Assembly (NCBI RefSeq): GCF_009796865.1
Contig: NZ_CP047028.1
Span: forward strand, 2,542,001 to 2,606,000
Direction: 5' to 3'
DNA: 64,000 nucleotides
DNA from: Formosa sp. L2A11
GTDB taxonomy: Bacteria > Bacteroidota > Bacteroidia > Flavobacteriales > Flavobacteriaceae
Position 1 is the stretch's first letter, and each line of letters opens with the position of its first letter. Both the position numbers and the translations under genes were made by a program. The notes below the pieces were generated by a model. The model saw nothing but the letters and a program-made list of their open reading frames with translations, did no database searches and was not told the DNA's origin. This document shows, one piece after another, positions 1 through 64,000 of this stretch.

Positions 1-276
1 ATTACAAATGTAACGAAAAGAATAACATCATCAACATTTGGTGTGTAAATAGTTGGTTTTATTGTAAATTTTAAGTTTAAGTAAGTGTATTTAACTATTT
101 GATTAATATAGTTTTGATTATCTTTAATGACTAAGCAAGAAAAATAGGTGGTTATAAACTTCTTTTATATAAACAACGGATTCTAGTTGTATATAAATGT
201 ATACAATTACGAGGTGAAATCTTGTTTACATTTGTAAATATATATTTGTTTACATTTGTGTACTGATAAAAACCTT
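1..276. other. Intergenic region upstream of the M14 peptidase gene
   Basis: No gene is recognisable here. The stretch is very AT-rich. It holds three copies of a short palindrome built on TTACA-NN-TGTAA (2-13 and 225-238) or its half (246-259). The 14-mer TTGTTTACATTTGT occurs twice, at 222-235 and 246-259. Both of these contain TACATTTG, which fits the Bacteroidota -7 promoter element TAnnTTTG, so the copy at 251-258 is a plausible promoter for the gene starting at 277. Confidence 0.5.
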
Positions 277-1431
277 ATGAATATTACAGAAATTACAAGT
301 CTTTACAAGACCAATAAAGAACAGCATTTAAGCAGTCGTTACATTACAAATTTTCATATTAAACCTCTTTTGGAAATGCTAGATTCTAGTTTCGAAGTTT
401 CTGAAATAGGAACATCTGTTTTAGGAAAATCTATTTCGGCAATTAAAGTTGGTACAGGAAAAAAGAGATTATTATTATGGTCTCAAATGCACGGTAACGA
501 ATCCACAACAACAAAAGCGCTTTTCGACTTTATTAATGTTCTTAAACATCGGGATAACACATTGGGATATTTAAAAGAAGCTTGTACTTTATATATTATA
601 CCTATTTTAAATCCAGATGGTGCAGAAGCTTATACAAGACTTAATGCTGTAGATATCGATTTAAATAGAGATGCACAAACGTTGTCTCAGCCAGAAAGTA
701 AGGTGTTAAGAGCTGCATATAATACCTTTAAACCTCATTATTGTTTTAATTTACATGGGCAGAGAACCATTTTTAGTGCAGGAAGTACTAATAAAACTGC
801 AACAGTCTCTTTTTTATCGCCAGCACAAGACGAAAATAGAGTGGTAACAGACTCAAGAAAGATAGGGATGGATATTATAGCCCACATGAATGATACACTT
901 CAGGAGTTAATACCAGGACATGTAGGGCGTTACGACGATTCTTTTAATATTAATTGCGTAGGAGATAGCTTTCAGTCTTTTAATGTACCCACTATATTAT
1001 TTGAAGCGGGGCATTTTAAGAATGATTATAATAGAGATTTAACACGGTTCTATATTTTTTCTGCATACCTATCTGCTTTTAATTATATTGCTAAAGAAGA
1101 GGTGACAGGAGATAAATTTGAGGGTTATTTTAAGATTCCAGAGAATGATAAGTGTTTTTACGATATAATAATAAGAGATGCAAATGTAGGAACAATTGAA
1201 TATCCTGAGATTTCTGACATAGGAATACTATTTGTTGAAAAATTAATTAACAAAAAAATTGAGTTTTTCTCAAAGATTGCGAGTATCGCAATCTTATCTG
1301 ATTTTTACGGACATAAAGAGGTTAATGCTAATGGAATGAGGGTTTTAGGTGCAGATTCTCAGGAGGTGAAAGTAGGTGTCGAAAACGATTTCGTGACTAT
1401 AGGAGGTGACAAAAATTTATTAAAATTGTGA
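277..1431 (+). CDS. M14-type zinc carboxypeptidase family protein
   Basis: Predicted zinc metallopeptidase or amidohydrolase of the M14 carboxypeptidase superfamily, 384 residues from the ATG at 277. The zinc motif HGNE supplies H72 and E75, the third ligand is probably H160 in FNLHGQ, and the likely catalytic glutamate is E243 in LFEAGH. NPDG (112-115) and DLNRD (128-132) match the substrate-binding segments of the family. No signal peptide is visible, so a cytoplasmic enzyme is likely, perhaps acting on peptidoglycan-derived or other small peptides; the substrate cannot be read from the sequence. The frame stays open upstream to a TTG at 256, but that codon lies inside a probable -7 promoter box, so ATG 277 is preferred. 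The next gene, an Lrp-type regulator, lies 73 bases downstream. Confidence 0.8.
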   Translation: MNITEITSLYKTNKEQHLSSRYITNFHIKPLLEMLDSSFEVSEIGTSVLGKSISAIKVGTGKKRLLLWSQMHGNESTTTKALFDFINVLKHRDNTLGYLKEACTLYIIPILNPDGAEAYTRLNAVDIDLNRDAQTLSQPESKVLRAAYNTFKPHYCFNLHGQRTIFSAGSTNKTATVSFLSPAQDENRVVTDSRKIGMDIIAHMNDTLQELIPGHVGRYDDSFNINCVGDSFQSFNVPTILFEAGHFKNDYNRDLTRFYIFSAYLSAFNYIAKEEVTGDKFEGYFKIPENDKCFYDIIIRDANVGTIEYPEISDIGILFVEKLINKKIEFFSKIASIAILSDFYGHKEVNANGMRVLGADSQEVKVGVENDFVTIGGDKNLLKL

Positions 1432-1472
1432 AAACCTTAATAATTTGGTAAGATTAATACGTAAAAATGTAT

Positions 1473-1480
1473 TATTTTTG
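1473..1480 (+). promoter_or_regulatory. -7 promoter element TATTTTTG upstream of the Lrp gene
   Basis: TATTTTTG fits the Bacteroidota consensus TAnnTTTG and lies 24 bases before the ATG at 1505. The nearest upstream TTG (1445-1447) is 25 bases away, rather long for a -33 element. Confidence 0.4.
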
Positions 1481-1504
1481 CTGTAAAGAACAAAAAGTAC
1501 AGAT

Positions 1505-1984
1505 ATGGCAAAATTTAAATTAGATGAAATAGACCACCAAATTCTTGATATGTTAATTGATAACACAAGAGTTCCATTTACAGATATCGCAAAGAAATTA
1601 TTAATTTCGGCAGGTACTGTACATGTTAGGGTTAAGAAAATGGAAGATGCTGGAATAATTAAAGGTTCTTCTTTAACTTTAGATTATAAAAAATTAGGAT
1701 ATTCTTTCATTGCATATATAGGTGTTTATTTAAACAATACGTCTCAAACTAAATTTGTTTTAGAGCGTATTAACGAACTACCATTTGTAACAGTTGCCCA
1801 TATTACAACTGGCAAATTTAATATTTTCTGTAAAATTAGAGCTAGAAATACAGCTCATGCAAAAGATGTTATCTTTATGATTGATGATATAGAAGGCGTT
1901 TATAGAACTGAAACAATGATTTCTTTAGAAGAAAGCATAAACGACAAAAAACGTTTAATGCATTATATTTTTAAAGAACTATAG
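1505..1984 (+). CDS. Lrp/AsnC family transcriptional regulator
   Basis: A 159-residue DNA-binding regulator of the Lrp/AsnC (feast/famine) family, the usual length. Residues 5-60 form the winged helix-turn-helix (DHQILDMLIDNTRVPFTDIA, then the recognition helix around SAGTVHVRVKKME). Residues 70-150 form the ligand-binding RAM domain, with typical alternating strands such as GYSFIAYIGVYL. Members assemble as dimers or octamers and sense amino acids. The effector and targets here are unknown. The gene follows the M14 peptidase on the same strand and ends at a strong hairpin shared with the convergent gene. Confidence 0.9.
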   Translation: MAKFKLDEIDHQILDMLIDNTRVPFTDIAKKLLISAGTVHVRVKKMEDAGIIKGSSLTLDYKKLGYSFIAYIGVYLNNTSQTKFVLERINELPFVTVAHITTGKFNIFCKIRARNTAHAKDVIFMIDDIEGVYRTETMISLEESINDKKRLMHYIFKEL

Positions 1985-2007
1985 TCTTAAGACCTTAAGT
2001 TTATAAA

Positions 2008-2037
2008 AAGAGCCGAATAGATATTTATTCGGCTCTT
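2008..2037. terminator. Bidirectional rho-independent terminator
   Basis: A perfect 12-bp stem (2008-2019 AAGAGCCGAATA with 2026-2037) and a 6-base loop is followed by T residues on the plus strand and preceded by A residues. It can end transcription both from the Lrp gene and from the convergent gene at 2041-2364. Confidence 0.85.
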
Positions 2038-2040
2038 TTT

Positions 2041-2364
2041 TTATTCTTCTTCGTCTGTAATTATTAAATCTTCATCTAGGCAGGGTGGTAGCTCGTCTGG
2101 AAAATCTATTACAATATGTCCAGAACTGTCTAACTCTAAATCGTCATTACCGTCAAAATTAGACATGGTATAGTGTAATTTACAGCTTACTTTTACTAAA
2201 TAAGTTGTATTATTTGTTTTAACCTCTACCGCTTCAATGATTTCATTATGGTGATTGTCAAATTTTATTATATCTCGATCAGCATATCCATCAGGAAACT
2301 TCTCTGTTAATTCTGTTAGAATTTCAGGGGTGAGTTTTTTATAATCAACAATTACTTTTTTCAT
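2041..2364 (-). CDS. Uncharacterised acidic protein, 107 aa
   Basis: I do not recognise a named family. The protein begins MKKVIVDYKKLTPEILTELT and ends in a strongly acidic tail (DEDLIITDEEE). It has no signal peptide or membrane segment, so it is probably cytosolic. It is the last gene of a minus-strand block following aroB by about 80 bases. Codon use resembles that of its neighbours. The even composition and good strand context suggest a real gene, but no function can be given. Confidence 0.7.
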   Translation of the reverse strand: MKKVIVDYKKLTPEILTELTEKFPDGYADRDIIKFDNHHNEIIEAVEVKTNNTTYLVKVSCKLHYTMSNFDGNDDLELDSSGHIVIDFPDELPPCLDEDLIITDEEE

Positions 2365-2444
2365 CTCAAAATGGGTTTAGATGGTTAATAGTATTGTTAA
2401 ATTTTGCTTTTTATTGGGATACTAAAATTACAAATTATTTTGAT

Positions 2445-3518
2445 TTAATGTGCTTCGTTATAAAAATTTAACGCTTCAATAATAAGTTCGTTAGGGACAA
2501 GGCAATCTATTTCTGTTTCTCCTATAGCATTTAAAAGCACAAAATTAATATTACCATGAGAGTTTTTCTTGTCGTATTTTAAAAGCTCTATTATAGGTTC
2601 ATAATCATCTTTATCTATTTCTACAAAGTCATAAATGCCAAGAATGACATCTTTTATTTCTGTGTTTTCAGCTTCGCTTAATCCTGTAAGTTTTGTCGAG
2701 ATGTAAGAGGCTAAAATCATTCCTATGGCAACAGCTTCACCGTGTAGTAGGTTTTTTCTGTGACTGTGACCTAGGTAGTAAGATTCTATGGCGTGTCCAA
2801 TAGTATGTCCGTAATTAAGTGTCTTTCTTAAGCCATTTTCTCTAGGGTCAATATCTACAACATGTTTTTTTATTAAAACAGATTCGTAGATTAATTCATC
2901 TAAATGCTCTAAATTCAATACAGACAGATCTTTAAACTTATCCCAATAGGCTTTATCTTGTATTAAACCATGTTTAAGCATTTCTGCTAAACCAGAGCGC
3001 ATTTCGTTTTGTGGCAACGTTTTTAAGTATGTAGTGTCTATAACAACCATTTCAGGCGTGTTTATAACACCTATTTGGTTTTTTAAAGATCCTAAGTCTA
3101 CACCTGTTTTTCCTCCAACAGAAGCGTCTACCATAGATAATAGTGTTGTAGGGATGTTTATAAACAAGATTCCGCGTTTAAATGTAGAGGCTACAAAGCC
3201 ACCTAAATCTGTTATAACGCCGCCACCAAGATTAATTACAAGACTTTTTCTGTCTGCTCCAAGTTCAGAAAGTACATTCCAAACACCAACACAGGTCTCT
3301 ATAGTTTTATTAATTTCGCCAGCTTCAATTTCAATAATTTCAATGGTTTTTGTCGTGCTAATCTCTGCTAACAAATGTGGTAAGCAAAGTTCGTGAGTGT
3401 TTTGGTCTACTAAAATAAATATGTTTGAAGGGTTACTTTCCTCTATATGAGTATTTATTTGGCTGTAAGCACTTAAATTAAAGTGAATTCTGTAAGTGTC
3501 TGTATCTATTGTTTTCAT
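2445..3518 (-). CDS. aroB: 3-dehydroquinate synthase
   Basis: AroB converts DAHP to 3-dehydroquinate, the second step of the shikimate pathway, in the cytosol with NAD and a divalent metal. The NAD-binding glycine segment NLGGGVITDLGG lies near residues 97-107, PTTLLSMVDASVGGKTG follows near 123-139, and metal ligands fall in AEMLKHG, GHTIGHAIE and LLHGEAVAIG. The frame is open to an ATG at 3743, which would give 432 residues. The ATG at 3518 gives 357, the family norm, and begins at the usual point (MKTIDTDTYRIHFN). The extra 75 codons are antisense to a proline dehydrogenase remnant on the plus strand, so 3518 is the start chosen. Confidence 0.93.
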   Translation of the reverse strand: MKTIDTDTYRIHFNLSAYSQINTHIEESNPSNIFILVDQNTHELCLPHLLAEISTTKTIEIIEIEAGEINKTIETCVGVWNVLSELGADRKSLVINLGGGVITDLGGFVASTFKRGILFINIPTTLLSMVDASVGGKTGVDLGSLKNQIGVINTPEMVVIDTTYLKTLPQNEMRSGLAEMLKHGLIQDKAYWDKFKDLSVLNLEHLDELIYESVLIKKHVVDIDPRENGLRKTLNYGHTIGHAIESYYLGHSHRKNLLHGEAVAIGMILASYISTKLTGLSEAENTEIKDVILGIYDFVEIDKDDYEPIIELLKYDKKNSHGNINFVLLNAIGETEIDCLVPNELIIEALNFYNEAH

Positions 3519-3613
3519 AAGAATAGGAGTAAAAAAATAGCTGTGAAAATAAGGAGTTTTTTGCAAAAAAGTAAGCTCGGCTTCATTATATTTATAAAAA
3601 AGATTTATAATTA

Positions 3614-3872
3614 ATGATTCAGAATGCAATTTTTGATAATATTGAAATTGCTTTTGCTTTAAAAAGTGATTCCGGATTGGAAAGAGTATTTTTTCTTTTC
3701 TAAATAATTTTAATAGAGCCTTTGGTTCGTACAGGAACTGCATACAAATTTTGCATTTAAAGCAAGGTTACCTGTTGAAGAGCTTATTAGGGTAACAGGT
3801 TTCGATTATTTTTGCGGTAGTGTTAACGAGGAAGATTGTTTAACAGTAATTTATATGTCTAGTCCTGAATAA
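3614..3872 (+). pseudogene. Remnant of a proline dehydrogenase gene (N-terminal fragment)
   Basis: From the ATG at 3614 the plus strand reads MIQNAIFDNIEIAFALKSDS and continues to FFLF, then hits TAA at 3701-3703. The same frame goes on as IEPLVRTGTA (3713-3742). The thread resumes one base out of frame as NFAFKARLPVEELIRVTGF (3747 on) and VNEEDCLTVIY, ending at TAA 3870-3872. From memory this matches the start of Bacteroidota proline dehydrogenases (DNTEVAFALKSD, EPLVRIGTA, NFAIKAHLPVEGLI, VFDHFCGGVNEEDCLPV). The gene has thus lost everything beyond about residue 85 and carries a nonsense mutation and a frameshift. A proline dehydrogenase next to aroB is an arrangement I recall from related genomes, which supports in-place decay. 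Confidence 0.72.
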
Positions 3873-3891
3873 TTTGTGTAGATTATTCAGG
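3864..3891. repeat. Inverted repeat between the proline dehydrogenase remnant and DUF4258
   Basis: CCTGAATAAT (3864-3873) pairs perfectly with ATTATTCAGG (3882-3891) around an 8-base loop. It lies just past the 3' end of the minus-strand DUF4258 gene (stop at 3907) and could serve as its terminator. No strong T run follows on the minus strand, so the role is uncertain. Confidence 0.45.
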
Positions 3892-3906
3892 ATTAGATAA
3901 TTTATT

Positions 3907-4284
3907 TTAGTCCTCTAGTAGTTTTATATCTTCTACAGTGGCTGTTTCTTTACAGTTTTTTATAATTAAGGCTATAGATTTTTTATCTAAAGTACCATTT
4001 AAAAAATATGTTTTACAGGGTTTTGTAGATGTTTCACTTTTAGAGAAATCGACATCTCCTTTATGTAAAACATGACTAAGTATAGTGGTGTCTATACTTT
4101 GTTCTCTAATTATAGCTTTAGCATTTTCGCTATACACTATATGTTTTGTGTTAATGTTTTTGATTACACGTGCATCAGGTCCGTAACTACATGATGTTTT
4201 TTTTCCGCTTAAAAAAAAAGCTAGAAGTATGAGGCCTAAAGAAAATCCTCCAAGATAATATCCAATACGTTGTATAAGTGTCAT
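3907..4284 (-). CDS. DUF4258 domain-containing membrane-anchored protein
   Basis: A 125-residue protein with one N-terminal membrane helix at about residues 7-26 (IGYYLGGFSLGLILLAFFLS) and a soluble domain of about 90 residues that I match to DUF4258. The soluble part contains DARVIKNINTKHIVYSENA and CKTYFLNGTLDKKSIAL; three Cys residues flank it. Its ATG directly abuts the stop codon of alanine dehydrogenase (4285), so the two are co-transcribed and may be translationally coupled. The function is unknown. Confidence 0.72.
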   Translation of the reverse strand: MTLIQRIGYYLGGFSLGLILLAFFLSGKKTSCSYGPDARVIKNINTKHIVYSENAKAIIREQSIDTTILSHVLHKGDVDFSKSETSTKPCKTYFLNGTLDKKSIALIIKNCKETATVEDIKLLED

Positions 4285-5484
4285 TTAAAAAATTAAGAGA
4301 TTAATATCGCTATATTTTAAGTTAAACCATTCTCCTACGGAACGATTCGTTAAAATACCGTGATAAAAGTACAACCCATTTTTTAAACCTTTCTCAAATC
4401 TTAAAGAATTTTCTAGTCCACCTTCTTCGGCAATCTTTAAAAGGTAAGGTGTAAAAATATTACTTATTGAAATTGAGGCAGTTCTAGAGAATCTTGCAGG
4501 TATATTAGGAACACAATAATGTATTACTCCATGTTTATTAAATGTTGGTACTTTATGCGAGGTAACTTCACTAGTTTCAAAACAACCACCCATATCTATG
4601 CTAACATCCATAATAACAGAGCTTTTTTTCATGGATTGCACCATAGATTCAGATACTATAATAGGAGAGCGCGATTTACCTCTAACTGCTCCAATAGCAA
4701 CATCGCAACGTTTTAATGCTTTAATTAAGTTTTTGGGTTGTAATGTAGATGTAAAAATGGGACGACCTAAATTAGTTTGAATACGTCTTAGTTTAGAAAT
4801 GGAATTATCAAATACTTTTACGTTTGCTCCAAGTCCGATAGCACTTCGTGCTGCAAATTCACCTACTGTTCCTGCGCCAATAATAACAACTTCTACAGGG
4901 GGAACACCGCAAATGTTACCAAATAACAAGCCGTTTCCTTGATTTATGTTAGATAATAATTCTGAAGCTATAATTACGGCGCCTGTTCCTGCAATTTCAC
5001 TTAATGAACGTACAGCAGGATAGTGGCCATCTTCGTCACGAATAAATTCAAAGGCTATAGCCGTAATGCGTTTAACGGCTAAAGTTTCAAAATATTTTTT
5101 ATCTTGAGTTTTTAGTTGCAGCGCAGATATTAAAATTGTTTGCGGATTTATAAGATCTATTTGTTCTAGAGTAGGAGGTTCTACTTTTAAAATCATCGGA
5201 CAAGAGAAAACTTTAGATGTATCGCTTGTAATTTCTGCACCAGCTTCACTATAATCTTTATCTGTAAAATTGGCTCCTAAGCCAGCTCCGGCTTCTATTA
5301 ATACACGGTGACCGTTACTAATTAAAGCAGAAACAGCATCTGGAGTTAAACAAACACGTTTTTCTTGATAGGATGTTTCTTTAGGAATACCTATAAATAA
5401 ATTGCCTTTGTTTTTGTAAATTTCTAGTGTTTCTTCTTGAGGAATTAACTCTTGATGTGTGAATGGAGAAAATGATTTTGACAT
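4285..5484 (-). CDS. ald: Alanine dehydrogenase
   Basis: NAD-dependent oxidative deamination of L-alanine to pyruvate and ammonia, and the reverse, in the cytosol. The 399-residue protein has the AlaDH/PNT N-terminal domain (IGIPKETSYQEKRVCLTPDA at about 32-51, with the substrate Arg and Lys; ILKVEPP near 98) and the NAD-binding Rossmann domain (VVIIGAGTVGEFAARSAIG at about 200-218, acidic VFD at the end of the second strand). It is about 25 residues longer than typical enzymes, because of an N-terminal extension. It heads a unit with DUF4258. The related transhydrogenase alpha subunit is less likely because the protein is short and has no partner gene nearby. Confidence 0.88.
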   Translation of the reverse strand: MSKSFSPFTHQELIPQEETLEIYKNKGNLFIGIPKETSYQEKRVCLTPDAVSALISNGHRVLIEAGAGLGANFTDKDYSEAGAEITSDTSKVFSCPMILKVEPPTLEQIDLINPQTILISALQLKTQDKKYFETLAVKRITAIAFEFIRDEDGHYPAVRSLSEIAGTGAVIIASELLSNINQGNGLLFGNICGVPPVEVVIIGAGTVGEFAARSAIGLGANVKVFDNSISKLRRIQTNLGRPIFTSTLQPKNLIKALKRCDVAIGAVRGKSRSPIIVSESMVQSMKKSSVIMDVSIDMGGCFETSEVTSHKVPTFNKHGVIHYCVPNIPARFSRTASISISNIFTPYLLKIAEEGGLENSLRFEKGLKNGLYFYHGILTNRSVGEWFNLKYSDINLLIF

Positions 5485-5546
5485 ATTTTTTTACACTATA
5501 ATATGCAGTCAAAATACAAATAATATTTAGATATGCTAAAAGTAAT

Positions 5547-6089
5547 TTAAAAATAATCTTTCATCTTGTCCTTAATTCCTTTAGGTGAAATTTTAAATTC
5601 ATCTTCTAGATCTTGAAGCGATTTGTCTACCGTATTTAATTGATTAAAAATGCGAGCACGTAATAAGTATATAGAAGGTATAATGAAAATCATTATAGGA
5701 ATTAAATAAAATATCTGATTACTATCTATATACTGTATGTCGTCATTAATTACGGTAAGAATTTGAAAAATATACATGGCTATTGGGACAATAAGTACAT
5801 GATACCACCAATGTCTGCATGTAAAAAACCAAATAAATAATAGAAATAAAGGTATTAGTTTACCTGCTAATGTCCATGCTACAATATCTATACCTCCATA
5901 AAACCTACTATTATAAGTAAACAAAAAAGTTTCCCATGTTTTTTGGTCAGGAACACTTTCATATAAATAGAAAAAATAAGGAGTAGCAGCAATAAAAGTG
6001 GCAATAATACTACCTAAAATTAAGTTTCGATTACCCGTGCGTCGGTATCTTAATTTTCCATTTTTCAATTTGTGGTGCTTGCTGATCAT
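5547..6089 (-). CDS. Uncharacterised inner-membrane protein, 180 aa
   Basis: Multi-pass membrane protein with four hydrophobic segments at about residues 23-44, 70-90, 93-112 and 124-144, and a charged cytoplasmic-type tail (DKSLQDLEDEFKISPKGIKD). I do not recognise the family. Its reading frame starts inside the 3' end of the small secreted-peptide frame upstream (overlap 6031-6089). The overlap of 59 bases is unusual, and no later ATG precedes the first membrane helix, so either the two are truly overlapped or one start is wrong. It sits between tsaE and alanine dehydrogenase on the same strand. Confidence 0.7.
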   Translation of the reverse strand: MISKHHKLKNGKLRYRRTGNRNLILGSIIATFIAATPYFFYLYESVPDQKTWETFLFTYNSRFYGGIDIVAWTLAGKLIPLFLLFIWFFTCRHWWYHVLIVPIAMYIFQILTVINDDIQYIDSNQIFYLIPIMIFIIPSIYLLRARIFNQLNTVDKSLQDLEDEFKISPKGIKDKMKDYF

Positions 6090-6174
6090 TTAAGTTGACT
6101 AGGTTTGTTGCTTGGGCTGAAAAAAACATTACTCCAAAAACCGCAAAGGTTATTACGTACTTTTTAGTTATCAT
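6031..6174 (-). CDS. Small predicted secreted peptide, 47 aa
   Basis: Starting at ATG 6174 the frame gives a basic N-terminus (MITKKY), a hydrophobic stretch (VITFAVFGVMFFSAQA) with a plausible signal peptidase site after AQA, and a short mature part ending KIKIPTHG. The frame is open further upstream to 6222, but that extension is charged and unlikely. The peptide overlaps the start of the downstream membrane protein by 59 bases in another frame. Small signal-bearing peptides of this size are common in flavobacteria, but no function can be given. Confidence 0.45.
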   Translation of the reverse strand: MITKKYVITFAVFGVMFFSAQATNLVNLNDQQAPQIEKWKIKIPTHG

Positions 6175-6284
6175 AATTCTAAGGGATTTAATTAATTTAT
6201 GTTCCAAATATATTGAAAGCAATAACCTAATTTAGTCTCAAATGTTAAACATATGTTAAACTAAGTGTTTTTTAACAAAAGACA

Positions 6285-6301
6285 TTACGGTAAAACCGTA
6301 A
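6285..6301. repeat. Inverted repeat downstream of tsaE
   Basis: TTACGGT (6285-6291) and ACCGTAA (6295-6301) form a perfect 7-bp stem around AAA, about 55 bases past the tsaE stop on the minus strand. It may be a weak terminator or a protein-binding site. Confidence 0.3.
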
Positions 6302-6354
6302 ATAAGTCAATAAAGTCTTATTTGTTTTTTTTAACCCTGCTATACTTCTTGTTT

Positions 6355-6774
6355 TTAGTTGTTTGTAAATGTTAATTTTCTTGTTGTAGAATCTAAACTT
6401 TCAAGCGTTAAGCGATTACAAGGTTCGTTTGCTAAAATGTTTTTTACTTGATCTGGCCATTCTATAAATAACCACTCACCAGACTCTAAATAATCTTCAA
6501 TTCCGAAATTATAAGCCTCTTCTTCATCATTTAATCTGTAAAAATCGAAATGATAAACTAAACCGTCGTTTACATCATATTCGTTTACTATAGAAAAAGT
6601 AGGGCTACTAACATCGTCATTACATCCTAAAGCCTTTACTAAAGCTTTTATTAAGGTTGTTTTTCCTGTACCCATATCTCCGTAAAAAAGTATGGTCTTG
6701 GATGTTGCGTTATCAAGTATTTGCTTAGCAACATCATCTAGGTCTTTTAAATTAAATTCTCTTGTGTCTAGCAT
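6355..6774 (-). CDS. tsaE: tRNA N6-threonylcarbamoyladenosine biosynthesis ATPase TsaE
   Basis: TsaE is the small P-loop ATPase that works with TsaB and TsaD to make t6A37 on ANN-decoding tRNAs. The Walker A motif GDMGTGKTT lies at about residues 33-41, followed by SSPTFSIVNEY, HFDFYRL (Walker B region) and LFIEWPDQV, all hallmarks of the family. The frame is open five codons further to ATG 6789; the start at 6774 (MLDTREFNL, 139 residues) fits family length better. It lies about 70 bases downstream of porX on the same strand. Confidence 0.92.
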   Translation of the reverse strand: MLDTREFNLKDLDDVAKQILDNATSKTILFYGDMGTGKTTLIKALVKALGCNDDVSSPTFSIVNEYDVNDGLVYHFDFYRLNDEEEAYNFGIEDYLESGEWLFIEWPDQVKNILANEPCNRLTLESLDSTTRKLTFTNN

Positions 6775-6843
6775 GGCGTATGACTGCAATTATAAGTAAT
6801 ATTAATTAAAATTACTAATGATTTTTAAGGTTCAAAAAAAGGT

Positions 6844-8400
6844 TTACTTTTTAGGATTTAAAACAATAAAAGGGATAATCATTTCCTCTAAAGACACACC
6901 TCCGTGTTGGTAAGTATTTCTAAAATAACTTACATAATGGTTGTAGTTATTTGGGTAGGCAAAGAAAAAGTCATTTTTAGCAAATATAAACGAGCTACTC
7001 ATGGTTATACTTGGTAAATGGGCCGATTTAGGATTTTTAATCTCTAATACATCTTTAGACTCAAACGTTAAGCTTCTCCCTGTTTTATATCTTAAATTTA
7101 AAGAGGTATCTCTATCTCCAACAACTTTAGACGGGTTTTTAACATTTATTGTACCATGGTCTGTTGTAAGAATTAATTTAAACCCTAATTGTTGTGCTTG
7201 CTGAATAATTTCAAATAAAGGTGAGTTTTTAAACCAACTTTGTGTTAGCGATCTGTAAGCCTTGTCGTTAGATGCTAATTCTTTTACCACATCCATTTCT
7301 GTTTTAGCATGAGAAAGCATATCAACAAAATTATAAACAACAACTGTAAGATCGTTGTTTTTCATACTTTTAAAGTTGTCGACTAATTTTTTACCATTTT
7401 TTAAATTGGTAATTTTATGATATTCACAGGTGTAATCTTGGAGCCCCAAACGTTTCATTTGTGCTTCAAGAAATTCTGCTTCAAATAAATTTTTTCCACC
7501 TTCATCTGTATCATTTTTCCAGTATTCAGGATAAAGTTTTTCCATTTCACTTGGCATTAACCCAGAGAAAATAGCATTTCTAGCGTATTGCGTTGCTGTT
7601 GGTAAAATGCTGTAAAATGGTATTTCCTTTTCTTTTTTATAATAAGGAGTTAAAAAAGGTTCTAAAGATTTCCATTGGTCGTATCTTAAATTATCTATAA
7701 CCACAAATAAAGTAGGTTGCTCTTTACTTAATTCTGGAATTACTTTGTTTTTAAATAGGGTATGAGACATGGTTGGAGCTTCATTTTTATGATCGAACCA
7801 ATCTGTATAATTTTTAGATATAAATTTACCAAATAAGGCATTGGCTTCCGATTTCTGAGATTCTAAGATCTCGAACATACCAGCGTCTTCAATATTTTCT
7901 AATTGAATTTCCCAATACACTAATTTTTGGTATAGGTTTATCCAGTCTTCATAACTGTTTACGGACATTAAGTCCATTGCAATTTTTCTGAATTCTTGCT
8001 GATAATTAGAAGTTGTTTTTTCTGAAATTAGTCGCGAATGGTCTAAATTCTTTTTCAGACTTAATAAAATCTGATTTGGATTTACGGGTTTAATCAAATA
8101 ATCTGCAATCTTATTCCCGATCGCTTCTTCCATAATATACTCTTCTTCACTCTTTGTAATCATTACAACAGGAAGGGTATGGTCTAGCTCTTTAATTCCA
8201 TTTAAAGTTTCTAGACCTGTTAAACCGGGCATGTTTTCATCTAAAAAAACGATATCAAATTTATTGCTTTCTAATACTTCAAGCGCCTCTGTACCGCTGT
8301 TACATTTGGTAACTATATAATTTTTTTTCTCTAGAAAAAGAATGTGTGGCTTAAGTAAATCAATTTCATCATCTATCCAAAGTATATTTATGTTGTTCAT
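6844..8400 (-). CDS. porX: PorX-type response regulator with PglZ domain
   Basis: A 518-residue two-domain regulator. Residues 1-120 form a CheY-like receiver with acidic pair D10/D11, phosphoacceptor D54 (IVFLDENMPG) and TKS at about 87-89. The C-terminal half (about 200-510) is a PglZ/alkaline-phosphatase-like domain; FVVIDNLRYDQW, TQYARNAIFSG and LTTDHGT contain its metal-binding Asp, Thr and His. PorX is known to control type IX secretion genes in Bacteroidota and to hydrolyse oligonucleotides. The partner kinase PorY is not in this window, as is usual. The frame extends to ATG 8439, but the ATG at 8400 (MNNINILWIDDE) begins the receiver directly and is preferred. The HD hydrolase gene is divergent, 76 bases away. 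Confidence 0.92.
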   Translation of the reverse strand: MNNINILWIDDEIDLLKPHILFLEKKNYIVTKCNSGTEALEVLESNKFDIVFLDENMPGLTGLETLNGIKELDHTLPVVMITKSEEEYIMEEAIGNKIADYLIKPVNPNQILLSLKKNLDHSRLISEKTTSNYQQEFRKIAMDLMSVNSYEDWINLYQKLVYWEIQLENIEDAGMFEILESQKSEANALFGKFISKNYTDWFDHKNEAPTMSHTLFKNKVIPELSKEQPTLFVVIDNLRYDQWKSLEPFLTPYYKKEKEIPFYSILPTATQYARNAIFSGLMPSEMEKLYPEYWKNDTDEGGKNLFEAEFLEAQMKRLGLQDYTCEYHKITNLKNGKKLVDNFKSMKNNDLTVVVYNFVDMLSHAKTEMDVVKELASNDKAYRSLTQSWFKNSPLFEIIQQAQQLGFKLILTTDHGTINVKNPSKVVGDRDTSLNLRYKTGRSLTFESKDVLEIKNPKSAHLPSITMSSSFIFAKNDFFFAYPNNYNHYVSYFRNTYQHGGVSLEEMIIPFIVLNPKK

Positions 8401-8476
8401 ATCGTTATATTTGTAATGTTTTTGTGGTTTTTTAAACATTTTAGAAGATCATCTCAAGCATTTCTAAACTATATAG

Positions 8477-9697
8477 ATGAATAAACTTAAAATATTAAAC
8501 GATCCAATTTACGGATTTATTACCATACCAAATTCGTTAATTTTTGATTTAATCGAGCATAAATATTTTCAGCGTTTAAGGCGAATTACCCAAATGGGAA
8601 TGTCGTATTTGGTATATCCAGGTGCCCATCATACCAGATTTCAGCACGCTATAGGTTGTATGCATTTAATGCAGAAAACGGTGAATGTACTTCGTTTTAA
8701 GGGCGTTGAGATTTCTAATGAAGAAGAATTGGCACTAAATATAGCCATTCTTTTACACGATATTGGGCATGGTCCATTTTCTCATGCCATGGAACATAGT
8801 ATTGTAAATGGGATCTCTCACGAGCAGATTTCACTGCTTTTTATGGAACAATTGAATAAGGAATTTAACGGAAGTTTAACTCTAGCCATCTCTATGTTTA
8901 AGGGGGAATACCACAGAAACTTTATGTGTCAGTTAATTTCTTCACAATTAGACATGGATCGCGCCGATTATTTAAAACGAGACAGTTTTTATACAGGAGT
9001 TGCAGAGGGAAATATAAATAGCGAACGTTTAATTACCATGTTAAGCGTTGTAGACGATGAATTAGTTGTAGAAATTAAAGGAATTTATAGTGTCGAAAAA
9101 TTTCTTGTCGCAAGGCGTTTAATGTATTGGCAAGTGTACTTACATAAAACAAGTGTTGTTGCAGAGCAATTATTAATTCGTGTATTAAAACGTGCCAAGG
9201 AATTGTCTCATAATAACGTAGATTTATTAGCTAGTAGAGCATTGTCTTATTTCTTAAAAACAGAGATAGATGCGACTGATTTTGATACACATACTTTAGA
9301 AACTTTTGCCAAATTAGACGATTATGATATCATTTCGGCCATGAAAGAGTGGCAATATCATGACGATTTTGTACTTCGTAATCTTTGTGAAATGATATTG
9401 AATAGAGATCTTTTAAAGATTAAAGTAAAGGATAAAAAGATAAAAAAAGAGTCTTTAAAAGCACAAGAAAAAGAACTCATGTCTACCTTTGATATTAGTG
9501 AAGAAGAGGCTGATTATTTTGTGTTTACGGGAGAAATTACCAATCAAGCATACCAGCAAGATGGACCGCAAATAAAAATTTTATATAAAACGGGAAAAAT
9601 TGAAAATATAGTGAAGGCATCCGATCAATTAAACCTAAAAGCACTTTCAAAACCAGTAACGAAATATTATATATGTTATCCTAAAGCTAAACTTTAG
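8477..9697 (+). CDS. HD superfamily phosphohydrolase
   Basis: A 406-residue metal-dependent phosphohydrolase of the HD family related to dNTP triphosphohydrolases. The first His cluster is in GAHHTRFQHAIG (about residues 50-61) and the signature HD pair is in LLHDIGHGPFSH (about 92-103). QLDMDRADYLKRDSFYTG (about 154-171) supplies the last Asp. The C-terminal region is typical of the Bacteroidota group. The physiological substrate is unknown; dNTPs or nucleotide second messengers are possible. It is divergent from porX and just upstream of the lipid A genes. Confidence 0.85.
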   Translation: MNKLKILNDPIYGFITIPNSLIFDLIEHKYFQRLRRITQMGMSYLVYPGAHHTRFQHAIGCMHLMQKTVNVLRFKGVEISNEEELALNIAILLHDIGHGPFSHAMEHSIVNGISHEQISLLFMEQLNKEFNGSLTLAISMFKGEYHRNFMCQLISSQLDMDRADYLKRDSFYTGVAEGNINSERLITMLSVVDDELVVEIKGIYSVEKFLVARRLMYWQVYLHKTSVVAEQLLIRVLKRAKELSHNNVDLLASRALSYFLKTEIDATDFDTHTLETFAKLDDYDIISAMKEWQYHDDFVLRNLCEMILNRDLLKIKVKDKKIKKESLKAQEKELMSTFDISEEEADYFVFTGEITNQAYQQDGPQIKILYKTGKIENIVKASDQLNLKALSKPVTKYYICYPKAKL

Positions 9698-9708
9698 GAC
9701 ATTTTTCC

Positions 9709-9716
9709 TATTTTTG
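9709..9716 (+). promoter_or_regulatory. -7 promoter element TATTTTTG directly before lpxD
   Basis: TATTTTTG matches TAnnTTTG and ends only 5 bases before the lpxD ATG at 9722. A transcript from here would have little or no 5' leader. Confidence 0.4.
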
Positions 9717-9721
9717 CGTCG

Positions 9722-10735
9722 ATGAAATTTACAGCAGAACAAATAGCAGGAATTTTAGAAGGGGAAGTTGTTGGTAATCCCGACATTGAAGTTTCAACCT
9801 TATCTAAAATTGAAGAGGGTGTAGAAGGTGCGCTTACATTTTTAGCAAACCCAAAATATACTCATTATATATATACAACTAAAGCATCTATTACTATCGT
9901 AAACAATACGTTTGTACCAGATCATAAAATTGATACTACTTTAATAAAGGTGAATGATGCTTACAAAGCATTTTCAAAATTATTAGAATATTATAATTCT
10001 GTGAAGCAAAATAAAGTAGGTATAGAACAACCTTCATTTATTTCAGAGTCTTCTAAGTTAGGAGAAACTGTTTATGTTGGTGCTTTTGCATATATAGGAG
10101 AGCATGTGAAAATAGGAGATAATGTAAAAATTTATCCTAATTCATATATAGGAGATAACGTTATTGTTGGAGACAATACGGTTATTTTCTCAGGAGCAAG
10201 AATATATTCACAATGTAGTATTGGAAACAATTGTGTTATTAATTCCGGATGTATTATAGGTGCAGATGGTTTTGGTTTCGCACCAAACGAATCTGGAGAA
10301 TATGATAAAGTACCACAAATTGGAAATGTAGTTTTAGAAGATTATGTAGATGTTGGTGCCGGTACAACTATAGATAGAGCAACATTAGGATCTACCATAA
10401 TTAGGCGTGGTGTGAAATTGGATAATCAAATCCAGATAGCGCATAATGTTGAAATAGGAAAAAACACTGTAATAGCAGCTCAAACAGGTATTGCAGGTTC
10501 TACAAAAATTGGTGAACATTGCCAAATTGGAGGACAAGTAGGTTTTGCAGGACATTTAACCGTTGGCAACAATGTTAAAATACAAGCACAGTCTGGTATT
10601 GGAAGAAATATAAAGGATAATGAAATATTACAAGGTTCTCCTGCATTTTCTTATGCAGATTGGAGTAAATCTTATGTCCATTTCAAGAATTTACCAAAAA
10701 TAGTAAAAGAAATAAACGAATTAGAAAAGAAATAA
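9722..10735 (+). CDS. lpxD: UDP-3-O-(3-hydroxyacyl)glucosamine N-acyltransferase
   Basis: LpxD adds the second 3-hydroxyacyl chain to UDP-3-O-acyl-glucosamine in lipid A synthesis, at the cytosolic membrane face. The 337-residue protein has the N-terminal uridine-binding domain (about 1-100; [11 protein letters not shown]) and a left-handed parallel beta helix of hexapeptide repeats (about 105-300; [20 protein letters not shown]). The catalytic His is expected in [10 protein letters not shown], and GADGFGFAP is the LpxD signature. Its stop overlaps the start of lpxC-fabZ by one base, so it begins the lipid A operon. Confidence 0.95.
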
Positions 10736-12141
10736 TGGCAATAGTTACTACAGAATTCAAACAAAAAACCATTAAAAATAGCGCCTCTTTAAATGGCGTA
10801 GGATTACATACAGGTAATAATGTATCCTTAACTTTTAAGTCTGCTCCAGAAAATTTTGGGTTTGCTTTTAAACGTATGGATTTAGAAGGCACACCTGTAA
10901 TAGAGGCAGATGCAATCTATGTAACCAATACAGAGCGTGGTACATGTTTAGAAAAAAATGGTGTTATTATTCAAACTTGTGAGCATGTATTAGCTGCTTT
11001 AGTAGGTTTAGGAATCGATAACGTTTTAATAGAATTAAGTGCTGCAGAACCACCAATTATGGATGGATCTTCAAAGTTTTTTGTTGAAGCTTTAGAAGAA
11101 GCTGAAATTATAGAACAAAATGCTTTTAGAGAAGAATATGTGGTAACAGAAGTTATTTCGTATATAAATGAAGAAAACGGAAGTGAAATTCTTTTAATGC
11201 CTTCTAAAGAATACCAAGTTACCGCTATGGTAGATTTTGGTACTAAAGTTTTAGGAACACAAAATGCGACTTTAAATCAAATTAAAGATTTTAAAGAAAC
11301 CATTGCAGATTCTAGAACATTTAGTTTTTTACATGAAATAGAAATGCTTTTAGAGCATGGTTTAATAAAAGGTGGAGATTTAAATAATGCTATAGTTTAT
11401 GTAGATAAGGAATTGTCTCCAGAAACAATGCAAAAATTAAAAGAAGCTTTTAATAAGGATTCCATTACGGTAAAACCAAACGGAATTCTAGATAATTTAA
11501 CGTTACACTATCCTAACGAAGCAGCTAGACATAAATTACTAGATGTAGTAGGAGATTTAGCTTTAATAGGTACGCGTATTAGAGGTAAAGTAATTGCAAA
11601 TAAACCAGGTCATTATGTAAACACTCAGTTTGCTAAAAAAATGGCTAAGATTATTAAGAACGAAAGACGTAACAATGTACCTAGCGTAGATTTGAATCAG
11701 GAGCCTTTAATGGATGTGAATCAAATTATGAATATGTTACCCCACAGACCACCATTTTTATTGATTGACAAAATTTTTGAATTGTCTAAAACTGGTGTAA
11801 TTGGTATGAAAAATGTAACAATGAACGAACCGTTTTTTGTAGGTCATTTTCCAGGTTCTCCAGTAATGCCAGGAGTTTTAATTTGTGAAGCAATGGCACA
11901 AACAGGAGGTATTATGGTTTTAAGTACAGTTCCTGATCCAGAAAATTATCTTACATTTTTTATGAAAATGGATAATGTAAAATTCAAACAAAAGGTCGTT
12001 CCTGGAGATACGTTAATTTTTAAATGTGATTTAATTACACCAATTCGAAGAGGAATTTGCCACATGCAAGGTTATGCATACGCTAATGGAAAATTATGTG
12101 CAGAAGCAGAATTAATGGCGCAAATTACAAAAGTAAAATAA
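10735..12141 (+). CDS. lpxC-fabZ: Bifunctional UDP-3-O-acyl-N-acetylglucosamine deacetylase / 3-hydroxyacyl-ACP dehydratase
   Basis: A 468-residue fusion, normal for Bacteroidota. Residues 1-310 are LpxC, the zinc deacetylase for the committed step of lipid A synthesis: TCEHVLAALVGLG (about 79-91) and LHYPNEAARHKLLDVVGDLA (about 261-280) carry the zinc and catalytic His and Asp. Residues 325-468 are FabZ, a hot-dog dehydratase of fatty acid synthesis: MLPHRPPFLLID has the catalytic His and HFPGSPVMPGVLICEAMAQ the catalytic Glu. The fusion ties use of 3-hydroxyacyl-ACP in lipid A to fatty acid elongation. The start overlaps the lpxD stop; lpxA follows after 10 bases. Confidence 0.96.
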   Translation: MAIVTTEFKQKTIKNSASLNGVGLHTGNNVSLTFKSAPENFGFAFKRMDLEGTPVIEADAIYVTNTERGTCLEKNGVIIQTCEHVLAALVGLGIDNVLIELSAAEPPIMDGSSKFFVEALEEAEIIEQNAFREEYVVTEVISYINEENGSEILLMPSKEYQVTAMVDFGTKVLGTQNATLNQIKDFKETIADSRTFSFLHEIEMLLEHGLIKGGDLNNAIVYVDKELSPETMQKLKEAFNKDSITVKPNGILDNLTLHYPNEAARHKLLDVVGDLALIGTRIRGKVIANKPGHYVNTQFAKKMAKIIKNERRNNVPSVDLNQEPLMDVNQIMNMLPHRPPFLLIDKIFELSKTGVIGMKNVTMNEPFFVGHFPGSPVMPGVLICEAMAQTGGIMVLSTVPDPENYLTFFMKMDNVKFKQKVVPGDTLIFKCDLITPIRRGICHMQGYAYANGKLCAEAELMAQITKVK

Positions 12142-12151
12142 AAAACATCAC

Positions 12152-12937
12152 ATGAATCAACCCTTAGCTTACGTACACCCCGGTGCGAAAATTGCAAAGA
12201 ATGTAGTTATAGATCCTTTTACAACAATTCATAACAATGTAGTCATTGGTGAAGGTACTTGGATTGGAAGTAATGTTACCATAATGGAAGGTGCGCGTAT
12301 TGGAAAAAATTGTAATATTTTTCCAGGATCGGTAATATCTGGAGTCCCTCAAGACTTAAAATATAACGACGAAGATACATTAACCATTATAGGAAATAAT
12401 GTTACTATTCGTGAATGTGTTACCATTAATAGAGGTACAACAGACCGAATGAAAACCGTAATTGGAGATAATTGTTTAATTATGGCCTATTGCCATATTG
12501 CTCACGATTGTATTGTTGGTAAAAATTGTATTTTTTCTAACAATAGTACTTTAGCAGGACACATCTTAGTAGGAGATTATGTGGTTTTAGCAGGTATGAC
12601 AGCTGTACATCAGTTTTGTTCTATCGGGAATCACGCTTTTGTAACAGGAGGATCTTTAGTAAGAAAAGATGTACCACCATTTGTAAAAGCAGCTCGCGAG
12701 CCGTTATCTTATGTTGGTATTAATTCTGTTGGATTAAGACGAAGAGGATTTAGCACAGAAAAAATAAGAGAAGTACAGGATATTTATCGTGTATTATATC
12801 AAAAAAATTATAATAATACTCAAGCAGTAGAGATTATAGAAGCAGAGTGGGAAGCTACTCCAGAGCGCGATGAAATTCTTCAATTTATAAGAGATTCACA
12901 ACGCGGAATTATGAAAGGATATTTTAAATCAAATTAA
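12152..12937 (+). CDS. lpxA: Acyl-ACP--UDP-N-acetylglucosamine O-acyltransferase
   Basis: LpxA carries out the first step of lipid A synthesis, transferring 3-hydroxyacyl from ACP to the 3-OH of UDP-GlcNAc. The 261 residues are the normal length. Hexapeptide repeats fill residues 8-185 (IGEGTWIGSNVTIMEG). SGVPQDLKY (about 64-72) and the segment NRGTTD are family signatures. The catalytic His lies in YCHIAHDC (about 112-119). A C-terminal helical domain follows. It is the third gene of the lpxD-lpxCfabZ-lpxA unit, with efp 9 bases downstream. Confidence 0.96.
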   Translation: MNQPLAYVHPGAKIAKNVVIDPFTTIHNNVVIGEGTWIGSNVTIMEGARIGKNCNIFPGSVISGVPQDLKYNDEDTLTIIGNNVTIRECVTINRGTTDRMKTVIGDNCLIMAYCHIAHDCIVGKNCIFSNNSTLAGHILVGDYVVLAGMTAVHQFCSIGNHAFVTGGSLVRKDVPPFVKAAREPLSYVGINSVGLRRRGFSTEKIREVQDIYRVLYQKNYNNTQAVEIIEAEWEATPERDEILQFIRDSQRGIMKGYFKSN

Positions 12938-12946
12938 AAAAATAGA

Positions 12947-13516
12947 ATGGCGGCAACAACATCAGATATTAGAAATGGATTATGTATAAGATATAATCAT
13001 GATATTTTTAAAGTGATTGAATTTTTACACGTAAAACCAGGAAAAGGGCCAGCGTTTGTAAGAACAAAATTAAAAAGTGTAACAACAGGTAAAGTTATAG
13101 ACAACACATTTTCTGCAGGACATAAATTAGACGATGTACGTGTAGAAACTCATAAGTTTCAATATTTATATCCAGAAGGTGATTTGTTTCACTTTATGAA
13201 TATCGAGGATTATAATCAAATCATTTTAAACGTGAATATTTTAGATACTCCCGGCTTATTAAAAGAAGGTGAAGTTGTTACTATTTTAATTAATTCTGAA
13301 GATGGTATGCCACTATCTGTAGATATGCCTGCTAGTGTAATTCTAGAAATTACTGCAACAGAACCAGGAATTAAAGGAAATACTGCTACAAATGCAACAA
13401 AACCCGCAACTGTAGAAACTGGAGCTATAATTAATGTCCCTTTATTTATTAACGAAGGTGATAAAATTAAAGTAGAAACAGAAAAAGGAACTTACAAAGA
13501 ACGCGTTAAAGAATAA
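12947..13516 (+). CDS. efp: Translation elongation factor P
   Basis: EF-P relieves ribosome stalling at polyproline stretches. The 189 residues form three OB-like domains. The tip loop of domain I reads VKPGKGPAFVR (about 26-36), with the conserved Lys that is modified in many bacteria; no modification gene is visible in this window. EDGMPLSVDMPASV and the C-terminal GDKIKVETEKGTY are typical. It is embedded in the lipid A operon between lpxA and the second lpxD-like gene. Confidence 0.96.
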   Translation: MAATTSDIRNGLCIRYNHDIFKVIEFLHVKPGKGPAFVRTKLKSVTTGKVIDNTFSAGHKLDDVRVETHKFQYLYPEGDLFHFMNIEDYNQIILNVNILDTPGLLKEGEVVTILINSEDGMPLSVDMPASVILEITATEPGIKGNTATNATKPATVETGAIINVPLFINEGDKIKVETEKGTYKERVKE

Positions 13517-13520
13517 GACC

Positions 13521-14459
13521 TTGAAATTTTCGCAACCTTATACATTAAAACAAATTGCAACTATTATAGATTGCGAATTTGTTGGACAAGACGAATTCCC
13601 TGTTTTAGGCATGAATGAAATACATGTGGTTGAAACAGGAGATATTGTGTTTGTAGATCATCCTAAATATTACGATAAAGCATTACATTCTGCTGCAACT
13701 ATTGTTTTAATTAACAAAGAAGTTGAATGTCCAGAAGGTAAAGCTTTGTTAATTTCAGACGATCCCTTTAGAGATTTTAATAAGCTAACCCAGTTTTTTA
13801 AGCCGTTTCAAAGCGCTAATAAAAGTGTAGCAGATTCTGTTAAAGTAGGAGAGAATAGCGTTATTCAGCCTAATTGTTTTATTGGTCACAATGTAACTAT
13901 TGGTAAAAATTGTATCATACATTCAAACGTAAGTATTTATGATGATGCTGTAATAGGGGATAATGTTGTTATTCATGCAGGAACTGTTTTAGGAGCTTCA
14001 GCATTTTACTATAAAAATAGACCAGAAGGTTTCGATCAGTTAAAATCTGGCGGCCGTGTGGTTATAAAAGATAATGTGCATATTGGTGCATTATGTACTA
14101 TAGATAAAGGTGTAACTGGAGATACTATAATTGGAGAAGGTTCTAAATTAGATAATCAAATTCAGGTTGGTCATGATACTGTAATTGGTAAGAAATGTTT
14201 AATAGCATCTCAAACAGGTATTGCAGGTTGTGTAGTGATTGAAGACGAGGTTACAATTTGGGGACAAGTAGGTACAACAAGTGGTATTAGAATAGGTGCA
14301 AAAGCCGTAATTATGGGGCAAACTGGAGTTACAAAATCTGTAGTTGGAGGGAAAACATATTTCGGAACACCTATTGAAGAATCTAGGAATAAGTTAAAAG
14401 AATTTGCTTTACTTAGACAACTTCCTAAAATAATTGAAAAATTAAAAGAGAATCAATAA
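13521..14459 (+). CDS. LpxD-like acyltransferase (second copy)
   Basis: A 312-residue left-handed beta-helix protein related to LpxD. It has a UDP-binding-like N-terminal domain (GDIVFVDHPKYYDKALHS) and hexapeptide repeats (IGHNVTIGKNCIIHSNVS; VQVGHD-type segment IQVGHDTVIGKKCLIA with a candidate catalytic His). It differs clearly from the lpxD at 9722: the stretch GADGFGFAP is replaced by GASAFYYKNRPEG. This suggests another acyl acceptor or donor. The start is TTG at 13521, four bases after the efp stop; no ATG fits the conserved N-terminus. The family is usually annotated as UDP-3-O-(3-hydroxymyristoyl)glucosamine N-acyltransferase, and the true substrate is uncertain. Confidence 0.85.
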   Translation: MKFSQPYTLKQIATIIDCEFVGQDEFPVLGMNEIHVVETGDIVFVDHPKYYDKALHSAATIVLINKEVECPEGKALLISDDPFRDFNKLTQFFKPFQSANKSVADSVKVGENSVIQPNCFIGHNVTIGKNCIIHSNVSIYDDAVIGDNVVIHAGTVLGASAFYYKNRPEGFDQLKSGGRVVIKDNVHIGALCTIDKGVTGDTIIGEGSKLDNQIQVGHDTVIGKKCLIASQTGIAGCVVIEDEVTIWGQVGTTSGIRIGAKAVIMGQTGVTKSVVGGKTYFGTPIEESRNKLKEFALLRQLPKIIEKLKENQ

Positions 14460-14531
14460 TTTTTCGTTGAAATAGAAAAGATTGTTACTTTTGAATAAAG
14501 TGAAAAAAATCTTTAAAGATAAATGTTAAAA

Positions 14532-14547
14532 CTTTACATTTGTAAAG
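14532..14547 (+). promoter_or_regulatory. sucD promoter -7 box within a 16-bp palindrome
   Basis: CTTTACA (14532-14538), TT, TGTAAAG (14541-14547) form a perfect palindrome that includes TACATTTG, a match to the Bacteroidota -7 box. The sucD ATG is at 14574. Similar palindromes lie at 2-13 and 225-238. Confidence 0.5.
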
Positions 14548-14573
14548 CTTTATAATAAATAAAACAAACAAAA

Positions 14574-15455
14574 ATGAGCGTTTTAGTAAATAAAAATTCA
14601 AAAATAATAGTTCAAGGTTTTACTGGTAGTGAAGGTACTTTTCACGCTAGCCAAATGATTGAATACGGTACAAATGTAGTTGGAGGTGTTACTCCTGGTA
14701 AAGGTGGTCAAACACATTTAGATCGCCCAGTTTTTAATACAGTTAAAGATGCTGTTGTAAAAGCAGAAGCAGATACAACAATCATTTTTGTTCCGCCAGC
14801 ATTTGCTGCCGATGCTATTATGGAAGCTGCAGATGCAGGTATTAAAGTAATTATTACAATTACAGAAGGAATTCCTGTAGCAGACATGATTAAAGCTGCA
14901 GACTATATTAAAGGTAAAGATTGCCGTTTAATAGGTCCTAACTGTCCTGGTGTTATTACTCCTGGTGAAGCTAAAGTTGGTATTATGCCAGGTTTTGTAT
15001 TCAAAAAAGGAACTGTTGGTATTGTATCTAAATCAGGTACATTAACTTACGAAGCTGCAGATCAAGTTGTAAAACAAGGTTTAGGTATTACTACGGCTAT
15101 TGGTATTGGTGGAGATCCAATTATTGGAACTACAACTAAAGAAGCTGTAGAGCTTTTAATTAACGATCCAGAAACAGAAGCTGTTGTTATGATAGGTGAA
15201 ATTGGAGGTCAGTTAGAAGCAGATGCTGCAAACTGGTATAAATCTAGCGGAAGTAAAAAACCAGTTGTTGGTTTTATCGCTGGAGAAACTGCTCCTGCAG
15301 GACGTACAATGGGTCACGCTGGTGCAATTGTAGGTGGTAGTGATGATACTGCTCAAGCTAAAAAAGCAATTATGAGAGAATGTGGAATTCACGTTGTAGA
15401 TTCTCCTGCAGAAATTGGTAAGAAAATTGCTGAAGTTTTAAGTAAATTAGCTTAA
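14574..15455 (+). CDS. sucD: Succinyl-CoA ligase, ADP-forming, alpha subunit
   Basis: SucD binds CoA and carries the phosphohistidine of succinyl-CoA synthetase, the substrate-level phosphorylation step of the TCA cycle. The 293 residues are normal. The N-terminal CoA-binding Rossmann domain holds [11 protein letters not shown] (about 14-24) and GGVTPGKGG (about 37-45). The active-site His lies in [13 protein letters not shown] (about 246-258). The beta subunit gene sucC is not adjacent, a common arrangement in Flavobacteriaceae. It has its own probable promoter and a strong terminator. Confidence 0.96.
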
Positions 15456-15512
15456 AATAGAGATTCAATTAACAGATTTATACTGTTAATTTTATATAAA
15501 ATCGTAAATTTA

Positions 15513-15542
15513 AAACCGTTAGCATTCAGTTGCTAACGGTTT
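15513..15542 (+). terminator. Rho-independent terminator after sucD
   Basis: AAACCGTTAGCA (15513-15524) pairs with TGCTAACGGTTT (15531-15542) around a 6-base loop and is followed by a T run. Confidence 0.88.
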
Positions 15543-15564
15543 TTTTAATTCTAAACACTTTTAT

Positions 15565-18552
15565 ATGAAACAAATCAACATGATTGTTGTGCTTTGTTTA
15601 TTAGCAGGTTTTAATATTGCTTGTAAACAAAATACAGAGCCTACCACCACGGATACCGCTATTATTAAATCACAAATTGAAACAGACCCAAACGGTTTTA
15701 CTTACGAAGTCGTAAATAACGATCCAACAGGATTACGTTTATATACTTTAGAAAATGGTTTAGAAGTATATTTAAGTAAAAATACCGACGAACCAAAAAT
15801 TCAAACTTACATTGCCGTTCGTGCAGGATCAAACTACGATCCAAGTAATTCTACAGGATTAGCACATTATTTAGAACACATGCTTTTTAAAGGTACCGAT
15901 AAAATCGGAACAATAGACTGGGAAAAAGAGCAAGGTTATATTAAACAAATTTCAGATCTATACGAAGCACATCGTGCAGAAACAGATGAAGCTAAAAAAT
16001 TAGAAATTTATAAACAAATTGACAAAGTTTCTTTAGAAGCCTCTAACTATTCAGTAGCTAACGAATACGATAAAATGGTTAGTGGTATGGGAGCAACGGG
16101 AACCAACGCACATACATGGTTTGAAGAAACCGTGTATAAAAATAAAATCCCTGCAAACGAATTAAACAAATGGTTAGCTCTAGAAAGTGAACGTTTTAGT
16201 AAATTGGTATTGCGTTTATTCCACACAGAATTAGAAGCTGTTTTTGAAGAATTTAATAGAACTCAAGATAATGATGGAAGAAAAGTTTATTCTGCTATGC
16301 TTGATGGCTTATTTCCAAATCATCCATATGGCCAACAGCACACAATTGGTACAGCCGAGCATTTAAAAAATCCATCTTTAGTCGATATTAATAATTATTT
16401 CGATAAATATTATGTGCCAAATAATATGGCTATGGTTTTGGTGGGCGATATCGATTTTGATAAAACCATTAAAGAAATTAATAGTACGTTTGGAAAATTA
16501 GAAAAGAAAGAGGTTGTGCATCCTACGCTTCCAAAGGAAGAACCAATAACAGCGCCAATTACAAAAGAAGTCTTCGGGCCAACATCTGAAGGTGTCACTG
16601 TTGCTTTTAGAAGTCATGGAATAAATTCTGAAGATGAAAAATTTGTAACACTTGCAGATATGATTCTTACTAATGGGGAAGCAGGTTTAATAGATTTAAA
16701 TTTAAATCAGAAGCAATTAGTACAAAGTGCTGGGTGTTATACTATGTTTTTAAACGATTATGGTTTACATCAATTTTATGGAGATCCGCAAGAAGGGCAA
16801 ACACTAGATGAAGTTAAAGATTTACTTTTATCTCAAATAGAAAAGCTTAAAAAAGGAGAGTTTGACGATTGGTTGATTGATGCTGTTGTTAACGATTTAA
16901 AACTAAGCCAAACAAGACAGTACGAAAACAGTACAGCTTTAGCTTCGGCATATTATAATGCATTTATTCATCACCAGAAATGGGAAGATCAAGTAAAGTT
17001 TTTAGACGAATTAAAAGCAATTACTAAAGACGAGTTAGTTGCTTTTGCAAATCGTTTTTATAAAGATAATTATGTAGTTGTTTATAAAAGAAAGGGTGAA
17101 GACAGTACTGTTGTAAAAGTTCAGAATCCTGGAATTACGCCTGTTAATTTAAATAGAGATAAAAGTTCTAAGTATTTAACAGATTTTCAAGCCATAGAGC
17201 CAGATGCACTCGAACCTAAATATGTAGATTATAAATCGGCTATAAAAGAAAAAGATTTAGATAGCGGTGTAAAAGTGTCCTATATAAATAATGAATCTAA
17301 CGATTTGTTTAACCTTAATATCATTTTTGATATGGGTACAGATAACGATAAAAAGTTAAGTCTAGCTGTTGGGTTTTTAGAATACATTGGTACAGAAACC
17401 ATGTCTGCAGAAGATATTAAGAAAGAGTTTTATAAGTTAGGTGTTAATTATTATGTCTTTACAGAAAATGATGTGAGTTACATTGGTTTAAGCGGATTAA
17501 AAGAGAATTTACCTAAAGGGTTAGAGTTGTTAGAAGATTTAATTACCAATCCAAAATCAGATCCAGAGGCTTATGCAAAATATGTAGATAAGATTTTAAA
17601 AGGCAGACAAGATGGTAAAACTCAGAAATCGAACATCTTATGGAATGGTTTAGTTAATTATGGTAAGTATGGAGAAAATTCACGTTTACGAAACATTATT
17701 AAAGCCTCAGACTTAAAAGCACAAGATCCTCAAGAATTAGTAAATATTGTAAAAGGGCTAAAAGATTATAAGCAACGTATTTTTTATTATGGAAAAGATG
17801 TCGATAATGCTGTTGCTGCTTTAAATAAAGAGCATAAATTAAATACGCCACTTAAAGATTACCCTGAAGCTACTACGTATTTAGAAAAAGAAACTGGTGG
17901 CCAAGTGTATTTTGCAAATTACGATATGGTACAATCTGAAATGGTATTTCTAGCAAAAGGAAAACCGTTTGATGCTAAAAATTTAGCAGCAACAAGTTTG
18001 TTTAATGCTTATTTTGGTAGTGGTTTGTCGTCTATTGTTTTTCAGGAAATTAGAGAATCTAAATCTTTAGCATATTCAGCATTTTCTAGATATGCTACTG
18101 CAAATAAAAAAGAAGATTCCAATTATGTATTAGCTTATATTGGTACACAGGCTAATAAAATGGAACAAGCAGTAGATGCTATGATGTCTTTAATGAGTGA
18201 TATGCCAGAGGCAGAAAAGCAATTTGAGGCAGCTAAAGATGCAGCATTAAAGAAAATTGCAGCAGAACGTATTACTAAAGCTAATATTTTCTGGGAATAT
18301 GAAGATTTGAAAAAATTAGGTATAGAAAATGATAATCGCGAAGCCATGTATAATGCAATTAAAAACATGGAAATAAGTGATTTAAGAGACTTTTTTAATG
18401 AAAATATTAAAGGAGAAAACTATAATATTATGGTTGTTGGGAATAAGAAAGATATAGATTTTAAAGCCTTGAAAAAATTAGGAGAGATTAATGAAATGGA
18501 TATCGATTACTTATTTAATTACGAAACCACCGACGATAAGGTTAAACTATAG
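15565..18552 (+). CDS. M16 family zinc metallopeptidase, lipoprotein
   Basis: A 995-residue insulinase/pitrilysin family peptidase. The N-terminus is a lipoprotein signal with C20 in the lipobox (GFNIAC). The first M16 half holds the inverted zinc motif HxxEH as HYLEHMLFKG (H101, E104, H105); the distal Glu is expected in TELEAVFEEFN. The second, inactive half (from about 560) includes SLAYSAFSRYATANKKED, the substrate-cradling segment. It probably acts in the periplasm or on the outer-membrane surface as a peptide-degrading enzyme. It stands alone between two terminators. Confidence 0.9.
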   Translation: MKQINMIVVLCLLAGFNIACKQNTEPTTTDTAIIKSQIETDPNGFTYEVVNNDPTGLRLYTLENGLEVYLSKNTDEPKIQTYIAVRAGSNYDPSNSTGLAHYLEHMLFKGTDKIGTIDWEKEQGYIKQISDLYEAHRAETDEAKKLEIYKQIDKVSLEASNYSVANEYDKMVSGMGATGTNAHTWFEETVYKNKIPANELNKWLALESERFSKLVLRLFHTELEAVFEEFNRTQDNDGRKVYSAMLDGLFPNHPYGQQHTIGTAEHLKNPSLVDINNYFDKYYVPNNMAMVLVGDIDFDKTIKEINSTFGKLEKKEVVHPTLPKEEPITAPITKEVFGPTSEGVTVAFRSHGINSEDEKFVTLADMILTNGEAGLIDLNLNQKQLVQSAGCYTMFLNDYGLHQFYGDPQEGQTLDEVKDLLLSQIEKLKKGEFDDWLIDAVVNDLKLSQTRQYENSTALASAYYNAFIHHQKWEDQVKFLDELKAITKDELVAFANRFYKDNYVVVYKRKGEDSTVVKVQNPGITPVNLNRDKSSKYLTDFQAIEPDALEPKYVDYKSAIKEKDLDSGVKVSYINNESNDLFNLNIIFDMGTDNDKKLSLAVGFLEYIGTETMSAEDIKKEFYKLGVNYYVFTENDVSYIGLSGLKENLPKGLELLEDLITNPKSDPEAYAKYVDKILKGRQDGKTQKSNILWNGLVNYGKYGENSRLRNIIKASDLKAQDPQELVNIVKGLKDYKQRIFYYGKDVDNAVAALNKEHKLNTPLKDYPEATTYLEKETGGQVYFANYDMVQSEMVFLAKGKPFDAKNLAATSLFNAYFGSGLSSIVFQEIRESKSLAYSAFSRYATANKKEDSNYVLAYIGTQANKMEQAVDAMMSLMSDMPEAEKQFEAAKDAALKKIAAERITKANIFWEYEDLKKLGIENDNREAMYNAIKNMEISDLRDFFNENIKGENYNIMVVGNKKDIDFKALKKLGEINEMDIDYLFNYETTDDKVKL

Positions 18553-18578
18553 TCACATTATTAAAGCATAAGCTTATT

Positions 18579-18606
18579 AAAACCTCACAAATATTTGTGA
18601 GGTTTT
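18579..18606 (+). terminator. Rho-independent terminator after the M16 peptidase gene
   Basis: AAAACCTCACAAA (18579-18591) pairs perfectly with TTTGTGAGGTTTT (18594-18606), with a very short loop and a following T run. Confidence 0.88.
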
Positions 18607-18631
18607 TTTATACAGTCAAAATTTGAATTAG

Positions 18632-18639
18632 TATCTTTG
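18632..18639 (+). promoter_or_regulatory. -7 promoter element TATCTTTG upstream of fabG
   Basis: TATCTTTG fits TAnnTTTG and lies 27 bases before the fabG ATG, just past the preceding terminator. Confidence 0.5.
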
Positions 18640-18666
18640 ATTTTCATAAATTATATTTAATTATAC

Positions 18667-19413
18667 ATGAAGTTATTACAAGGAAAAACAGCAATTATTA
18701 CAGGTGCAAGCCGAGGAATAGGTAAAGGAATTGCTAAAGTATTTGCACAGCATGGTGCAAACGTTGCATTCACTTACAGCTCTTCTGTAGATGCCGCTAA
18801 TGCTTTAGAAATAGAGTTAAATGGCTTAGGCATAAAAGCTAAAGGTTATCAAAGTAATGCTGCCAATTTTGCTGAAGCTCAAACCTTAGCAGAAGATGTA
18901 GTAAAAGAGTTTGGAAGCATAGATATATTAGTAAATAACGCAGGAATAACAAAAGATAATTTGTTAATGCGTATTAGTGAAGAAGATTTTGATCAGGTTA
19001 TTGAAGTGAATTTGAAATCTGTGTTCAACATGACTAAAGCGGTACAACGTACTATGCTTAAACAACGTAAAGGCTCTATAATTAATATGAGTTCTGTAGT
19101 CGGTCTTAAAGGAAACGCTGGGCAGACCAATTATGCAGCGTCTAAAGCTGGAATTATTGGATTTTCAAAATCTGTGGCTTTAGAGCTAGGATCTAGAAAT
19201 ATTAGAAGTAACGTAGTTGCTCCTGGTTTTATTGAAACTGAAATGACAGCTAAGTTAGACGAAGAAACAGTAAAAGGATGGAGAGCAGGTATTCCTTTAA
19301 AAAGAGGAGGAACACCAGACGATGTTGCTAATGTATGTGTGTTCTTAGCGAGTGATTTAAGTGCGTATGTTACAGGACAAACGTTAAACGTAGATGGAGG
19401 AATGTTAACCTAA
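18667..19413 (+). CDS. fabG: 3-oxoacyl-[acyl-carrier-protein] reductase
   Basis: FabG reduces 3-oxoacyl-ACP with NADPH in fatty acid elongation. The 248-residue protein is a classical SDR: TGASRGIGKGIA (about 12-23) binds the cofactor, NNAG follows near 90, and the catalytic Ser-Tyr-Lys are in NMSSVVGLKGNAG and NYAASKAGI (Tyr at about 157). AYVTGQTLNVDGGM is the usual C-terminus. The next gene starts only 3 bases after the stop, so the three genes to 22270 may be one unit. Confidence 0.93.
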   Translation: MKLLQGKTAIITGASRGIGKGIAKVFAQHGANVAFTYSSSVDAANALEIELNGLGIKAKGYQSNAANFAEAQTLAEDVVKEFGSIDILVNNAGITKDNLLMRISEEDFDQVIEVNLKSVFNMTKAVQRTMLKQRKGSIINMSSVVGLKGNAGQTNYAASKAGIIGFSKSVALELGSRNIRSNVVAPGFIETEMTAKLDEETVKGWRAGIPLKRGGTPDDVANVCVFLASDLSAYVTGQTLNVDGGMLT

Positions 19414-19416
19414 TCT

Positions 19417-21444
19417 ATGCTTACAGAAACAGTATTATATATTATTCTAGCTGGAATACTAGCGCTTTTGTTAGCTTTATTTCAGTATAAGTATAAAGTA
19501 AAAAGCATGTCTAAATTGTACATGCTTTTTACTTTTTTAAGATTTATCACTATTTTCTCTGTGCTTTTACTTTTAATAAACCCGAAGTTTGAGCAATTAG
19601 AATTAACTACAGAGAAGCCTAAATTATTGGTTGCTGTAGATAATTCTAATTCTATAATGCAATTAGAGCAAAGTAAAAAAGCACAACAAGCAGTGCAAGC
19701 TATAAAGTCTAATTCTGAGTTAAACGATAAATTTAATATTAAATATTACAACTTCGGAAAAACACTTAATATATCTGATTCTTTAACGTTTACAGAAAAA
19801 CAAACCGATATTTCTTCGGCTTTAGAGTCGCTTCAAGATATTTATAAAGATCAAGTTGCTCCAACCATTTTAATTACAGACGGAAACCAAACCTTTGGTA
19901 ACGATTATGAGTTTTCTAATTACAATCAGCCTGTATATCCAATTATTCTAGGAGATACAACAACATATATAGATTTAAGTATTAGGCAGCTTAATGTGAA
20001 TAAATATGCCTATTTAAAAAATAAATTCCCTGTAGAAACTATTCTTGTTTATACCGGAAAAGAAACTGTAAACACAACTTTTTCTGTCTCTTCTGGTAAA
20101 CAAACCGTGTTTACCAAAAATATAACGTTTAGTGCAACTCATAATTCAGAAGTATTACAATTTACGTTACCAGCACATAAAGTAGGATTGTCTGCTTATA
20201 AAGCACAGTTAAAACCTTTAGAATCTGAAAAAAATAAGATAAATAACATTAAGAATTTTGCTGTAGAAGTGATTGATGAAAAGATGAATATTGCTATTGT
20301 TTCAAGTTTTTATCATCCAGATTTAGGAATGCTTAAAAAGAGTATTGAAAGTAATGAACAACGTTCGGTTTCAATATTAAAACCAAACGAAATTACATCG
20401 AAATTAAATGATTTTAATCTAGTTATACTATATCAACCCGATAATCAGTTTAAGTTTATTTTCGATGATATTAAGAAAGAAAGTAAGAATACATTTATTA
20501 TTTCTGGTACTCAAACCGATTGGTTTTTTCTAAACGAACAAACCAATTATTACGAACACGATATTACTTCGCAAAAAGAAATGTATCAAGGAACGTTCAA
20601 TACTAATTATTCAAGTTTTATTGTAGACGATTTAGATTTTGAATCTTTTCCGCCATTACAATCGGCATTTGGAGATCTTGTTTTTTATGTACCTTATGAA
20701 ACTTTATTGTATAAAAAGTATGGAAATATAGTCACTAATGAACCTCTTTTAGCCACTTTTGAAACTAATGGTAGGAGAGAAGCCATACTTCTTGGAGAAA
20801 ATATTTGGGAATGGCGAGCACAGAGTTTTTTAAATGAAAAATCGTTTAACACATTCGATAATTTTATAGGTAAGTTGGTACAATATTTATCTTCTACTAA
20901 ACGAAAAACACGTTTGGTTGTAGATTTTGAATCCTTTTACGAAGGTGTAAATAATGTGATTATTAAAGCACAATTTTTCAATAAAAACTATGAATTTGAT
21001 GCACGCGAATCACTTCAAATTAAAATAAAAAATAAGAATACAGGAGCAATTTCTACAGTGCCTTTTGTGTTAAAAAATAATAATTATCAAGTCGATTTAA
21101 GTTCCTTACAAGCTGGCGAATATGACTTTACAGTAAGTGCTACAAGTGAGAAGATATCGAAATCAGGAAGCTTCACTATTTTAGAATATAATGTAGAACA
21201 ACAGTTCTTAAATGCTAATGTTTCTAAGTTAAATAAATTAACGAGTAAAACGCACGGAACTTCTTATTTAGTAGAAGATTACGGTTCGATTTTTAACGAT
21301 TTAATTTTGAATAAAAAATATGCGACTATTCAAAAAAGTAATAAGACTACACAAGGATTAATAGATTGGAAATATGTGCTAGGAATCATTGTTTTCTGCT
21401 TATCTTTAGAGTGGTTTTTAAGAAAATACAACGGATTAACTTAA
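19417..21444 (+). CDS. VWA-like membrane protein, 675 aa
   Basis: A large membrane-anchored protein of unknown function. Two N-terminal helices (about 5-23 and 38-58; LLLALFQYKYK and ITIFSVLLLLIN) are followed by a von Willebrand A-like domain with the MIDAS-type DNSNS at about 75-79 and TILITDGN near 152. A long beta-rich extracytoplasmic part comes next, then a C-terminal helix (YVLGIIVFCLSLEWFL at about 653-668). This layout resembles BatA-type or gliding-associated VWA proteins, but the family is not certain. It is tightly placed between fabG and a prohibitin gene. Confidence 0.75.
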   Translation: MLTETVLYIILAGILALLLALFQYKYKVKSMSKLYMLFTFLRFITIFSVLLLLINPKFEQLELTTEKPKLLVAVDNSNSIMQLEQSKKAQQAVQAIKSNSELNDKFNIKYYNFGKTLNISDSLTFTEKQTDISSALESLQDIYKDQVAPTILITDGNQTFGNDYEFSNYNQPVYPIILGDTTTYIDLSIRQLNVNKYAYLKNKFPVETILVYTGKETVNTTFSVSSGKQTVFTKNITFSATHNSEVLQFTLPAHKVGLSAYKAQLKPLESEKNKINNIKNFAVEVIDEKMNIAIVSSFYHPDLGMLKKSIESNEQRSVSILKPNEITSKLNDFNLVILYQPDNQFKFIFDDIKKESKNTFIISGTQTDWFFLNEQTNYYEHDITSQKEMYQGTFNTNYSSFIVDDLDFESFPPLQSAFGDLVFYVPYETLLYKKYGNIVTNEPLLATFETNGRREAILLGENIWEWRAQSFLNEKSFNTFDNFIGKLVQYLSSTKRKTRLVVDFESFYEGVNNVIIKAQFFNKNYEFDARESLQIKIKNKNTGAISTVPFVLKNNNYQVDLSSLQAGEYDFTVSATSEKISKSGSFTILEYNVEQQFLNANVSKLNKLTSKTHGTSYLVEDYGSIFNDLILNKKYATIQKSNKTTQGLIDWKYVLGIIVFCLSLEWFLRKYNGLT

Positions 21445-21454
21445 TATTAAAAAA

Positions 21455-22270
21455 ATGGATAAATTACCTAAAATTGCATTACCCTTTATTATTGCTATCG
21501 TAGCATTAATTGTTTTAATTTCTAAATCGGCTGTCACCATTGACTCTGGAGAAGCAGGTGTGCTTTATAAAACATTTGATGGCGGTGTTGTAACAGACGA
21601 GCCACCATTAGGAGAAGGATTTCATATTGTTGCACCTTGGAATAAAGTATTTGTTTACGAAGTAAGACAACAAGAAATTTATGAAAAAATGAATGTGCTT
21701 TCTTCTAACGGATTAGATATAAAATTAGAGGCTTCTGCATGGTTTCAGCCACAATTTGAAAATCTAGGTAAATTACACCAAGAAAAAAGTGAAATGTATA
21801 AAGAACGTATTTTACTTCCAGCAATTCGATCTGCAGCAAGAAGTGTTGTAGGACGTTATACACCAGAACAATTATACTCTAGTAAACGTGATGTGATTCA
21901 GCAAGAAATTTTTGAAGAAACAAAAAATATTGTAGAGAGTCAATACATTCAATTAAACGAAATTTTGGTACGTGATGTAACATTACCAGGTACAATAAAA
22001 GACGCAATTGAACGTAAATTAAAACAAGAACAAGAATCTTTAGAATACGAATTTAGATTGGTAACGGCTCAAAAAGAAGCTCAAAAACAAATTATTGAAG
22101 CACAAGGTAAAGCAGATGCTAACAGAATTTTAAGTGAGTCTTTAAATGAAAAGATTTTACAAGATAAAGGAATAGAAGCCACTGTAAAATTATCGCAATC
22201 TGAAAATGCTAAGGTTATTGTAATTGGTTCTGGTAAGAGCGGAATGCCTATTATACTTGGAAATCAATAA
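21455..22270 (+). CDS. Prohibitin family (SPFH/Band 7) membrane protein
   Basis: A 271-residue SPFH-domain protein with one N-terminal membrane helix (about 6-25; IALPFIIAIVALIVLI). It has the Band 7 core (VTIDSGEAGVLYKTFDGGVV; RDVTLPGTIKDAIERKLKQE) and a coiled-coil rich in Glu, Ala and Gln (KEAQKQIIEAQGKADANRIL). Bacterial prohibitins form ring-like oligomers at the membrane and are linked to protein quality control and membrane organisation. It lies 10 bases after the VWA-like gene. Confidence 0.9.
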   Translation: MDKLPKIALPFIIAIVALIVLISKSAVTIDSGEAGVLYKTFDGGVVTDEPPLGEGFHIVAPWNKVFVYEVRQQEIYEKMNVLSSNGLDIKLEASAWFQPQFENLGKLHQEKSEMYKERILLPAIRSAARSVVGRYTPEQLYSSKRDVIQQEIFEETKNIVESQYIQLNEILVRDVTLPGTIKDAIERKLKQEQESLEYEFRLVTAQKEAQKQIIEAQGKADANRILSESLNEKILQDKGIEATVKLSQSENAKVIVIGSGKSGMPIILGNQ

Positions 22271-22349
22271 TAAATTAATATTTTTTAGTTTAAAACTTGC
22301 ATAAGTGTTTTAAATTTCTGAATATTTGTAATATAACAAAATCAAAAAC

Positions 22350-22397
22350 ATGAATTTTATTCAATTACATCATCATCATTTTCATACTTGTACTTAG
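22350..22397 (+). CDS. hisL: His operon leader peptide, 15 aa
   Basis: The frame ATG to TAG encodes MNFIQLHHHHFHTCT: 15 residues with five His, four of them consecutive. It precedes hisG by 120 bases and is followed by a terminator, the classic arrangement of transcription attenuation by charged tRNA-His. When His-tRNA is scarce the ribosome would stall on the CAT run and the terminator would not form. The alternative antiterminator pairing is not obvious to me. Confidence 0.82.
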   Translation: MNFIQLHHHHFHTCT

Positions 22398-22441
22398 ACG
22401 AGCAGAAAGTGTATTGAATAATTTCAAAATAATATATTTTT

Positions 22442-22475
22442 AAACCCCGTTTGAGTTAATCAGATGGGGTTTTTA
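22442..22475 (+). terminator. Attenuator terminator of the his operon
   Basis: AAACCCC (22442-22448) pairs with GGGGTTT (22466-22472); inside, TTGA and TCAG can extend the stem around a short loop. A T-rich run follows. It lies between the His leader peptide and hisG. Confidence 0.75.
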
Positions 22476-22516
22476 TTTTTCTCCTAAAGATTACTCAAAC
22501 CATATTAAATAAGATA

Positions 22517-23374
22517 ATGAGTAAATTAAAAATTGCAGTTCAAAAATCAGGAAGACTTTATGAAGAATCTATGCAAATCCTTAAAGATATAGGGATTTCT
22601 ATAGACAATGGTAGAGATCAATTAAAAGCTTCGGCTAAAAATTTTCCAGTAGAAGTCTTTTATTTACGAAATGGAGATATTCCTCAATATTTAAAAGACG
22701 GTGTTGTAGATGCTGCTATTATTGGTGAGAATGTTTTAATTGAAAAAGGAGGAAACATCCAAATTATTCAAAAACTAGGTTTTTCGTCTTGTAAAGTCTC
22801 TATAGCTGTACCAAAATCTGCTAAGTACACAAACATGCAAGATTTAGATGGAAAACGTATTGCCACCTCTTATCCAAACACAGTACAACAGTTTTTAGAT
22901 AAAAACAATGTAAACGCACAGTTACACATTATTAACGGATCTGTAGAAATTGCTCCAAATATTGGACTTGCAGATGCCATTGTAGATATTGTGTCTAGCG
23001 GAAGTACATTGTTTAAAAACGGACTAAAAGAAGTTGAAGTCTTATTAAAATCTGAAGCCGTTTTAGCTGCTTCTCCTTTAATTTCTGACGATAATTTAGA
23101 TATTTTAAATACTATTAAATTTAGAATAGGCTCTGTATTAAAAGGGCGAAGATCTAAATATGTATTACTAAATGCACCAAATGATAAATTAGAAGAAATT
23201 ATTGCCATTTTACCAGGTATGAAAAGTCCAACAGTCTTACCTTTAGCGCAAGAAGGATGGAGTTCTGTACATACCGTAATTGATAAAAATAAATTTTGGG
23301 AAATTATAGACATTCTTAAAGAGCATGGCGCAGAAGGTATTCTGGTTTGTCCTATTGATAATATGATTTTATAA
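22517..23374 (+). CDS. hisG: ATP phosphoribosyltransferase (long form)
   Basis: HisG joins ATP and PRPP, the first and feedback-controlled step of histidine synthesis. The 285 residues correspond to the long, homohexameric form with a C-terminal ACT-like regulatory domain that binds histidine (about 210-285; GMKSPTVLPL and AEGILVCPIDNMIL). The catalytic part has KIAVQKSGRLYEES at the start, DAAIIGENVL near 72 and the PRPP loop DIVSSGSTL at about 156-164. No HisZ is needed. It is the first structural gene after the leader. Confidence 0.95.
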   Translation: MSKLKIAVQKSGRLYEESMQILKDIGISIDNGRDQLKASAKNFPVEVFYLRNGDIPQYLKDGVVDAAIIGENVLIEKGGNIQIIQKLGFSSCKVSIAVPKSAKYTNMQDLDGKRIATSYPNTVQQFLDKNNVNAQLHIINGSVEIAPNIGLADAIVDIVSSGSTLFKNGLKEVEVLLKSEAVLAASPLISDDNLDILNTIKFRIGSVLKGRRSKYVLLNAPNDKLEEIIAILPGMKSPTVLPLAQEGWSSVHTVIDKNKFWEIIDILKEHGAEGILVCPIDNMIL

Positions 23375-23389
23375 TAAAAGAAAAGTAAA

Positions 23390-24679
23390 ATGAAAATCAT
23401 TGAAAATCCTAATAAATCAGATTGGTCGGAAATATTAAAACGTCCTACACAAACTGTAAACGACATTGAGAAAACAGTTATTCAGATTTTTGAAGATGTT
23501 AAAAGTAATGGTGATGCTGCAATATCTAAATACACATCTCGTTTTGATGGAGTTACTTTAGAGAGTAATTTAGTAAGTTCTGAAGAAGTTGAATTTGCTA
23601 AAACTCAGGTTTCAGAAGATTTAAAATTAGCAATTACTGCTGCTTATAAAAATATTGAACGTTTTCATGCAGCTCAAAAAACAGAAAAAGTTCAGGTAGA
23701 AACTATGCCTGGTGTAAACTGTTGGCAAGAAAAACGAGCTATTGAAAAAATAGGATTATACATTCCTGGAGGAACAGCACCTTTGTTTTCTACAGTTTTA
23801 ATGCTTGCCATTCCTGCAAAAATAGCAGGCTGTAAAGAAATTGTGTTGTGTACGCCTCCAAGTGCAACAGGTAAGATTGCTAATGAAATTTTATTCGCTG
23901 CCGATTTATGTGGCGTTTCTAAAATTATAAAAGTAGGAGGTATTCAAGCCATTGCTGGTTTAACTTTTGGAACAGAGAATATACCGCAAGTGTATAAAAT
24001 ATTTGGTCCAGGAAATCAGTTTGTTACCGTAGCTAAACAACTTGCTACAAAATATGGTGTTGCTATAGATATGCCTGCAGGACCAAGCGAATTACTTGTA
24101 GTTGCAGACGAATCTGCGAATGCAACGTTTGTAGCTTCAGATTTATTAAGTCAAGCTGAACATGGTGCAGATAGTCAGGTTATTTTAGTTTCGACTTCAA
24201 AAGCCATGATTAGCGATGTTTTAAAAGCTATAGACCAACAAATACAAGATTTACCAAGACAAGAAATTGCTGAAAAAGCGATTGCTAATTCAAAGTTAAT
24301 TTATGTTGAAAGTGATGAAATTGCCTTAAATTTAATTAATGAATATGCTCCGGAACACTTTATTATTTGTTCTAAAAACGAAGATCTTTATGTAAACGGT
24401 ATTAGAAATGCTGGTTCTGTGTTTATCGGGAATTATACGCCTGAAAGTGCTGGAGATTATGCTTCTGGTACAAACCATACGTTACCAACAAATGGATTTA
24501 GTCGTGCATATTCTGGTGTAAATTTAGACAGCTTTTTAAAGAGTATTACATTTCAAAAAATATCAGAAAAAGGATTGATAGATTTAGGGCCAATGATAGA
24601 AAAAATGGCTCATGCAGAAGGTTTACAAGCACACAAAAATGCTGTGACTTTACGTTTAAACAGCTTAAATAAAAAGTAA
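23390..24679 (+). CDS. hisD: Histidinol dehydrogenase
   Basis: HisD is a zinc enzyme that carries out the last two oxidations, L-histidinol to histidine with two NAD. The 429-residue protein shows GLYIPGGTAPLFSTVLM (about 123-139), FGPGNQFVTVAK, DMPAGPSELLVVAD, and the zinc/catalytic segments SQAEHGADSQ (about 261-270), NEYAPEHF and GTNHTLPT. It begins 16 bases after hisG and its last base overlaps the hisC start. Confidence 0.96.
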   Translation: MKIIENPNKSDWSEILKRPTQTVNDIEKTVIQIFEDVKSNGDAAISKYTSRFDGVTLESNLVSSEEVEFAKTQVSEDLKLAITAAYKNIERFHAAQKTEKVQVETMPGVNCWQEKRAIEKIGLYIPGGTAPLFSTVLMLAIPAKIAGCKEIVLCTPPSATGKIANEILFAADLCGVSKIIKVGGIQAIAGLTFGTENIPQVYKIFGPGNQFVTVAKQLATKYGVAIDMPAGPSELLVVADESANATFVASDLLSQAEHGADSQVILVSTSKAMISDVLKAIDQQIQDLPRQEIAEKAIANSKLIYVESDEIALNLINEYAPEHFIICSKNEDLYVNGIRNAGSVFIGNYTPESAGDYASGTNHTLPTNGFSRAYSGVNLDSFLKSITFQKISEKGLIDLGPMIEKMAHAEGLQAHKNAVTLRLNSLNKK

Positions 24680-25725
24680 TGGCAATAGTAACTGTACAAG
24701 ATCTTTTAAGACCTTCCATAAAAGCATTAAAAGCGTATTCGTCTGCAAGAGATGAGTTTCAGAAAGAAACCAGTAATATGGTGTTTTTAGATGCTAACGA
24801 GAATCCGTATAATAATGGAATAAATAGGTATCCAGATCCATATCAACATGGCGTAAAAGACATTTTATCTGAAATTAAAAACGTGTCTAAATCTCAAATT
24901 TTATTAGGAAATGGAAGCGACGAAGTTCTAGATTTAATAGTTAGAGCTTTTTGCGAACCTAATAAAGACAACATTATAACTTTACCTCCAACGTACGGTA
25001 TGTACGAAGTATTGGCAAATTTAAATGCTGTAGCTATTAAAAAAGTATTGCTTTCTGAGTCTTTTCAGCCAGAAGTCGATCAAATTTTAAATGTAGCCGA
25101 TGCTAATAGTAAAATATTGTTTTTATGTTCGCCAAATAATCCTTCAGGGAACAGTTTTAAAGATCATGAAGTAGAAACATTATTAAAGAAATTTGAAGGT
25201 ATTGTTATTATAGATGAAGCGTATATCGATTTTTCTTCTCAAGAGAGTTGGTTAGAACGTTTAGAAGAATTTCCAAATTTAATTATCACGCAAACACTGT
25301 CTAAAGCTTATGCTATGGCAGGAATTAGATTAGGAATTTGTTATGCTTCAGAAGAGATTATTTCTGTTTTAAATACCATAAAGCCACCGTATAATATTAA
25401 TGTACTAACACAAAATAAAGCGGTAGAATTATTAAACCAAAGAGAGATTGTAAGTAACGAAGTCGATTCTATTTTAATAGAACGTAGTAAAATGATTTCA
25501 GATTTAAAATTGATATCATATATTGAAAAAATATACCCATCAGATGCTAATTTTATACTCGTAAAAGTAGATGATGCAACAACACGTTACAATCAATTAA
25601 TAAAAGAAGGCGTTGTAGTTCGTAACAGAACAACCCAACCGTTATGCGAAAATTGTTTACGTTTAACCGTAGGAACGCCTTTAGAAAATAAAACGCTAAT
25701 CACCGCACTTACTAAGTTACAATGA
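24679..25725 (+). CDS. hisC: Histidinol-phosphate aminotransferase
   Basis: HisC is the PLP enzyme that transaminates imidazole acetol phosphate with glutamate. The 348 residues match the family. LDANENPYN lies near 33-41, GNGSDEVLDL near 79-88, CSPNNPSGN near 153-161, DEAYIDF near 179-185 and the PLP lysine in TQTLSKAYAMAG (about 206-217), followed by GIRLG. Starts and stops overlap its neighbours (one base with hisD, four with hisB), so translation is probably coupled. Confidence 0.96.
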   Translation: MAIVTVQDLLRPSIKALKAYSSARDEFQKETSNMVFLDANENPYNNGINRYPDPYQHGVKDILSEIKNVSKSQILLGNGSDEVLDLIVRAFCEPNKDNIITLPPTYGMYEVLANLNAVAIKKVLLSESFQPEVDQILNVADANSKILFLCSPNNPSGNSFKDHEVETLLKKFEGIVIIDEAYIDFSSQESWLERLEEFPNLIITQTLSKAYAMAGIRLGICYASEEIISVLNTIKPPYNINVLTQNKAVELLNQREIVSNEVDSILIERSKMISDLKLISYIEKIYPSDANFILVKVDDATTRYNQLIKEGVVVRNRTTQPLCENCLRLTVGTPLENKTLITALTKLQ

Positions 25726-26858
25726 AACAAAAAGTATTATTTATAGATCGTGATGGAACGATTATTAGAGAGCCCGCAGACGAACAAATTGATAGTTTTG
25801 AGAAGTTAGAATTTTATCCTAAAGTCTTTCAATATTTAAGTAAAATAGCCAAAGAATTAGATTTCGAAATCGTAATGATTACAAATCAGGATGGTTTAGG
25901 TACAGAAGTGTATCCTGAAGATTCGTTCTGGCCCGTTCATAATTTTATTCTTGAAGCTTTTAAAAATGAAGGTGTAGAATTTAAGGAACAATTTATAGAT
26001 AGAACCTTTGCTAAAGACAATGCACTAACACGTAAACCTAATACAGGTTTATTGACACAATATTTTTCTGAAGCTTACGATTTAGAGAATTCTTACGTTA
26101 TTGGTGACCGTCTTACAGATATAGAATTGGCTAAAAATTTAGGATCTAAAGGTGTCTTTATAAATGATAATACAAATCTTGGTACAGACGAAATTACTGT
26201 AAAACGTGAGGAGCTAAACGATTTTATTACGTTAGAAACGAATGATTGGGAAGCGATTTACAAACATTTAAAAGTTGAAGATCGTACAGGAAGTATTGAA
26301 AGAAATACCAATGAAACTAAAATTAAAATTGATTTAAATTTAGACGGAACAGGACAAGGTAACATAGATACCGGAATTGCTTTTTTCGACCATATGTTAG
26401 ATCAAATTGCACGTCACGGACAATTAGATTTAAATTTAAAAGTAACTGGCGATTTAGAAGTAGACGAACACCATACTATTGAAGATACAGCAATTGCTTT
26501 AGGGGAATTATTTAATACCGTTTTAGGAAATAAATTAGGAATAGAACGTTACGGATTTTATTTACCAATGGACGATTGTTTAGCTTCTGCAGGAATCGAT
26601 TTTGGAGGTAGAAACTGGTTAGTTTGGGATGCAGATTTTAAACGTGAAATGGTAGGTAAAATGCCAACAGAAATGTTTTACCACTTCTTTAAATCGTTTA
26701 CAGATGGTGCAAAATGTAATTTAAACATTAAAGCAGAAGGCACAAACGAACATCATAAAATTGAAGCAATATTTAAGGCGTTTGCAAAAGCGATAAAAAT
26801 GGCTGTAAAACGTGATGTGGAAAAAATGATTTTACCTTCAACCAAAGGCATGTTATAA
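25722..26858 (+). CDS. hisB: Bifunctional histidinol-phosphatase / imidazoleglycerol-phosphate dehydratase
   Basis: A 378-residue two-domain enzyme. Residues 1-165 are a HAD phosphatase (FIDRDGTIIREP, with nucleophile D; MITNQDGLG; YVIGDRLTDIELA) that dephosphorylates histidinol phosphate. Residues 185-378 are the manganese-dependent dehydratase (FFDHMLDQIARHG; VDEHHTIEDTAIALGE; AEGTNEHHKIEAIFKAFA). This fused form is as in E. coli and many Bacteroidota. It overlaps hisC by 4 bases. A 105-base gap follows before hisH. Confidence 0.96.
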   Translation: MKQKVLFIDRDGTIIREPADEQIDSFEKLEFYPKVFQYLSKIAKELDFEIVMITNQDGLGTEVYPEDSFWPVHNFILEAFKNEGVEFKEQFIDRTFAKDNALTRKPNTGLLTQYFSEAYDLENSYVIGDRLTDIELAKNLGSKGVFINDNTNLGTDEITVKREELNDFITLETNDWEAIYKHLKVEDRTGSIERNTNETKIKIDLNLDGTGQGNIDTGIAFFDHMLDQIARHGQLDLNLKVTGDLEVDEHHTIEDTAIALGELFNTVLGNKLGIERYGFYLPMDDCLASAGIDFGGRNWLVWDADFKREMVGKMPTEMFYHFFKSFTDGAKCNLNIKAEGTNEHHKIEAIFKAFAKAIKMAVKRDVEKMILPSTKGML

Positions 26859-26893
26859 AATAAAGCCATTTAAATCTTCCTGTAAAGAAGAGA

Positions 26894-26901
26894 TACTTTT
26901 G
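26894..26901 (+). promoter_or_regulatory. Possible internal his promoter: -7 box TACTTTTG
   Basis: TACTTTTG matches TAnnTTTG within the 105-base gap between hisB and hisH, the only large gap in the operon. It could be an internal promoter for hisH onwards. No clear -33 element was assigned. Confidence 0.3.
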
Positions 26902-26963
26902 TGTTTATTGATGGTAAAATTGCTTTGTTTATAATTTAAAACAAGGTTCAAGGAATAAAGAAT

Positions 26964-27596
26964 ATGAGTTTAGATACAGATATTAAAAAACAGAATTTTG
27001 AAGGTGTTTCCGTTGTAATAATAGATTACGGAGCAGGAAACATTAAGAGTATTCAATTCGCCTTCAAACGATTAGGGATAGATGCTGTTTTAACTAATGA
27101 TCCGGAGAAAATTAAAAATGCAGATCGTGTTATTTTTCCAGGTGTTGGCGAAGCTAGTTCGGCTTTAAAAATGCTAAAAAACAGTAAATTAGATAAATTA
27201 ATTCCTACCTTAACTCAACCTGTTTTAGGCATCTGTTTAGGTATGCAATTAATGTGTAAAACCACAGAAGAAGGAGGTAATACAGAGGGATTAGGAATTT
27301 TTCAGGTAGACGTAAAACGTTTTCCAAATACGGTAAAAGTACCGCAAATGGGATGGAATACCGTAACAAATTTAGAATCTGATTTATTTAAAGATATTCC
27401 TGAAAACTCATACATGTATTTAGTACATAGTTATTATGCAGAAAACTGTAAAGAAGCCATTGCTTTATCTAATTATAATGGCGAGTATGCTACAGCTTTA
27501 AAACATAATAATTTTTACGGTGTACAATTTCATCCGGAGAAAAGTAGTATTGCAGGTGCTAAATTGCTTGAAAATTTTTTAAATCTAGAATCATAA
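26964..27596 (+). CDS. hisH: Imidazole glycerol phosphate synthase, glutaminase subunit
   Basis: HisH releases ammonia from glutamine and channels it to HisF. The 210-residue class I glutamine amidotransferase has the nucleophile Cys in GICLGMQLM (about 91-99), with His and Glu in GVQFHPEKS near residues 190-198. VIIDYGAGNIKS marks the usual N-terminus; about 16 extra residues precede it, so the real start could be slightly later (no ATG lies there). It is followed by hisA after 18 bases. Confidence 0.95.
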   Translation: MSLDTDIKKQNFEGVSVVIIDYGAGNIKSIQFAFKRLGIDAVLTNDPEKIKNADRVIFPGVGEASSALKMLKNSKLDKLIPTLTQPVLGICLGMQLMCKTTEEGGNTEGLGIFQVDVKRFPNTVKVPQMGWNTVTNLESDLFKDIPENSYMYLVHSYYAENCKEAIALSNYNGEYATALKHNNFYGVQFHPEKSSIAGAKLLENFLNLES

Positions 27597-27614
27597 ATTG
27601 ATCAACATATAATT

Positions 27615-28343
27615 ATGAGAATTATACCAGCCATAGATATTATAGACGGGAAATGTGTCCGTTTAACTAAAGGTGATTACGATACCAAAAAAATATATAA
27701 TGAGAATCCGTTAGAAGTTGCTAAGAGTTTTGAAGATGCAGGTGTAGAGTATTTACATCTTGTAGATTTAGATGGTGCAAAAGCAAGTAAAATTGTTAAT
27801 TATAAAGTCTTAGAGCATATTACGTCTAAAACCAATTTAAAAGTTGATTTTGGTGGTGGTTTAAAAACAAATGAAGATTTATACATCGCATTTAGTTCTG
27901 GAGCTAAACAAGTTACAGGAGGAAGTATTGCGGTTAAAAATAGTCCAATGTTTGAAAGTTGGATTCAGAAATATGGCAGTCAGAAAATAATTTTGGGTGC
28001 AGATGCTAAAAATGAAAAAATCGCTATTAGCGGTTGGTTAGAAGAAAGCAGTTTAGATGTCAATCCGTTTATAAAAGGGTACATGAATAAAGGGATTCAG
28101 TACGTTATTTGTACAGATATTTCTAAAGACGGTATGCTAGAAGGACCTTCATTCGACTTATATAAAAAGATAATTTCTGAAAATCCGAATATTAAATTGA
28201 TTGCTTCTGGAGGAATTTCATGTCAAGAAGAATTGCCAAAACTTAAAGAATTAGGTTGTGAAGGCGTAATTATTGGCAAAGCGATTTACGAAAATAAGAT
28301 TAGCATGAAAGATTTAGAAAAACTGGTTGTAAACTCTCAATAA
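27615..28343 (+). CDS. hisA: ProFAR isomerase (phosphoribosylformimino-AICAR-P isomerase)
   Basis: HisA is a TIM-barrel enzyme for the Amadori rearrangement of ProFAR to PRFAR. The 242 residues start [20 protein letters not shown], with the catalytic Asp at 8. The second catalytic Asp lies in [14 protein letters not shown], and two phosphate-binding loops are DFGGGLKT and ASGGIS. It pairs structurally with HisF, whose gene begins 6 bases downstream. Confidence 0.96.
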
Positions 28344-28349
28344 ATTAAT

Positions 28350-29105
28350 ATGCTTACAAAACGAATTATCCCGTGTTTGGATATTAAAAACGGAAGAACA
28401 GTAAAAGGTGTCAATTTTGTAGATCTTATTGATGCTGGAGACCCAGTAGAATTAGCTAAACAATACGCTTTAAAAGGCGCAGACGAGTTGGTTTTTTTAG
28501 ATATATCGGCAACTTTAGAAGGCCGAGGAACCACGCTAGATATGGTGTTGCATGTTGCAGAACAAGTTAATATACCATTTACTGTTGGTGGCGGAATTTC
28601 TTCTGTAGAACATGTAGACGCATTATTACAATGTGGTGCAGATAAAGTTTCTATAAATTCATCGGCTGTTAAACGTCCGGAATTAGTTAAAGAGTTGGCA
28701 GATAAATTTGGAAGTCAGTGTGTTGTGGTTGCCATTGATGCAAAACTAATAGATGGACAATGGAAAGTGCATTTGGCAGGAGGAAGTATTCCTACCGAAT
28801 TAGATTTATTTGAATGGGCAAAACAAGTTGAGGATTTAGGAGCTGGTGAAATTTTATTCACTTCTATGAATCACGACGGAACCAAAAACGGTTTTGCAAA
28901 CGAAGCTTTGGCAAAACTTTCTAATATGTTAAATATTCCTATTATAGCTTCAGGCGGAGCAGGGACAATTCAGCATTTTGTAGATACTTTTAAAGACGGA
29001 AAAGCAGATGCAGCGTTAGCCGCAAGTGTATTTCATTTCGGAGAAATACCAATTTCAGAATTAAAAGAGCAATTAAAAAATAATAATATCGCTGTAAGAT
29101 TGTAA
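28350..29105 (+). CDS. hisF: Imidazole glycerol phosphate synthase, cyclase subunit
   Basis: HisF takes ammonia from HisH and converts PRFAR to imidazole glycerol phosphate and AICAR. The 251-residue TIM barrel has the catalytic Asp residues in [15 protein letters not shown] (D11) and [11 protein letters not shown] (about 131-141). Phosphate loops are VGGGISS and ASGGAG. Length and motifs are typical. Confidence 0.96.
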
Positions 29106-29130
29106 TATTTTACGGTTCAAAATAATAGTA

Positions 29131-29730
29131 ATGAATATAGATTTCAATAAAAACAACGACGGATTAGTTCCTGCAATTATCCAAGACGCTTCAACAAAAA
29201 AAGTACTAATGTTAGGGTATATGAATGCTGAAGCTTTAGAAAAAACGAAAGCAACAAAATTAGTGACCTTTTATAGTAGAACTAAAAAACGTTTATGGAC
29301 TAAAGGTGAAGAAAGCGGAAATGTTTTAAATTTAGTTGATATTAAATTAGATTGCGATAACGATACGTTATTAGTTTCTGTACTTCCAAAAGGACCAACG
29401 TGTCATAAAGGAACAGATACATGTTGGGGAGAACCAAATGAAGAATCTTACGGATTTATTTCTCACTTACAAGATGTAATTAAAGATAGACGCTTAAATT
29501 TTGCACCAACAGAATCTTATGTGTCTTCATTATTTGCAAAAGGCATTAATAAAATTGCACAAAAAGTGGGAGAGGAAGCTGTAGAAGTTGTTATTGAAGC
29601 AAAGGATAGCGACGATAATTTATTTTTAAACGAAAGCGCCGATTTATTATTTCACTATTTAATTTTACTAGAAGCTAAAGGTTTTCAGGTTAAAGATGTA
29701 GTTGAAATTTTAAAAGGAAGAGAAAAATAG
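29131..29730 (+). CDS. hisIE: Bifunctional phosphoribosyl-AMP cyclohydrolase / phosphoribosyl-ATP pyrophosphatase
   Basis: A 199-residue fusion for steps two and three of the pathway. The N-terminal HisI part (1-100) has the zinc and magnesium residues in TFYSRTKKRLWTKGEESGN, KLDCDNDTLL and CHKGTDTCW. The C-terminal HisE part (about 110-195) has KVGEEAVEVVIEAKD and NESADLLFHYLILL. It is the last gene of the operon and is followed by a terminator. Confidence 0.96.
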   Translation: MNIDFNKNNDGLVPAIIQDASTKKVLMLGYMNAEALEKTKATKLVTFYSRTKKRLWTKGEESGNVLNLVDIKLDCDNDTLLVSVLPKGPTCHKGTDTCWGEPNEESYGFISHLQDVIKDRRLNFAPTESYVSSLFAKGINKIAQKVGEEAVEVVIEAKDSDDNLFLNESADLLFHYLILLEAKGFQVKDVVEILKGREK

Positions 29731-29741
29731 CAGTAAATAAA

Positions 29742-29774
29742 AAAGGAGAATTTAGCATTACTAAATTCTCCTTT
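29742..29774 (+). terminator. Terminator at the end of the his operon
   Basis: AAAGGAGAATTTAG (29742-29755) pairs perfectly with CTAAATTCTCCTTT (29761-29774). It ends the his operon and may also serve the convergent gene at 29795. Confidence 0.8.
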
Positions 29775-29794
29775 CTTATATGTTATTAAGCGTT

Positions 29795-30196
29795 TTATGT
29801 TAGCCAATTTTTTGCTCTAGAAAATTTAGAGAATAAAAGTAACAATACAGCACATACTACTATTGCTATAGGCATAATTAGATTGGGAGTTTTTACATCA
29901 AAAAACAAATAACTCATTTGTGCTATTACAGCAATTAAAGAGGTTAATGCCACGGGATAAGCAAACCGTTTTCGAGCCATTAATAAAATGCTAGCTAGAA
30001 AACCACATAAAACGGCAACAGCATATGCGCGCATAACCCAGGTTGGCGTTTCTAAAATCTCTTGTAATTGTACTTCGCTATATGTTTCGGTGCTATTTAC
30101 TTGAATAAAATACTGTTGTACTCCCAAACCATTCCATAATAAAAAGAATCCGGTAACAATCCAGTACCAAATAGGTAGCTTAGTCGTGTTAGTCAT
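29795..30196 (-). CDS. Small integral membrane protein, 133 aa
   Basis: Four predicted membrane helices at about residues 8-28, 54-74, 80-100 and 106-124 (WYWIVTGFFLLWNGLG; YAVAVLCGFLASILLMA; LIMPIAIVVCAVLLLLF). The first loop is acidic (STETYSEVQLQEILE). I do not assign a family. It is a single gene, convergent with the his operon. Confidence 0.7.
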   Translation of the reverse strand: MTNTTKLPIWYWIVTGFFLLWNGLGVQQYFIQVNSTETYSEVQLQEILETPTWVMRAYAVAVLCGFLASILLMARKRFAYPVALTSLIAVIAQMSYLFFDVKTPNLIMPIAIVVCAVLLLLFSKFSRAKNWLT

Positions 30197-30302
30197 AAAT
30201 TAAAATAATTTGTAGATTTAATTTGGTTTAAAAGTAGTAATTTTTTTGAGAAGTCTTCTAAAATAAGTTACTTGCCGGTCTTAAAAAATAAAACACTTTC
30301 AG

Positions 30303-31091
30303 TTGAAAAAACGCTTTTTTTATCTCATTACTATTCAATATTTAGGCTATCGTTTTCATGGTTGGCAAAAACAACCAAAATTAAAAACGGTACATTTAAT
30401 GATTGATAAAACCATGCGTTATATCATGGACGGAAAACCTTTTAAAACCTTAGGTTCGGGTAGGACAGATGCTATGGTTTCTGCTCAAGAAGGCGCTTTT
30501 GAGTTGTTTTTAGAAGATGAAATTGAAGATAAAGTTGCTTTTCTAGAATTGTTCAATTACAATTTACCTCAAGATTTAAGAGCGTTATCGATTACAGAAG
30601 TTAATAAAGACTTTAATGTGATTAATGCATCTAAAATGAAGGAATACGTTTATGTATTTGCTCATGGTGCAAAATACCATCCGTTTTGTGCGCCTTTAAT
30701 GACAACCATTTTAGATCCTTTAGATATTGAAAAAATGAAATTAGGAGCCAAACTTTTTGAAGGAGCTCACAATTTTAAAACCTACTGTTATAAACCATCA
30801 GAAACCGGTGTTTTTAATCGTATAATAGATACTTGCGAGCTTGTAGATAATACATTATTTACTGCAAATTTCTTTCCCGAGCAATCCTATATGTTACGTG
30901 TAAAAGGAAAAGGCTTTATGCGAAACCAAATTCGTTTAATGATGGGCGCTTTAATAAAATTAGGGAAACATGAAATTACACTCGAGTATATTCAAGAGAG
31001 TTTAAAGCCAGAAAGCACAGAAGTTATGGATTATATTGCTCCAGCTTCAGGTTTGGTTTTAAATGCTGTAGAGTTTGAGAAAACAACCTAA
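30303..31091 (+). CDS. tRNA pseudouridine synthase A family protein
   Basis: Pseudouridine synthase of the TruA family, 262 residues. TruA modifies uridines 38-40 in the tRNA anticodon stem. The catalytic Asp lies in GSGRTDAMVSAQ (about 56-67), close to the canonical GRTDAGV but with Met-Val for Gly-Val. RVKGKGFMRNQIRLMMGAL (about 199-217) is the second family motif. The start is TTG at 30303, giving MKKRFFYLITIQYLGYRFHG; no ATG precedes the conserved first strand. It may be a TruA paralogue, since Bacteroidota often have more than one; another truA could lie outside this window. Confidence 0.83.
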   Translation: MKKRFFYLITIQYLGYRFHGWQKQPKLKTVHLMIDKTMRYIMDGKPFKTLGSGRTDAMVSAQEGAFELFLEDEIEDKVAFLELFNYNLPQDLRALSITEVNKDFNVINASKMKEYVYVFAHGAKYHPFCAPLMTTILDPLDIEKMKLGAKLFEGAHNFKTYCYKPSETGVFNRIIDTCELVDNTLFTANFFPEQSYMLRVKGKGFMRNQIRLMMGALIKLGKHEITLEYIQESLKPESTEVMDYIAPASGLVLNAVEFEKTT

Positions 31092-31266
31092 TTAATCTTC
31101 CAAAATTCATAATTACTTTTAATGTTAATTTTTTTAAGGCTTTAAGATTATACTTAACATAAATTAAGTTAACTAGACGCTAATAGGGTTAAAGTCAGTT
31201 AATAAGTGTCTTGGTGTTGGTTATACATTGTACCTTCAGTGTATGTTTAACCAAAACCCGAAGATT

Positions 31267-31767
31267 ATGAATTACTTAAATATTCAAGATGAAAAACTAC
31301 TTCCTGTAGTTGTAGAATTAAATACTCTTCTAGCAGATTATCATATATATTATCAAAAACTTAGAAATTTTCACTGGAATGTTCTGGGAGAAAACTTCTT
31401 TGATTTGCATAATAAGTTCGAAGAGTTATATACAGATGCAAGAATTAAGATTGATGAAATTGCAGAGCGTATTTTAACTTTACGTTATCACCCAATGAGT
31501 AAATTTTCAGATTATTTAGAAATTTCTGCTTTAAAAGAAGTGTCTTCATTAATATCTGATAGAGAAATGGTCGCAGAAATTTTAAACGATCATAAATTAC
31601 TTTTAAATCAAATGCGTATTGTAATTAATAAAGCAGAAAAGGCTACAGACGAAGGTACTGTAGATTTAATAGGAGCTTACATTAGAGAGTTAGAAAAAGC
31701 AAGTTGGATGTTAGATTCTTGGTCTAAAAAGAAATCAGAACATTTAAATAGTGCTATTATTGAATAA
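31267..31767 (+). CDS. dps: Dps family DNA-binding ferritin
   Basis: A 166-residue Dps protein: a 12-mer that oxidises and stores iron and protects DNA from peroxide. The intersubunit ferroxidase site appears as KLRNFHWNVLG (about 32-42), DLHNKFEELYTD (about 47-58) and RIKIDEIAERI. The frame extends upstream to 31228, but ATG 31267 (MNYLNIQDEK) gives the standard length. The 175-base region before it has no gene and probably holds its promoter. Confidence 0.93.
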   Translation: MNYLNIQDEKLLPVVVELNTLLADYHIYYQKLRNFHWNVLGENFFDLHNKFEELYTDARIKIDEIAERILTLRYHPMSKFSDYLEISALKEVSSLISDREMVAEILNDHKLLLNQMRIVINKAEKATDEGTVDLIGAYIRELEKASWMLDSWSKKKSEHLNSAIIE

Positions 31768-31814
31768 ACGAGATTGTTAATCGCAATTTTTAATAATCTA
31801 ATAAAAATTAAAAT

Positions 31815-32354
31815 ATGAAATTTATATATTTAGGATTAGTCATTCTTTTAGGATTTTCTGCGGTACAGGCTCAAACTGTACCCAAAGAAGTCCTAGACGA
31901 AACTAAAACCATAACCACTACAGTTAATGATGGTAAGGAAATTAAAGAAAACACAGTTGAAATTAACAGGCGTGTAGAACAAGATGTTAAATTAGCCGAA
32001 AGTGATAAAGATAAAATAAATCAAAGTAGATTAATTACAGAAGGCCAAGTTACAGAAACGGTTAAGATTACTAATAATAGTCCGTTTACATTAGAGAATA
32101 AATCTATGACTTATAAATTAGATGGAGAATCTAAAGAGTTTATAATGAGTGATAAAGGGTTTGTGATTTCAGATCCTACAGACTCTAAACTAACTAAAGT
32201 TAGACAATCTGATACCGATAATTCACAATTTGTGATGACAGATAATGGGCAAACTGAGATTGGTTTTTTCGATGAAAAAGGTAATTTTATTGTACAAAAA
32301 TTTGATAATAATTCTAATGAAATTGTATCTAAAATTTATGTTCTAGTACAATAA
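31815..32354 (+). CDS. Secreted protein of unknown function, 179 aa
   Basis: An N-terminal signal peptide (FIYLGLVILLGFSAVQA, cleavage probably after Ala20) leads to a hydrophilic periplasmic protein rich in Lys, Asp, Glu and Thr. It contains TVPKEVLDETKTITTTVNDG and later LTKVRQSDTDNSQFVMTDNG. No Cys follows the signal, so it is not a lipoprotein. I do not recognise a domain. It lies 47 bases after dps, perhaps co-transcribed. Confidence 0.68.
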   Translation: MKFIYLGLVILLGFSAVQAQTVPKEVLDETKTITTTVNDGKEIKENTVEINRRVEQDVKLAESDKDKINQSRLITEGQVTETVKITNNSPFTLENKSMTYKLDGESKEFIMSDKGFVISDPTDSKLTKVRQSDTDNSQFVMTDNGQTEIGFFDEKGNFIVQKFDNNSNEIVSKIYVLVQ

Positions 32355-32376
32355 ATTAAGTCGTTGTTTTAACACA

Positions 32377-32405
32377 TTAAGGCCTCAGTTTACTGGGGCT
32401 TTTTT
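32377..32405 (+). terminator. Probable terminator after the secreted protein gene
   Basis: AAGGCCTCAG and CTGGGGCTT form an imperfect stem around a short AT loop, followed by TTTTTTA. Confidence 0.6.
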
Positions 32406-32434
32406 ATATCTTTATCCCAATAAAATACAGATAC

Positions 32435-33103
32435 ATGATTTCTAAAAACATACTTGATTTCTTAAATGCACTCGAAAAAAATAATGACAGAGTATGGTTT
32501 CAGGAACATAAAACTGAATTTAGAACTGTAGAAGCAGAAATGAAGGCGGTGTATAATGAACTTTTTACACTAGTAAAAACTCATGATGAAGTAGATGCTG
32601 TTAAAGTGTTTAGAATTTATAGAGATGTACGCTTTTCTAAAAATAAGGTGCCTTATAAAACCCATTTTGGAGGATCTATACATCGGGCAAAACCACTATT
32701 AAGAGGGGGTTATTATTTACAAATACAGCCCAATAATCAATCTTTTATTGCAACTGGTTTTTGGGACCCAAATAAGGAAGATTTATTACGTATTAGAAAA
32801 GAATTTGAAGTAGATGCTCAGGAAATGAGAGAAATTATAGGAGACTCAACCTTTAAATCTACTTGGGGAACAATTGAAGGAGATGAACTTAAAACAGCGC
32901 CAAAAGGTTTCGATAAAAACCATCCTGATATTGATCTTATAAGAAAAAAGCAATTTATTTTTACTAGAAAATTTACAGATAAAGAGGTGCTTTCTCCAAA
33001 CTTTTTAGAGGAAATAAATAATTCATTTAAGGTTATTAGACCTTATTTTAATTATATGAGCGATGTGTTAACTACAAATATTAATGGAGAATCGCTCATA
33101 TAA
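32435..33103 (+). CDS. DUF2461 domain-containing protein
   Basis: A 222-residue member of the DUF2461 (TIGR02453) family, found in many bacteria and some fungi, without known activity. Hallmarks are the opening LDFLNALEKNNDRVWFQEHK, RIYRDVRFSKNKVPYKTHFG at about 67-86, and GGYYLQIQPNNQSFIATGFW. No signal peptide is present, so it is cytosolic. It has its own transcription unit after a terminator and is convergent with the next gene. Confidence 0.88.
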   Translation: MISKNILDFLNALEKNNDRVWFQEHKTEFRTVEAEMKAVYNELFTLVKTHDEVDAVKVFRIYRDVRFSKNKVPYKTHFGGSIHRAKPLLRGGYYLQIQPNNQSFIATGFWDPNKEDLLRIRKEFEVDAQEMREIIGDSTFKSTWGTIEGDELKTAPKGFDKNHPDIDLIRKKQFIFTRKFTDKEVLSPNFLEEINNSFKVIRPYFNYMSDVLTTNINGESLI

Positions 33104-33125
33104 TAAATATGTTGTGATTGTTTAA

Positions 33126-33539
33126 TTAAACAGATTCAATTAATTGATTATCAAAAATTTGTATATTATCAATAAGTTGTTTTTTTACAATATTCATCAT
33201 ACGTTTATTTAAAGCAGAAGAGTTTTTAATGTATAGTGTGTACTCTTCAATAGTAAACAAACCAATAATCATCCCTTTAATGGAGTTTCGAAATTTAATG
33301 TCTTTTTGAATGCTGTTTTCAATGTAGATAATTTTTTTAGGAACACTTAAATCATAGAACTTGTCTTTGTGTTTTTTAAAATAGTTTTTAAGTACTTCTA
33401 CAAATAAATCTTTCTGAAGTTTAATAATTGGTCGTAATGTTTCGTTCTGAAAACGTTCTTCATTACTCATGTCTTCACTAAGCTTTCCAAAGGAGGTTGC
33501 AGGACGAATGGCTTTAAGATTGTTGTGTCTTGTTGTCAT
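33126..33539 (-). CDS. Uncharacterised flavobacterial protein, 137 aa
   Basis: A basic, mostly helical cytosolic protein. Recognisable segments are FQNETLRPIIKLQKDLFVEV, YIENSIQKDIKFRNSIKGM and LNKRMMNIVKKQLIDNI. I recall similar sequences in other Flavobacteriaceae, sometimes labelled glyoxalase, but I see no glyoxalase metal motif and do not support that name. It stands alone on the minus strand. Confidence 0.7.
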   Translation of the reverse strand: MTTRHNNLKAIRPATSFGKLSEDMSNEERFQNETLRPIIKLQKDLFVEVLKNYFKKHKDKFYDLSVPKKIIYIENSIQKDIKFRNSIKGMIIGLFTIEEYTLYIKNSSALNKRMMNIVKKQLIDNIQIFDNQLIESV

Positions 33540-33612
33540 AATATTAAACAGTTTTACTAAAAATATTAATTATCTCCATCAATATTTTTATGAACGCTAT
33601 TACTTGTTAACC

Positions 33613-33642
33613 TTGTTATGAACAATTAATAATTTATCTTTG
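33613..33642 (+). promoter_or_regulatory. Promoter of the acyl-CoA thioesterase gene
   Basis: TTG at 33613-33615 and TATCTTTG at 33635-33642 are separated by 19 bases, a close fit to the Bacteroidota TTG / TAnnTTTG promoter. The ATG at 33661 follows. Confidence 0.65.
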
Positions 33643-33660
33643 CACCCAAAAATAATAATT

Positions 33661-34053
33661 ATGAGATTTCACACTAGAAAATGGGTAAAACCCGAAGATT
33701 TAAATGCAAACGGAACATTGTTTGGAGGTCGACTTTTGGCATGGATAGATGAGGAAGCTGCTTTGTATTCAATTATTCAATTAGAAAACACAAAAGTTGT
33801 TACAAAATTTATGTCTGAAATCAATTTTATGAGCTCTGCAGAACAAGGAGACATTGTTGAAATAGGAATTGCTGTTGAAAAATTTGGAAAATCGTCTTTA
33901 ACTTTAAAATGTGAGGTTAGAAATAAAATGACAAGAGAAACCATTATTCGTGTCGCTAATATTATAATGGTAAACTTAGGTGAAGATGGTAAGTCTAAAC
34001 CACATGGTAAAACCGAAATTGAATTTGTGAAGAATCGTTTAGGTGACGAATAA
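33661..34053 (+). CDS. Acyl-CoA thioesterase (hot-dog fold)
   Basis: A 130-residue single hot-dog domain thioesterase of the YciA/BFIT type, which hydrolyses acyl-CoA to free acid and CoA. The motif NGTLFGGRLLAWIDEEAAL (about 15-33) contains the catalytic acidic residue. TKFMSEINFMSSAEQGDIVE and a second strand set follow. The frame extends 7 codons upstream to 33640, but that overlaps the -7 promoter box, so ATG 33661 is used. The chain-length preference is unknown. Confidence 0.87.
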   Translation: MRFHTRKWVKPEDLNANGTLFGGRLLAWIDEEAALYSIIQLENTKVVTKFMSEINFMSSAEQGDIVEIGIAVEKFGKSSLTLKCEVRNKMTRETIIRVANIIMVNLGEDGKSKPHGKTEIEFVKNRLGDE

Positions 34054-34145
34054 TTAAGAAGTGTATTTCTAGATTTTATGGACGATCTTAAAAAGTTAGT
34101 TTTATAATTAATTTAGAAGACTATTAATTTAATAAAAATAACCAC

Positions 34146-34653
34146 ATGAAAAAGTTTATTTACATGACTTTAGCGCTCCTAGTGTTTTCATGCTCAGGAT
34201 CTAAGTCTACAACGGCAAGTAAGCCAAGTAAAAAAATGTTAAAAGGGACTTGGGAAGTATCTAATATTAAATTTATTGGAGACAAAGGATTATACAAGGC
34301 GTTTTTATTCGATTTAGCAGACTCTTCTTGCTTTAAGGGAGGAGAATGGGTCTTTCTTTATACCTAATAATGGATCTGGTAAGTTTTCTACACGTGTAAA
34401 TAGTTCTGTATGCGAAGCCTATACTCAGCCTATACATTGGTCGTTTTTAGAAGGCGCAGACGGATATACACAATTTCAGTTTAAATATGTAGGAGAAGAT
34501 ATTAAGGCTAAAAATGTAAAATCAGGTTATCGTGCTTCAATTCAAGAAATTAGTGATAGCATGATGATTATTAAAGTGCCTTCAGAATATGAAGGAAATC
34601 CGTTTGATGTTATTATGACATTTAATAAAACATCAGATAGTATAGAATTATAA
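34146..34653 (+). pseudogene. Lipocalin-like lipoprotein gene interrupted by a frameshift
   Basis: The first frame from ATG 34146 encodes a lipoprotein signal (FIYMTLALLVFSCSGSK, lipobox Cys at about 16), then KKMLKGTWEVSNIKFIG, a start typical of lipocalin-like lipoproteins in flavobacteria. It stops at 34365-34367 right after GGEWVFLYT. The frame one base further reads FFIPNNGSGKFSTRVNSS from about 34354 and continues to TAA 34651-34653, ending VIMTFNKTSDSIEL. Joined at about 34350-34358 the two give one protein of about 168 residues. One extra base in the TTTCTTT stretch explains the break. It could be a true pseudogene, a sequencing error or a slippage site. Confidence 0.75.
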
Positions 34654-34670
34654 TATCAAAAATTGTAAAC

Positions 34671-35345
34671 ATGAAAAAATCAACAAGTATATTAATTGCT
34701 ATAGCATTAATGTTCTCATTATCTTTTGTGAGTTGCAATGCCATTAAAAATGCAAATAGCACTCAAAAAGGAGCAGGAGTTGGTGTAGCCGGTGGCGCAT
34801 TAATTGGTGGTCTTATTGGAGGAAATATTACGGGAGCACTTATTGGAGCTGCCGTAGGTGGTGCTGCAGGAGGACTTATTGGTAACAGTATGGACAAGCA
34901 AGCAGATAAAATAGAAGAAGCCTTGCCTGGAGCAGAAGTAAAACGAGTAGGAGAAGGGATTCAAGTGGTTTTTGATGAAAATAGTGGTGTAACATTTGCT
35001 ACGAATAAAGCAGAGTTAACAACTAAAGCAAAAGAAAATTTAGATGCTATTGCAGATGTATTTTTAGAGTTTCCTGATACTAATTTATTGGTTGAAGGAC
35101 ATACAGATAGTACTGGGAGTGAAGATTATAATATGACATTGTCTGAGAAAAGAGCACAATCTGTTGTTTCTTATTTACAAAACAAAGGTGTGACATCAAA
35201 TCGTTTTGAAGTTACTGCTTATGGAGAAACAAGACCTAGATTTGATAATACAACTGAAGAAGGACGTTCTAAGAACAGACGTGTAGAAATAGGTGTTTCT
35301 GCAAATAAGGACATGATTGAAGATGCTAAAGCGCAAGCAAATTAG
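34671..35345 (+). CDS. OmpA family lipoprotein with glycine-zipper segment
   Basis: A 224-residue outer-membrane lipoprotein. The signal ends at the lipobox FVSC (Cys22). Residues 33-75 form a glycine-zipper region (GGALIGGLIGGNITGALIG), which can insert in or associate with membranes. Residues 95-215 are an OmpA-like peptidoglycan-binding domain (LVEGHTDSTGSEDYNMTLSE; RRVEIG at the end). It anchors the outer membrane to the cell wall. It lies 17 bases after the broken lipocalin-like gene and ends in a terminator. Confidence 0.92.
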   Translation: MKKSTSILIAIALMFSLSFVSCNAIKNANSTQKGAGVGVAGGALIGGLIGGNITGALIGAAVGGAAGGLIGNSMDKQADKIEEALPGAEVKRVGEGIQVVFDENSGVTFATNKAELTTKAKENLDAIADVFLEFPDTNLLVEGHTDSTGSEDYNMTLSEKRAQSVVSYLQNKGVTSNRFEVTAYGETRPRFDNTTEEGRSKNRRVEIGVSANKDMIEDAKAQAN

Positions 35346-35385
35346 AACCTTTAATTACAAGAAATAAAGAATATTTTTAAAATAA

Positions 35386-35410
35386 AAAGTCGAGCATTTA
35401 GCTCGACTTT
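35386..35410. terminator. Bidirectional terminator between the OmpA lipoprotein and MscS genes
   Basis: AAAGTCGAGC (35386-35395) pairs with GCTCGACTTT (35401-35410) around a 5-base loop, with A and T runs on either side. Confidence 0.85.
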
Positions 35411-35430
35411 TTTTATACTTTTTATTTAAA

Positions 35431-36672
35431 TTAAGATTCAGGAATATAATTTGATAACTCATAAATTTCTAAATCAAAATAGGGAACAGCGGCAATACTG
35501 TGGTCAAATATATCAGACATAATATATTCGTAGTTTTGCCAGCGTTTATCGCTACTAAAGGCATAAATTTCTAACGGAAGTCCTTGTGGTGTAGGTGCTA
35601 ATTGACGTGTCATAATTGTCATGTCTTTATTTATAGCCGAGTGATTTTCAATATAATTTTGAATATACTTTCTAAAGACACCTAAATTAGTCATGTTTCT
35701 ACCGTTTATAAGCATCGATTTATCTGTTTTGTTAACGGTGTTATATGTTGTAATATCTTCTTGTCTTTGTGTTATATACTCTGTTAATAGTTCGATTTTT
35801 TTAAGTTCTTCAACTTTATCATCTGTTAAATAATGAACACTTTTTGCTTTAATAATAATGGCACGTTTAATTCTTCTACCTCCAGCATTACTCATTCCTC
35901 TCCAGTTTTTAAAAGATTCAGAAATTAAAGCATAAGTTGGTATGTTTGTAATAGTCATATCAAAATTTTGAACCTGAAGCGTATTCAGATTAATTTCAAT
36001 AACATCTCCGTCTGCACCAAATTTTTCCATGGTAATCCAATCTCCAATTCTTACGGTATCATTAATAGCGACTTGTATACTGGCAACAAAACCAAGAATA
36101 GTGTCTTTAAATATTAAAAGAAAAACAGCAGAAGCAGCTCCTAAAGTAGTGAAGAAGGTTTTAACATCAATCCCTGTAAGCATTACAAAAATTAATCCAA
36201 TACCTACCAACCAAAGAAATAGCATAAGTACTTGTATGTAGCTATCTATTGGTTTGTCTTTTAGTCTAGGAAGCGTTTTAAAATAAGATTCTAAGGTGTT
36301 TAATATGCTTCTAATTATCCAGAGTACAAGAATAACACAATAGAGTTGTAGCATTAATTCAACGGCACTTTCAAAATGAGGAAAGTCTGAAAATACAATA
36401 GGTAAACACTTTAATGTAAGAATTAAAGGCACAACATGTGCAACGTTTCTAGGTACTTTATGGTTAACTAAAAGGTCATCGAATTTTGTTTTAGATTTTG
36501 CCGCAAAAGAAGAAAATGCTTGCAGTAATATTTTCCTTGCTATAAAATCAGACAGAAAAACAATGACTAATAAAATAACAAAAAGGGTAAGCATATTAAG
36601 ATACTTTGCAGAACCGTCTGAAAAGTCTAATTGTGTAAAATGGTCGTAAAAATAATGTGTAAATTTTTCCAT
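35431..36672 (-). CDS. Mechanosensitive ion channel of the MscS family (YbdG-like)
   Basis: A 413-residue inner-membrane channel that opens under membrane tension. Five hydrophobic segments fall at about 26-45, 75-90, 103-122, 143-166 and 174-200. The last one and the beta domain carry the MscS signature (ASAVFLLIFKDTILGFVASI, then VRIGDWITMEKFGADGDVIE). The C-terminal region (ENHSAINKDMTIMTRQLAPT, LPLEIYAFSSDKRW) is as in the YbdG miniconductance subgroup, which matches the length. The upstream DUF3817 gene abuts it directly. Confidence 0.9.
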   Translation of the reverse strand: MEKFTHYFYDHFTQLDFSDGSAKYLNMLTLFVILLVIVFLSDFIARKILLQAFSSFAAKSKTKFDDLLVNHKVPRNVAHVVPLILTLKCLPIVFSDFPHFESAVELMLQLYCVILVLWIIRSILNTLESYFKTLPRLKDKPIDSYIQVLMLFLWLVGIGLIFVMLTGIDVKTFFTTLGAASAVFLLIFKDTILGFVASIQVAINDTVRIGDWITMEKFGADGDVIEINLNTLQVQNFDMTITNIPTYALISESFKNWRGMSNAGGRRIKRAIIIKAKSVHYLTDDKVEELKKIELLTEYITQRQEDITTYNTVNKTDKSMLINGRNMTNLGVFRKYIQNYIENHSAINKDMTIMTRQLAPTPQGLPLEIYAFSSDKRWQNYEYIMSDIFDHSIAAVPYFDLEIYELSNYIPES

Positions 36673-36963
36673 TTATAAAGCAAGTTTAAAGTACTTTTTA
36701 TCTGCAATAAATGTTCCAAAAGGCACAATAGACGCTAGTAAAACAAAACCTAATGTTTTTTTATTCCATTTTAATTCTGTACCAACTAAAATTGCTAAAA
36801 CAACATAAGCCACAAATAATAAACCATGTGGCATTCCTAATAGTTTTACGTATTGAGGATCGTGTAGCAAGTATTTTATAGGTACAGCAACGCCTAATAA
36901 AAGAAGGTAAGAGATTCCTTCTAGGAAGCCAATAACACGAAGTATTTTTAATAATGAATTCAT
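36673..36963 (-). CDS. DUF3817 family membrane protein
   Basis: A 96-residue protein with three predicted helices (about 5-25, 40-60 and 68-88). RVIGFLEGISYLLLLGVAVP, then KYLLHDPQYVKLLGMPHGLL and a final segment before DKKYF match DUF3817 (YdzA-type) proteins. The function is unknown. The frame extends to 36984, but ATG 36963 (MNSLLKILRVIG) is the likely start. The stop codon is adjacent to the MscS start, so the two are co-transcribed. Confidence 0.82.
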   Translation of the reverse strand: MNSLLKILRVIGFLEGISYLLLLGVAVPIKYLLHDPQYVKLLGMPHGLLFVAYVVLAILVGTELKWNKKTLGFVLLASIVPFGTFIADKKYFKLAL

Positions 36964-37056
36964 AAAAAGTAATTTTTTTTTCAAATATACTAAAGCAAAA
37001 TGGGTTGTTATATCTTTTTAAGAAAATAGGTTTTAGTTAGCCGAATTGATGCCAAA

Positions 37057-37086
37057 AAAAAAGACTGCCCTTTGGCAGTCTTTTTT
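37057..37086 (-). terminator. Terminator after the minus-strand OmpA gene
   Basis: A stem formed by AAGACTGCC and GGCAGTCTT around a 4- to 5-base loop is flanked by long A and T runs. It ends the gene at 37108-37941. Confidence 0.87.
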
Positions 37087-37107
37087 TTATAATATGGTAT
37101 TGCTTAA

Positions 37108-37941
37108 TTATTTGTTAGAATCCATTAAGGCAAAAAATTTATTAATGTTTGGAAGAATTACAATACGTGTTCTTCTGTTTTTAGAACGATTTTCTTTAGT
37201 ATCGTTTTCTGCAATAGGGTGGTAACTACTACGACCAGCAGCAATCATTTTTTCTGGAGCTACAGCATAATCATCTTGTAATTTACGCACTACAGATGTT
37301 GCTCTTAAAACACTTAAATCCCAGTTATCTTTAATAGCACCCGTATTTATGCTTCTAGAATCTGTATGTCCTTCTACCATAACTTCAATGCTTGGCTCAG
37401 AATTAATAACATCTGCTAATTTTTGTAAAATGTCGTTTGCTTTACTGCTTACTCTATAACTAGCTGTGTTGAAAAGCATTTTATCAGAAATAGAAATCAT
37501 AACTACAGTTTCGTTAATATCGATAGCAATATCATCTTCTTCACTAAATTCGCTAGTGTCTAAAGATTTCTGTAAATTATAAGATATTGCAAGATTCATA
37601 GAATCTTTAAGCGTTTTTGCTTCACTTAATTTAGCAGGATCTACATGTTCTAATGTCGATAACATTTTCTTTTTAGTATCGTTAGAAATAACAGCAACAT
37701 CACCTACAGCAACTAATTTAGAATCGTTTTCTTCTGTTAATGAACTTATTTTAGAGTTGTAAGCATTTACACGAGATTGTATTTCGCTAAACTTAGCTTC
37801 TAAGTCTTCTTTTTCTACAGTAGTTTTTGTTAACTCACTTTTAATTTCACCATTTTCTTGCTCTAAGGCAACATATTTTTTCTTAGAAACACAAGAAGCC
37901 ATTAAACATAAAGCGAATACTCCGATTGAAATTCTTTTCAT
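37108..37941 (-). CDS. OmpA family lipoprotein with coiled coil
   Basis: A 277-residue envelope protein. The signal peptide ends at Cys17 (LMASC). Residues 20-75 form a likely coiled coil (YVALEQENGEIKSELTKTTV). The OmpA/MotB-like domain lies at about 155-265 (IEVMVEGHTDSRSINTG; SKNRRTRIVILP). It resembles PAL or OmpA proteins that bind peptidoglycan and stabilise the envelope. It is a single gene, divergent from the SDR gene at 38267. Confidence 0.9.
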   Translation of the reverse strand: MKRISIGVFALCLMASCVSKKKYVALEQENGEIKSELTKTTVEKEDLEAKFSEIQSRVNAYNSKISSLTEENDSKLVAVGDVAVISNDTKKKMLSTLEHVDPAKLSEAKTLKDSMNLAISYNLQKSLDTSEFSEEDDIAIDINETVVMISISDKMLFNTASYRVSSKANDILQKLADVINSEPSIEVMVEGHTDSRSINTGAIKDNWDLSVLRATSVVRKLQDDYAVAPEKMIAAGRSSYHPIAENDTKENRSKNRRTRIVILPNINKFFALMDSNK

Positions 37942-38266
37942 AATTGTTTATTTTGATTTATTATATCTACGCTAAAAATAGGCTTATAGTTTATATAAAA
38001 AAGTATTTTTTTAACATTTAAAGTCTAAATATTTGATTCCTTGTAGGATAAGACCTTAAAAAAATGATAAAAAAAAGAAGTTTATATGATTTTACAGTTA
38101 AAATGCTGTCATAATCTATAAGCGCAATCAAAATTATAAAAGATAAAACGTCTTTTATAATCTATTTGCCATTGTTTTTAACGCAAACACAACGTGAATT
38201 GTTTTTAAAAAAGTGTTTTTATGTCTATTTTTGAAGAGGATTATAATAAGAATAAAAAATATAAAT
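37942..38266. other. Divergent intergenic region, 325 bases
   Basis: No gene is seen between the divergent OmpA and SDR genes. TATTTTTG at 38226-38233 fits the -7 consensus and may serve the SDR gene. The rest is AT-rich without obvious repeats. Confidence 0.5.
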
Positions 38267-38983
38267 ATGGAATCATTAAAAGGACAACGCGCATTAATTA
38301 CAGGAGCAGGTAAAGGTCTTGGAAAAGCGATGGCGTTAGCATTAGCAGCAGAAGGTGTACACGTTGCTTTATTGGCTCGTACAACTAAAGGTATTGAAGC
38401 TGTAGCTAAAGAAGTTAAAACATTTGGAGTAGAAGCCATGACGGTTACTGCAGATGTGTCTTCTATAGACGAAGTAAATGCAGCAGCAAAAACGGTTTTA
38501 GGTGAGTTTGGAAAAATAGATATTTTAATTAATAACGCTGGCATCGCTAAATTTGGTTCGTTCATGGAATTAGAAGCAGACGAATGGGAACAGATTATTA
38601 AGGTAAACGTTATGGGAATGTATTACGTTACTAGAGCATTTTTACCACAAATGATTGATAATAAATTTGGAGACATTATTAATGTATCATCTACAGCTGG
38701 TTTAAATGGTAATGCGATGACAAGTGCTTACAGTACATCTAAATTTGCCGTATTAGGACTTTCTGAATCTTTAATGAAAGAAGTTAGAAAACATAATATT
38801 CGTGTTACAGCAATTACTCCAAGTACAGTAGCAACAGATATGTCTGTAGAATTAAAATTAACAGATGGAAACCCAGAACGCGTAATGCAAGCTGAAGATT
38901 TTGCAGAATTAGTTGTATCTCAATTAAAATTAAATAGACGTGTGTTTATTAAAGAATCTAGTATTTGGTCTACAAATCCTTAA
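38267..38983 (+). CDS. SDR family oxidoreductase, FabG-like
   Basis: A 239-residue short-chain dehydrogenase annotated in relatives as 3-ketoacyl-ACP reductase. The cofactor motif [12 protein letters not shown] lies at about 11-22, [10 protein letters not shown] near 84, and the Ser-Tyr-Lys triad in [10 protein letters not shown] and AYSTSKFAV (Tyr at about 152). It has a shorter C-terminus than true FabG and no obvious partner genes. The substrate is unknown; it is unlikely to be the main FabG, which is at 18667. The frame extends to 38213, but ATG 38267 matches the family start. Confidence 0.87.
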
Positions 38984-39024
38984 TTTTTTAAATTTCACAT
39001 TTCATTTTATAATAAATAAAGAGG

Positions 39025-39047
39025 AGCACAGTTGTATAAACTGTGCT
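39025..39047 (+). terminator. Terminator after the FabG-like SDR gene
   Basis: AGCACAGTT (39025-39033) pairs with AACTGTGCT (39039-39047) and is followed by TTTTT. Confidence 0.8.
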
Positions 39048-39109
39048 TTTTTATGTGAATAAACTAGATTTAGTACCTTTTAAATTCAGTATTCATCTAA
39101 AATTAAAAC

Positions 39110-39117
39110 TATATTTG
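39110..39117 (+). promoter_or_regulatory. -7 promoter element TATATTTG
   Basis: TATATTTG matches TAnnTTTG and lies 20 bases before the ATG of the zinc-ribbon SDR gene. Confidence 0.45.
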
Positions 39118-39137
39118 CGCGCTTAAAGTGTAATACC

Positions 39138-40685
39138 ATGACAGAACCCAAAGAAGATAAAAACACAGAATTAAATCAAGACCAGATTGATGTTTGTATT
39201 GCTATGCTTGAAAAATTAGTAGACAATACAAATCAGTTGTTCGAACTTCCTGAAGAGAAACGTATTGCTTTAATGAAAGCCGCCGGACAAATTACACGTC
39301 CAAATAGAGACGAATTTCAAAAAAGACGTAAGGATGCTAAAAAAGCAGCCAAACGTAAAATGATTGAGCGCGATAAACACGCACGTAAAGAAACAGGAAT
39401 TCGTTCTGCTCGTGAAAATCCTATTTTTGTAGCGCCTAAATTAATAGATCTTACTAAAAAAGAGGATAAGGACTTAGAGTTGGAATCGCCTAGAAACTGT
39501 TATGTCTGTAAAAAAGTATACACTAAACTGCATCATTTTTACGACACGATGTGTACAGAATGTGGTGATTTTAATTATGCAAAACGTTTTCAAACAGCCG
39601 ATTTAAAAAACCAAGTTGCCGTAGTTACGGGATCGCGTTTAAAAATAGGATATCACATTACATTAATGTTATTGCGTTCTGGAGCAACAGTTGTTGCAAC
39701 TACACGTTTCCCTGCAGATTCTGCATTGCGATTTTCTAAAGAAAGCGATTTTACAGAATGGGGACACAGATTGCATGTACATGGTTTAGATTTAAGACAC
39801 ATACCAAGTGTAGAGATTTTTTGTAATTATATAGAACAGAAATACGATAGATTAGACATTTTAATTAATAATGCAGCGCAAACCGTAAGACGTCCTGCAG
39901 GTTTTTATAAGCATTTAATGGCTACAGAAGAAATGCCTGTAGACCAATTACCAAAATTTGCTCAAAGTGTTTTAAAAGATCATTTAGATTGTATTCATGA
40001 ATTAAAATCACTTACACAAACGGCTTCAGATAACAAAAATATGCCTGTAACTTGGCATGGTCCAGAACCTGGAATTGGGTTAAGAGCTTCTGCTAAATTA
40101 TCTCAAATACCGTATAGTTTCGATAATTCTTTACAAACAAGTGAAGTATTCCCAGAAGGGGAGTTGGATGTCGATTTACAACAAGTAGATTTGCGTAAAA
40201 CCAACAGTTGGCGATTAAAATTAGGAGAAATTGAAACTACAGAAATGGTAGAAGTTCAGTTGGTAAATGCTGTTGCACCTTTTGTATTGTGTAACCGTTT
40301 AGCTCCAATTATGCAAAAAGAAAATACGGGAGAAAAGCATATTATAAACGTTACGGCTATGGAAGGTAAATTTCACCGTTTTCATAAAGAAGATCGTCAT
40401 CCGCATACCAATATGGCAAAAGCGGCTTTAAATATGATGACGCATACTGCTGCTGCAACTTTAGCTAAAGATGGTATTTATATGAATGCTGTAGATACGG
40501 GTTGGGTTACAGATGAAGATCCTGCAGAGTTATCTAAACGTAAAGTTGAAGAGCACGATTTTCAGCCACCGTTAGATATTGTAGATGGTGCTGCTCGTGT
40601 TATGGACCCACTAATAGATGGTATAAACACTGGAAAACACTGGTGTGGTAAGTTTTTAAAAGATTATATGCCTATAGATTGGTAG
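39138..40685 (+). CDS. SDR-fold protein with zinc-ribbon-like N-terminal region
   Basis: An unusual 515-residue protein. Residues 1-110 are charged and helical ([20 protein letters not shown]). At about 115-137 two Cys pairs (CYVCKK and CTECGD, 16 residues apart) look like a zinc ribbon. From about 152 an SDR domain begins ([14 protein letters not shown]), with [13 protein letters not shown] near 246 and a C-terminal part ending [17 protein letters not shown]. The glycine motif is altered. The expected catalytic YxxxK reads TNMAK within [12 protein letters not shown], so the active-site Tyr is missing. An oxidoreductase label is customary, but the activity is uncertain. It is a single gene with its own promoter and terminator. 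Confidence 0.8.
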
Positions 40686-40712
40686 ACATTTTTATAAGAT
40701 TTAAATATTAAG

Positions 40713-40732
40713 AGATAGTTAAAAAGCTATCT
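40713..40732 (+). terminator. Terminator after the zinc-ribbon SDR gene
   Basis: AGATAGTT pairs with AGCTATCT (one G-T pair) around AAAA and is followed by eight T. Confidence 0.75.
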
Positions 40733-40755
40733 TTTTTTTGATTCAAATCTAATTT

Positions 40756-40766
40756 ATCGTAATATT
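40756..40766 (+). promoter_or_regulatory. Putative ArsR operator, copy 1
   Basis: ATCGTAATATT occurs 33 bases before the arsR start and again upstream of the DUF6428 gene (41143-41153). The repeat at both promoters of the arsenic cluster suggests a binding site for ArsR. Confidence 0.5.
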
Positions 40767-40788
40767 GCAATGAATAAATAAAAGAAGC

Positions 40789-41124
40789 ATGGGAATCACT
40801 AAATCAGAAATATTTTCAGACAAGCAAAATGAGATGGCTAAGATTGCAAAAGTCTTAGGGCATCCGGCTAGAATAAGTATTTTAGAATATTTAATAAAGT
40901 CTAATACTTGCGTTTGTGGTGATTTAGTTGATGAAATTGGATTGGCTCAGCCTACAATTTCTCAGCATTTAAAAGAATTAAAAAATGCAGGTTTTATAAA
41001 GGGAACCATAGAAGGAACAAGCGTATGTTATTGTATAGATATTGAAAAATGGAAATCTATTCAAACCATGTTAAACCTGTTTTTCGATCAAGGTTTACCA
41101 TGTTCAGAAACAGATTGTTGTTAA
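40789..41124 (+). CDS. arsR: ArsR family arsenic-responsive repressor
   Basis: A 111-residue winged-helix repressor of the ArsR/SmtB family that is released from DNA by arsenite or related metalloids. The helix-turn-helix spans about 27-85 (HPARISILEYLIKSNTCVCG; GLAQPTISQHLKELKNAG). The CVCGDL motif carries a Cys pair in the sensor helix. The C-terminus CSETDCC adds more candidate As(III) ligands. It heads the arsenic resistance genes. Confidence 0.93.
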   Translation: MGITKSEIFSDKQNEMAKIAKVLGHPARISILEYLIKSNTCVCGDLVDEIGLAQPTISQHLKELKNAGFIKGTIEGTSVCYCIDIEKWKSIQTMLNLFFDQGLPCSETDCC

Positions 41125-41142
41125 AAAAAATTGAAATCATTC

Positions 41143-41153
41143 ATCGTAATATT
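41143..41153 (+). promoter_or_regulatory. Putative ArsR operator, copy 2
   Basis: A second copy of ATCGTAATATT, 23 bases before the next ATG (41176). Its presence suggests that the downstream genes have their own ArsR-controlled promoter. Confidence 0.5.
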
Positions 41154-41175
41154 ACTATTAATAAAATAAAGAAAT

Positions 41176-41649
41176 ATGACAGTATCAGAAATTAAAAATC
41201 ATTTAGAAAAACTAAATCAAATTGCTTTTCAGTTACCAAATGGCGGATTAGTACCTAGTCATTTTCATGTAACAGAAGTTGGTAAAGTAGTTAAAAACTT
41301 TATTGATTGTGGCGGAACGGAAAGACAAGAATCTGTTGCGAATTTTCAATTATGGGAAGCAAATGATTACGATCATCGTTTACATCCTGAAAAATTAGTT
41401 TCTATTATAGAATTATCTGAGCGTGTTTTAGGTTTAGACGACAACTTAGAAATAGAAGTTGAATATCAAGGCGAAACCATTCAAAAATATAACTTAGATA
41501 TTAAAGATGGTGTGTTTCAATTAACATCAAAATTCACAGATTGTTTGGCTAAAGATAGTTGTGGAATTTCTCAAGAAAAGCCAAAAAGAAACTTAAAAGA
41601 ATTAACAACACCTGCAAATACATGCGCTCCTGGATCTGGATGTTGCTAA
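41176..41649 (+). CDS. DUF6428 family protein of the arsenic cluster
   Basis: A 157-residue cytosolic protein matched to DUF6428, a family I know from arsR-linked clusters. It opens MTVSEIKNHLEKLNQIAFQL and has GGLVPSHFHVTEVGKV (about 23-38). Later Cys residues and the Cys-rich tail CAPGSGCC could bind arsenite or another thiophilic metal. It has no signal peptide or membrane segment. Its role in arsenic handling is inferred only from context. The ATG lies 51 bases after arsR; arsC follows after 10 bases. Confidence 0.8.
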   Translation: MTVSEIKNHLEKLNQIAFQLPNGGLVPSHFHVTEVGKVVKNFIDCGGTERQESVANFQLWEANDYDHRLHPEKLVSIIELSERVLGLDDNLEIEVEYQGETIQKYNLDIKDGVFQLTSKFTDCLAKDSCGISQEKPKRNLKELTTPANTCAPGSGCC

Positions 41650-41659
41650 AATATAGATT

Positions 41660-42268
41660 ATGAATACAAAAATTTCTAACTACATAGAAAGCTTCGATTT
41701 TTCACAAATAAGTGAAGCCCGAAAGCAGATATTACAACCATTAGTCGATTTTATTCAAGACAAACATGCAACACAATCTGAAATTAGATTGAATTTTATT
41801 TGCACGCATAATTCCAGACGTAGTCATTTATCTCAAGTATGGTCGCAAGCTGCAGCACATCATTTTAACATAAAACAAGTGTATTGCTATTCTGGAGGAA
41901 CAGAAGCTACAGCAATGTTTCCTATGGTTGCAGAAACGTTGGCGAATAACGGTTTTAATATTCAGCAATTATCTAAAGAAGATAATCCTGTTTACGCTGT
42001 TAAATTTGATGATAATCAGGCTCCAGTAGTAGGATTTTCTAAGCGTTTTGATGATGCTTTTAATCCCGAATCTGAATTTGCAGCGATTATGACGTGTTCT
42101 CAAGCAGATCAAGGTTGTCCGTTTATTGCAGGAGCGCAAAAACGTATTCCAATTACGTTTGAAGATCCAAAAGCTTTCGATAATACACCGCAACAAGCAG
42201 AGAAGTATAATGAAAGAAGTTTACAAATTGGACAAGAAATGTTTTACGTATTTTCTAAAATTAAGTAG
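41660..42268 (+). CDS. ArsC-like arsenate reductase / low-molecular-weight phosphatase family
   Basis: A 202-residue protein of the LMW protein tyrosine phosphatase fold, the thioredoxin-type arsenate reductase superfamily. The P-loop CX5R(S) is CTHNSRRS at about residues 49-56. Additional Cys in [13 protein letters not shown] (about 158-170) could provide the redox Cys pair of arsenate reductase. It is longer than typical ArsC (about 135), with an N-terminal helical extension. Its place between DUF6428 and acr3 (2 bases before the next ATG) supports arsenate reduction to arsenite. Confidence 0.85.
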
Positions 42269-42270
42269 TT

Positions 42271-43335
42271 ATGTCTAAAATGAAAAAATTGAGTTTGTTA
42301 GATAATTATCTAACGCTATGGATTTTCCTTGCTATGTTAATAGGAGTAGGAGTAGGGTATTTCTTTCCTCAAATCCCAAATGTTATAAATTCTTATAGTC
42401 AAGGAACCACAAATATTCCGATCGCTATTGGTTTAATTTTAATGATGTATCCGCCTTTAGCTAAAGTAAATTATGCTTTATTACCTAAAGTTTTTAAAGA
42501 TGTAAAAGTCTTATCTATATCGTTAGTTTTAAACTGGATTGTTGGTCCGTTTTTAATGTTCTTTTTAGCGATTACCTTTTTAAGAGATTACCCAGAATAC
42601 ATGGTGGGATTAATTTTAATTGGTTTAGCGCGTTGTATTGCTATGGTTTTAGTTTGGAACGATTTAGCAGAAGGAAGCAGTGAATATGGAGCAGGTTTAG
42701 TTGCTTTAAATAGTATTTTTCAAGTATTTGGATATAGTTTTTATGCTTGGATTTTTATTACTGTTTTACCACCATTTTTTGGGTTTGAAGGCGCTATTGT
42801 AGATATTTCTATTGCAACCATTGCAGAGAGTGTTGCTATTTACTTAGGTATTCCGTTTGTATTAGGGTTTTTAAGCCGATTTATTTTAGTGAAAGCAAAA
42901 GGAGAAACCTGGTACACTACTAAATTTATTCCAGCAATTTCACCATTAACATTGGTTGCTTTATTATTTACAATTGTTGTAATGTTTTCATTAAAAGGAG
43001 AGCTTATTGTAGAAATTCCAATGGATGTTGTCATTATTGCAGTGCCTTTATTAGTGTATTTTGCTATAATGTTCTTAATCGGATTTTTTGTTAGTAAAGC
43101 CGCAGGAGCAACATACGATAAAACAGCAGCAATTGCCTTTACAGCAGCAGGGAATAACTTTGAATTAGCCATAGCAGTTGCTATTGCTGTGTTCGGATTA
43201 AATTCTGGTCAAGCATTTACAGGTGTTATCGGACCATTAGTAGAGGTGCCAGCCTTAATTCTATTGGTAAAGGTTTCTTTTTGGTTCAGAAAAAAATATT
43301 TCACTAAAACAGAGAAAGTTAATGTGAATTCATAA
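42271..43335 (+). CDS. arsB: ACR3 family arsenite efflux permease
   Basis: A 354-residue inner-membrane arsenite transporter of the ACR3 (BART) type with ten predicted helices. The conserved Cys and Asn region is [18 protein letters not shown] (about 113-130), and [18 protein letters not shown] and [13 protein letters not shown] near the C-terminus are family signatures. It exports As(III) made by the preceding reductase. It is the last gene of the ars operon; no clear terminator follows. Confidence 0.94.
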
Positions 43336-43396
43336 AATATTTTTTATAATTTCACTTTTATAAAATAGTTACATTTACACTATAATTATAAGAGTT

Positions 43397-44284
43397 ATGT
43401 CATTAAAAAAATATAAAATAGCCGTCGTTCAGTTAAACCTGAACGACGTTGCTGAAAACAACTTAAAGAAATGTTTAAGTTGGGTGAGAGATGCAGCTAA
43501 TCAAGGTGCAGAGGTTATTCTTTTACCAGAATTATACAGTAGTCATTATTTTTGTCAGAGTGAAGATGTCGATAATTTTGCTTTCGCAGAACCGTTATAC
43601 AGCACGTCTTTTATAGCGTTTAGTGCTTTAGCAAAGGAATTAGGAGTTGTTATTATCGTGCCGTTTTTCGAAAAACGTATGGCAGGAATTTATCATAATA
43701 GTGCCTATATTATTGATACTGATGGAACAGAAGCTGGATTGTATAGAAAAATGCATATTCCAGACGATCCTCATTTCTATGAAAAATTCTATTTTACTCC
43801 TGGAGATTTAGGGTTCCAAGCTATTCAAACTAAAAAAGGAAAGGTTGGAACTTTAATCTGTTGGGATCAATGGTATCCTGAAGCAGCACGTCTTACCGCT
43901 TTAAAAGGAGCCGAAGTCTTATTTTATCCAACTGCTATTGGTTGGCATCCTCAAGAAAAAGAAGAGTACGGAGAAAACCAGCATGGTGCATGGATGAATG
44001 TCATGAAAGGACATGCTGTTGCAAATGGTGTATTTGTTGCTGCTGCTAATCGTATTGGACTAGAGCAATATTTACCAGGTACAGATGGTATTCAGTTTTG
44101 GGGTTCTTCATTTATTGCAGGTCCTCAAGGTGAAATTTTAGCACAAGCTTCTCACGATCAAGAAGAGATTTTAATTGCAGAAGTCGATTTAGATTTACAA
44201 GAAAACGTGCGTCAGAATTGGCCATTTTTTAGAGATCGCCGTATTGATGCTTTTGGAGATATTACTAAACGTGCAATAGATTAA
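43397..44284 (+). CDS. aguB: N-carbamoylputrescine amidase
   Basis: A 295-residue nitrilase-superfamily hydrolase that converts N-carbamoylputrescine to putrescine, CO2 and ammonia. The catalytic Glu-Lys-Cys triad is in LLPELYSSHYF, YRKMHIPDDP and TLICWDQWYPE (Cys at about 154). Pairing with aguA, which starts 2 bases after this stop, fixes the function and the pathway agmatine to putrescine. Confidence 0.94.
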   Translation: MSLKKYKIAVVQLNLNDVAENNLKKCLSWVRDAANQGAEVILLPELYSSHYFCQSEDVDNFAFAEPLYSTSFIAFSALAKELGVVIIVPFFEKRMAGIYHNSAYIIDTDGTEAGLYRKMHIPDDPHFYEKFYFTPGDLGFQAIQTKKGKVGTLICWDQWYPEAARLTALKGAEVLFYPTAIGWHPQEKEEYGENQHGAWMNVMKGHAVANGVFVAAANRIGLEQYLPGTDGIQFWGSSFIAGPQGEILAQASHDQEEILIAEVDLDLQENVRQNWPFFRDRRIDAFGDITKRAID

Positions 44285-44286
44285 TT

Positions 44287-45327
44287 ATGGAGTCATCTAC
44301 ATATCGGTTTCCAGCAGAATGGGAAGACCAAGAAGGCGTGTTGTTGTGTTTTCCGTATAACGGAAATGATTGGCCAGGAAAATTTCAAGCCATACAATGG
44401 GCATTTGTGGAGTTCATTAAAAAGGTGGCTCAAGTAGAAAAAGTGTTCTTAGTTGTGACTAGTGAAGTTCAGCAAGAACAAGTTCATGAGAAACTTGAAT
44501 TAGCATATGTTAACATGAAGTCTATTAATTATATACTTCATAAAACAAATAGAAGTTGGATGCGTGATTCTGGACCCATAATAGTTAAAAAAGATGGTGA
44601 GCGTATTGCTTTAAATTTCAACTTTAATGGTTGGGCTAAATATGCAAATCATACATTAGATCGTGGTGTGCCTAAGATCGTTTCAGAAACTATTAAAGCG
44701 CCTTTAGTTCAAGTTATGTATAACGGAAAACCTGTTGTTTTAGAAGGTGGTGCGATAGATACTAACGGAAAAGGGACGTTGTTAACTTCTGAAGAATGTT
44801 TGCTAGATCCAACAATTCAAGTCAGAAATAAAAACTTTACTAAAGCCGATTACGAAGCTATTTTTAAAGACTATTTAGGAATAACAAACGTAATTTGGTT
44901 GGGTGATGGCATCGTAGGCGATGATACTCACGGTCATATTGATGATTTGTGTCGTTTTGTAAATGCCGATACAATAATTACGGTTGTAGAAGACAATCCA
45001 GAAGATCCTAATTACAAGGCGTTACAGGATAATTTAAAGCGTTTACAAGCATCTAAGTTAGAAACTGGTAAAATGCCAAATATTGTAACATTACCAATGC
45101 CTAAACCGTTGTTTTTTGACGGTCTACAAATACCGGCGAGTTATGCTAACTTTTTAATTCTGAATAAAACCGTTTTAGTACCAACATTTAATGATAGTAA
45201 AGATCGTGTCGCTTTAAATATTATAGCAGATTGTTTTCCTGACAGAGAAGTGATTGGTATGAGTGCTATTGATCTTATTTGGGGATTTGGAACTCTACAC
45301 TGTTTAAGTCAGCAAATACCGTCTTAA
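44287..45327 (+). CDS. aguA: Agmatine deiminase
   Basis: A 346-residue guanidino-modifying enzyme that turns agmatine into N-carbamoylputrescine and ammonia. Active-site parts are WMRDSGPI (about 91-98), EGGAIDTNGKGTLL, DDTHGHIDDLCRF (catalytic His near 217) and the nucleophilic Cys in GTLHCLSQQIP at the C-terminus (about 337). An arginine decarboxylase to supply agmatine is not in this window. It shares an operon with aguB and ends at a strong terminator. Confidence 0.95.
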   Translation: MESSTYRFPAEWEDQEGVLLCFPYNGNDWPGKFQAIQWAFVEFIKKVAQVEKVFLVVTSEVQQEQVHEKLELAYVNMKSINYILHKTNRSWMRDSGPIIVKKDGERIALNFNFNGWAKYANHTLDRGVPKIVSETIKAPLVQVMYNGKPVVLEGGAIDTNGKGTLLTSEECLLDPTIQVRNKNFTKADYEAIFKDYLGITNVIWLGDGIVGDDTHGHIDDLCRFVNADTIITVVEDNPEDPNYKALQDNLKRLQASKLETGKMPNIVTLPMPKPLFFDGLQIPASYANFLILNKTVLVPTFNDSKDRVALNIIADCFPDREVIGMSAIDLIWGFGTLHCLSQQIPS

Positions 45328-45350
45328 GCACTTTAAAATAAATTGTAATA

Positions 45351-45378
45351 AAAAAGCGACCTGATTAGGTCGCTTTTT
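45351..45378. terminator. Bidirectional terminator between aguA and nhaA
   Basis: AAAAAGCGACCT (45351-45362) pairs with AGGTCGCTTTTT (45367-45378) around GATT. Confidence 0.9.
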
Positions 45379-45406
45379 TTATATGTATAAGTAATATGTG
45401 TATTAT

Positions 45407-46741
45407 TTAGTGTACATCTTTAACCTCTTCAGTGTCTTCAGAAGGTTTTATAGATTTTAGTATAAAGTAACCAATTAATCCAGCAACTGTAGATCCTATA
45501 AAGATTCCGACTTTGGCAGCATCTTGGTACAATAAATTAGAGTGAAATGCTAAGTTAGATACAAATATGGACATTGTAAATCCAACACCGGCTAAGAATC
45601 CAATACCTAATATGTGTTTAAATTTGGCACTAGCAGGAAAAGCAGCAATACCTAATTTAACAGCTAAATAAGAGAATGATACAACGCCAATACATTTTCC
45701 GAAAATTAAGGCTATGGCAATATGAGAAGATAACGCGAAATCTAAATGCGCGACATCATTAAATACAATACCAGCGTTAGATAGCGCAAAAACAGGCATA
45801 ATAAAATAAGCAACCCAACCATGAAATTTATGTTCTAAATGCTGTAATGGTGATTGTACACGTCCAGATAAAGATTGAATACTTCCTATTAAATTAATTT
45901 CTTCATGAGAAAGAATAGGACTATTACTATTGGGTCTGTTTATTAAAGTTGTTGCAATAGATTCTATTTTAGACATACTAAAATTCATCCCTATTTTTTG
46001 TTTAATTGGCACCGTTAGTGCAATTAGAATACCAGCAATTGTTGGGTGTATTCCAGAAGTTAAGAACAAGAACCAGATTGCAATTCCTAAGGCTAAATAC
46101 ACGTATTTGTAATAATATCCTTTCCAGCCTAAGTATGCTAAAATAGCTAGAGGTATTAAAGAATATAAAATAGCATTCCAATCAATGTCATTACTATAGA
46201 ATAATGCAATGGCTAATACAGCAACTAAATCGTCTACAATAGCAAATGCTGTTAAAAATATTTTTAAGGCAATAGGCACACGTTTTCCTAATAATTGAAG
46301 TATTGCTAAAGAGAAAGCAATATCTGTAGCCATTGGTATTCCCCAACCTGCATGAGTTTCAGGATTAGCATTTAATGCTAAGAATATTCCAATAGGCACA
46401 AAAACACCTCCTAAGGCCGCAAAAATAGGAAGAGAAGCCTTTTTTAAACTATTTAATTCTCCTAATAAGATTTCTCGTTTTATTTCTAAACCGATTACAA
46501 AAAAGAAAATCACCATTAAACCATCATTCACCCAATGTAAGAGGTGGTGAGAAAGGTGAAACTCACCAAACTCAAATCCAATCTCATAATTCCAAAGCGC
46601 AACATAAGAATCTGAAAGCGGTGAGTTGGCCCAAATTAGAGCTATAACTGCAGCAGAAAAAAGAAGTATGCCTCCAAAGCTTTCAACTTGGACAAATTTT
46701 GCTATTGGCTTGACTAATAAATCATTTAACTTTTCTTTCAT
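45407..46741 (-). CDS. nhaA: Na+/H+ antiporter NhaA
   Basis: A 444-residue electrogenic sodium/proton antiporter of the inner membrane, used for sodium and pH homeostasis and fitting for a marine organism. Twelve helices are expected. The ion-binding Asp pair is in AFAIVDDLVAVLAIALFYS (about 166-184). FFFVIGLEIKREILLGEL (about 78-95) and the late segment GFLAGVGFTMSIFVSNLAF are family signatures. The central loop is longer than in E. coli NhaA, and the C-terminus is acidic (DTEEVKDVH). It lies downstream of sulP, separated by a terminator. Confidence 0.94.
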   Translation of the reverse strand: MKEKLNDLLVKPIAKFVQVESFGGILLFSAAVIALIWANSPLSDSYVALWNYEIGFEFGEFHLSHHLLHWVNDGLMVIFFFVIGLEIKREILLGELNSLKKASLPIFAALGGVFVPIGIFLALNANPETHAGWGIPMATDIAFSLAILQLLGKRVPIALKIFLTAFAIVDDLVAVLAIALFYSNDIDWNAILYSLIPLAILAYLGWKGYYYKYVYLALGIAIWFLFLTSGIHPTIAGILIALTVPIKQKIGMNFSMSKIESIATTLINRPNSNSPILSHEEINLIGSIQSLSGRVQSPLQHLEHKFHGWVAYFIMPVFALSNAGIVFNDVAHLDFALSSHIAIALIFGKCIGVVSFSYLAVKLGIAAFPASAKFKHILGIGFLAGVGFTMSIFVSNLAFHSNLLYQDAAKVGIFIGSTVAGLIGYFILKSIKPSEDTEEVKDVH

Positions 46742-46766
46742 AGGTTCTTAATTTTTTATAATAAAA

Positions 46767-46809
46767 AAAAGTCTATAGCTATCAAAAAAACAGATAGTTA
46801 TAGACTTTT
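46767..46809 (-). terminator. Terminator after sulP
   Basis: AAAAGTCTATAGCTATC (46767-46783) pairs with GATAGTTATAGACTTTT (46793-46809) with one G-T pair. The stem is 17 bp and the loop 9 bases. Confidence 0.85.
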
Positions 46810-46830
46810 ATATAGTGTATTTTTAAAACA

Positions 46831-48510
46831 TTATCCTGCTTTGGTCAACTCCTTAACTTTTAAAATATTTGAAGGAATTTTAAGGCCTTCTTCAATTTCA
46901 TGTAAAGCAACTTTATCATCATTATCTGACAAGACTGTAGTGACATGGTTAGTGGAATTTTCTATTTTATATTCTTTTCGAAATCCTATCAAATATACAT
47001 TAATATTTTTATCCTTACAACCAAAATTCACAAAGTCTTTTATCAGTTGTAGCACGTCGTGATCTATATATACTGTGTTTGAGGCATCTACGACTATGCG
47101 GCTATCACTAGGTAAGTGTGCAAACGTTTGTTTGATTGCTGCTTTATTTAAGAAAGACACCTCCTGAGCAAGCTCCATTTGTATGGTTTTTCCTTCAGTA
47201 TGATTCTCTCTCTTAAAGAAATAAGCTAGCTTTAAATTCCCTCTTAAGATGAAGAAAATACTCACAGCCATACCAATTCCAACACCTTTTAATAAATCAG
47301 TAAACACAACAGCAATTACAGTGACAACAAACGGAATAAATTGAAATTTCTTACTGTTATTCCACATGTGTATAAACACTTTAGGACTTGCTAATTTAAA
47401 TCCTACAGCAATAAGTACAGCAGCTAAAGACGCTAACGGAATTTTATTTAAAACGGTTGGAATTGCAACCACAGCGACAAGTAAAAAAACACCATGAGAA
47501 ATGGCTGATAATTTTGTGCGTCCTCCAGAATTTACGTTTGCAGAAGATCTTACAATTACAGATGTCATGGGTAAACCACCAATCATACTACTAATAATGT
47601 TACCAATACCTTGTGCTTTTAATTCTGTGTTGGTGTTAGAGTATCTTTTTAAAGGATCTAACTTATCTGAAGCTTCAATACATAACAAGGTTTCAATACT
47701 TGCTACAGCAGCAATGGTTAGAGCAGTAATCCAGATGTTTATATTTCCTATTTGAGAAAAATCAGGAAGACTAAATTGAGACTTAAAAGCATCGAAAGAT
47801 TCTGGGACTGGTAGACTTACTAAATGTGCAGGTGTAATCGCTAAAGGAGATCCTGTTGCGATAAACGTTTCGTTAATGGCAACACCAGCAACAACTGCAA
47901 CTAAAGAGCTTGGTATAGATTTAATTTTCTTTAAGAACGGAACTTTAGTAAAGGCTATAATTATACCTAAAGATACCAAAACAACAATAATGGCTCCTAA
48001 ATGCATGAAATTAATACTGTCTATTACAGTAGAAAACATATCGTGTTTTCCCGCTTTATTAATGTGAAAAAAATCACCTTCGTTAATCGAGTCAAATCCA
48101 ACGGCATGTGGTAATTGCGTTAAAATAATTATAATACCAATGGCAGCTAACATCCCTTCAATAACATTAGATGGTAAGTAGTTAGAGATAATACCGGCTT
48201 TTAAAAAACCTAAAATTAACTGGATAATTCCTGCAATTAAACCGGCTAATAAAAAGGCTTCCCAAGATCCAAGGGTTGCAATGGCAGTTAAAACAATTGC
48301 TGTTAATCCCGCAGCAGGTCCAGAGACACTTAAATTAGATCCGCTAAAAATACCTACTACAATACCTCCAATAACACCAGAGATAATACCAGCGAATAGG
48401 GGAGCGCCACTGGCAAGAGCAATTCCCAAACACAATGGTAAGGCGACTAAAAAGACTACTAAACCAGACTTTAAATCGGATTTTAAATATTTAGTACTAA
48501 AATTTTTCAT
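46831..48510 (-). CDS. SulP family inorganic anion transporter
   Basis: A 559-residue SLC26/SulP transporter. The N-terminal part has about 12 helices with VVFLVALPLCLGIALASGAP (about 18-37) and the conserved NVSGPAAG-type segment SVSGPAAGLTAIV near 61-73; TELKAQGIGNIISSMIGGLP (about 294-313) is another signature. The C-terminal STAS domain covers about 430-540 (SRIVVDASNTVYIDHDVL). Substrates of the family include sulfate, bicarbonate and other anions. No carbonic anhydrase gene is adjacent. Confidence 0.9.
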   Translation of the reverse strand: MKNFSTKYLKSDLKSGLVVFLVALPLCLGIALASGAPLFAGIISGVIGGIVVGIFSGSNLSVSGPAAGLTAIVLTAIATLGSWEAFLLAGLIAGIIQLILGFLKAGIISNYLPSNVIEGMLAAIGIIIILTQLPHAVGFDSINEGDFFHINKAGKHDMFSTVIDSINFMHLGAIIVVLVSLGIIIAFTKVPFLKKIKSIPSSLVAVVAGVAINETFIATGSPLAITPAHLVSLPVPESFDAFKSQFSLPDFSQIGNINIWITALTIAAVASIETLLCIEASDKLDPLKRYSNTNTELKAQGIGNIISSMIGGLPMTSVIVRSSANVNSGGRTKLSAISHGVFLLVAVVAIPTVLNKIPLASLAAVLIAVGFKLASPKVFIHMWNNSKKFQFIPFVVTVIAVVFTDLLKGVGIGMAVSIFFILRGNLKLAYFFKRENHTEGKTIQMELAQEVSFLNKAAIKQTFAHLPSDSRIVVDASNTVYIDHDVLQLIKDFVNFGCKDKNINVYLIGFRKEYKIENSTNHVTTVLSDNDDKVALHEIEEGLKIPSNILKVKELTKAG

Positions 48511-48557
48511 ATGTTATTTCTTCTTTTGATTATTAATTTATAATTATTATTATTATT

Positions 48558-49034
48558 TTAACTGAATTGAGCTTTAAGTTTCTGAAAAACAGATCGTTTT
48601 TGTGATGTGTTCTCGTCAGATTCATAATCTACACGTGATACATTTGGAGAAAATGAATGAATTAAGTCGCAGATGTTAAAACATTTGTTATTAGGAAACT
48701 GTGTTAATTTGTTTTTAGGAATTATAGCCGCTTCAATACGATGTGTTTCTAAAAAACTTTTAAAATCTTCATTTGTCTTTCCTGTGTACAGATCTATTTT
48801 AACATTTGAAATTTTACTTCCATGTTCTAATTTTATATCCGATAACAGGTTATGAAATTGCTTATCTGATATAATTGAAATTAATTTAGATTTTGTGTAG
48901 CAATTAACAGTAGAGGTTTTGTAGCCCGTTGCCAGAACAAGTTTTATAGATTCTTCGGGATAATGTAATACAGCATTTTTTATAAGCTGTAATGATTTCT
49001 CGCTAAAATCAGTAGGAATAAGGACTGTTTTCAT
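48558..49034 (-). CDS. UspA-like stress protein, 158 aa
   Basis: A short universal-stress-type protein: MKTVLIPTDFSEKSLQLIKN at the N-terminus and a central beta-alpha fold. It lacks the usual ATP-binding GxxG(S) motif near the C-terminus; EAAIIPKNKLTQFPNNK stands there instead. The tail is basic (KRSVFQKLKAQFS). It is probably a divergent Usp relative of unknown role, between sulP and a two-component system. Confidence 0.7.
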   Translation of the reverse strand: MKTVLIPTDFSEKSLQLIKNAVLHYPEESIKLVLATGYKTSTVNCYTKSKLISIISDKQFHNLLSDIKLEHGSKISNVKIDLYTGKTNEDFKSFLETHRIEAAIIPKNKLTQFPNNKCFNICDLIHSFSPNVSRVDYESDENTSQKRSVFQKLKAQFS

Positions 49035-49192
49035 GCATTCTAAATTTCTAAAACAAACATACTACCATGGTATTAGAGCCGTATAAGAAAGAGATTAGAA
49101 TGAGATTAGAATTTTAGTTGTGTTTTATTGTACTGAAAACCAGTGTTTTGAGTGTGTTTTTGTCTTGGAAAGGCTTAAATACGAGTGATTTT

Positions 49193-50581
49193 CTACTTAG
49201 AAATAGAAGATTTTTGATGTTTATTAGGAAAAATTAAGGTTACAATAGTTCCTATTTTGTGTTCAGAAAATACTTCTATAGTACCACTGTGTAGTTTCAT
49301 AATTTTATAGGTTAAAGGCAATCCAAAACCATAACCTTTTACATTTCTAACATTCGCAGCACGATAAAACGGCTGATAAATATTCTTAATTTCATCTGTT
49401 GGAATACCTACACCTTGATCGGTAACTACTATTTTTATAGCTGATGTATTGGTGACAATTTTTACCGTAACTTTCTTATTGTCTGAAAACTTAGAGGCGT
49501 TATCTAATACGTTATTTAAAGCTATGTTTATTAGGCTATAATTACCTTCTACAACCAATAAATCTGGGTTTTCTGGAAAATCGTTAAAATCGATTTCAAT
49601 GTGATTGTCCGGATTTATTAAATCTATATTGCTTTTAACTTCTAATATTAATTCATCTAAACGAATAGGCGTAATAAGTAGTCCTTTTTCATCGTTTTCT
49701 GTCTGTGCAAATTTTAAAAGACTGTTAATTAGCGCGTCCAAACGTAATGCTTCTGTTTCTACACCTTCTAAAACTTTAGTATATTCTTCTGGAGATCTGT
49801 CTTTTAACAGTGCAATTTCTGTTTGTCCTAAAATGGCTGTTAATGGGTTTTTTAATTCGTGAGATGCATTATTTATAAAATTACTTTGTATTTCGAACGA
49901 GGTTTCTAGACGATCTAACATGCCATTAAAGGTGTTTGCTAATTGGCTAAGTTCGTCTTTGTTTGGTGTAGTTTGTAAGCGCTCGTGTAGGTTTGTAACA
50001 CGTATATTGTTTACTTTTTCAATGATTTTGGTAAGTGGATCTAGTGTGCGTTTTGCAAAAAATCTGCCAAGTAAAAGCAATACGACTATGTTTAGTAAAA
50101 ACAAAAAGATTAAGAGGGTTCTTAAGTTAGATAATTCGTTTGTACCATCGTCGTCGTTGGCTGTTAAAATAATGAGATAATTAGAGTCTTGGTCTTTATA
50201 ATTTATACCAGAAATAAAGTGTTTTCCAGCATTATATTCGGCATGATTTTTATTAATTAAATTTAAATAAAATGCATGAGGAACATCCATTTGTGTTTTT
50301 AAACAAATGTTTTCTAAAGTTGTATTTGTCGGAAAAATAAACTCTTTTTCTTCTGGTAATGTTTGTAAGTGCTTGCGTCTTAATTCTTCATAGATTTCTA
50401 CACTCAAGGCATCTTTTTCAAAATTAGATTGTTCTGCAATTAAGGTTCGTTTTTTTAGCTTTTCAAAAAACTCATCGGTTCTATAATCTACAGCATAAAA
50501 GTAAATAATAGAAAAGATAACCAATTGCATACTTGCAACTAGTATTACGAAAATAAAGGTGATTTTATTTTTAATTTTCAT
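49193..50581 (-). CDS. Two-component sensor histidine kinase
   Basis: A 462-residue membrane sensor. Helices lie at about 9-30 and 152-173, with an extracytoplasmic sensor domain between them. HAMP follows (about 175-228), then HisKA with the phospho-accepting His in NNASHELKNPLTAILGQTE (about 238-256). HATPase has N, G1 and G2 boxes (NVLDNASKFSD; DQGVGIPTDEI; GYGFGLPLTYKI). It pairs with the response regulator just upstream, whose stop overlaps its start by 11 bases. The signal is unknown; neighbours suggest ion or stress sensing. Confidence 0.93.
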   Translation of the reverse strand: MKIKNKITFIFVILVASMQLVIFSIIYFYAVDYRTDEFFEKLKKRTLIAEQSNFEKDALSVEIYEELRRKHLQTLPEEKEFIFPTNTTLENICLKTQMDVPHAFYLNLINKNHAEYNAGKHFISGINYKDQDSNYLIILTANDDDGTNELSNLRTLLIFLFLLNIVVLLLLGRFFAKRTLDPLTKIIEKVNNIRVTNLHERLQTTPNKDELSQLANTFNGMLDRLETSFEIQSNFINNASHELKNPLTAILGQTEIALLKDRSPEEYTKVLEGVETEALRLDALINSLLKFAQTENDEKGLLITPIRLDELILEVKSNIDLINPDNHIEIDFNDFPENPDLLVVEGNYSLINIALNNVLDNASKFSDNKKVTVKIVTNTSAIKIVVTDQGVGIPTDEIKNIYQPFYRAANVRNVKGYGFGLPLTYKIMKLHSGTIEVFSEHKIGTIVTLIFPNKHQKSSISK

Positions 50582-51269
50582 GAGTAGAATCTTTCAAAAT
50601 ATACCCCATTCCCACAATGGTTTGAATTAATTTAGGTGTAAATTTTTTATCAATTTTATTTCGTAAATAATTAACATATACATCTACAACATTAGTGCCC
50701 ATGTTAAAATTAATATCCCAAACGTGTTCTAAAATATCTACTCGAGATAAGACTTTGTTTTTGTTTTTTAAAAGGTATTCTAATAATCGGAATTCTGTAG
50801 ATGTGAGTTTAATTTCTAGACCATTACGTTTAACTATTTTGGTGTCGTTATTTAATTCTAAATTGGCTATTTTTAGTAAAGCCGTATTGGGAACATCTCT
50901 GTTTTTACGGCGTGCAACAGCTCTAATTCGTGCTAAAAGCTCTTTAAATTTAAACGGTTTGGTTAAATAATCGTCTGCTCCAGTATCTAGACCTTTTACA
51001 ATATTTTCTGTGCTTCCTAAAGCAGATAAAAATATAATAGGAGTAGAGACGTAGCCTAAACTTTTAATTTTAGCTGCAATCTCGAAACCATTCATTCCAG
51101 GCAGAATTACATCTAACAAAATTAAATGAATATCTTCTTGAAGTATCAGTTCTATGCAACTCTCGCTATTGTAAGCAATAAAGGCATGGTAACCCGCTTC
51201 TTCTAGTCCTTTTTTTATAAAAGTAGCGACATTGTATTCATCTTCAACAATAAGTATATTTTGTATCAT
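50571..51269 (-). CDS. OmpR-family response regulator
   Basis: A 232-residue response regulator. The receiver has acidic EDE at about 9-11, the phosphoacceptor Asp in LILLDVILPGMNG (about 52), and the conserved Lys in YLTKPFKFKELLARI (about 103). The winged helix covers 130-230 (LTSTEFRLLEYLLKNKNKVL; TNVVDVYVNYLRNKIDKKF). It is the first gene of the regulator-kinase pair. The frame extends to 51320, but ATG 51269 starts the receiver. Confidence 0.94.
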   Translation of the reverse strand: MIQNILIVEDEYNVATFIKKGLEEAGYHAFIAYNSESCIELILQEDIHLILLDVILPGMNGFEIAAKIKSLGYVSTPIIFLSALGSTENIVKGLDTGADDYLTKPFKFKELLARIRAVARRKNRDVPNTALLKIANLELNNDTKIVKRNGLEIKLTSTEFRLLEYLLKNKNKVLSRVDILEHVWDINFNMGTNVVDVYVNYLRNKIDKKFTPKLIQTIVGMGYILKDSTHEN

Positions 51270-51400
51270 GTAATAGAAATTAAGCTTGTATTTAGTAAAT
51301 GTACGTAGCTTGAATTGCAAGTTATATTAAAAATTGTTTAAAATAAATTAGATTCAATTTTCTGTCTTTTTTAAAGAAAAATAATTCGTTAATATATGTA

Positions 51401-51439
51401 TAAAATCATTGTATATATCTGTGATTGTTTGTAAATTTA
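51401..51439 (+). promoter_or_regulatory. Promoter of the first universal stress protein gene
   Basis: TAAAATCATTG (51401-51411) ends in the -33 TTG (51409-51411). A 20-base spacer leads to TAAATTTA (51432-51439), one base off TAnnTTTG. The ATG is 26 bases after the start of the box. The same layout precedes the second copy. Confidence 0.55.
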
Positions 51440-51457
51440 AATAAGAAATTTTATATC

Positions 51458-52309
51458 ATGAGACATATACTTTTACCAACAGATTTTTCTGATAATGCTT
51501 GGAATGCAATAGAATATGCATTACATCTTTTAAAGGACGAGACATGTAATTTTTACATTTTACACTCTTTTGATCAGCCCGATTCCGGTTCTTACATGGG
51601 AGTTACTTCCGCAATGGCTAAAGAATCTATTTATAAAGCGCAAGTAGAAAATAGTAAACACGGTTTACGTGAGGTTTTAAATAAAGTAAAAACTACATTT
51701 TCTAACACAAACCATAACTTTAAATGTTTATCTATTTATAAAACATTTCCTGAAGCTATAAAAAAAGTTGTAACAGAGTTTAGTATTGATTGTATTGTAA
51801 TGGGAACAAAAGGTGCTGGAGCCATAAAGGAAATTACAGTTGGTAGCAATACTTCTGGTTTAATAGGTTTAATAAATTGTCCAATTATTGCAATTCCTAG
51901 ACATGCACATTTTAAAGAGATTAAAGACATAGGAATATCTACAGACTACGATATAAAATTTACAGAAAAAGGATTAAGTCTGCTTTTAGATATTGCAAAA
52001 TCTAACAGCTCTTTAATTTCTGTATTTCATATTATGGATCGTATTAAAACTTTAACAGAATCTCAGGAAGAAAAATCTGAAATCTTAAAAACGATTTTAA
52101 AAGATTATTCTGCAAATTATTTCACACTTACAGATATTGGAGTTATTACAGGAGTTCGCGCATTTGTACAAAGCAGAAAATTAGATATGTTATGTGTTGT
52201 TGCTAGAGAACAAGATTTTTTAAAACGTATATTAAATCAGTCTTACAGTAAATCTATAAGTAATAAATCTAATGTGCCTTTATTAATTTTAAACATTAAA
52301 AGCTTCTAA
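51458..52309 (+). CDS. Tandem-domain universal stress protein, copy 1
   Basis: A 283-residue UspA-family protein with two Usp domains. The first (1-145) starts MRHILLPTDFSDNAWNAIEY and has the ATP-binding type motif MGTKGAGAIKEITVGSNTSG (about 125-144). The second half (150-283) is more diverged. It is closely related along its length to the next gene, evidence of a tandem duplication. Usp proteins act in stress survival, often under starvation or low oxygen. The frame extends upstream to 51425, but ATG 51458 is the Usp start. It is divergent from the response regulator gene. Confidence 0.9.
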   Translation: MRHILLPTDFSDNAWNAIEYALHLLKDETCNFYILHSFDQPDSGSYMGVTSAMAKESIYKAQVENSKHGLREVLNKVKTTFSNTNHNFKCLSIYKTFPEAIKKVVTEFSIDCIVMGTKGAGAIKEITVGSNTSGLIGLINCPIIAIPRHAHFKEIKDIGISTDYDIKFTEKGLSLLLDIAKSNSSLISVFHIMDRIKTLTESQEEKSEILKTILKDYSANYFTLTDIGVITGVRAFVQSRKLDMLCVVAREQDFLKRILNQSYSKSISNKSNVPLLILNIKSF

Positions 52310-52360
52310 AGAGTAAAGTTTTTTTAGTGTGAAATTTAAAATAACGCACAATTAATATAT

Positions 52361-52393
52361 AAAAAGGTAGCGATTTTAAATTGCTACCTTTTT
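52361..52393 (+). terminator. Terminator between the two universal stress genes
   Basis: AAAAAGGTAGC (52361-52371) pairs with GCTACCTTTTT (52383-52393), followed by T residues. Confidence 0.85.
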
Positions 52394-52429
52394 GTTTTTA
52401 GATATGCATTTCAATAATTAAAATATGAA

Positions 52430-52468
52430 TAAAATCATTGTTTAAATAAGGGAAATGTGCTAACTTTA
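52430..52468 (+). promoter_or_regulatory. Promoter of the second universal stress protein gene
   Basis: TAAAATCATTG (52430-52440) with TTG at 52438-52440, a 20-base spacer and TAACTTTA (52461-52468). Spacing to the ATG (26 bases from the box start) is identical to the first copy. Confidence 0.55.
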
Positions 52469-52486
52469 AATAAGAAACTTAATACC

Positions 52487-53338
52487 ATGAAATACATACT
52501 TTTACCTACAGATTTTTCTAAAAATGCTTGGAATGCAGTAGAGTACGCTTTAAATTTATTTAAAGAAGAAATATGTACATTCTATATTTTTAATGTGTAT
52601 AATCAGCCTGCTTCTGGGCCGTATACGGGGATAACTTCTGCCAAGGCAAGAGAGGCTATTTATCACGCTCAAGTAGAGAATAGTAAAGCAGGGCTTAAAG
52701 ATGTATTAAGTAAGGTTAACGAGAAGTATAATAACCCAAATCATATTTACAAATGTTTGTCTAAGTACGAGATGTTTTCTACGGCTGTTCTTAATGCAGA
52801 AAAAGAGCTTAATATAGACTGCATTGTTATGGGAACAAAAGGAGCAAGCACATTTAAAGAAATGACGTTAGGTAGTAATACAGCCTCTTTAATTGGCATT
52901 ATAAAATGTCCGATAATTGCAGTTCCTAAAAATAAAGAATTTAAAAAAATTAAAGAAATTGGTTTATCTACAGATTATGATATTTCGTTTACAGATTTAG
53001 GATTAAAACCACTTTTACGTTTAGTAAATTATAATAACTCTACGCTTTCTGTGTTACACATCATGGATCGTAATTGTAAATTATCTACAAAACAAACCGA
53101 ATCTTTAGATAGTTTGAAAACGGTTTTAAAACCTGTTAAATCAAATTTTTATACACTTACAGATATTGGTGTATCTTCTGGAGTTCATGCTTTTGTAGAA
53201 AGCAGAAAATTAGATATGTTATGTATTATTGCTAAAGAACAAGACTTTTTAAAACGCATACTAAACAAGTCGTATAGCAAATCTATTAGTAACCATTCTA
53301 ATGTACCACTCTTAATTCTGAGTATTAAAAATTTTTAA
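52487..53338 (+). CDS. Tandem-domain universal stress protein, copy 2
   Basis: A 283-residue paralogue of the preceding gene. It starts MKYILLPTDFSKNAWNAVEY, has MGTKGASTFKEMTLGSNTAS near 125-144, and ends SISNHSNVPLLILSIKNF, against SISNKSNVPLLILNIKSF in copy 1. The strong match in the last 40 residues (SRKLDMLCIIAKEQDFLKRI) shows conserved function of the second half. The duplication includes the promoter. Confidence 0.9.
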   Translation: MKYILLPTDFSKNAWNAVEYALNLFKEEICTFYIFNVYNQPASGPYTGITSAKAREAIYHAQVENSKAGLKDVLSKVNEKYNNPNHIYKCLSKYEMFSTAVLNAEKELNIDCIVMGTKGASTFKEMTLGSNTASLIGIIKCPIIAVPKNKEFKKIKEIGLSTDYDISFTDLGLKPLLRLVNYNNSTLSVLHIMDRNCKLSTKQTESLDSLKTVLKPVKSNFYTLTDIGVSSGVHAFVESRKLDMLCIIAKEQDFLKRILNKSYSKSISNHSNVPLLILSIKNF

Positions 53339-53741
53339 GTCAAAAAATGGTTATTTCGTTTAGTCCATTAAGAATCCTGATTTTAATAGAGTCGGGATTT
53401 TTTAATTTAAATAAGAAGGCTTAAATAAATACAATTATTAAAAAATGAGCTTGAATCTCTTCAATTAAAACGTTATAATTTAATTATATTTGAAAGGTTT
53501 TTTAACACATAGAAAATATCATTTTTTTAGACAAATAAATAGAATCTACGCCATATTATAAATGCATTTATGAAACAAGAATCACAAATTAAATACCTCA
53601 ATTGTGGTACTACCATAAATATGTATGGTTCTATAAACGCAATAGCAAGAAATGCCATTTAATTTGTTAAAGCATTATAATTTACAGGAGACGAAGAAGA
53701 CAACTTATTAAATAAACAACTATTATTAAATATACAAACAC
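53339..53741. other. Intergenic region, 403 bases
   Basis: A weak terminator-like hairpin (about 53370-53401: AATCCTGA with TCGGGATT, then Ts) follows the second Usp gene. A 30-codon frame (53570-53662, MKQESQIKYLNCGTTINMYG then SINAIARNAI) is present but has no recognisable family, so I do not call it a gene. No promoter box is clear before the FAH gene. Confidence 0.45.
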
Positions 53742-54359
53742 ATGAAAATACTAGCAATTGGTAAAAATTATGTTCTAAAAGCAGAAGATTTAAAAACGAC
53801 TGCAAAAAGCGGAAAACAACTTATTTTCTCTAAGCCAGAATCAAGTTTATCTAAAGACAATAAAGATGTTGAATATCCTGCATTTACAGAAAATTTAGCT
53901 TACGAAGCAGAGTTAGTTGTAGAGATTGGTAAAACAGGAAAAAATATAGCAGAAGCAGATGCCGCGTCTTATATTTCAGGAATTGCAATTGGTATAGATT
54001 ATACAGCAAAAGATGTTTTAAACGATGTAAGAGAAGGAAAAGGCCCTTGGGATTTAGCTAAAGGTTTTGATGGTGCTGCACCAATTTCTCCAGTGAAAGC
54101 CATTTCAAACTTTCCAGATCTTAAAAACATTAATTTCGACTTAAAAATTAATGGTAAAACAGTTCAAGAAGGAAATACAGGATTAATTATTTACAACTTC
54201 GAAGAAATTATTGCATTCGTATCTAAATACTTCACTTTAGAACCTGGAGATTTAATCTTTACAGGAACTCCAGCTTATGGAACAGGTCAAATTCATAAAG
54301 GCGATCAATTACAAGCTTCTATTGAAGGTGAATTATTATTAGACTTTAAAATGGTTTAG
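53742..54359 (+). CDS. Fumarylacetoacetate hydrolase (FAH) family protein
   Basis: A 205-residue member of the FAH family (FAHD1-like), which includes acylpyruvate hydrolases and oxaloacetate decarboxylases. Metal-binding Glu residues are in NLAYEAELVVEIGKTGKN (about 50-67), with GIAIGIDYTAKDV near 83-95. GDLIFTGTPAYGTGQI (about 171-186) is the family C-terminal signature. It is a cytosolic Mg/Mn enzyme; the exact substrate is unknown. It is a single gene with its own terminator. Confidence 0.88.
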   Translation: MKILAIGKNYVLKAEDLKTTAKSGKQLIFSKPESSLSKDNKDVEYPAFTENLAYEAELVVEIGKTGKNIAEADAASYISGIAIGIDYTAKDVLNDVREGKGPWDLAKGFDGAAPISPVKAISNFPDLKNINFDLKINGKTVQEGNTGLIIYNFEEIIAFVSKYFTLEPGDLIFTGTPAYGTGQIHKGDQLQASIEGELLLDFKMV

Positions 54360-54383
54360 TAATTAATTACCATTAAAATATTT

Positions 54384-54411
54384 AAAACTCGAGATTCACG
54401 TCTTGAGTTTT
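54384..54411 (+). terminator. Terminator after the FAH gene
   Basis: AAAACTCGAGA (54384-54394) pairs with TCTTGAGTTTT (54401-54411), one G-T pair, followed by Ts. Confidence 0.75.
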
Positions 54412-54422
54412 TATTTATAACA

Positions 54423-54444
54423 TAAACGAATATATATTCGTTTA
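54423..54444. promoter_or_regulatory. Perfect 22-bp palindrome, probable TetR operator 1
   Basis: TAAACGAATAT (54423-54433) is directly followed by its reverse complement ATATTCGTTTA (54434-54444). It lies in the -33 region of the tetR promoter, whose -7 box TACCTTTG is at 54451-54458. The core CGAAT-N4-ATTCG recurs before the next gene. Confidence 0.75.
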
Positions 54445-54450
54445 AATAAT

Positions 54451-54458
54451 TACCTTTG
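54451..54458 (+). promoter_or_regulatory. -7 promoter element TACCTTTG of the tetR gene
   Basis: TACCTTTG fits TAnnTTTG and ends 4 bases before the GTG start at 54463, so the mRNA is probably leaderless or nearly so. Confidence 0.55.
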
Positions 54459-54462
54459 TCTT

Positions 54463-55035
54463 GTGAAACAAAAAGATGAATTAAAACGAGAAGCAATTAT
54501 TAACGAAACTATAGGCATAGTTTACGAAAAGGGTTTTGCAGGTGTTAAAATGGCACAGATAGCTAAAAAGGTAGATGTTTCGCCTTCAACTTTGTACGTT
54601 TATTTTAAAAGTAAAGACGATTTAATTAGTACAATTGCTACCGAAGTTTTAAAAAGCATCACACAAATAAATCAAAATCAATTGCAAAGTGATTTGCCTT
54701 TTAAACTCAAATTTAAAGCCATTTGGGTGTTTTATATCAACTTTGGTATTAATAATAGAAAGGAAATGAGCTTTATTAATCAAGTGAAGCAATCTCCTTA
54801 TTATGACATGATTCCAGAAGATATTCGGAATTTAAAATCGTCTTTAGTTTTGGATTTGTTAGATGAAGGAAAACGTGAAGGTTTAATTAAGGATTTAGAT
54901 AATACCATATTATCTGCACTTTTAGGATCGTTCCTTACAGAATCTGTTAAACTGATTGATACAAAAGCACTAAAATTGAATGATGTCACTATAGATGCTA
55001 TGTTTCTATTGGCTTGGGATGCTATTAAGAATTAA
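54463..55035 (+). CDS. TetR family transcriptional regulator
   Basis: A 190-residue TetR-type repressor. The N-terminal helix-turn-helix spans about 9-55 (EAIINETIGIVYEKGFAGVK; AQIAKKVDVSPSTLYVYFKS). The C-terminal ligand domain is helical and diverse. The start is GTG at 54463; the next Met is at residue 31, inside the helix-turn-helix, so GTG is required. A perfect palindrome lies in its promoter, indicating autorepression, and a second half-matching palindrome precedes the metallo-hydrolase gene 47 bases downstream. The inducer is unknown. Confidence 0.9.
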   Translation: MKQKDELKREAIINETIGIVYEKGFAGVKMAQIAKKVDVSPSTLYVYFKSKDDLISTIATEVLKSITQINQNQLQSDLPFKLKFKAIWVFYINFGINNRKEMSFINQVKQSPYYDMIPEDIRNLKSSLVLDLLDEGKREGLIKDLDNTILSALLGSFLTESVKLIDTKALKLNDVTIDAMFLLAWDAIKN

Positions 55036-55048
55036 AAAATTTGCTTAA

Positions 55049-55070
55049 TAATCGAATAAAAATTCGATTA
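55049..55070. promoter_or_regulatory. Second palindrome, probable TetR operator 2
   Basis: TAATCGAAT (55049-55057), AAAA, ATTCGATTA (55062-55070). The core CGAAT-N4-ATTCG is the same as at 54423-54444. It lies between the tetR stop (55035) and the metallo-hydrolase ATG (55082). Confidence 0.72.
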
Positions 55071-55081
55071 AAAAACACAAC

Positions 55082-56206
55082 ATGTTTAAAAAAACAATTA
55101 AAAGAATGGGAATTATAATTGGGGTTAGTATCGTATTAATAGAGGTAATAGGAATCATATTTTTATACACGAGTCCTGAATTTGGAGGTTCGCAAACAGC
55201 CCAAAAAGAAGCAAAATTTGCAAAAACTGACCATTATAAAGATGGGAAATTTGTGAATCTTGGGGCGGTAGATCTAAGTATGGGAATTAAAGAATTCGGT
55301 AAAATGTTATCAGGGTATTTTAATCAGCCAAAAAATGTAGTGCCTAATCATCTGCTTCAGGTGGAATCTATTATTCCTTCAGATTTAGAAAATTATAATG
55401 GAAAAACACGTTTATTTTGGTTTGGACATTCTACTTTTTTACTTCAAATGAACTCTAAAAATATTTTAATAGATCCTATGTTTGGCAGTGTTCCTGCACC
55501 TCATCCTATGTTAGGAACTAAGCGTTTTAGTACACATTTACCAATAGCTATAGAAGATTTACCACATATTGATGCTGTTTTAATCTCTCACGATCATTAC
55601 GATCATTTAGATTATGGTAGTATTATTAAACTTAAAGATAAAGTCGATCAGTTTTATACACCGCTTGGTGTGGGCGCTCATCTAGAATCTTGGGGTATTC
55701 CTAAAAACCGTATTCATGAATTAGATTGGTGGGACACGATTGATTTTTCAGAATTAACATTTATAAATACACCGGCGCAACATTTTTCAGGAAGAGGATT
55801 AACCGATAAAGGAAAAACATTGTGGAGTTCTTGGATTATTAAATCTAATGAAGAGAATATTTTCTTTAGCGGAGATAGTGGTTATGGCCCACATTTTAAA
55901 GAGATTGGAGATAAATATGGTCCGTTTGATTTTGCGATGATGGAATGCGGACAGTACAATGCTTTATGGCACGAAATACATATGTATCCTGAAGAAACAG
56001 CTCAAGCCGCAATAGATATTAAAGCCAAACGTATGATGCCTATTCATTGGGGTGCGTTTAAATTAGCCACACATAATTGGACAGAACCTGTAGAACGTTT
56101 AAAGCAAGCAGCAAAAACACTCCGTTTAAAGTTGATTACACCACGCATAGGAGCGGCCATAAGTATTGAGAATACAAGTGAAAATTCGACAGATTGGTGG
56201 AAATAA
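55082..56206 (+). CDS. MBL-fold metallo-hydrolase, membrane-anchored
   Basis: A 374-residue metallo-beta-lactamase fold hydrolase of the UlaG/NAPE-PLD-like group. A hydrophobic N-terminal helix (about 10-29; IIIGVSIVLIEVIGIIFLY) may anchor it to the membrane or act as signal. The metal motif HxHxDH is SHDHYDHLDYG (about 168-178); further ligands lie in FFSGDSGYGPHF and PIHWGAFKLATHNW. Relatives hydrolyse phosphodiesters, including N-acyl phosphatidylethanolamine; the substrate here is unknown. It is probably controlled by the upstream TetR protein through operator 2. Confidence 0.88.
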   Translation: MFKKTIKRMGIIIGVSIVLIEVIGIIFLYTSPEFGGSQTAQKEAKFAKTDHYKDGKFVNLGAVDLSMGIKEFGKMLSGYFNQPKNVVPNHLLQVESIIPSDLENYNGKTRLFWFGHSTFLLQMNSKNILIDPMFGSVPAPHPMLGTKRFSTHLPIAIEDLPHIDAVLISHDHYDHLDYGSIIKLKDKVDQFYTPLGVGAHLESWGIPKNRIHELDWWDTIDFSELTFINTPAQHFSGRGLTDKGKTLWSSWIIKSNEENIFFSGDSGYGPHFKEIGDKYGPFDFAMMECGQYNALWHEIHMYPEETAQAAIDIKAKRMMPIHWGAFKLATHNWTEPVERLKQAAKTLRLKLITPRIGAAISIENTSENSTDWWK

Positions 56207-56271
56207 TTATTATTAACACTTAGTATTCTGAAATCCTGTAGGAATTAGGTGTCACTCTTCTGATAAATGTA

Positions 56272-56279
56272 TATTTTTG
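56272..56279 (+). promoter_or_regulatory. -7 promoter element TATTTTTG upstream of the DMT gene
   Basis: TATTTTTG matches TAnnTTTG, 51 bases before the ATG at 56331. Confidence 0.45.
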
Positions 56280-56330
56280 CAACTTCAATTTTAGAACGTT
56301 AATAATTCTGAATATAAATATCTTAAGAAG

Positions 56331-57203
56331 ATGCAATTAAAAGAATCCATAAAATTAATGCTGCTAAGTACGTTGGCTTTTGCATGTATGAACGGAGCTG
56401 TAAAATATTTAGATAATATTGGAGCCTTTCAAATTGTGTTTTTCAGATCGTTAGGATCGTTGTTTTTTACTTTTGGTTATTTATTAAAAAATAAGATTCC
56501 GTTAGTTGGTAAAAACAATAAATTACTAATTTTAAGAGGTCTTGTGGGCGTAACATCAATGTCTTTATTCTTTATGTCTACTAAATATTTACCTATTGGT
56601 ACAGCGGTTTCTTTAAGATATTTAGCACCTATTTTTGCTGCTATTTTTGCGGTATTAATTTTAAAAGAAAAAATATTTCCGTTACAATGGGTGTTTTTTA
56701 TTTTGGCCTTTTTAGGTGTCGTTATTTTGAAGGGATTTGATACAGATTTAAATACCTTTGGATTAACTTTAATCCTTATTGCTGCTGTATTTAGCGGATT
56801 AGTATATATAATTATTAGTAAAATAGGGAAGTCGGAACATCCTGTTGTTGTGGTTAATTATTTTATGATTATTTCTACAACCGTAGGCGGATTGGTTACT
56901 ATTAATAACTGGGTAACCCCTGTAGGTTTACAGTGGTTATTCTTAGCATTACTTGGTGTTTTTGGATATTTCGGACAATTATTAATGACAAAAGCATTCC
57001 AGAATGCACAAACCAATCAAGTGGCACCCGTTAAATATGTAGAAGTTATTTTTACCATGATTCTTGGTATTACAATTTTTGATGAATCTTACCCATTTTG
57101 GTCTCTATTTGGTATTTTATTAATTATTGTTTCTCTTATTGCGAACATTGTTTATAAAGGAAAAAAGACTAAGAAATTAGCATTAGAAAACGCTAAATCT
57201 TAG
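56331..57203 (+). CDS. EamA family (DMT superfamily) transporter
   Basis: A 290-residue inner-membrane protein with ten helices in two EamA repeats. Typical segments are SLGSLFFTFGYLLKN, TAVSLRYLAPIFAAIFAVLI (about 90-109) and QVAPVKYVEVIFTMILGITI (about 232-251). Family members export metabolites or drugs; the substrate is unknown. It is a single gene, convergent with the glutamate dehydrogenase cluster; only 16 bases separate its stop from the next gene end. Confidence 0.88.
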   Translation: MQLKESIKLMLLSTLAFACMNGAVKYLDNIGAFQIVFFRSLGSLFFTFGYLLKNKIPLVGKNNKLLILRGLVGVTSMSLFFMSTKYLPIGTAVSLRYLAPIFAAIFAVLILKEKIFPLQWVFFILAFLGVVILKGFDTDLNTFGLTLILIAAVFSGLVYIIISKIGKSEHPVVVVNYFMIISTTVGGLVTINNWVTPVGLQWLFLALLGVFGYFGQLLMTKAFQNAQTNQVAPVKYVEVIFTMILGITIFDESYPFWSLFGILLIIVSLIANIVYKGKKTKKLALENAKS

Positions 57204-57219
57204 TCTAGAATTACTTTAA

Positions 57220-57627
57220 TTATTTACGAGTATACTGTGTTAACTCATTATAAATATCTGTTTTAAGCGCTCTATATTCTTTTGTGAGCGCAATATATTC
57301 TACGCGCCTCTTTTCGTGAAGTTTAGCACGGCTTATATTATATTCATTTTTTCCAAATTCTAATTCCTGACGTAAATGTTGTTCGTATTTACATAATTCG
57401 CCCATGCTGAGTGTGTTTCTGCGTCTAAAATCTTGAATTGATTTTTGAATCTTTTCACTCATTAAAAGTTGTCTGTTTAAAATACTAAACGTGTTAATTT
57501 CTGTGTTTTTATATTCTAAATCGTCTGTCCATTGCAAAATCTCAAGAATATCTTTTTTTATAAACAAACGCCTGTTTTCATCTACTTTATAATGCATATG
57601 CGTATTTATAGGATTGGATTGTAGCAT
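57220..57627 (-). CDS. Uncharacterised helical protein, 135 aa (last gene of the gdh cluster)
   Basis: A predicted all-helical, probably coiled-coil cytosolic protein. It contains LFIKKDILEILQWTDDLEYK and KLHEKRRVEYIALTKEYRAL and is rich in Lys, Glu and Arg. A later start at M11 (MHYKVDENRR) is possible. I recognise no family. It follows the 116-residue gene by 11 bases and shares its strand with gdhA, so it probably belongs to the sigma-54 operon. No terminator is seen before the convergent DMT gene. Confidence 0.68.
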   Translation of the reverse strand: MLQSNPINTHMHYKVDENRRLFIKKDILEILQWTDDLEYKNTEINTFSILNRQLLMSEKIQKSIQDFRRRNTLSMGELCKYEQHLRQELEFGKNEYNISRAKLHEKRRVEYIALTKEYRALKTDIYNELTQYTRK

Positions 57628-57638
57628 AGTATGTGTTG

Positions 57639-57989
57639 TTATTGTGTGAGTTTAGATCTAAATATTTGGTATTCCTTTATGTGTTTTAAGTACTTGTTTT
57701 TATGTGTATTATGTTCGTAAATAAAAGCTGTGCTATTTTGCGAATCTTCACAATGTATCCACGCTCTAAATTCTTTATAATTCTGAATCCCTTTTAAAAC
57801 AGAATTAATTTTAGATGTTTGTAATGCAATAGCCTTTCTTATTAAAACAGGATTAGCCGGTTTTGTATCAGAATAAAAACGGTGTAATTCCTTCTTAATA
57901 CGTTTTAAATGTAGAATCCAAAATTCTAACTCACGGACACTTTGTTGATGTGTGAAACTTCTATCTATGTCTAAATAATATACATTCAT
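57639..57989 (-). CDS. Uncharacterised helical protein, 116 aa (gdh cluster)
   Basis: A basic, mostly helical protein without signal or membrane segments (MNVYYLDIDRSFTHQQSVRE; FWILHLKRIKKELHRFYSD; FRAWIHCEDSQNSTAFIYEH). The single Cys and several His and Trp residues do not form a known motif. It begins 5 bases after the GreA-like stop, so co-translation is likely. The function is unknown. Confidence 0.68.
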   Translation of the reverse strand: MNVYYLDIDRSFTHQQSVRELEFWILHLKRIKKELHRFYSDTKPANPVLIRKAIALQTSKINSVLKGIQNYKEFRAWIHCEDSQNSTAFIYEHNTHKNKYLKHIKEYQIFRSKLTQ

Positions 57990-57994
57990 AAGCC

Positions 57995-58411
57995 TTAAAT
58001 TACAATGTCCAATCCACTATAATTGTATTCTTGTTCTACAGCTACAATTTTTAATTCTTTTGTTCCGTTAGGAAATTCCCAAGTAACACAATCGCCAATA
58101 GCGTAACCAAATAGGGCAGAACCCATTGGTGTGAGAATTGAAATTTTATTTTGTTTCAAGTCTTTATTTTGAGGAATCACTACCTGAATGGTTTTCTGCC
58201 ATTCGCCTTGACTTACAGTAACAATACTGTTAAATCGAATCACATCATCAGGCATATTCTCCATATCGATAATATCTGCTTCAAGGAGTTCTGTGTTTAA
58301 TTTTTGTATTGATTTTCTTGTTTCTATATCTTTAGAATACCCAGAGAGGTTAAGAATACGTTTTAAAAAAACGTATTCTTTTTTTTCTAGAATTAATTGT
58401 CCGTATTTCAT
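57995..58411 (-). CDS. GreA/GreB C-terminal-domain protein (Rnk-like)
   Basis: A 138-residue protein that carries the GreA/GreB C-terminal FKBP-like domain at about 45-138 (IRFNSIVTVSQ; KISILTPMGSALFGYAIGD with the family's SPxGxAL pattern; VTWEFPNGTKELKIVAVEQE). The N-terminal 45 residues are too short for the catalytic coiled coil of GreA, resembling Rnk-type regulators that bind RNA polymerase without cleavage activity. It lies 11 bases after gdhA. A role in transcription control is inferred. Confidence 0.85.
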   Translation of the reverse strand: MKYGQLILEKKEYVFLKRILNLSGYSKDIETRKSIQKLNTELLEADIIDMENMPDDVIRFNSIVTVSQGEWQKTIQVVIPQNKDLKQNKISILTPMGSALFGYAIGDCVTWEFPNGTKELKIVAVEQEYNYSGLDIVI

Positions 58412-58422
58412 TTTAATATTTT

Positions 58423-59718
58423 TTATGGAAAAATTCCACGTTGTATATATGCTTTTTCAATGCGCTGGATGGCTAAGCAAAATGCTGCTGTTCTCATATC
58501 AACGTTTTCTTTATTGGCATATTCATACACTTTATTAAAGGATTCTTTTAGTACTTTTTCAAGTTTTAAAATTACTTCATCCATATGCCAAAGTTCTCCG
58601 TTCCTATTTTGTAGCCATTCAAAATAACTTCCTATTACACCTCCAGAATTACATAGAATATCGGGTATAATTTCAATGCCATTTTCTATTAAAATGCGTT
58701 CACCTTCTACGTTAGTTGGTCCGTTTGCACCTTCGGCAATTAGTTTTGCTTTAATAAGATGTGCATTTTCTGCCGTAATTTGATTTCCTAACGCTGCAGG
58801 AATTAGGATGTCGCATTCTAATCCGAAGAAATCATCTTTTTCAATAGCAAAAGCATCTGGAAAAAGATTTACACTTCCTTCATGATTTTCAATATGTGCA
58901 TTAAGTTGTTTTACTTCAATGCCGTCCGGTTTATATATACTTGCAAAAGCATCTTGAACGCCAACTAAAATAGCACCTTCTTGTTCCATAAAATGCGATG
59001 CCCAATATCCTACATTTCCAAAACCTTGTACAATAAATCGTTTTCCTTTAAGGGATACATTTCGTTTTTCTGCCCATAATTTAATGGTTAAAAACACCCC
59101 GTATCCTGTAGAACGGTCACGACCTTCAATACCACCAGAACCCACAGGTTTTCCTGTAACGACATGCTGATATCTAGAACGTTCTGCTGGACTTTTTGTA
59201 GACATATACGTGTCTGCAATCCAAGCCATAGTTTGTGCATTGGTATTCACATCGGGAGCAGGAATGTCATGTTCTGGCCCAATATTATCGCCCAAAGCAT
59301 ACGTAAAACGGCGTGTAATGCGTTCTAATTCTGATTGAGAATATAATTTCGGGTTGATTTTAATTCCGCCTTTAGCTCCTCCATATGGTAATCCGGCTAA
59401 AGAGGTTTTCCAAGTCATCCACATCGCCAAAGCTTTTGCAGCATCAATATCTACGGTTTCATGATATCGTAACCCTCCTTTATAAGGCCCTAAAGCGTTA
59501 TTGTGTTGCACGCGATATCCTGTAAAAATTTCTACATTTCCATTATCCATTTTTACAGGAAAATGAATGATGATTTCATTATTAGTAACATTAAGAATGC
59601 GTCTTATATTTGGGTTTAAATCAATATGGTTGGCTGCTTTATTAAACTGCTCTAACACGTTTGCAACCATTCCTGACTCGCTTTTCTTTACTGGTAATTG
59701 GATGTCTTTTGTAATCAT
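58423..59718 (-). CDS. gdhA: Glutamate dehydrogenase
   Basis: A 431-residue Glu/Leu/Phe/Val dehydrogenase that interconverts glutamate with 2-oxoglutarate and ammonia. Signatures are NALGPYKGGLRYH (about 68-80), KTSLAGLPYGGAKGGIKINP with the catalytic Lys (about 100-119), PVGSGGIEGRDRSTGYG and the dinucleotide-binding VQGFGNVGYWASHF (about 227-240). Length is typical of the short hexameric type. NAD versus NADP cannot be read reliably. The frame extends to 59808, but ATG 59718 is the likely start. It is second in the run that begins with a Cys-rich peptide under a sigma-54 promoter. Confidence 0.93.
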   Translation of the reverse strand: MITKDIQLPVKKSESGMVANVLEQFNKAANHIDLNPNIRRILNVTNNEIIIHFPVKMDNGNVEIFTGYRVQHNNALGPYKGGLRYHETVDIDAAKALAMWMTWKTSLAGLPYGGAKGGIKINPKLYSQSELERITRRFTYALGDNIGPEHDIPAPDVNTNAQTMAWIADTYMSTKSPAERSRYQHVVTGKPVGSGGIEGRDRSTGYGVFLTIKLWAEKRNVSLKGKRFIVQGFGNVGYWASHFMEQEGAILVGVQDAFASIYKPDGIEVKQLNAHIENHEGSVNLFPDAFAIEKDDFFGLECDILIPAALGNQITAENAHLIKAKLIAEGANGPTNVEGERILIENGIEIIPDILCNSGGVIGSYFEWLQNRNGELWHMDEVILKLEKVLKESFNKVYEYANKENVDMRTAAFCLAIQRIEKAYIQRGIFP

Positions 59719-59740
59719 ATAAAAATGTTTAAAACTGAAA

Positions 59741-59905
59741 TTAATAACATGAATTAGTGATTTTCTGTTTTGGTCTGTTAGCCATATCTGAGAATAGTGC
59801 ACTCTCAAATTCGCTACAAGATGTTACCTTCTCTTTCTGAGAGGTTAAAACACAGGCATTACAATGCACACATTCTGGACAGATACTATATCTTGATTTT
59901 TTCAT
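59741..59905 (-). CDS. Cys-rich small protein, 54 aa
   Basis: A 54-residue frame beginning MKKSRYSICPECVHCNACVL and ending DMANRPKQKITNSCY. Six Cys and one His occur (CPEC-VHC-NAC, then SCSEFE and the final Cys), a spacing suited to a zinc or Fe-S site. The start at 59905 sits 20 bases from the transcription start predicted from the sigma-54 box, and gdhA begins 22 bases after the stop. It is too short for usual gene callers. I recall similar small Cys proteins in flavobacteria (CxxC, then CSEYE-like) but no assigned function. Confidence 0.68.
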   Translation of the reverse strand: MKKSRYSICPECVHCNACVLTSQKEKVTSCSEFESALFSDMANRPKQKITNSCY

Positions 59906-59936
59906 GGTGTTTATCTTTATTAATAATAAGGAAAAG

Positions 59937-59951
59937 GCAAGTGTTGTGCCA
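59937..59951 (-). promoter_or_regulatory. Sigma-54 (RpoN) promoter of the gdhA cluster
   Basis: On the minus strand the sequence is TGGCACAACACTTGC, matching the sigma-54 consensus TGGCACG-N4-TTGC with one change. The -24 GG and -12 GC are separated by exactly 10 bases. The predicted start is near 59925, 20 bases before the Cys-rich peptide. A sigma-54 activator gene lies directly upstream (60097-61422). Confidence 0.75.
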
Positions 59952-59980
59952 TTACCATTTAAAAGGGTAGAGCAAAAGCG

Positions 59981-60017
59981 AAAACCCCTTTAAAACGCTT
60001 GATTTTAAAGGGGTTTT
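59981..60017 (-). terminator. Terminator between the NtrC-type gene and the gdh cluster
   Basis: AAAACCCCTTTAAAA (59981-59995) pairs perfectly with TTTTAAAGGGGTTTT (60003-60017) around a 7-base loop. It would end the kinase-regulator transcript on the minus strand and insulate the sigma-54 promoter. Confidence 0.8.
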
Positions 60018-60096
60018 GTTTAATGAAAATATAATTCGAATATTATGTGTCCGGTACAAAATTACCCGCATGAGTAAATTGTGGCCAAAAAAAGTA

Positions 60097-61422
60097 TTAA
60101 TCTTTTAACTTTTCGCGTAATGTCTTTCTGTTAATTTGAAGTATCTCTGCAGCTTTTGTTTTGTTGTTGTTACAAACACGAAGTACTTTTAAAATGTATT
60201 GTTTTTCCATGTCTTTTAGCGAAATAAAATCAGCTTCAGAAAAAGGAATATTATATTTTAAAGATTCAGGTAAAGCTTCAATTGTAACTGTTTTATCACT
60301 TAAAATAATGGCACGTTGCAATATGTTTTCTAATTCTCTAATATTTCCAGGCCACGTATAGCGTTCTAAAATAGGAAGTACATCCGGATCCATTTTTACT
60401 ATTCTGTCTTTGTACTCTAATCCGTATTTATATAGAAATTTGTCTGCTAAAAGAGAAATATCTTCAGGTCTATTACGTAACGGAGGCACGTCAATTTCTA
60501 CCACAGTTAAACGATAATATAAATCTTCTCTAAACGATTGATTTTTAATCATCTCTTTAAGGTTACTGTTGGTTGCTGTAATAATTCTTAAATCTATTTT
60601 TTCTGCTTTTTGCGAACCTACTTTTATCACTTCTTTTTCTTGAAGCACGCGCAGTAATCGCGATTGTACAGCTAAAGATGCATTACCAATTTCATCTAAA
60701 AAAATAGTACCGCCATTGGCTGCTTGAAAAAAACCGTTTCTATTGGTATCTGCACCAGTAAAAGCGCCTTTTACATAACCAAATAACTCTGCTTCAAGAA
60801 GGTTTTCGGGAATACCACCGCAATTTACGGCTATAAATGGACCTCTGGAAAACTGACCTTGATAATGAATGGAACGTGCTACAAGTTCTTTTCCTGTACC
60901 ACTTTCTCCTGAAATAAAGACTGTTGCTTTGTTGTTTTTTACACGTTCTATAAGCTGTATAACATGATATATCCGTTTAGATTTTCCTATAATTTCACCA
61001 TAGGTTTCATTAGTTAATATCTTGGTACTTTTTGTGTCAGATACCAGTTTATTCTGTGCTAAGGTTTTGTGTAAAGCATCTATTAATTCATTTTTAGTGA
61101 ATGGTTTGGTTAAATATTCTACCACACCAGATTTTATAACTTTTAGTGAGTCTTGAATAGAAGGGAAGCCTGTTATTACCAGTTTTCCCATTTTTGGGTA
61201 ATGTTCAGAGGTGAATTTTAAAAGCTCGAAACCATCAATTTCTGGCATGTTTAAATCTGTAATTAACACATCTATTTTAGTGTCTTTTAAAATGATAACT
61301 GCTTCGCGAACAGATACTGCTTTAAAAGTATGATATTGTAAAGATTGTAAATGGCGCTGTAGTATTTCTAAAACATGAACGTCATCATCTACAAGTAAAA
61401 TATTTTCTTTTCGTAATTCCAT
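60097..61422 (-). CDS. Sigma-54-dependent response regulator, NtrC family
   Basis: A 441-residue three-domain activator. The receiver (1-120) has D12-D14 and phosphoacceptor D56 (VLITDLNMP). The AAA+ domain (about 140-375) has Walker A GESGTGKE, the sigma-54-contacting GAFTGA in GYVKGAFTGADTNR, and Walker B GGTIFLDEIG. The C-terminal Fis-type helix-turn-helix is NNKTKAAEILQINRKTLREK. All parts needed for sigma-54 activation are intact. The kinase gene upstream is separated by 2 bases. The divergent-free context points to the sigma-54 promoter at 59937-59951 as a likely target. Confidence 0.95.
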   Translation of the reverse strand: MELRKENILLVDDDVHVLEILQRHLQSLQYHTFKAVSVREAVIILKDTKIDVLITDLNMPEIDGFELLKFTSEHYPKMGKLVITGFPSIQDSLKVIKSGVVEYLTKPFTKNELIDALHKTLAQNKLVSDTKSTKILTNETYGEIIGKSKRIYHVIQLIERVKNNKATVFISGESGTGKELVARSIHYQGQFSRGPFIAVNCGGIPENLLEAELFGYVKGAFTGADTNRNGFFQAANGGTIFLDEIGNASLAVQSRLLRVLQEKEVIKVGSQKAEKIDLRIITATNSNLKEMIKNQSFREDLYYRLTVVEIDVPPLRNRPEDISLLADKFLYKYGLEYKDRIVKMDPDVLPILERYTWPGNIRELENILQRAIILSDKTVTIEALPESLKYNIPFSEADFISLKDMEKQYILKVLRVCNNNKTKAAEILQINRKTLREKLKD

Positions 61423-61424
61423 GA

Positions 61425-62522
61425 TTAGTAATGTTTTGGTAAATTAACAATAAATATAGCGCCTTTGCCTTTAGGCATGTTGTTTTCAACACTAATAGTG
61501 CCTTTATGACTTGCTATAATGCCATGAACTACGCTTAAACCTAATCCAGAACCATCTCCAACGGGTTTAGTTGTAAAGAACGGTTGAAAAATTTTATCTA
61601 TATTCTCTTTAGAAATACCTTGACCTTGATCTGTTATTTTTAAGACTACATTTTGTTTGGTTTCCGAGATTTCTATAGTTACCAAATCGCCTGGTTTTGA
61701 ATAGTAAATGGCATTTATAATTAAATTGAAAATAATTTGTGTCAGCTGAATGGTATCAGCTTTAAGGTAAATGGATTCACAATCTATTTTTACAATGTAT
61801 TTTACTTGCTTTTTTTTGAAATTAGGCTCTAACAAGCTCAATGCTTCTTTAATTACAGCTACAATATTTACCTGAACCATTTCTTGAGGCATTTCGCAAG
61901 CAAAAAACATGAGTTTCTTAACAACTTCACGTGCATACATTGCACTGTTAATTATTTTATTTAAATCGTTAGCATCTTCTGTTGTTGTAATTTTAGGTTG
62001 TAATAATTCAGAAAAACCAAGAATATTTGCAAGAGGTGTATTTAATTCGTGTGCAATGCCTGCAGTAATTTCTCCCAGAATATTTAAACGATCACTACGT
62101 TCCATTTGTCGTTTTAAAACGGCCTCATTTTTTATAATTTGAAAGCGCTCTAATAAGCTTCCCAATTTTAATGCAACGTTATTTAGCAATTGTTGTTCTT
62201 CTTTTAGAAAAGAATTTTCAATTAATGATTTAGAAGAATATTTGGCTATAATACTTCCGTTTTTAGTGTTAAATAGTTTTATAGATGTTGAAATTTCTGG
62301 AGAATAAGAATCTGTTTGTCCTGTTTTTACACATGTTTTACCATATTGAATACAAATTTCGGTATGTTCTGGATACTGAAATGCATTTTTTAAACTATAA
62401 GATATTGCTTGAAAAACAGCTTCAATTTCTTCGTAATTAGCATTCACAATTATGGACGATACCTCGTATAAACAGGTTAATTCCTTAATGCGTTCTTGTA
62501 GTGCGTGTTCGGTAGTATTCAT
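61425..62522 (-). CDS. Cytosolic sensor histidine kinase
   Basis: A 365-residue kinase without membrane helices. Residues 1-130 look like a GAF-type sensor (LTCLYEVSSIIVNANYEEIE; YGKTCVKTG). HisKA follows with the phospho-accepting His in EITAGIAHELNTPLANILG (about 152-170). The HATPase domain has INAIYYSKPGD, TDQGQGISKENI and GDGSGLGLSVVHGI. It is the cognate kinase of the NtrC-type regulator. The signal is internal and unknown; a nitrogen, redox or metabolite cue is possible. Confidence 0.93.
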   Translation of the reverse strand: MNTTEHALQERIKELTCLYEVSSIIVNANYEEIEAVFQAISYSLKNAFQYPEHTEICIQYGKTCVKTGQTDSYSPEISTSIKLFNTKNGSIIAKYSSKSLIENSFLKEEQQLLNNVALKLGSLLERFQIIKNEAVLKRQMERSDRLNILGEITAGIAHELNTPLANILGFSELLQPKITTTEDANDLNKIINSAMYAREVVKKLMFFACEMPQEMVQVNIVAVIKEALSLLEPNFKKKQVKYIVKIDCESIYLKADTIQLTQIIFNLIINAIYYSKPGDLVTIEISETKQNVVLKITDQGQGISKENIDKIFQPFFTTKPVGDGSGLGLSVVHGIIASHKGTISVENNMPKGKGAIFIVNLPKHY

Positions 62523-62760
62523 GATATTTAATTAATCTATAAAATTAATCAAAAATCACGCCCGTTTTTTATGTGAATGAATAATTTGTAGTCCATTTTT
62601 TAAGAATTTAGTTGTTTTTTAGACGAATAAATAATTCATTTAAAGGAAGATGTTTACTAATATTTTTAATGCATTTTATTTAAAAGCAATAGAATCTTTT
62701 GGTTTTATATTCATAATATTGTTTACACTTTTAGTATTACAATTTAAGTTTTAAAAATTT
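62523..62760. other. Divergent intergenic region, 238 bases
   Basis: Separates the kinase (minus strand) from the DMT transporter (plus strand). It is very AT-rich; no sigma-54 box, clear -7 box or hairpin was found. Confidence 0.45.
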
Positions 62761-63690
62761 ATGAGCAAACCACGAAAAGGCATATTAATTATACTCTCAT
62801 TCTTCGCCATTTATGTTATTTGGGGTTCTACATATTTAATGAATAAAATTGTTGTTACAGAAGTAGCTCCATTTTTATTAGCAGCCATTCGTTTTTTAAG
62901 TGCAGGGACCTTAATTATGGTTATTTCTAAAGTTTTAAAGCTACCAATGCAGGTTACTAGAGCTCAGTTTATAAATTGTGTTATTGCAGGGTTTTTATTT
63001 CTGGTTTACGGAAATGGTATTTTTGTGTGGGCTCTTAAATATGTAGACAGTGGTTTTGCAGCATTAATTATGGCTACACAACCTTTGTTTGTTATTTTCT
63101 TAATGCGCATAATACAAGGCAAGAAAATACAGCCTAAATCGTTGTTGGGTGTTGGTTTCGGAATGGTAGGTATGTATTTGTTAATTAGTCAGAACACCTT
63201 AAACTTAACTCGAGAAAGTACAGTTGGAATTGTAGTTATATTTACTTGTGTTTTAGGTATAAGTTCTGCTAGTATATTTGTGTCTAAAGCAAATTTACCA
63301 TCTCATTATTTTGTTACAACGGGGTACCAAATGCTAACAGCTGGTGCAACTTTATTATTAGGTAGTTTAATGTTAGGGGAAACCTGGACAAGTCCGTTAG
63401 ATTGGAGTACCAGAGCACAAACAGCTATGGTTTTACTTATTGTATTTGGAAGTGTAGTTGCTTTTACAGCTTTTAATTTTTTACTAAAAGAAGTGTCTAC
63501 AGAAAAAGTAGCAACATCTGCTTATGTAAATCCAGTGATTGCTTTAATGCTAGGTTGGTATGTTTTAGACGAAAATGTGAGTACACAATCTATAATTGCC
63601 GGAGGTGTTTTATTAACGGGTGTTTATTTTATTAATTCTAAGAAAAAACTTGTATTGTTTTCTAGATTTAGAAAGAATGTAAAACTTTAG
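62761..63690 (+). CDS. EamA family (DMT superfamily) transporter
   Basis: A 309-residue inner-membrane transporter with ten helices in two EamA repeats. It starts with basic MSKPRKG and the helix ILIILSFFAIYVIWGSTYL; the Gly-Ser-Thr-Tyr segment is usual for the YedA-like group. AFLLAAIRFLSAG-type residues (about 37-50) and TAFNFLLKEVSTEKVATSAY (about 238-257) are conserved. The substrate is unknown. It differs clearly from the DMT gene at 56331. Confidence 0.9.
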   Translation: MSKPRKGILIILSFFAIYVIWGSTYLMNKIVVTEVAPFLLAAIRFLSAGTLIMVISKVLKLPMQVTRAQFINCVIAGFLFLVYGNGIFVWALKYVDSGFAALIMATQPLFVIFLMRIIQGKKIQPKSLLGVGFGMVGMYLLISQNTLNLTRESTVGIVVIFTCVLGISSASIFVSKANLPSHYFVTTGYQMLTAGATLLLGSLMLGETWTSPLDWSTRAQTAMVLLIVFGSVVAFTAFNFLLKEVSTEKVATSAYVNPVIALMLGWYVLDENVSTQSIIAGGVLLTGVYFINSKKKLVLFSRFRKNVKL

Positions 63691-63710
63691 TATATAAGTT
63701 TTTATATGAT

Positions 63711-64000
63711 TTAGAACAATTGTGATTTTACGGTATCGTAATAAGAATCGCTTACTGGAATTACAATGTCATTCAGCAATAAATCACGACTTTTTAAACC
63801 CGTAACTTTTTGAGTATTTACAATATAAGAGCGATGTACTCTTAAAAATAATGAAGCTGGTAAGGTTTTTTCTAGAGATTTTAAAGATTGATAACTCATA
63901 ATTTTCCGTCCCTTAAGATGAAACACAACATATTCGCTATCACTTTCTATGTAAATAATGTCTTCGAGTTTAATTTTATGTAAATCGTAACCAGATTTAA
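63711..64000 (-). CDS. LytTR-domain response regulator, partial (C-terminal part)
   Basis: The minus-strand frame is open from the window edge to 63711, so the 5' part is outside. The visible 96 residues are a complete LytTR DNA-binding domain: KSGYDLHKIKLEDIIYIESD, EYVVFHLKGRKIMSYQSLKS, then LFLRVHRSYIVNTQKVTG and a final strand. A GTG at 63926 inside this frame is not the real start. The usual partner is a receiver domain (AlgR/LytR type), expected just beyond the edge. Confidence 0.88.
   Translation of the reverse strand, partial: KSGYDLHKIKLEDIIYIESDSEYVVFHLKGRKIMSYQSLKSLEKTLPASLFLRVHRSYIVNTQKVTGLKSRDLLLNDIVIPVSDSYYDTVKSQLF

Follow-up and report, generated by a model that had tools for sequence, protein, structure and literature searches.

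The tetR locus analysed here, in a 64,000-nucleotide stretch of contig NZ_CP047028.1 of Formosa sp. L2A11 (this whole stretch is called the window below), appears from its sequence to be a small self-contained TetR switch, with one predicted operator on each side of the regulator gene and a metallo-hydrolase gene behind the second. Very probably, the regulator would repress its own gene from site 1 and control the hydrolase gene from site 2. A TetR regulator with operators adjoining its own gene is ordinary; less ordinary are the placement of one site on each side of tetR, a second site that usually comes without a canonical -7 box, and a T-run that stands at a fixed distance from that site and holds this distance while the cargo gene changes. 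Such a layout predicts the operators of many uncharacterised Bacteroidota TetRs straight from sequence. The first-pass annotation of this DNA had already proposed the operator pair; the missing canonical box at site 2, the fixed position of the T-run and the probably leaderless tetR message go beyond it.

Two palindromes around one tetR gene

The core CGAAT-N4-ATTCG occurs at positions 54427-54440 and 55053-55066 of the window. Around the first copy lies predicted operator 1 (54423..54444, assigned to neither strand), a perfect 22-bp palindrome of the sequence TAAACGAATATATATTCGTTTA, and around the other lies predicted operator 2 (55049..55070, likewise without strand), TAATCGAATAAAAATTCGATTA, whose 9-bp arms are perfect while its AAAA centre is non-palindromic. 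The palindromes and their common core, as described in the first-pass annotation, were thus borne out: the core CGAATNNNNATTCG is present twice in the window against 0.06 copies expected, and none of 100 shuffles contained two. Both exact copies of the W4 form, in which the four central bases are A or T, are 626 bp apart, around a single tetR gene.

That gene (54463..55035, plus strand) starts with GTG and encodes 190 amino acids, with PF00440 (44.6 bits, cut-off 24), PF22604 (40.3, cut-off 27) and PF16295 (38.8, cut-off 28) all above their thresholds. The protein therefore combines the TetR_N helix-turn-helix with a TetR-type C-terminal domain, as expected of a TetR family regulator, and fold matches to TetR structures agree; its predicted fold (mean pLDDT 91.1) is closest to structures 3pas, 3he0 and 4me9, with RamR and FadR lower in the ranking. 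Its closest named relatives, from Formosa, are 83 and 81% identical. Upstream, a terminator-like hairpin (54384..54411, plus strand) follows a FAH-family gene and separates tetR from it. A scan of 54300-56400 found two terminator-like sites against 1.1 expected, and none between tetR and the hydrolase gene. Inverted repeats similar to this hairpin were seen by eye ahead of site 1 in three other loci (L005, L006 and L067). Farther upstream in the window, at 51425-53338, are two tandem genes named by eye as universal-stress-protein-like; their resemblance to the universal stress protein (USP) cargo of Chitinophaga TetR loci (L007 by Pfam) is probably a coincidence.

Behind operator 2, the gene at 55082..56206 (plus strand) encodes a metallo-hydrolase (PF12706, E 7.3e-47) with an N-terminal hydrophobic stretch, noted by eye. 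Its best PDB match is human NAPE-PLD (4qn9, E 2.4e-57), to which it is similar in sequence across the catalytic domain, and its SHDHYDHLD, TPAQHF, SGDSGYG and PIHWG segments, which we take to be the metal-ligand motifs, align with those of the human enzyme. The label NAPE-PLD-like given to it earlier thus holds, as a statement of homology; the window protein differs in being bacterial and in carrying the N-terminal hydrophobic stretch.

The first-pass annotation had suggested a genome scan for the regulon, and the scan recovered the operator pair at the locus and nothing else that was convincing. The N4 core has four copies in the entire 3.78-Mb genome against eight for a reversed control pattern, and the two that lie away from the tetR locus are within long open frames; the W4 core occurs at two places, as does its reversed control. 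With one mismatch allowed, the core was found at 23 places against 37 for the control and is thus rarer than the control. All 21 of these other than the two operators were inspected: 19 are within open frames, that at 3482574 precedes an open frame by about 100 bp and has little symmetry in its flanks, and that at 2377441 comes after the 3' end of one. A scan with up to three mismatches gave 553 matches against 478 for the control; it was left unused, and the two perfect window sites were absent among the matches listed. Since the core is not in excess genome-wide, the signal lies in the pair around one tetR gene and in its conservation.

The pattern CGAATWWWWATTCG was searched in six genomes of the genus, with zero to three occurrences of its reversed control per genome. 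All five genomes that encode this TetR have both W4 cores at the tetR locus, and the only extra copy among them, in genome G299, is intragenic. The sixth genome (G245) gave no match to the TetR at E 1e-25 and has two W4 cores, both intragenic; its best relative of the hydrolase, 40% identical, was noted at a contig end. Neither the exact and one-mismatch cores in the own genome nor the exact W4 core in the genus genomes thus pointed to a convincing further target, and by this test the regulon would consist of the tetR locus alone, with weaker sites elsewhere possible.

Conservation of the layout across changing cargo genes

A search of the genomes of the family with the window TetR at E 1e-25 found it in 9 of 299, the own genome included, and both sites were present in all nine. 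Together with four loci of the genus (L005, L006, L077 and L079), these make up the 13 near loci, in every one of which both sites match YGAATNNNNATTCR at 9 or 10 of its 10 positions. For a wider sample, profile searches at E 1e-35, with a profile built from 14 sequences that included near ones, gave matches in 47 of 397 family genomes and 19 of 395 phylum genomes, the two samples overlapping. From these only matches with a locus were used, and from the 31 loci of the initial search five were taken (L005-L009) and 26 weaker matches omitted. Counts of sites, boxes and T-runs were made on 54 of 55 loci; in the omitted one, L142, tetR is paired with a hydrolase gene and has palindrome-like stretches on both sides.

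Among these 54 TetR loci, near ones included, 48 match at least 9 of 10 positions at site 1 and 33 do so at site 2. That score was reached by 82 of 3000 shuffled stretches upstream and 86 of 3000 downstream, and by none of 55 tetR coding stretches. We counted 37 loci as having site 2, namely these 33 and four that score 8 of 10 (L123, L129, L143 and L144); such a score is weak alone because about 25-29% of shuffled stretches reach at least 8, and in L129 site 2 is only half a palindrome. Two further loci with 8 of 10 (L116 and L122) were removed by hand because their matches fall within the next gene. Starts of the next genes were called mechanically, some of them too early. The loci are related and therefore not independent; the choice of loci was made on the TetR and without regard to the motif. 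The outer base of the core (CGAAT or TGAAT) tends, as judged by eye, to match between both sites of a locus, with exceptions that include L069, L070, L073, L074, L119 and L125.

Of the 13 near loci, 11 carry a metallo-hydrolase gene behind operator 2, while L070 and L073 carry an SDR gene there. Farther away, partly by naming by eye, the cargo is a USP (L007-L009), an alpha/beta-hydrolase (L121, L124 and L132), an SDR (L137, L138 and L140), an aldo-keto reductase (AKR; L145 and L147), a metallo-hydrolase again (L139, L142, L143 and L144), a creatininase-like protein (L117 and L118), or unnamed. Pfam was run on 20 of the 52 extracted downstream proteins, and the remainder were named by eye. On a quick tree of 47 TetR sequences, with long branches and an unsure deep order, the hydrolase label changes four times, three of the changes being forced by well supported branches. 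In a group of ten TetRs with nitroreductase, NAD-binding or zinc-ADH cargo, site 2 is absent from nine, and site 1 scores at least 9 in eight. These cargo changes and the sister group without site 2 argue that the two-site layout tracks the TetR lineage rather than the enzyme. In L120, L122, L126, L128, L130, L134, L146 and L151 of that sister group, the site ahead of tetR was seen to be of the TGAATGA type, site 2 is missing, and the cargo encodes a nitroreductase, zinc-ADH or NAD-binding protein.

The comparison of the sites in relatives, which had been suggested earlier, therefore supports the earlier claim of shared operators, both sites being kept in every near locus and recurring with unrelated cargo genes; by the same two observations, the claim of autorepression together with control of the hydrolase is well supported.

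Promoter box, T-run and proposed action of the second site

The tetR promoter can be recognised by TAnnTTTG, which we take to be the Bacteroidota -7 consensus and by which we identified TACCTTTG (54451..54458, plus strand) as the -7 box. It starts 10 bp after core 1 and ends 4 nt before the start codon. A TAnnTTTG within 22 bp after core 1 is present in all 13 near loci and in 22 of the 37 site-2 loci, against about 3% by shuffling, and the gap from the box to the tetR start codon, be it GTG (in 9 of the 13 near loci) or ATG, is exactly 4 nt in 13/13 near loci and 21/54 of all loci; in 19 of the 54, the exact motif is absent from the 40 bp searched before tetR. A -7 box stands at a set position relative to the transcription start point, and given this distance, a box that ends 4 nt before the start codon suggests that the tetR mRNA is probably leaderless.

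Site 2 is built differently. Core 2 ends 15 bp and operator 2 ends 11 bp before the hydrolase ATG at 55082, and the 22 bp after core 2 contain TAnnTTTG in none of the 13 near loci. In L071 and L072 the core ends 5 bp before the ATG and in L079 10 bp before it, leaving no room for a -7 box. What precedes site 2 is an A/T tract, AAAATTTG (55036..55043, plus strand), between the tetR stop and operator 2, with a T-run that ends 10 bp before core 2. The T-run of the window itself is only 3 long. In 31 of the 37 site-2 loci, the end of a T-run lies 7-13 bp (median 10) before core 2, while shuffling of the same 22 bp placed one at that distance in a mean of 7.7 loci and a maximum of 15 over 2000 rounds; only 10 of the 37 have a T-run 7-13 bp before core 1. 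Likewise, where site 2 is near the stop, 30 of 31 loci have a T-run of at least 3 after tetR, against 5 of 24 other loci (among them L142 and loci with site 2 farther from or nearer to the stop); of 143 other stops, 38 are followed by one. In 30 of the 37 loci, the distance between the tetR stop and core 2 is 19-24 bp, which raised the possibility that the stop codon sets the spacing. We rejected it, as in L071, L072 and L140 core 2 is 82, 84 and 51 bp from the stop and the distance from T-run to core 2 is kept; for the same reason, we took T-run and operator as a unit. L007-L009 lack a T-run, and their core 2 follows the stop at only 9-10 bp.

Our preferred reading, which we hold by a modest lean, is a local TetR switch in which site 2 serves as a roadblock on read-through from tetR. 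A TetR dimer would bind operator 1 by the -7 box and so block its own promoter, whose mRNA is probably leaderless, and a dimer would also bind operator 2, which ends 11 bp short of the hydrolase gene. Having no recognised promoter box, that gene would most likely be transcribed by read-through from tetR. TetR on operator 2 would halt RNA polymerase just past the tetR stop codon, with the T-run aiding release, and the hydrolase would then not be made until a small ligand releases TetR from both sites. Binding by this TetR, the read-through, the roadblock or termination and the ligand are all steps that we infer. We favour roadblock and termination because they would explain the missing box at site 2, its nearness to the start codon, the T-run, and the rarity of T-runs at site 1. 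It counts against the roadblock that a box follows core 1 in 22 of the 37 site-2 loci and not in all.

The close rival, to which we give somewhat less than an even chance and which explains the fixed spacing about as well, dispenses with read-through: the hydrolase would have a promoter of its own (P2), whose -7 element, located in the A/T tract after the tetR stop, would be atypical, and operator 2 would cover its start point and block initiation. The A/T tract could be a promoter element, as TTTG occurs within the tracts of the window, L006, L068 and L069, and the distance of about 10 bp from T-run to core 2 is kept even when both lie away from the stop. Such tracts, however, match TAnnTTTG poorly and variably, and the near loci have no exact motif after core 2. 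A canonical -7 box does follow core 2 in three of the 37 site-2 loci (L117, L118 and L127, with the next gene 276-324 bp on), where site 2 would therefore be a promoter operator. A gap of 234-324 bp behind core 2 was also seen as a general feature of L114, L115, L117-L119, L125, L127 and L148; in six of these the next protein is of about 195 aa, and the one run against Pfam, that of L114, has no match. A terminator-like hairpin stands directly before the T-run in L070, L071 and L072 (z -3.67, -3.45 and -3.64); it speaks for the roadblock reading, but also for P2, as it would hinder read-through from tetR. Among the 24 of 37 site-2 loci that were folded, the mean z is -0.74, with four below -3, so mostly no strong hairpin precedes the T-run, which counts against the roadblock. 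A scan for sigma-70-type promoters, whose consensus is not that of this phylum, found 10 against 10.0 expected and thus no excess to lend P2 support. On balance, we consider the roadblock slightly more likely than P2.

Two other readings appear far less probable than these. Site 2 might act as RNA, through a hairpin that limits translation of the hydrolase or through binding of TetR to RNA in the manner of RamR and sRamA5. In its favour, site 2 probably lies within a transcript, the window copy has a folding energy of -7.7 kcal/mol, and, according to the available text of PMC4310594, an RNA that is cut out of the romA transcript interacts with RamR; however, site 1, ahead of the -7 box and probably untranscribed, has this core as well, and 8 of the 24 site-2 copies that were folded get no further than 0 to -1 kcal/mol with the motif still kept, which makes this reading very unlikely. 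The least probable is that a regulator other than this TetR binds both palindromes. The genome may hold TetR paralogues (27 candidates at first look), but the sites flank tetR in every near locus, exact W4 cores elsewhere in the genus genomes are only intragenic, and the outer base tends, by eye and with exceptions, to agree between both sites of a locus. DNA looping between the operators is possible. Of the 13 near loci, 11 have a core-to-core distance of 618-629 bp; in L071 and L072 it is 684 and 686 bp, so that the helical phase is not fixed throughout.

The inducer is a question separate from how the sites work. The first-pass annotation had suggested one derived from a lipid, and a lipid product or substrate of the hydrolase, such as an N-acylethanolamine or fatty acid, seems doubtful to us in this role. 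The resemblance of the enzyme to NAPE-PLD is the sole pointer to it; the fold matches of the TetR include FadR structures, one of them with stearoyl-CoA, but 3pas, 3he0 and 4me9 match better, and the protein scores 46.5 bits against a cut-off of 200 for the FadR equivalog NF053878 (NCBIfam). Moreover, related two-site TetRs precede SDR, USP, alpha/beta-hydrolase, AKR, creatininase-like and other enzyme genes, and this suggestion was therefore unsupported. NemR-type sensors have a sensing cysteine; a residue count found none among the 190 amino acids of the window TetR, which is thus not a sensor of this type, and a thiol switch is unlikely. With varied enzymes behind related TetRs, several of them oxidoreductases, our guess is that small foreign or reactive compounds serve as inducers.

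Comparison with known systems

A literature search for a prior description of a two-site TetR module gave none among the matches listed, which is not proof of absence. RamR, which is among the sequence and fold matches of the window TetR, belongs to the RamR-romA-ramA system of Klebsiella (PMC4310594, available text), in which ramR is divergent from romA and the operator is atgagtg-n6-cactcat. Both gene order and site differ in the window, where neither a divergent regulator nor that operator is found; and, unlike in the window, an operator behind the regulator gene is not described in that portion of the RamR report. In having its target gene adjacent and in the same orientation, the window TetR falls under the Type II regulators of the scheme of Ahn et al., as summarised in the accessible part of PMC6790063. 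It differs from that scheme in having a site on each side of the regulator gene, the second in a gap without a canonical -7 box.

A more speculative extension of the preferred reading, in our judgement rather unlikely, is that operator 2 and the T-run form a ligand-controlled, protein-dependent terminator, in which bound TetR would stop polymerase over the T-run about one helical turn upstream and the polymerase would then be released, in outline like the terminators of RNA polymerase I, and that leaderless promoter, operator, tetR, T-run and operator would be a portable Bacteroidota unit for differing enzyme genes. RNA polymerase I terminators with Reb1 or Nsi1 combine a T-rich stretch, a roadblock site and an RNA hairpin, as outlined in the part of PMC12366685 available to us, and the likeness lies in a T-rich stretch at a short fixed distance upstream of the site of a roadblock protein. 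These terminators, however, are eukaryotic, their T-rich stretch lies about 15 bp upstream whereas here the T-run ends about 10 bp upstream of the core, and the RNA hairpin that belongs to them is present in few of our loci. The same source indicates that Lac repressor or LexA as roadblock gives poor termination of RNA polymerase I and that the hairpin is needed, which weakens this loose analogy.

The bacterial precedent for a roadblock is LacI, which at O3 stops the polymerase that transcribes its own gene, as described in the accessible text of PMC3711431. LacI differs, according to the same text, in its ability to form loops between operators and in the tagging of the truncated lacI transcript. 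The likeness is that of a repressor bound behind its own gene that stops polymerase coming from that gene, the arrangement that we propose for TetR at operator 2.
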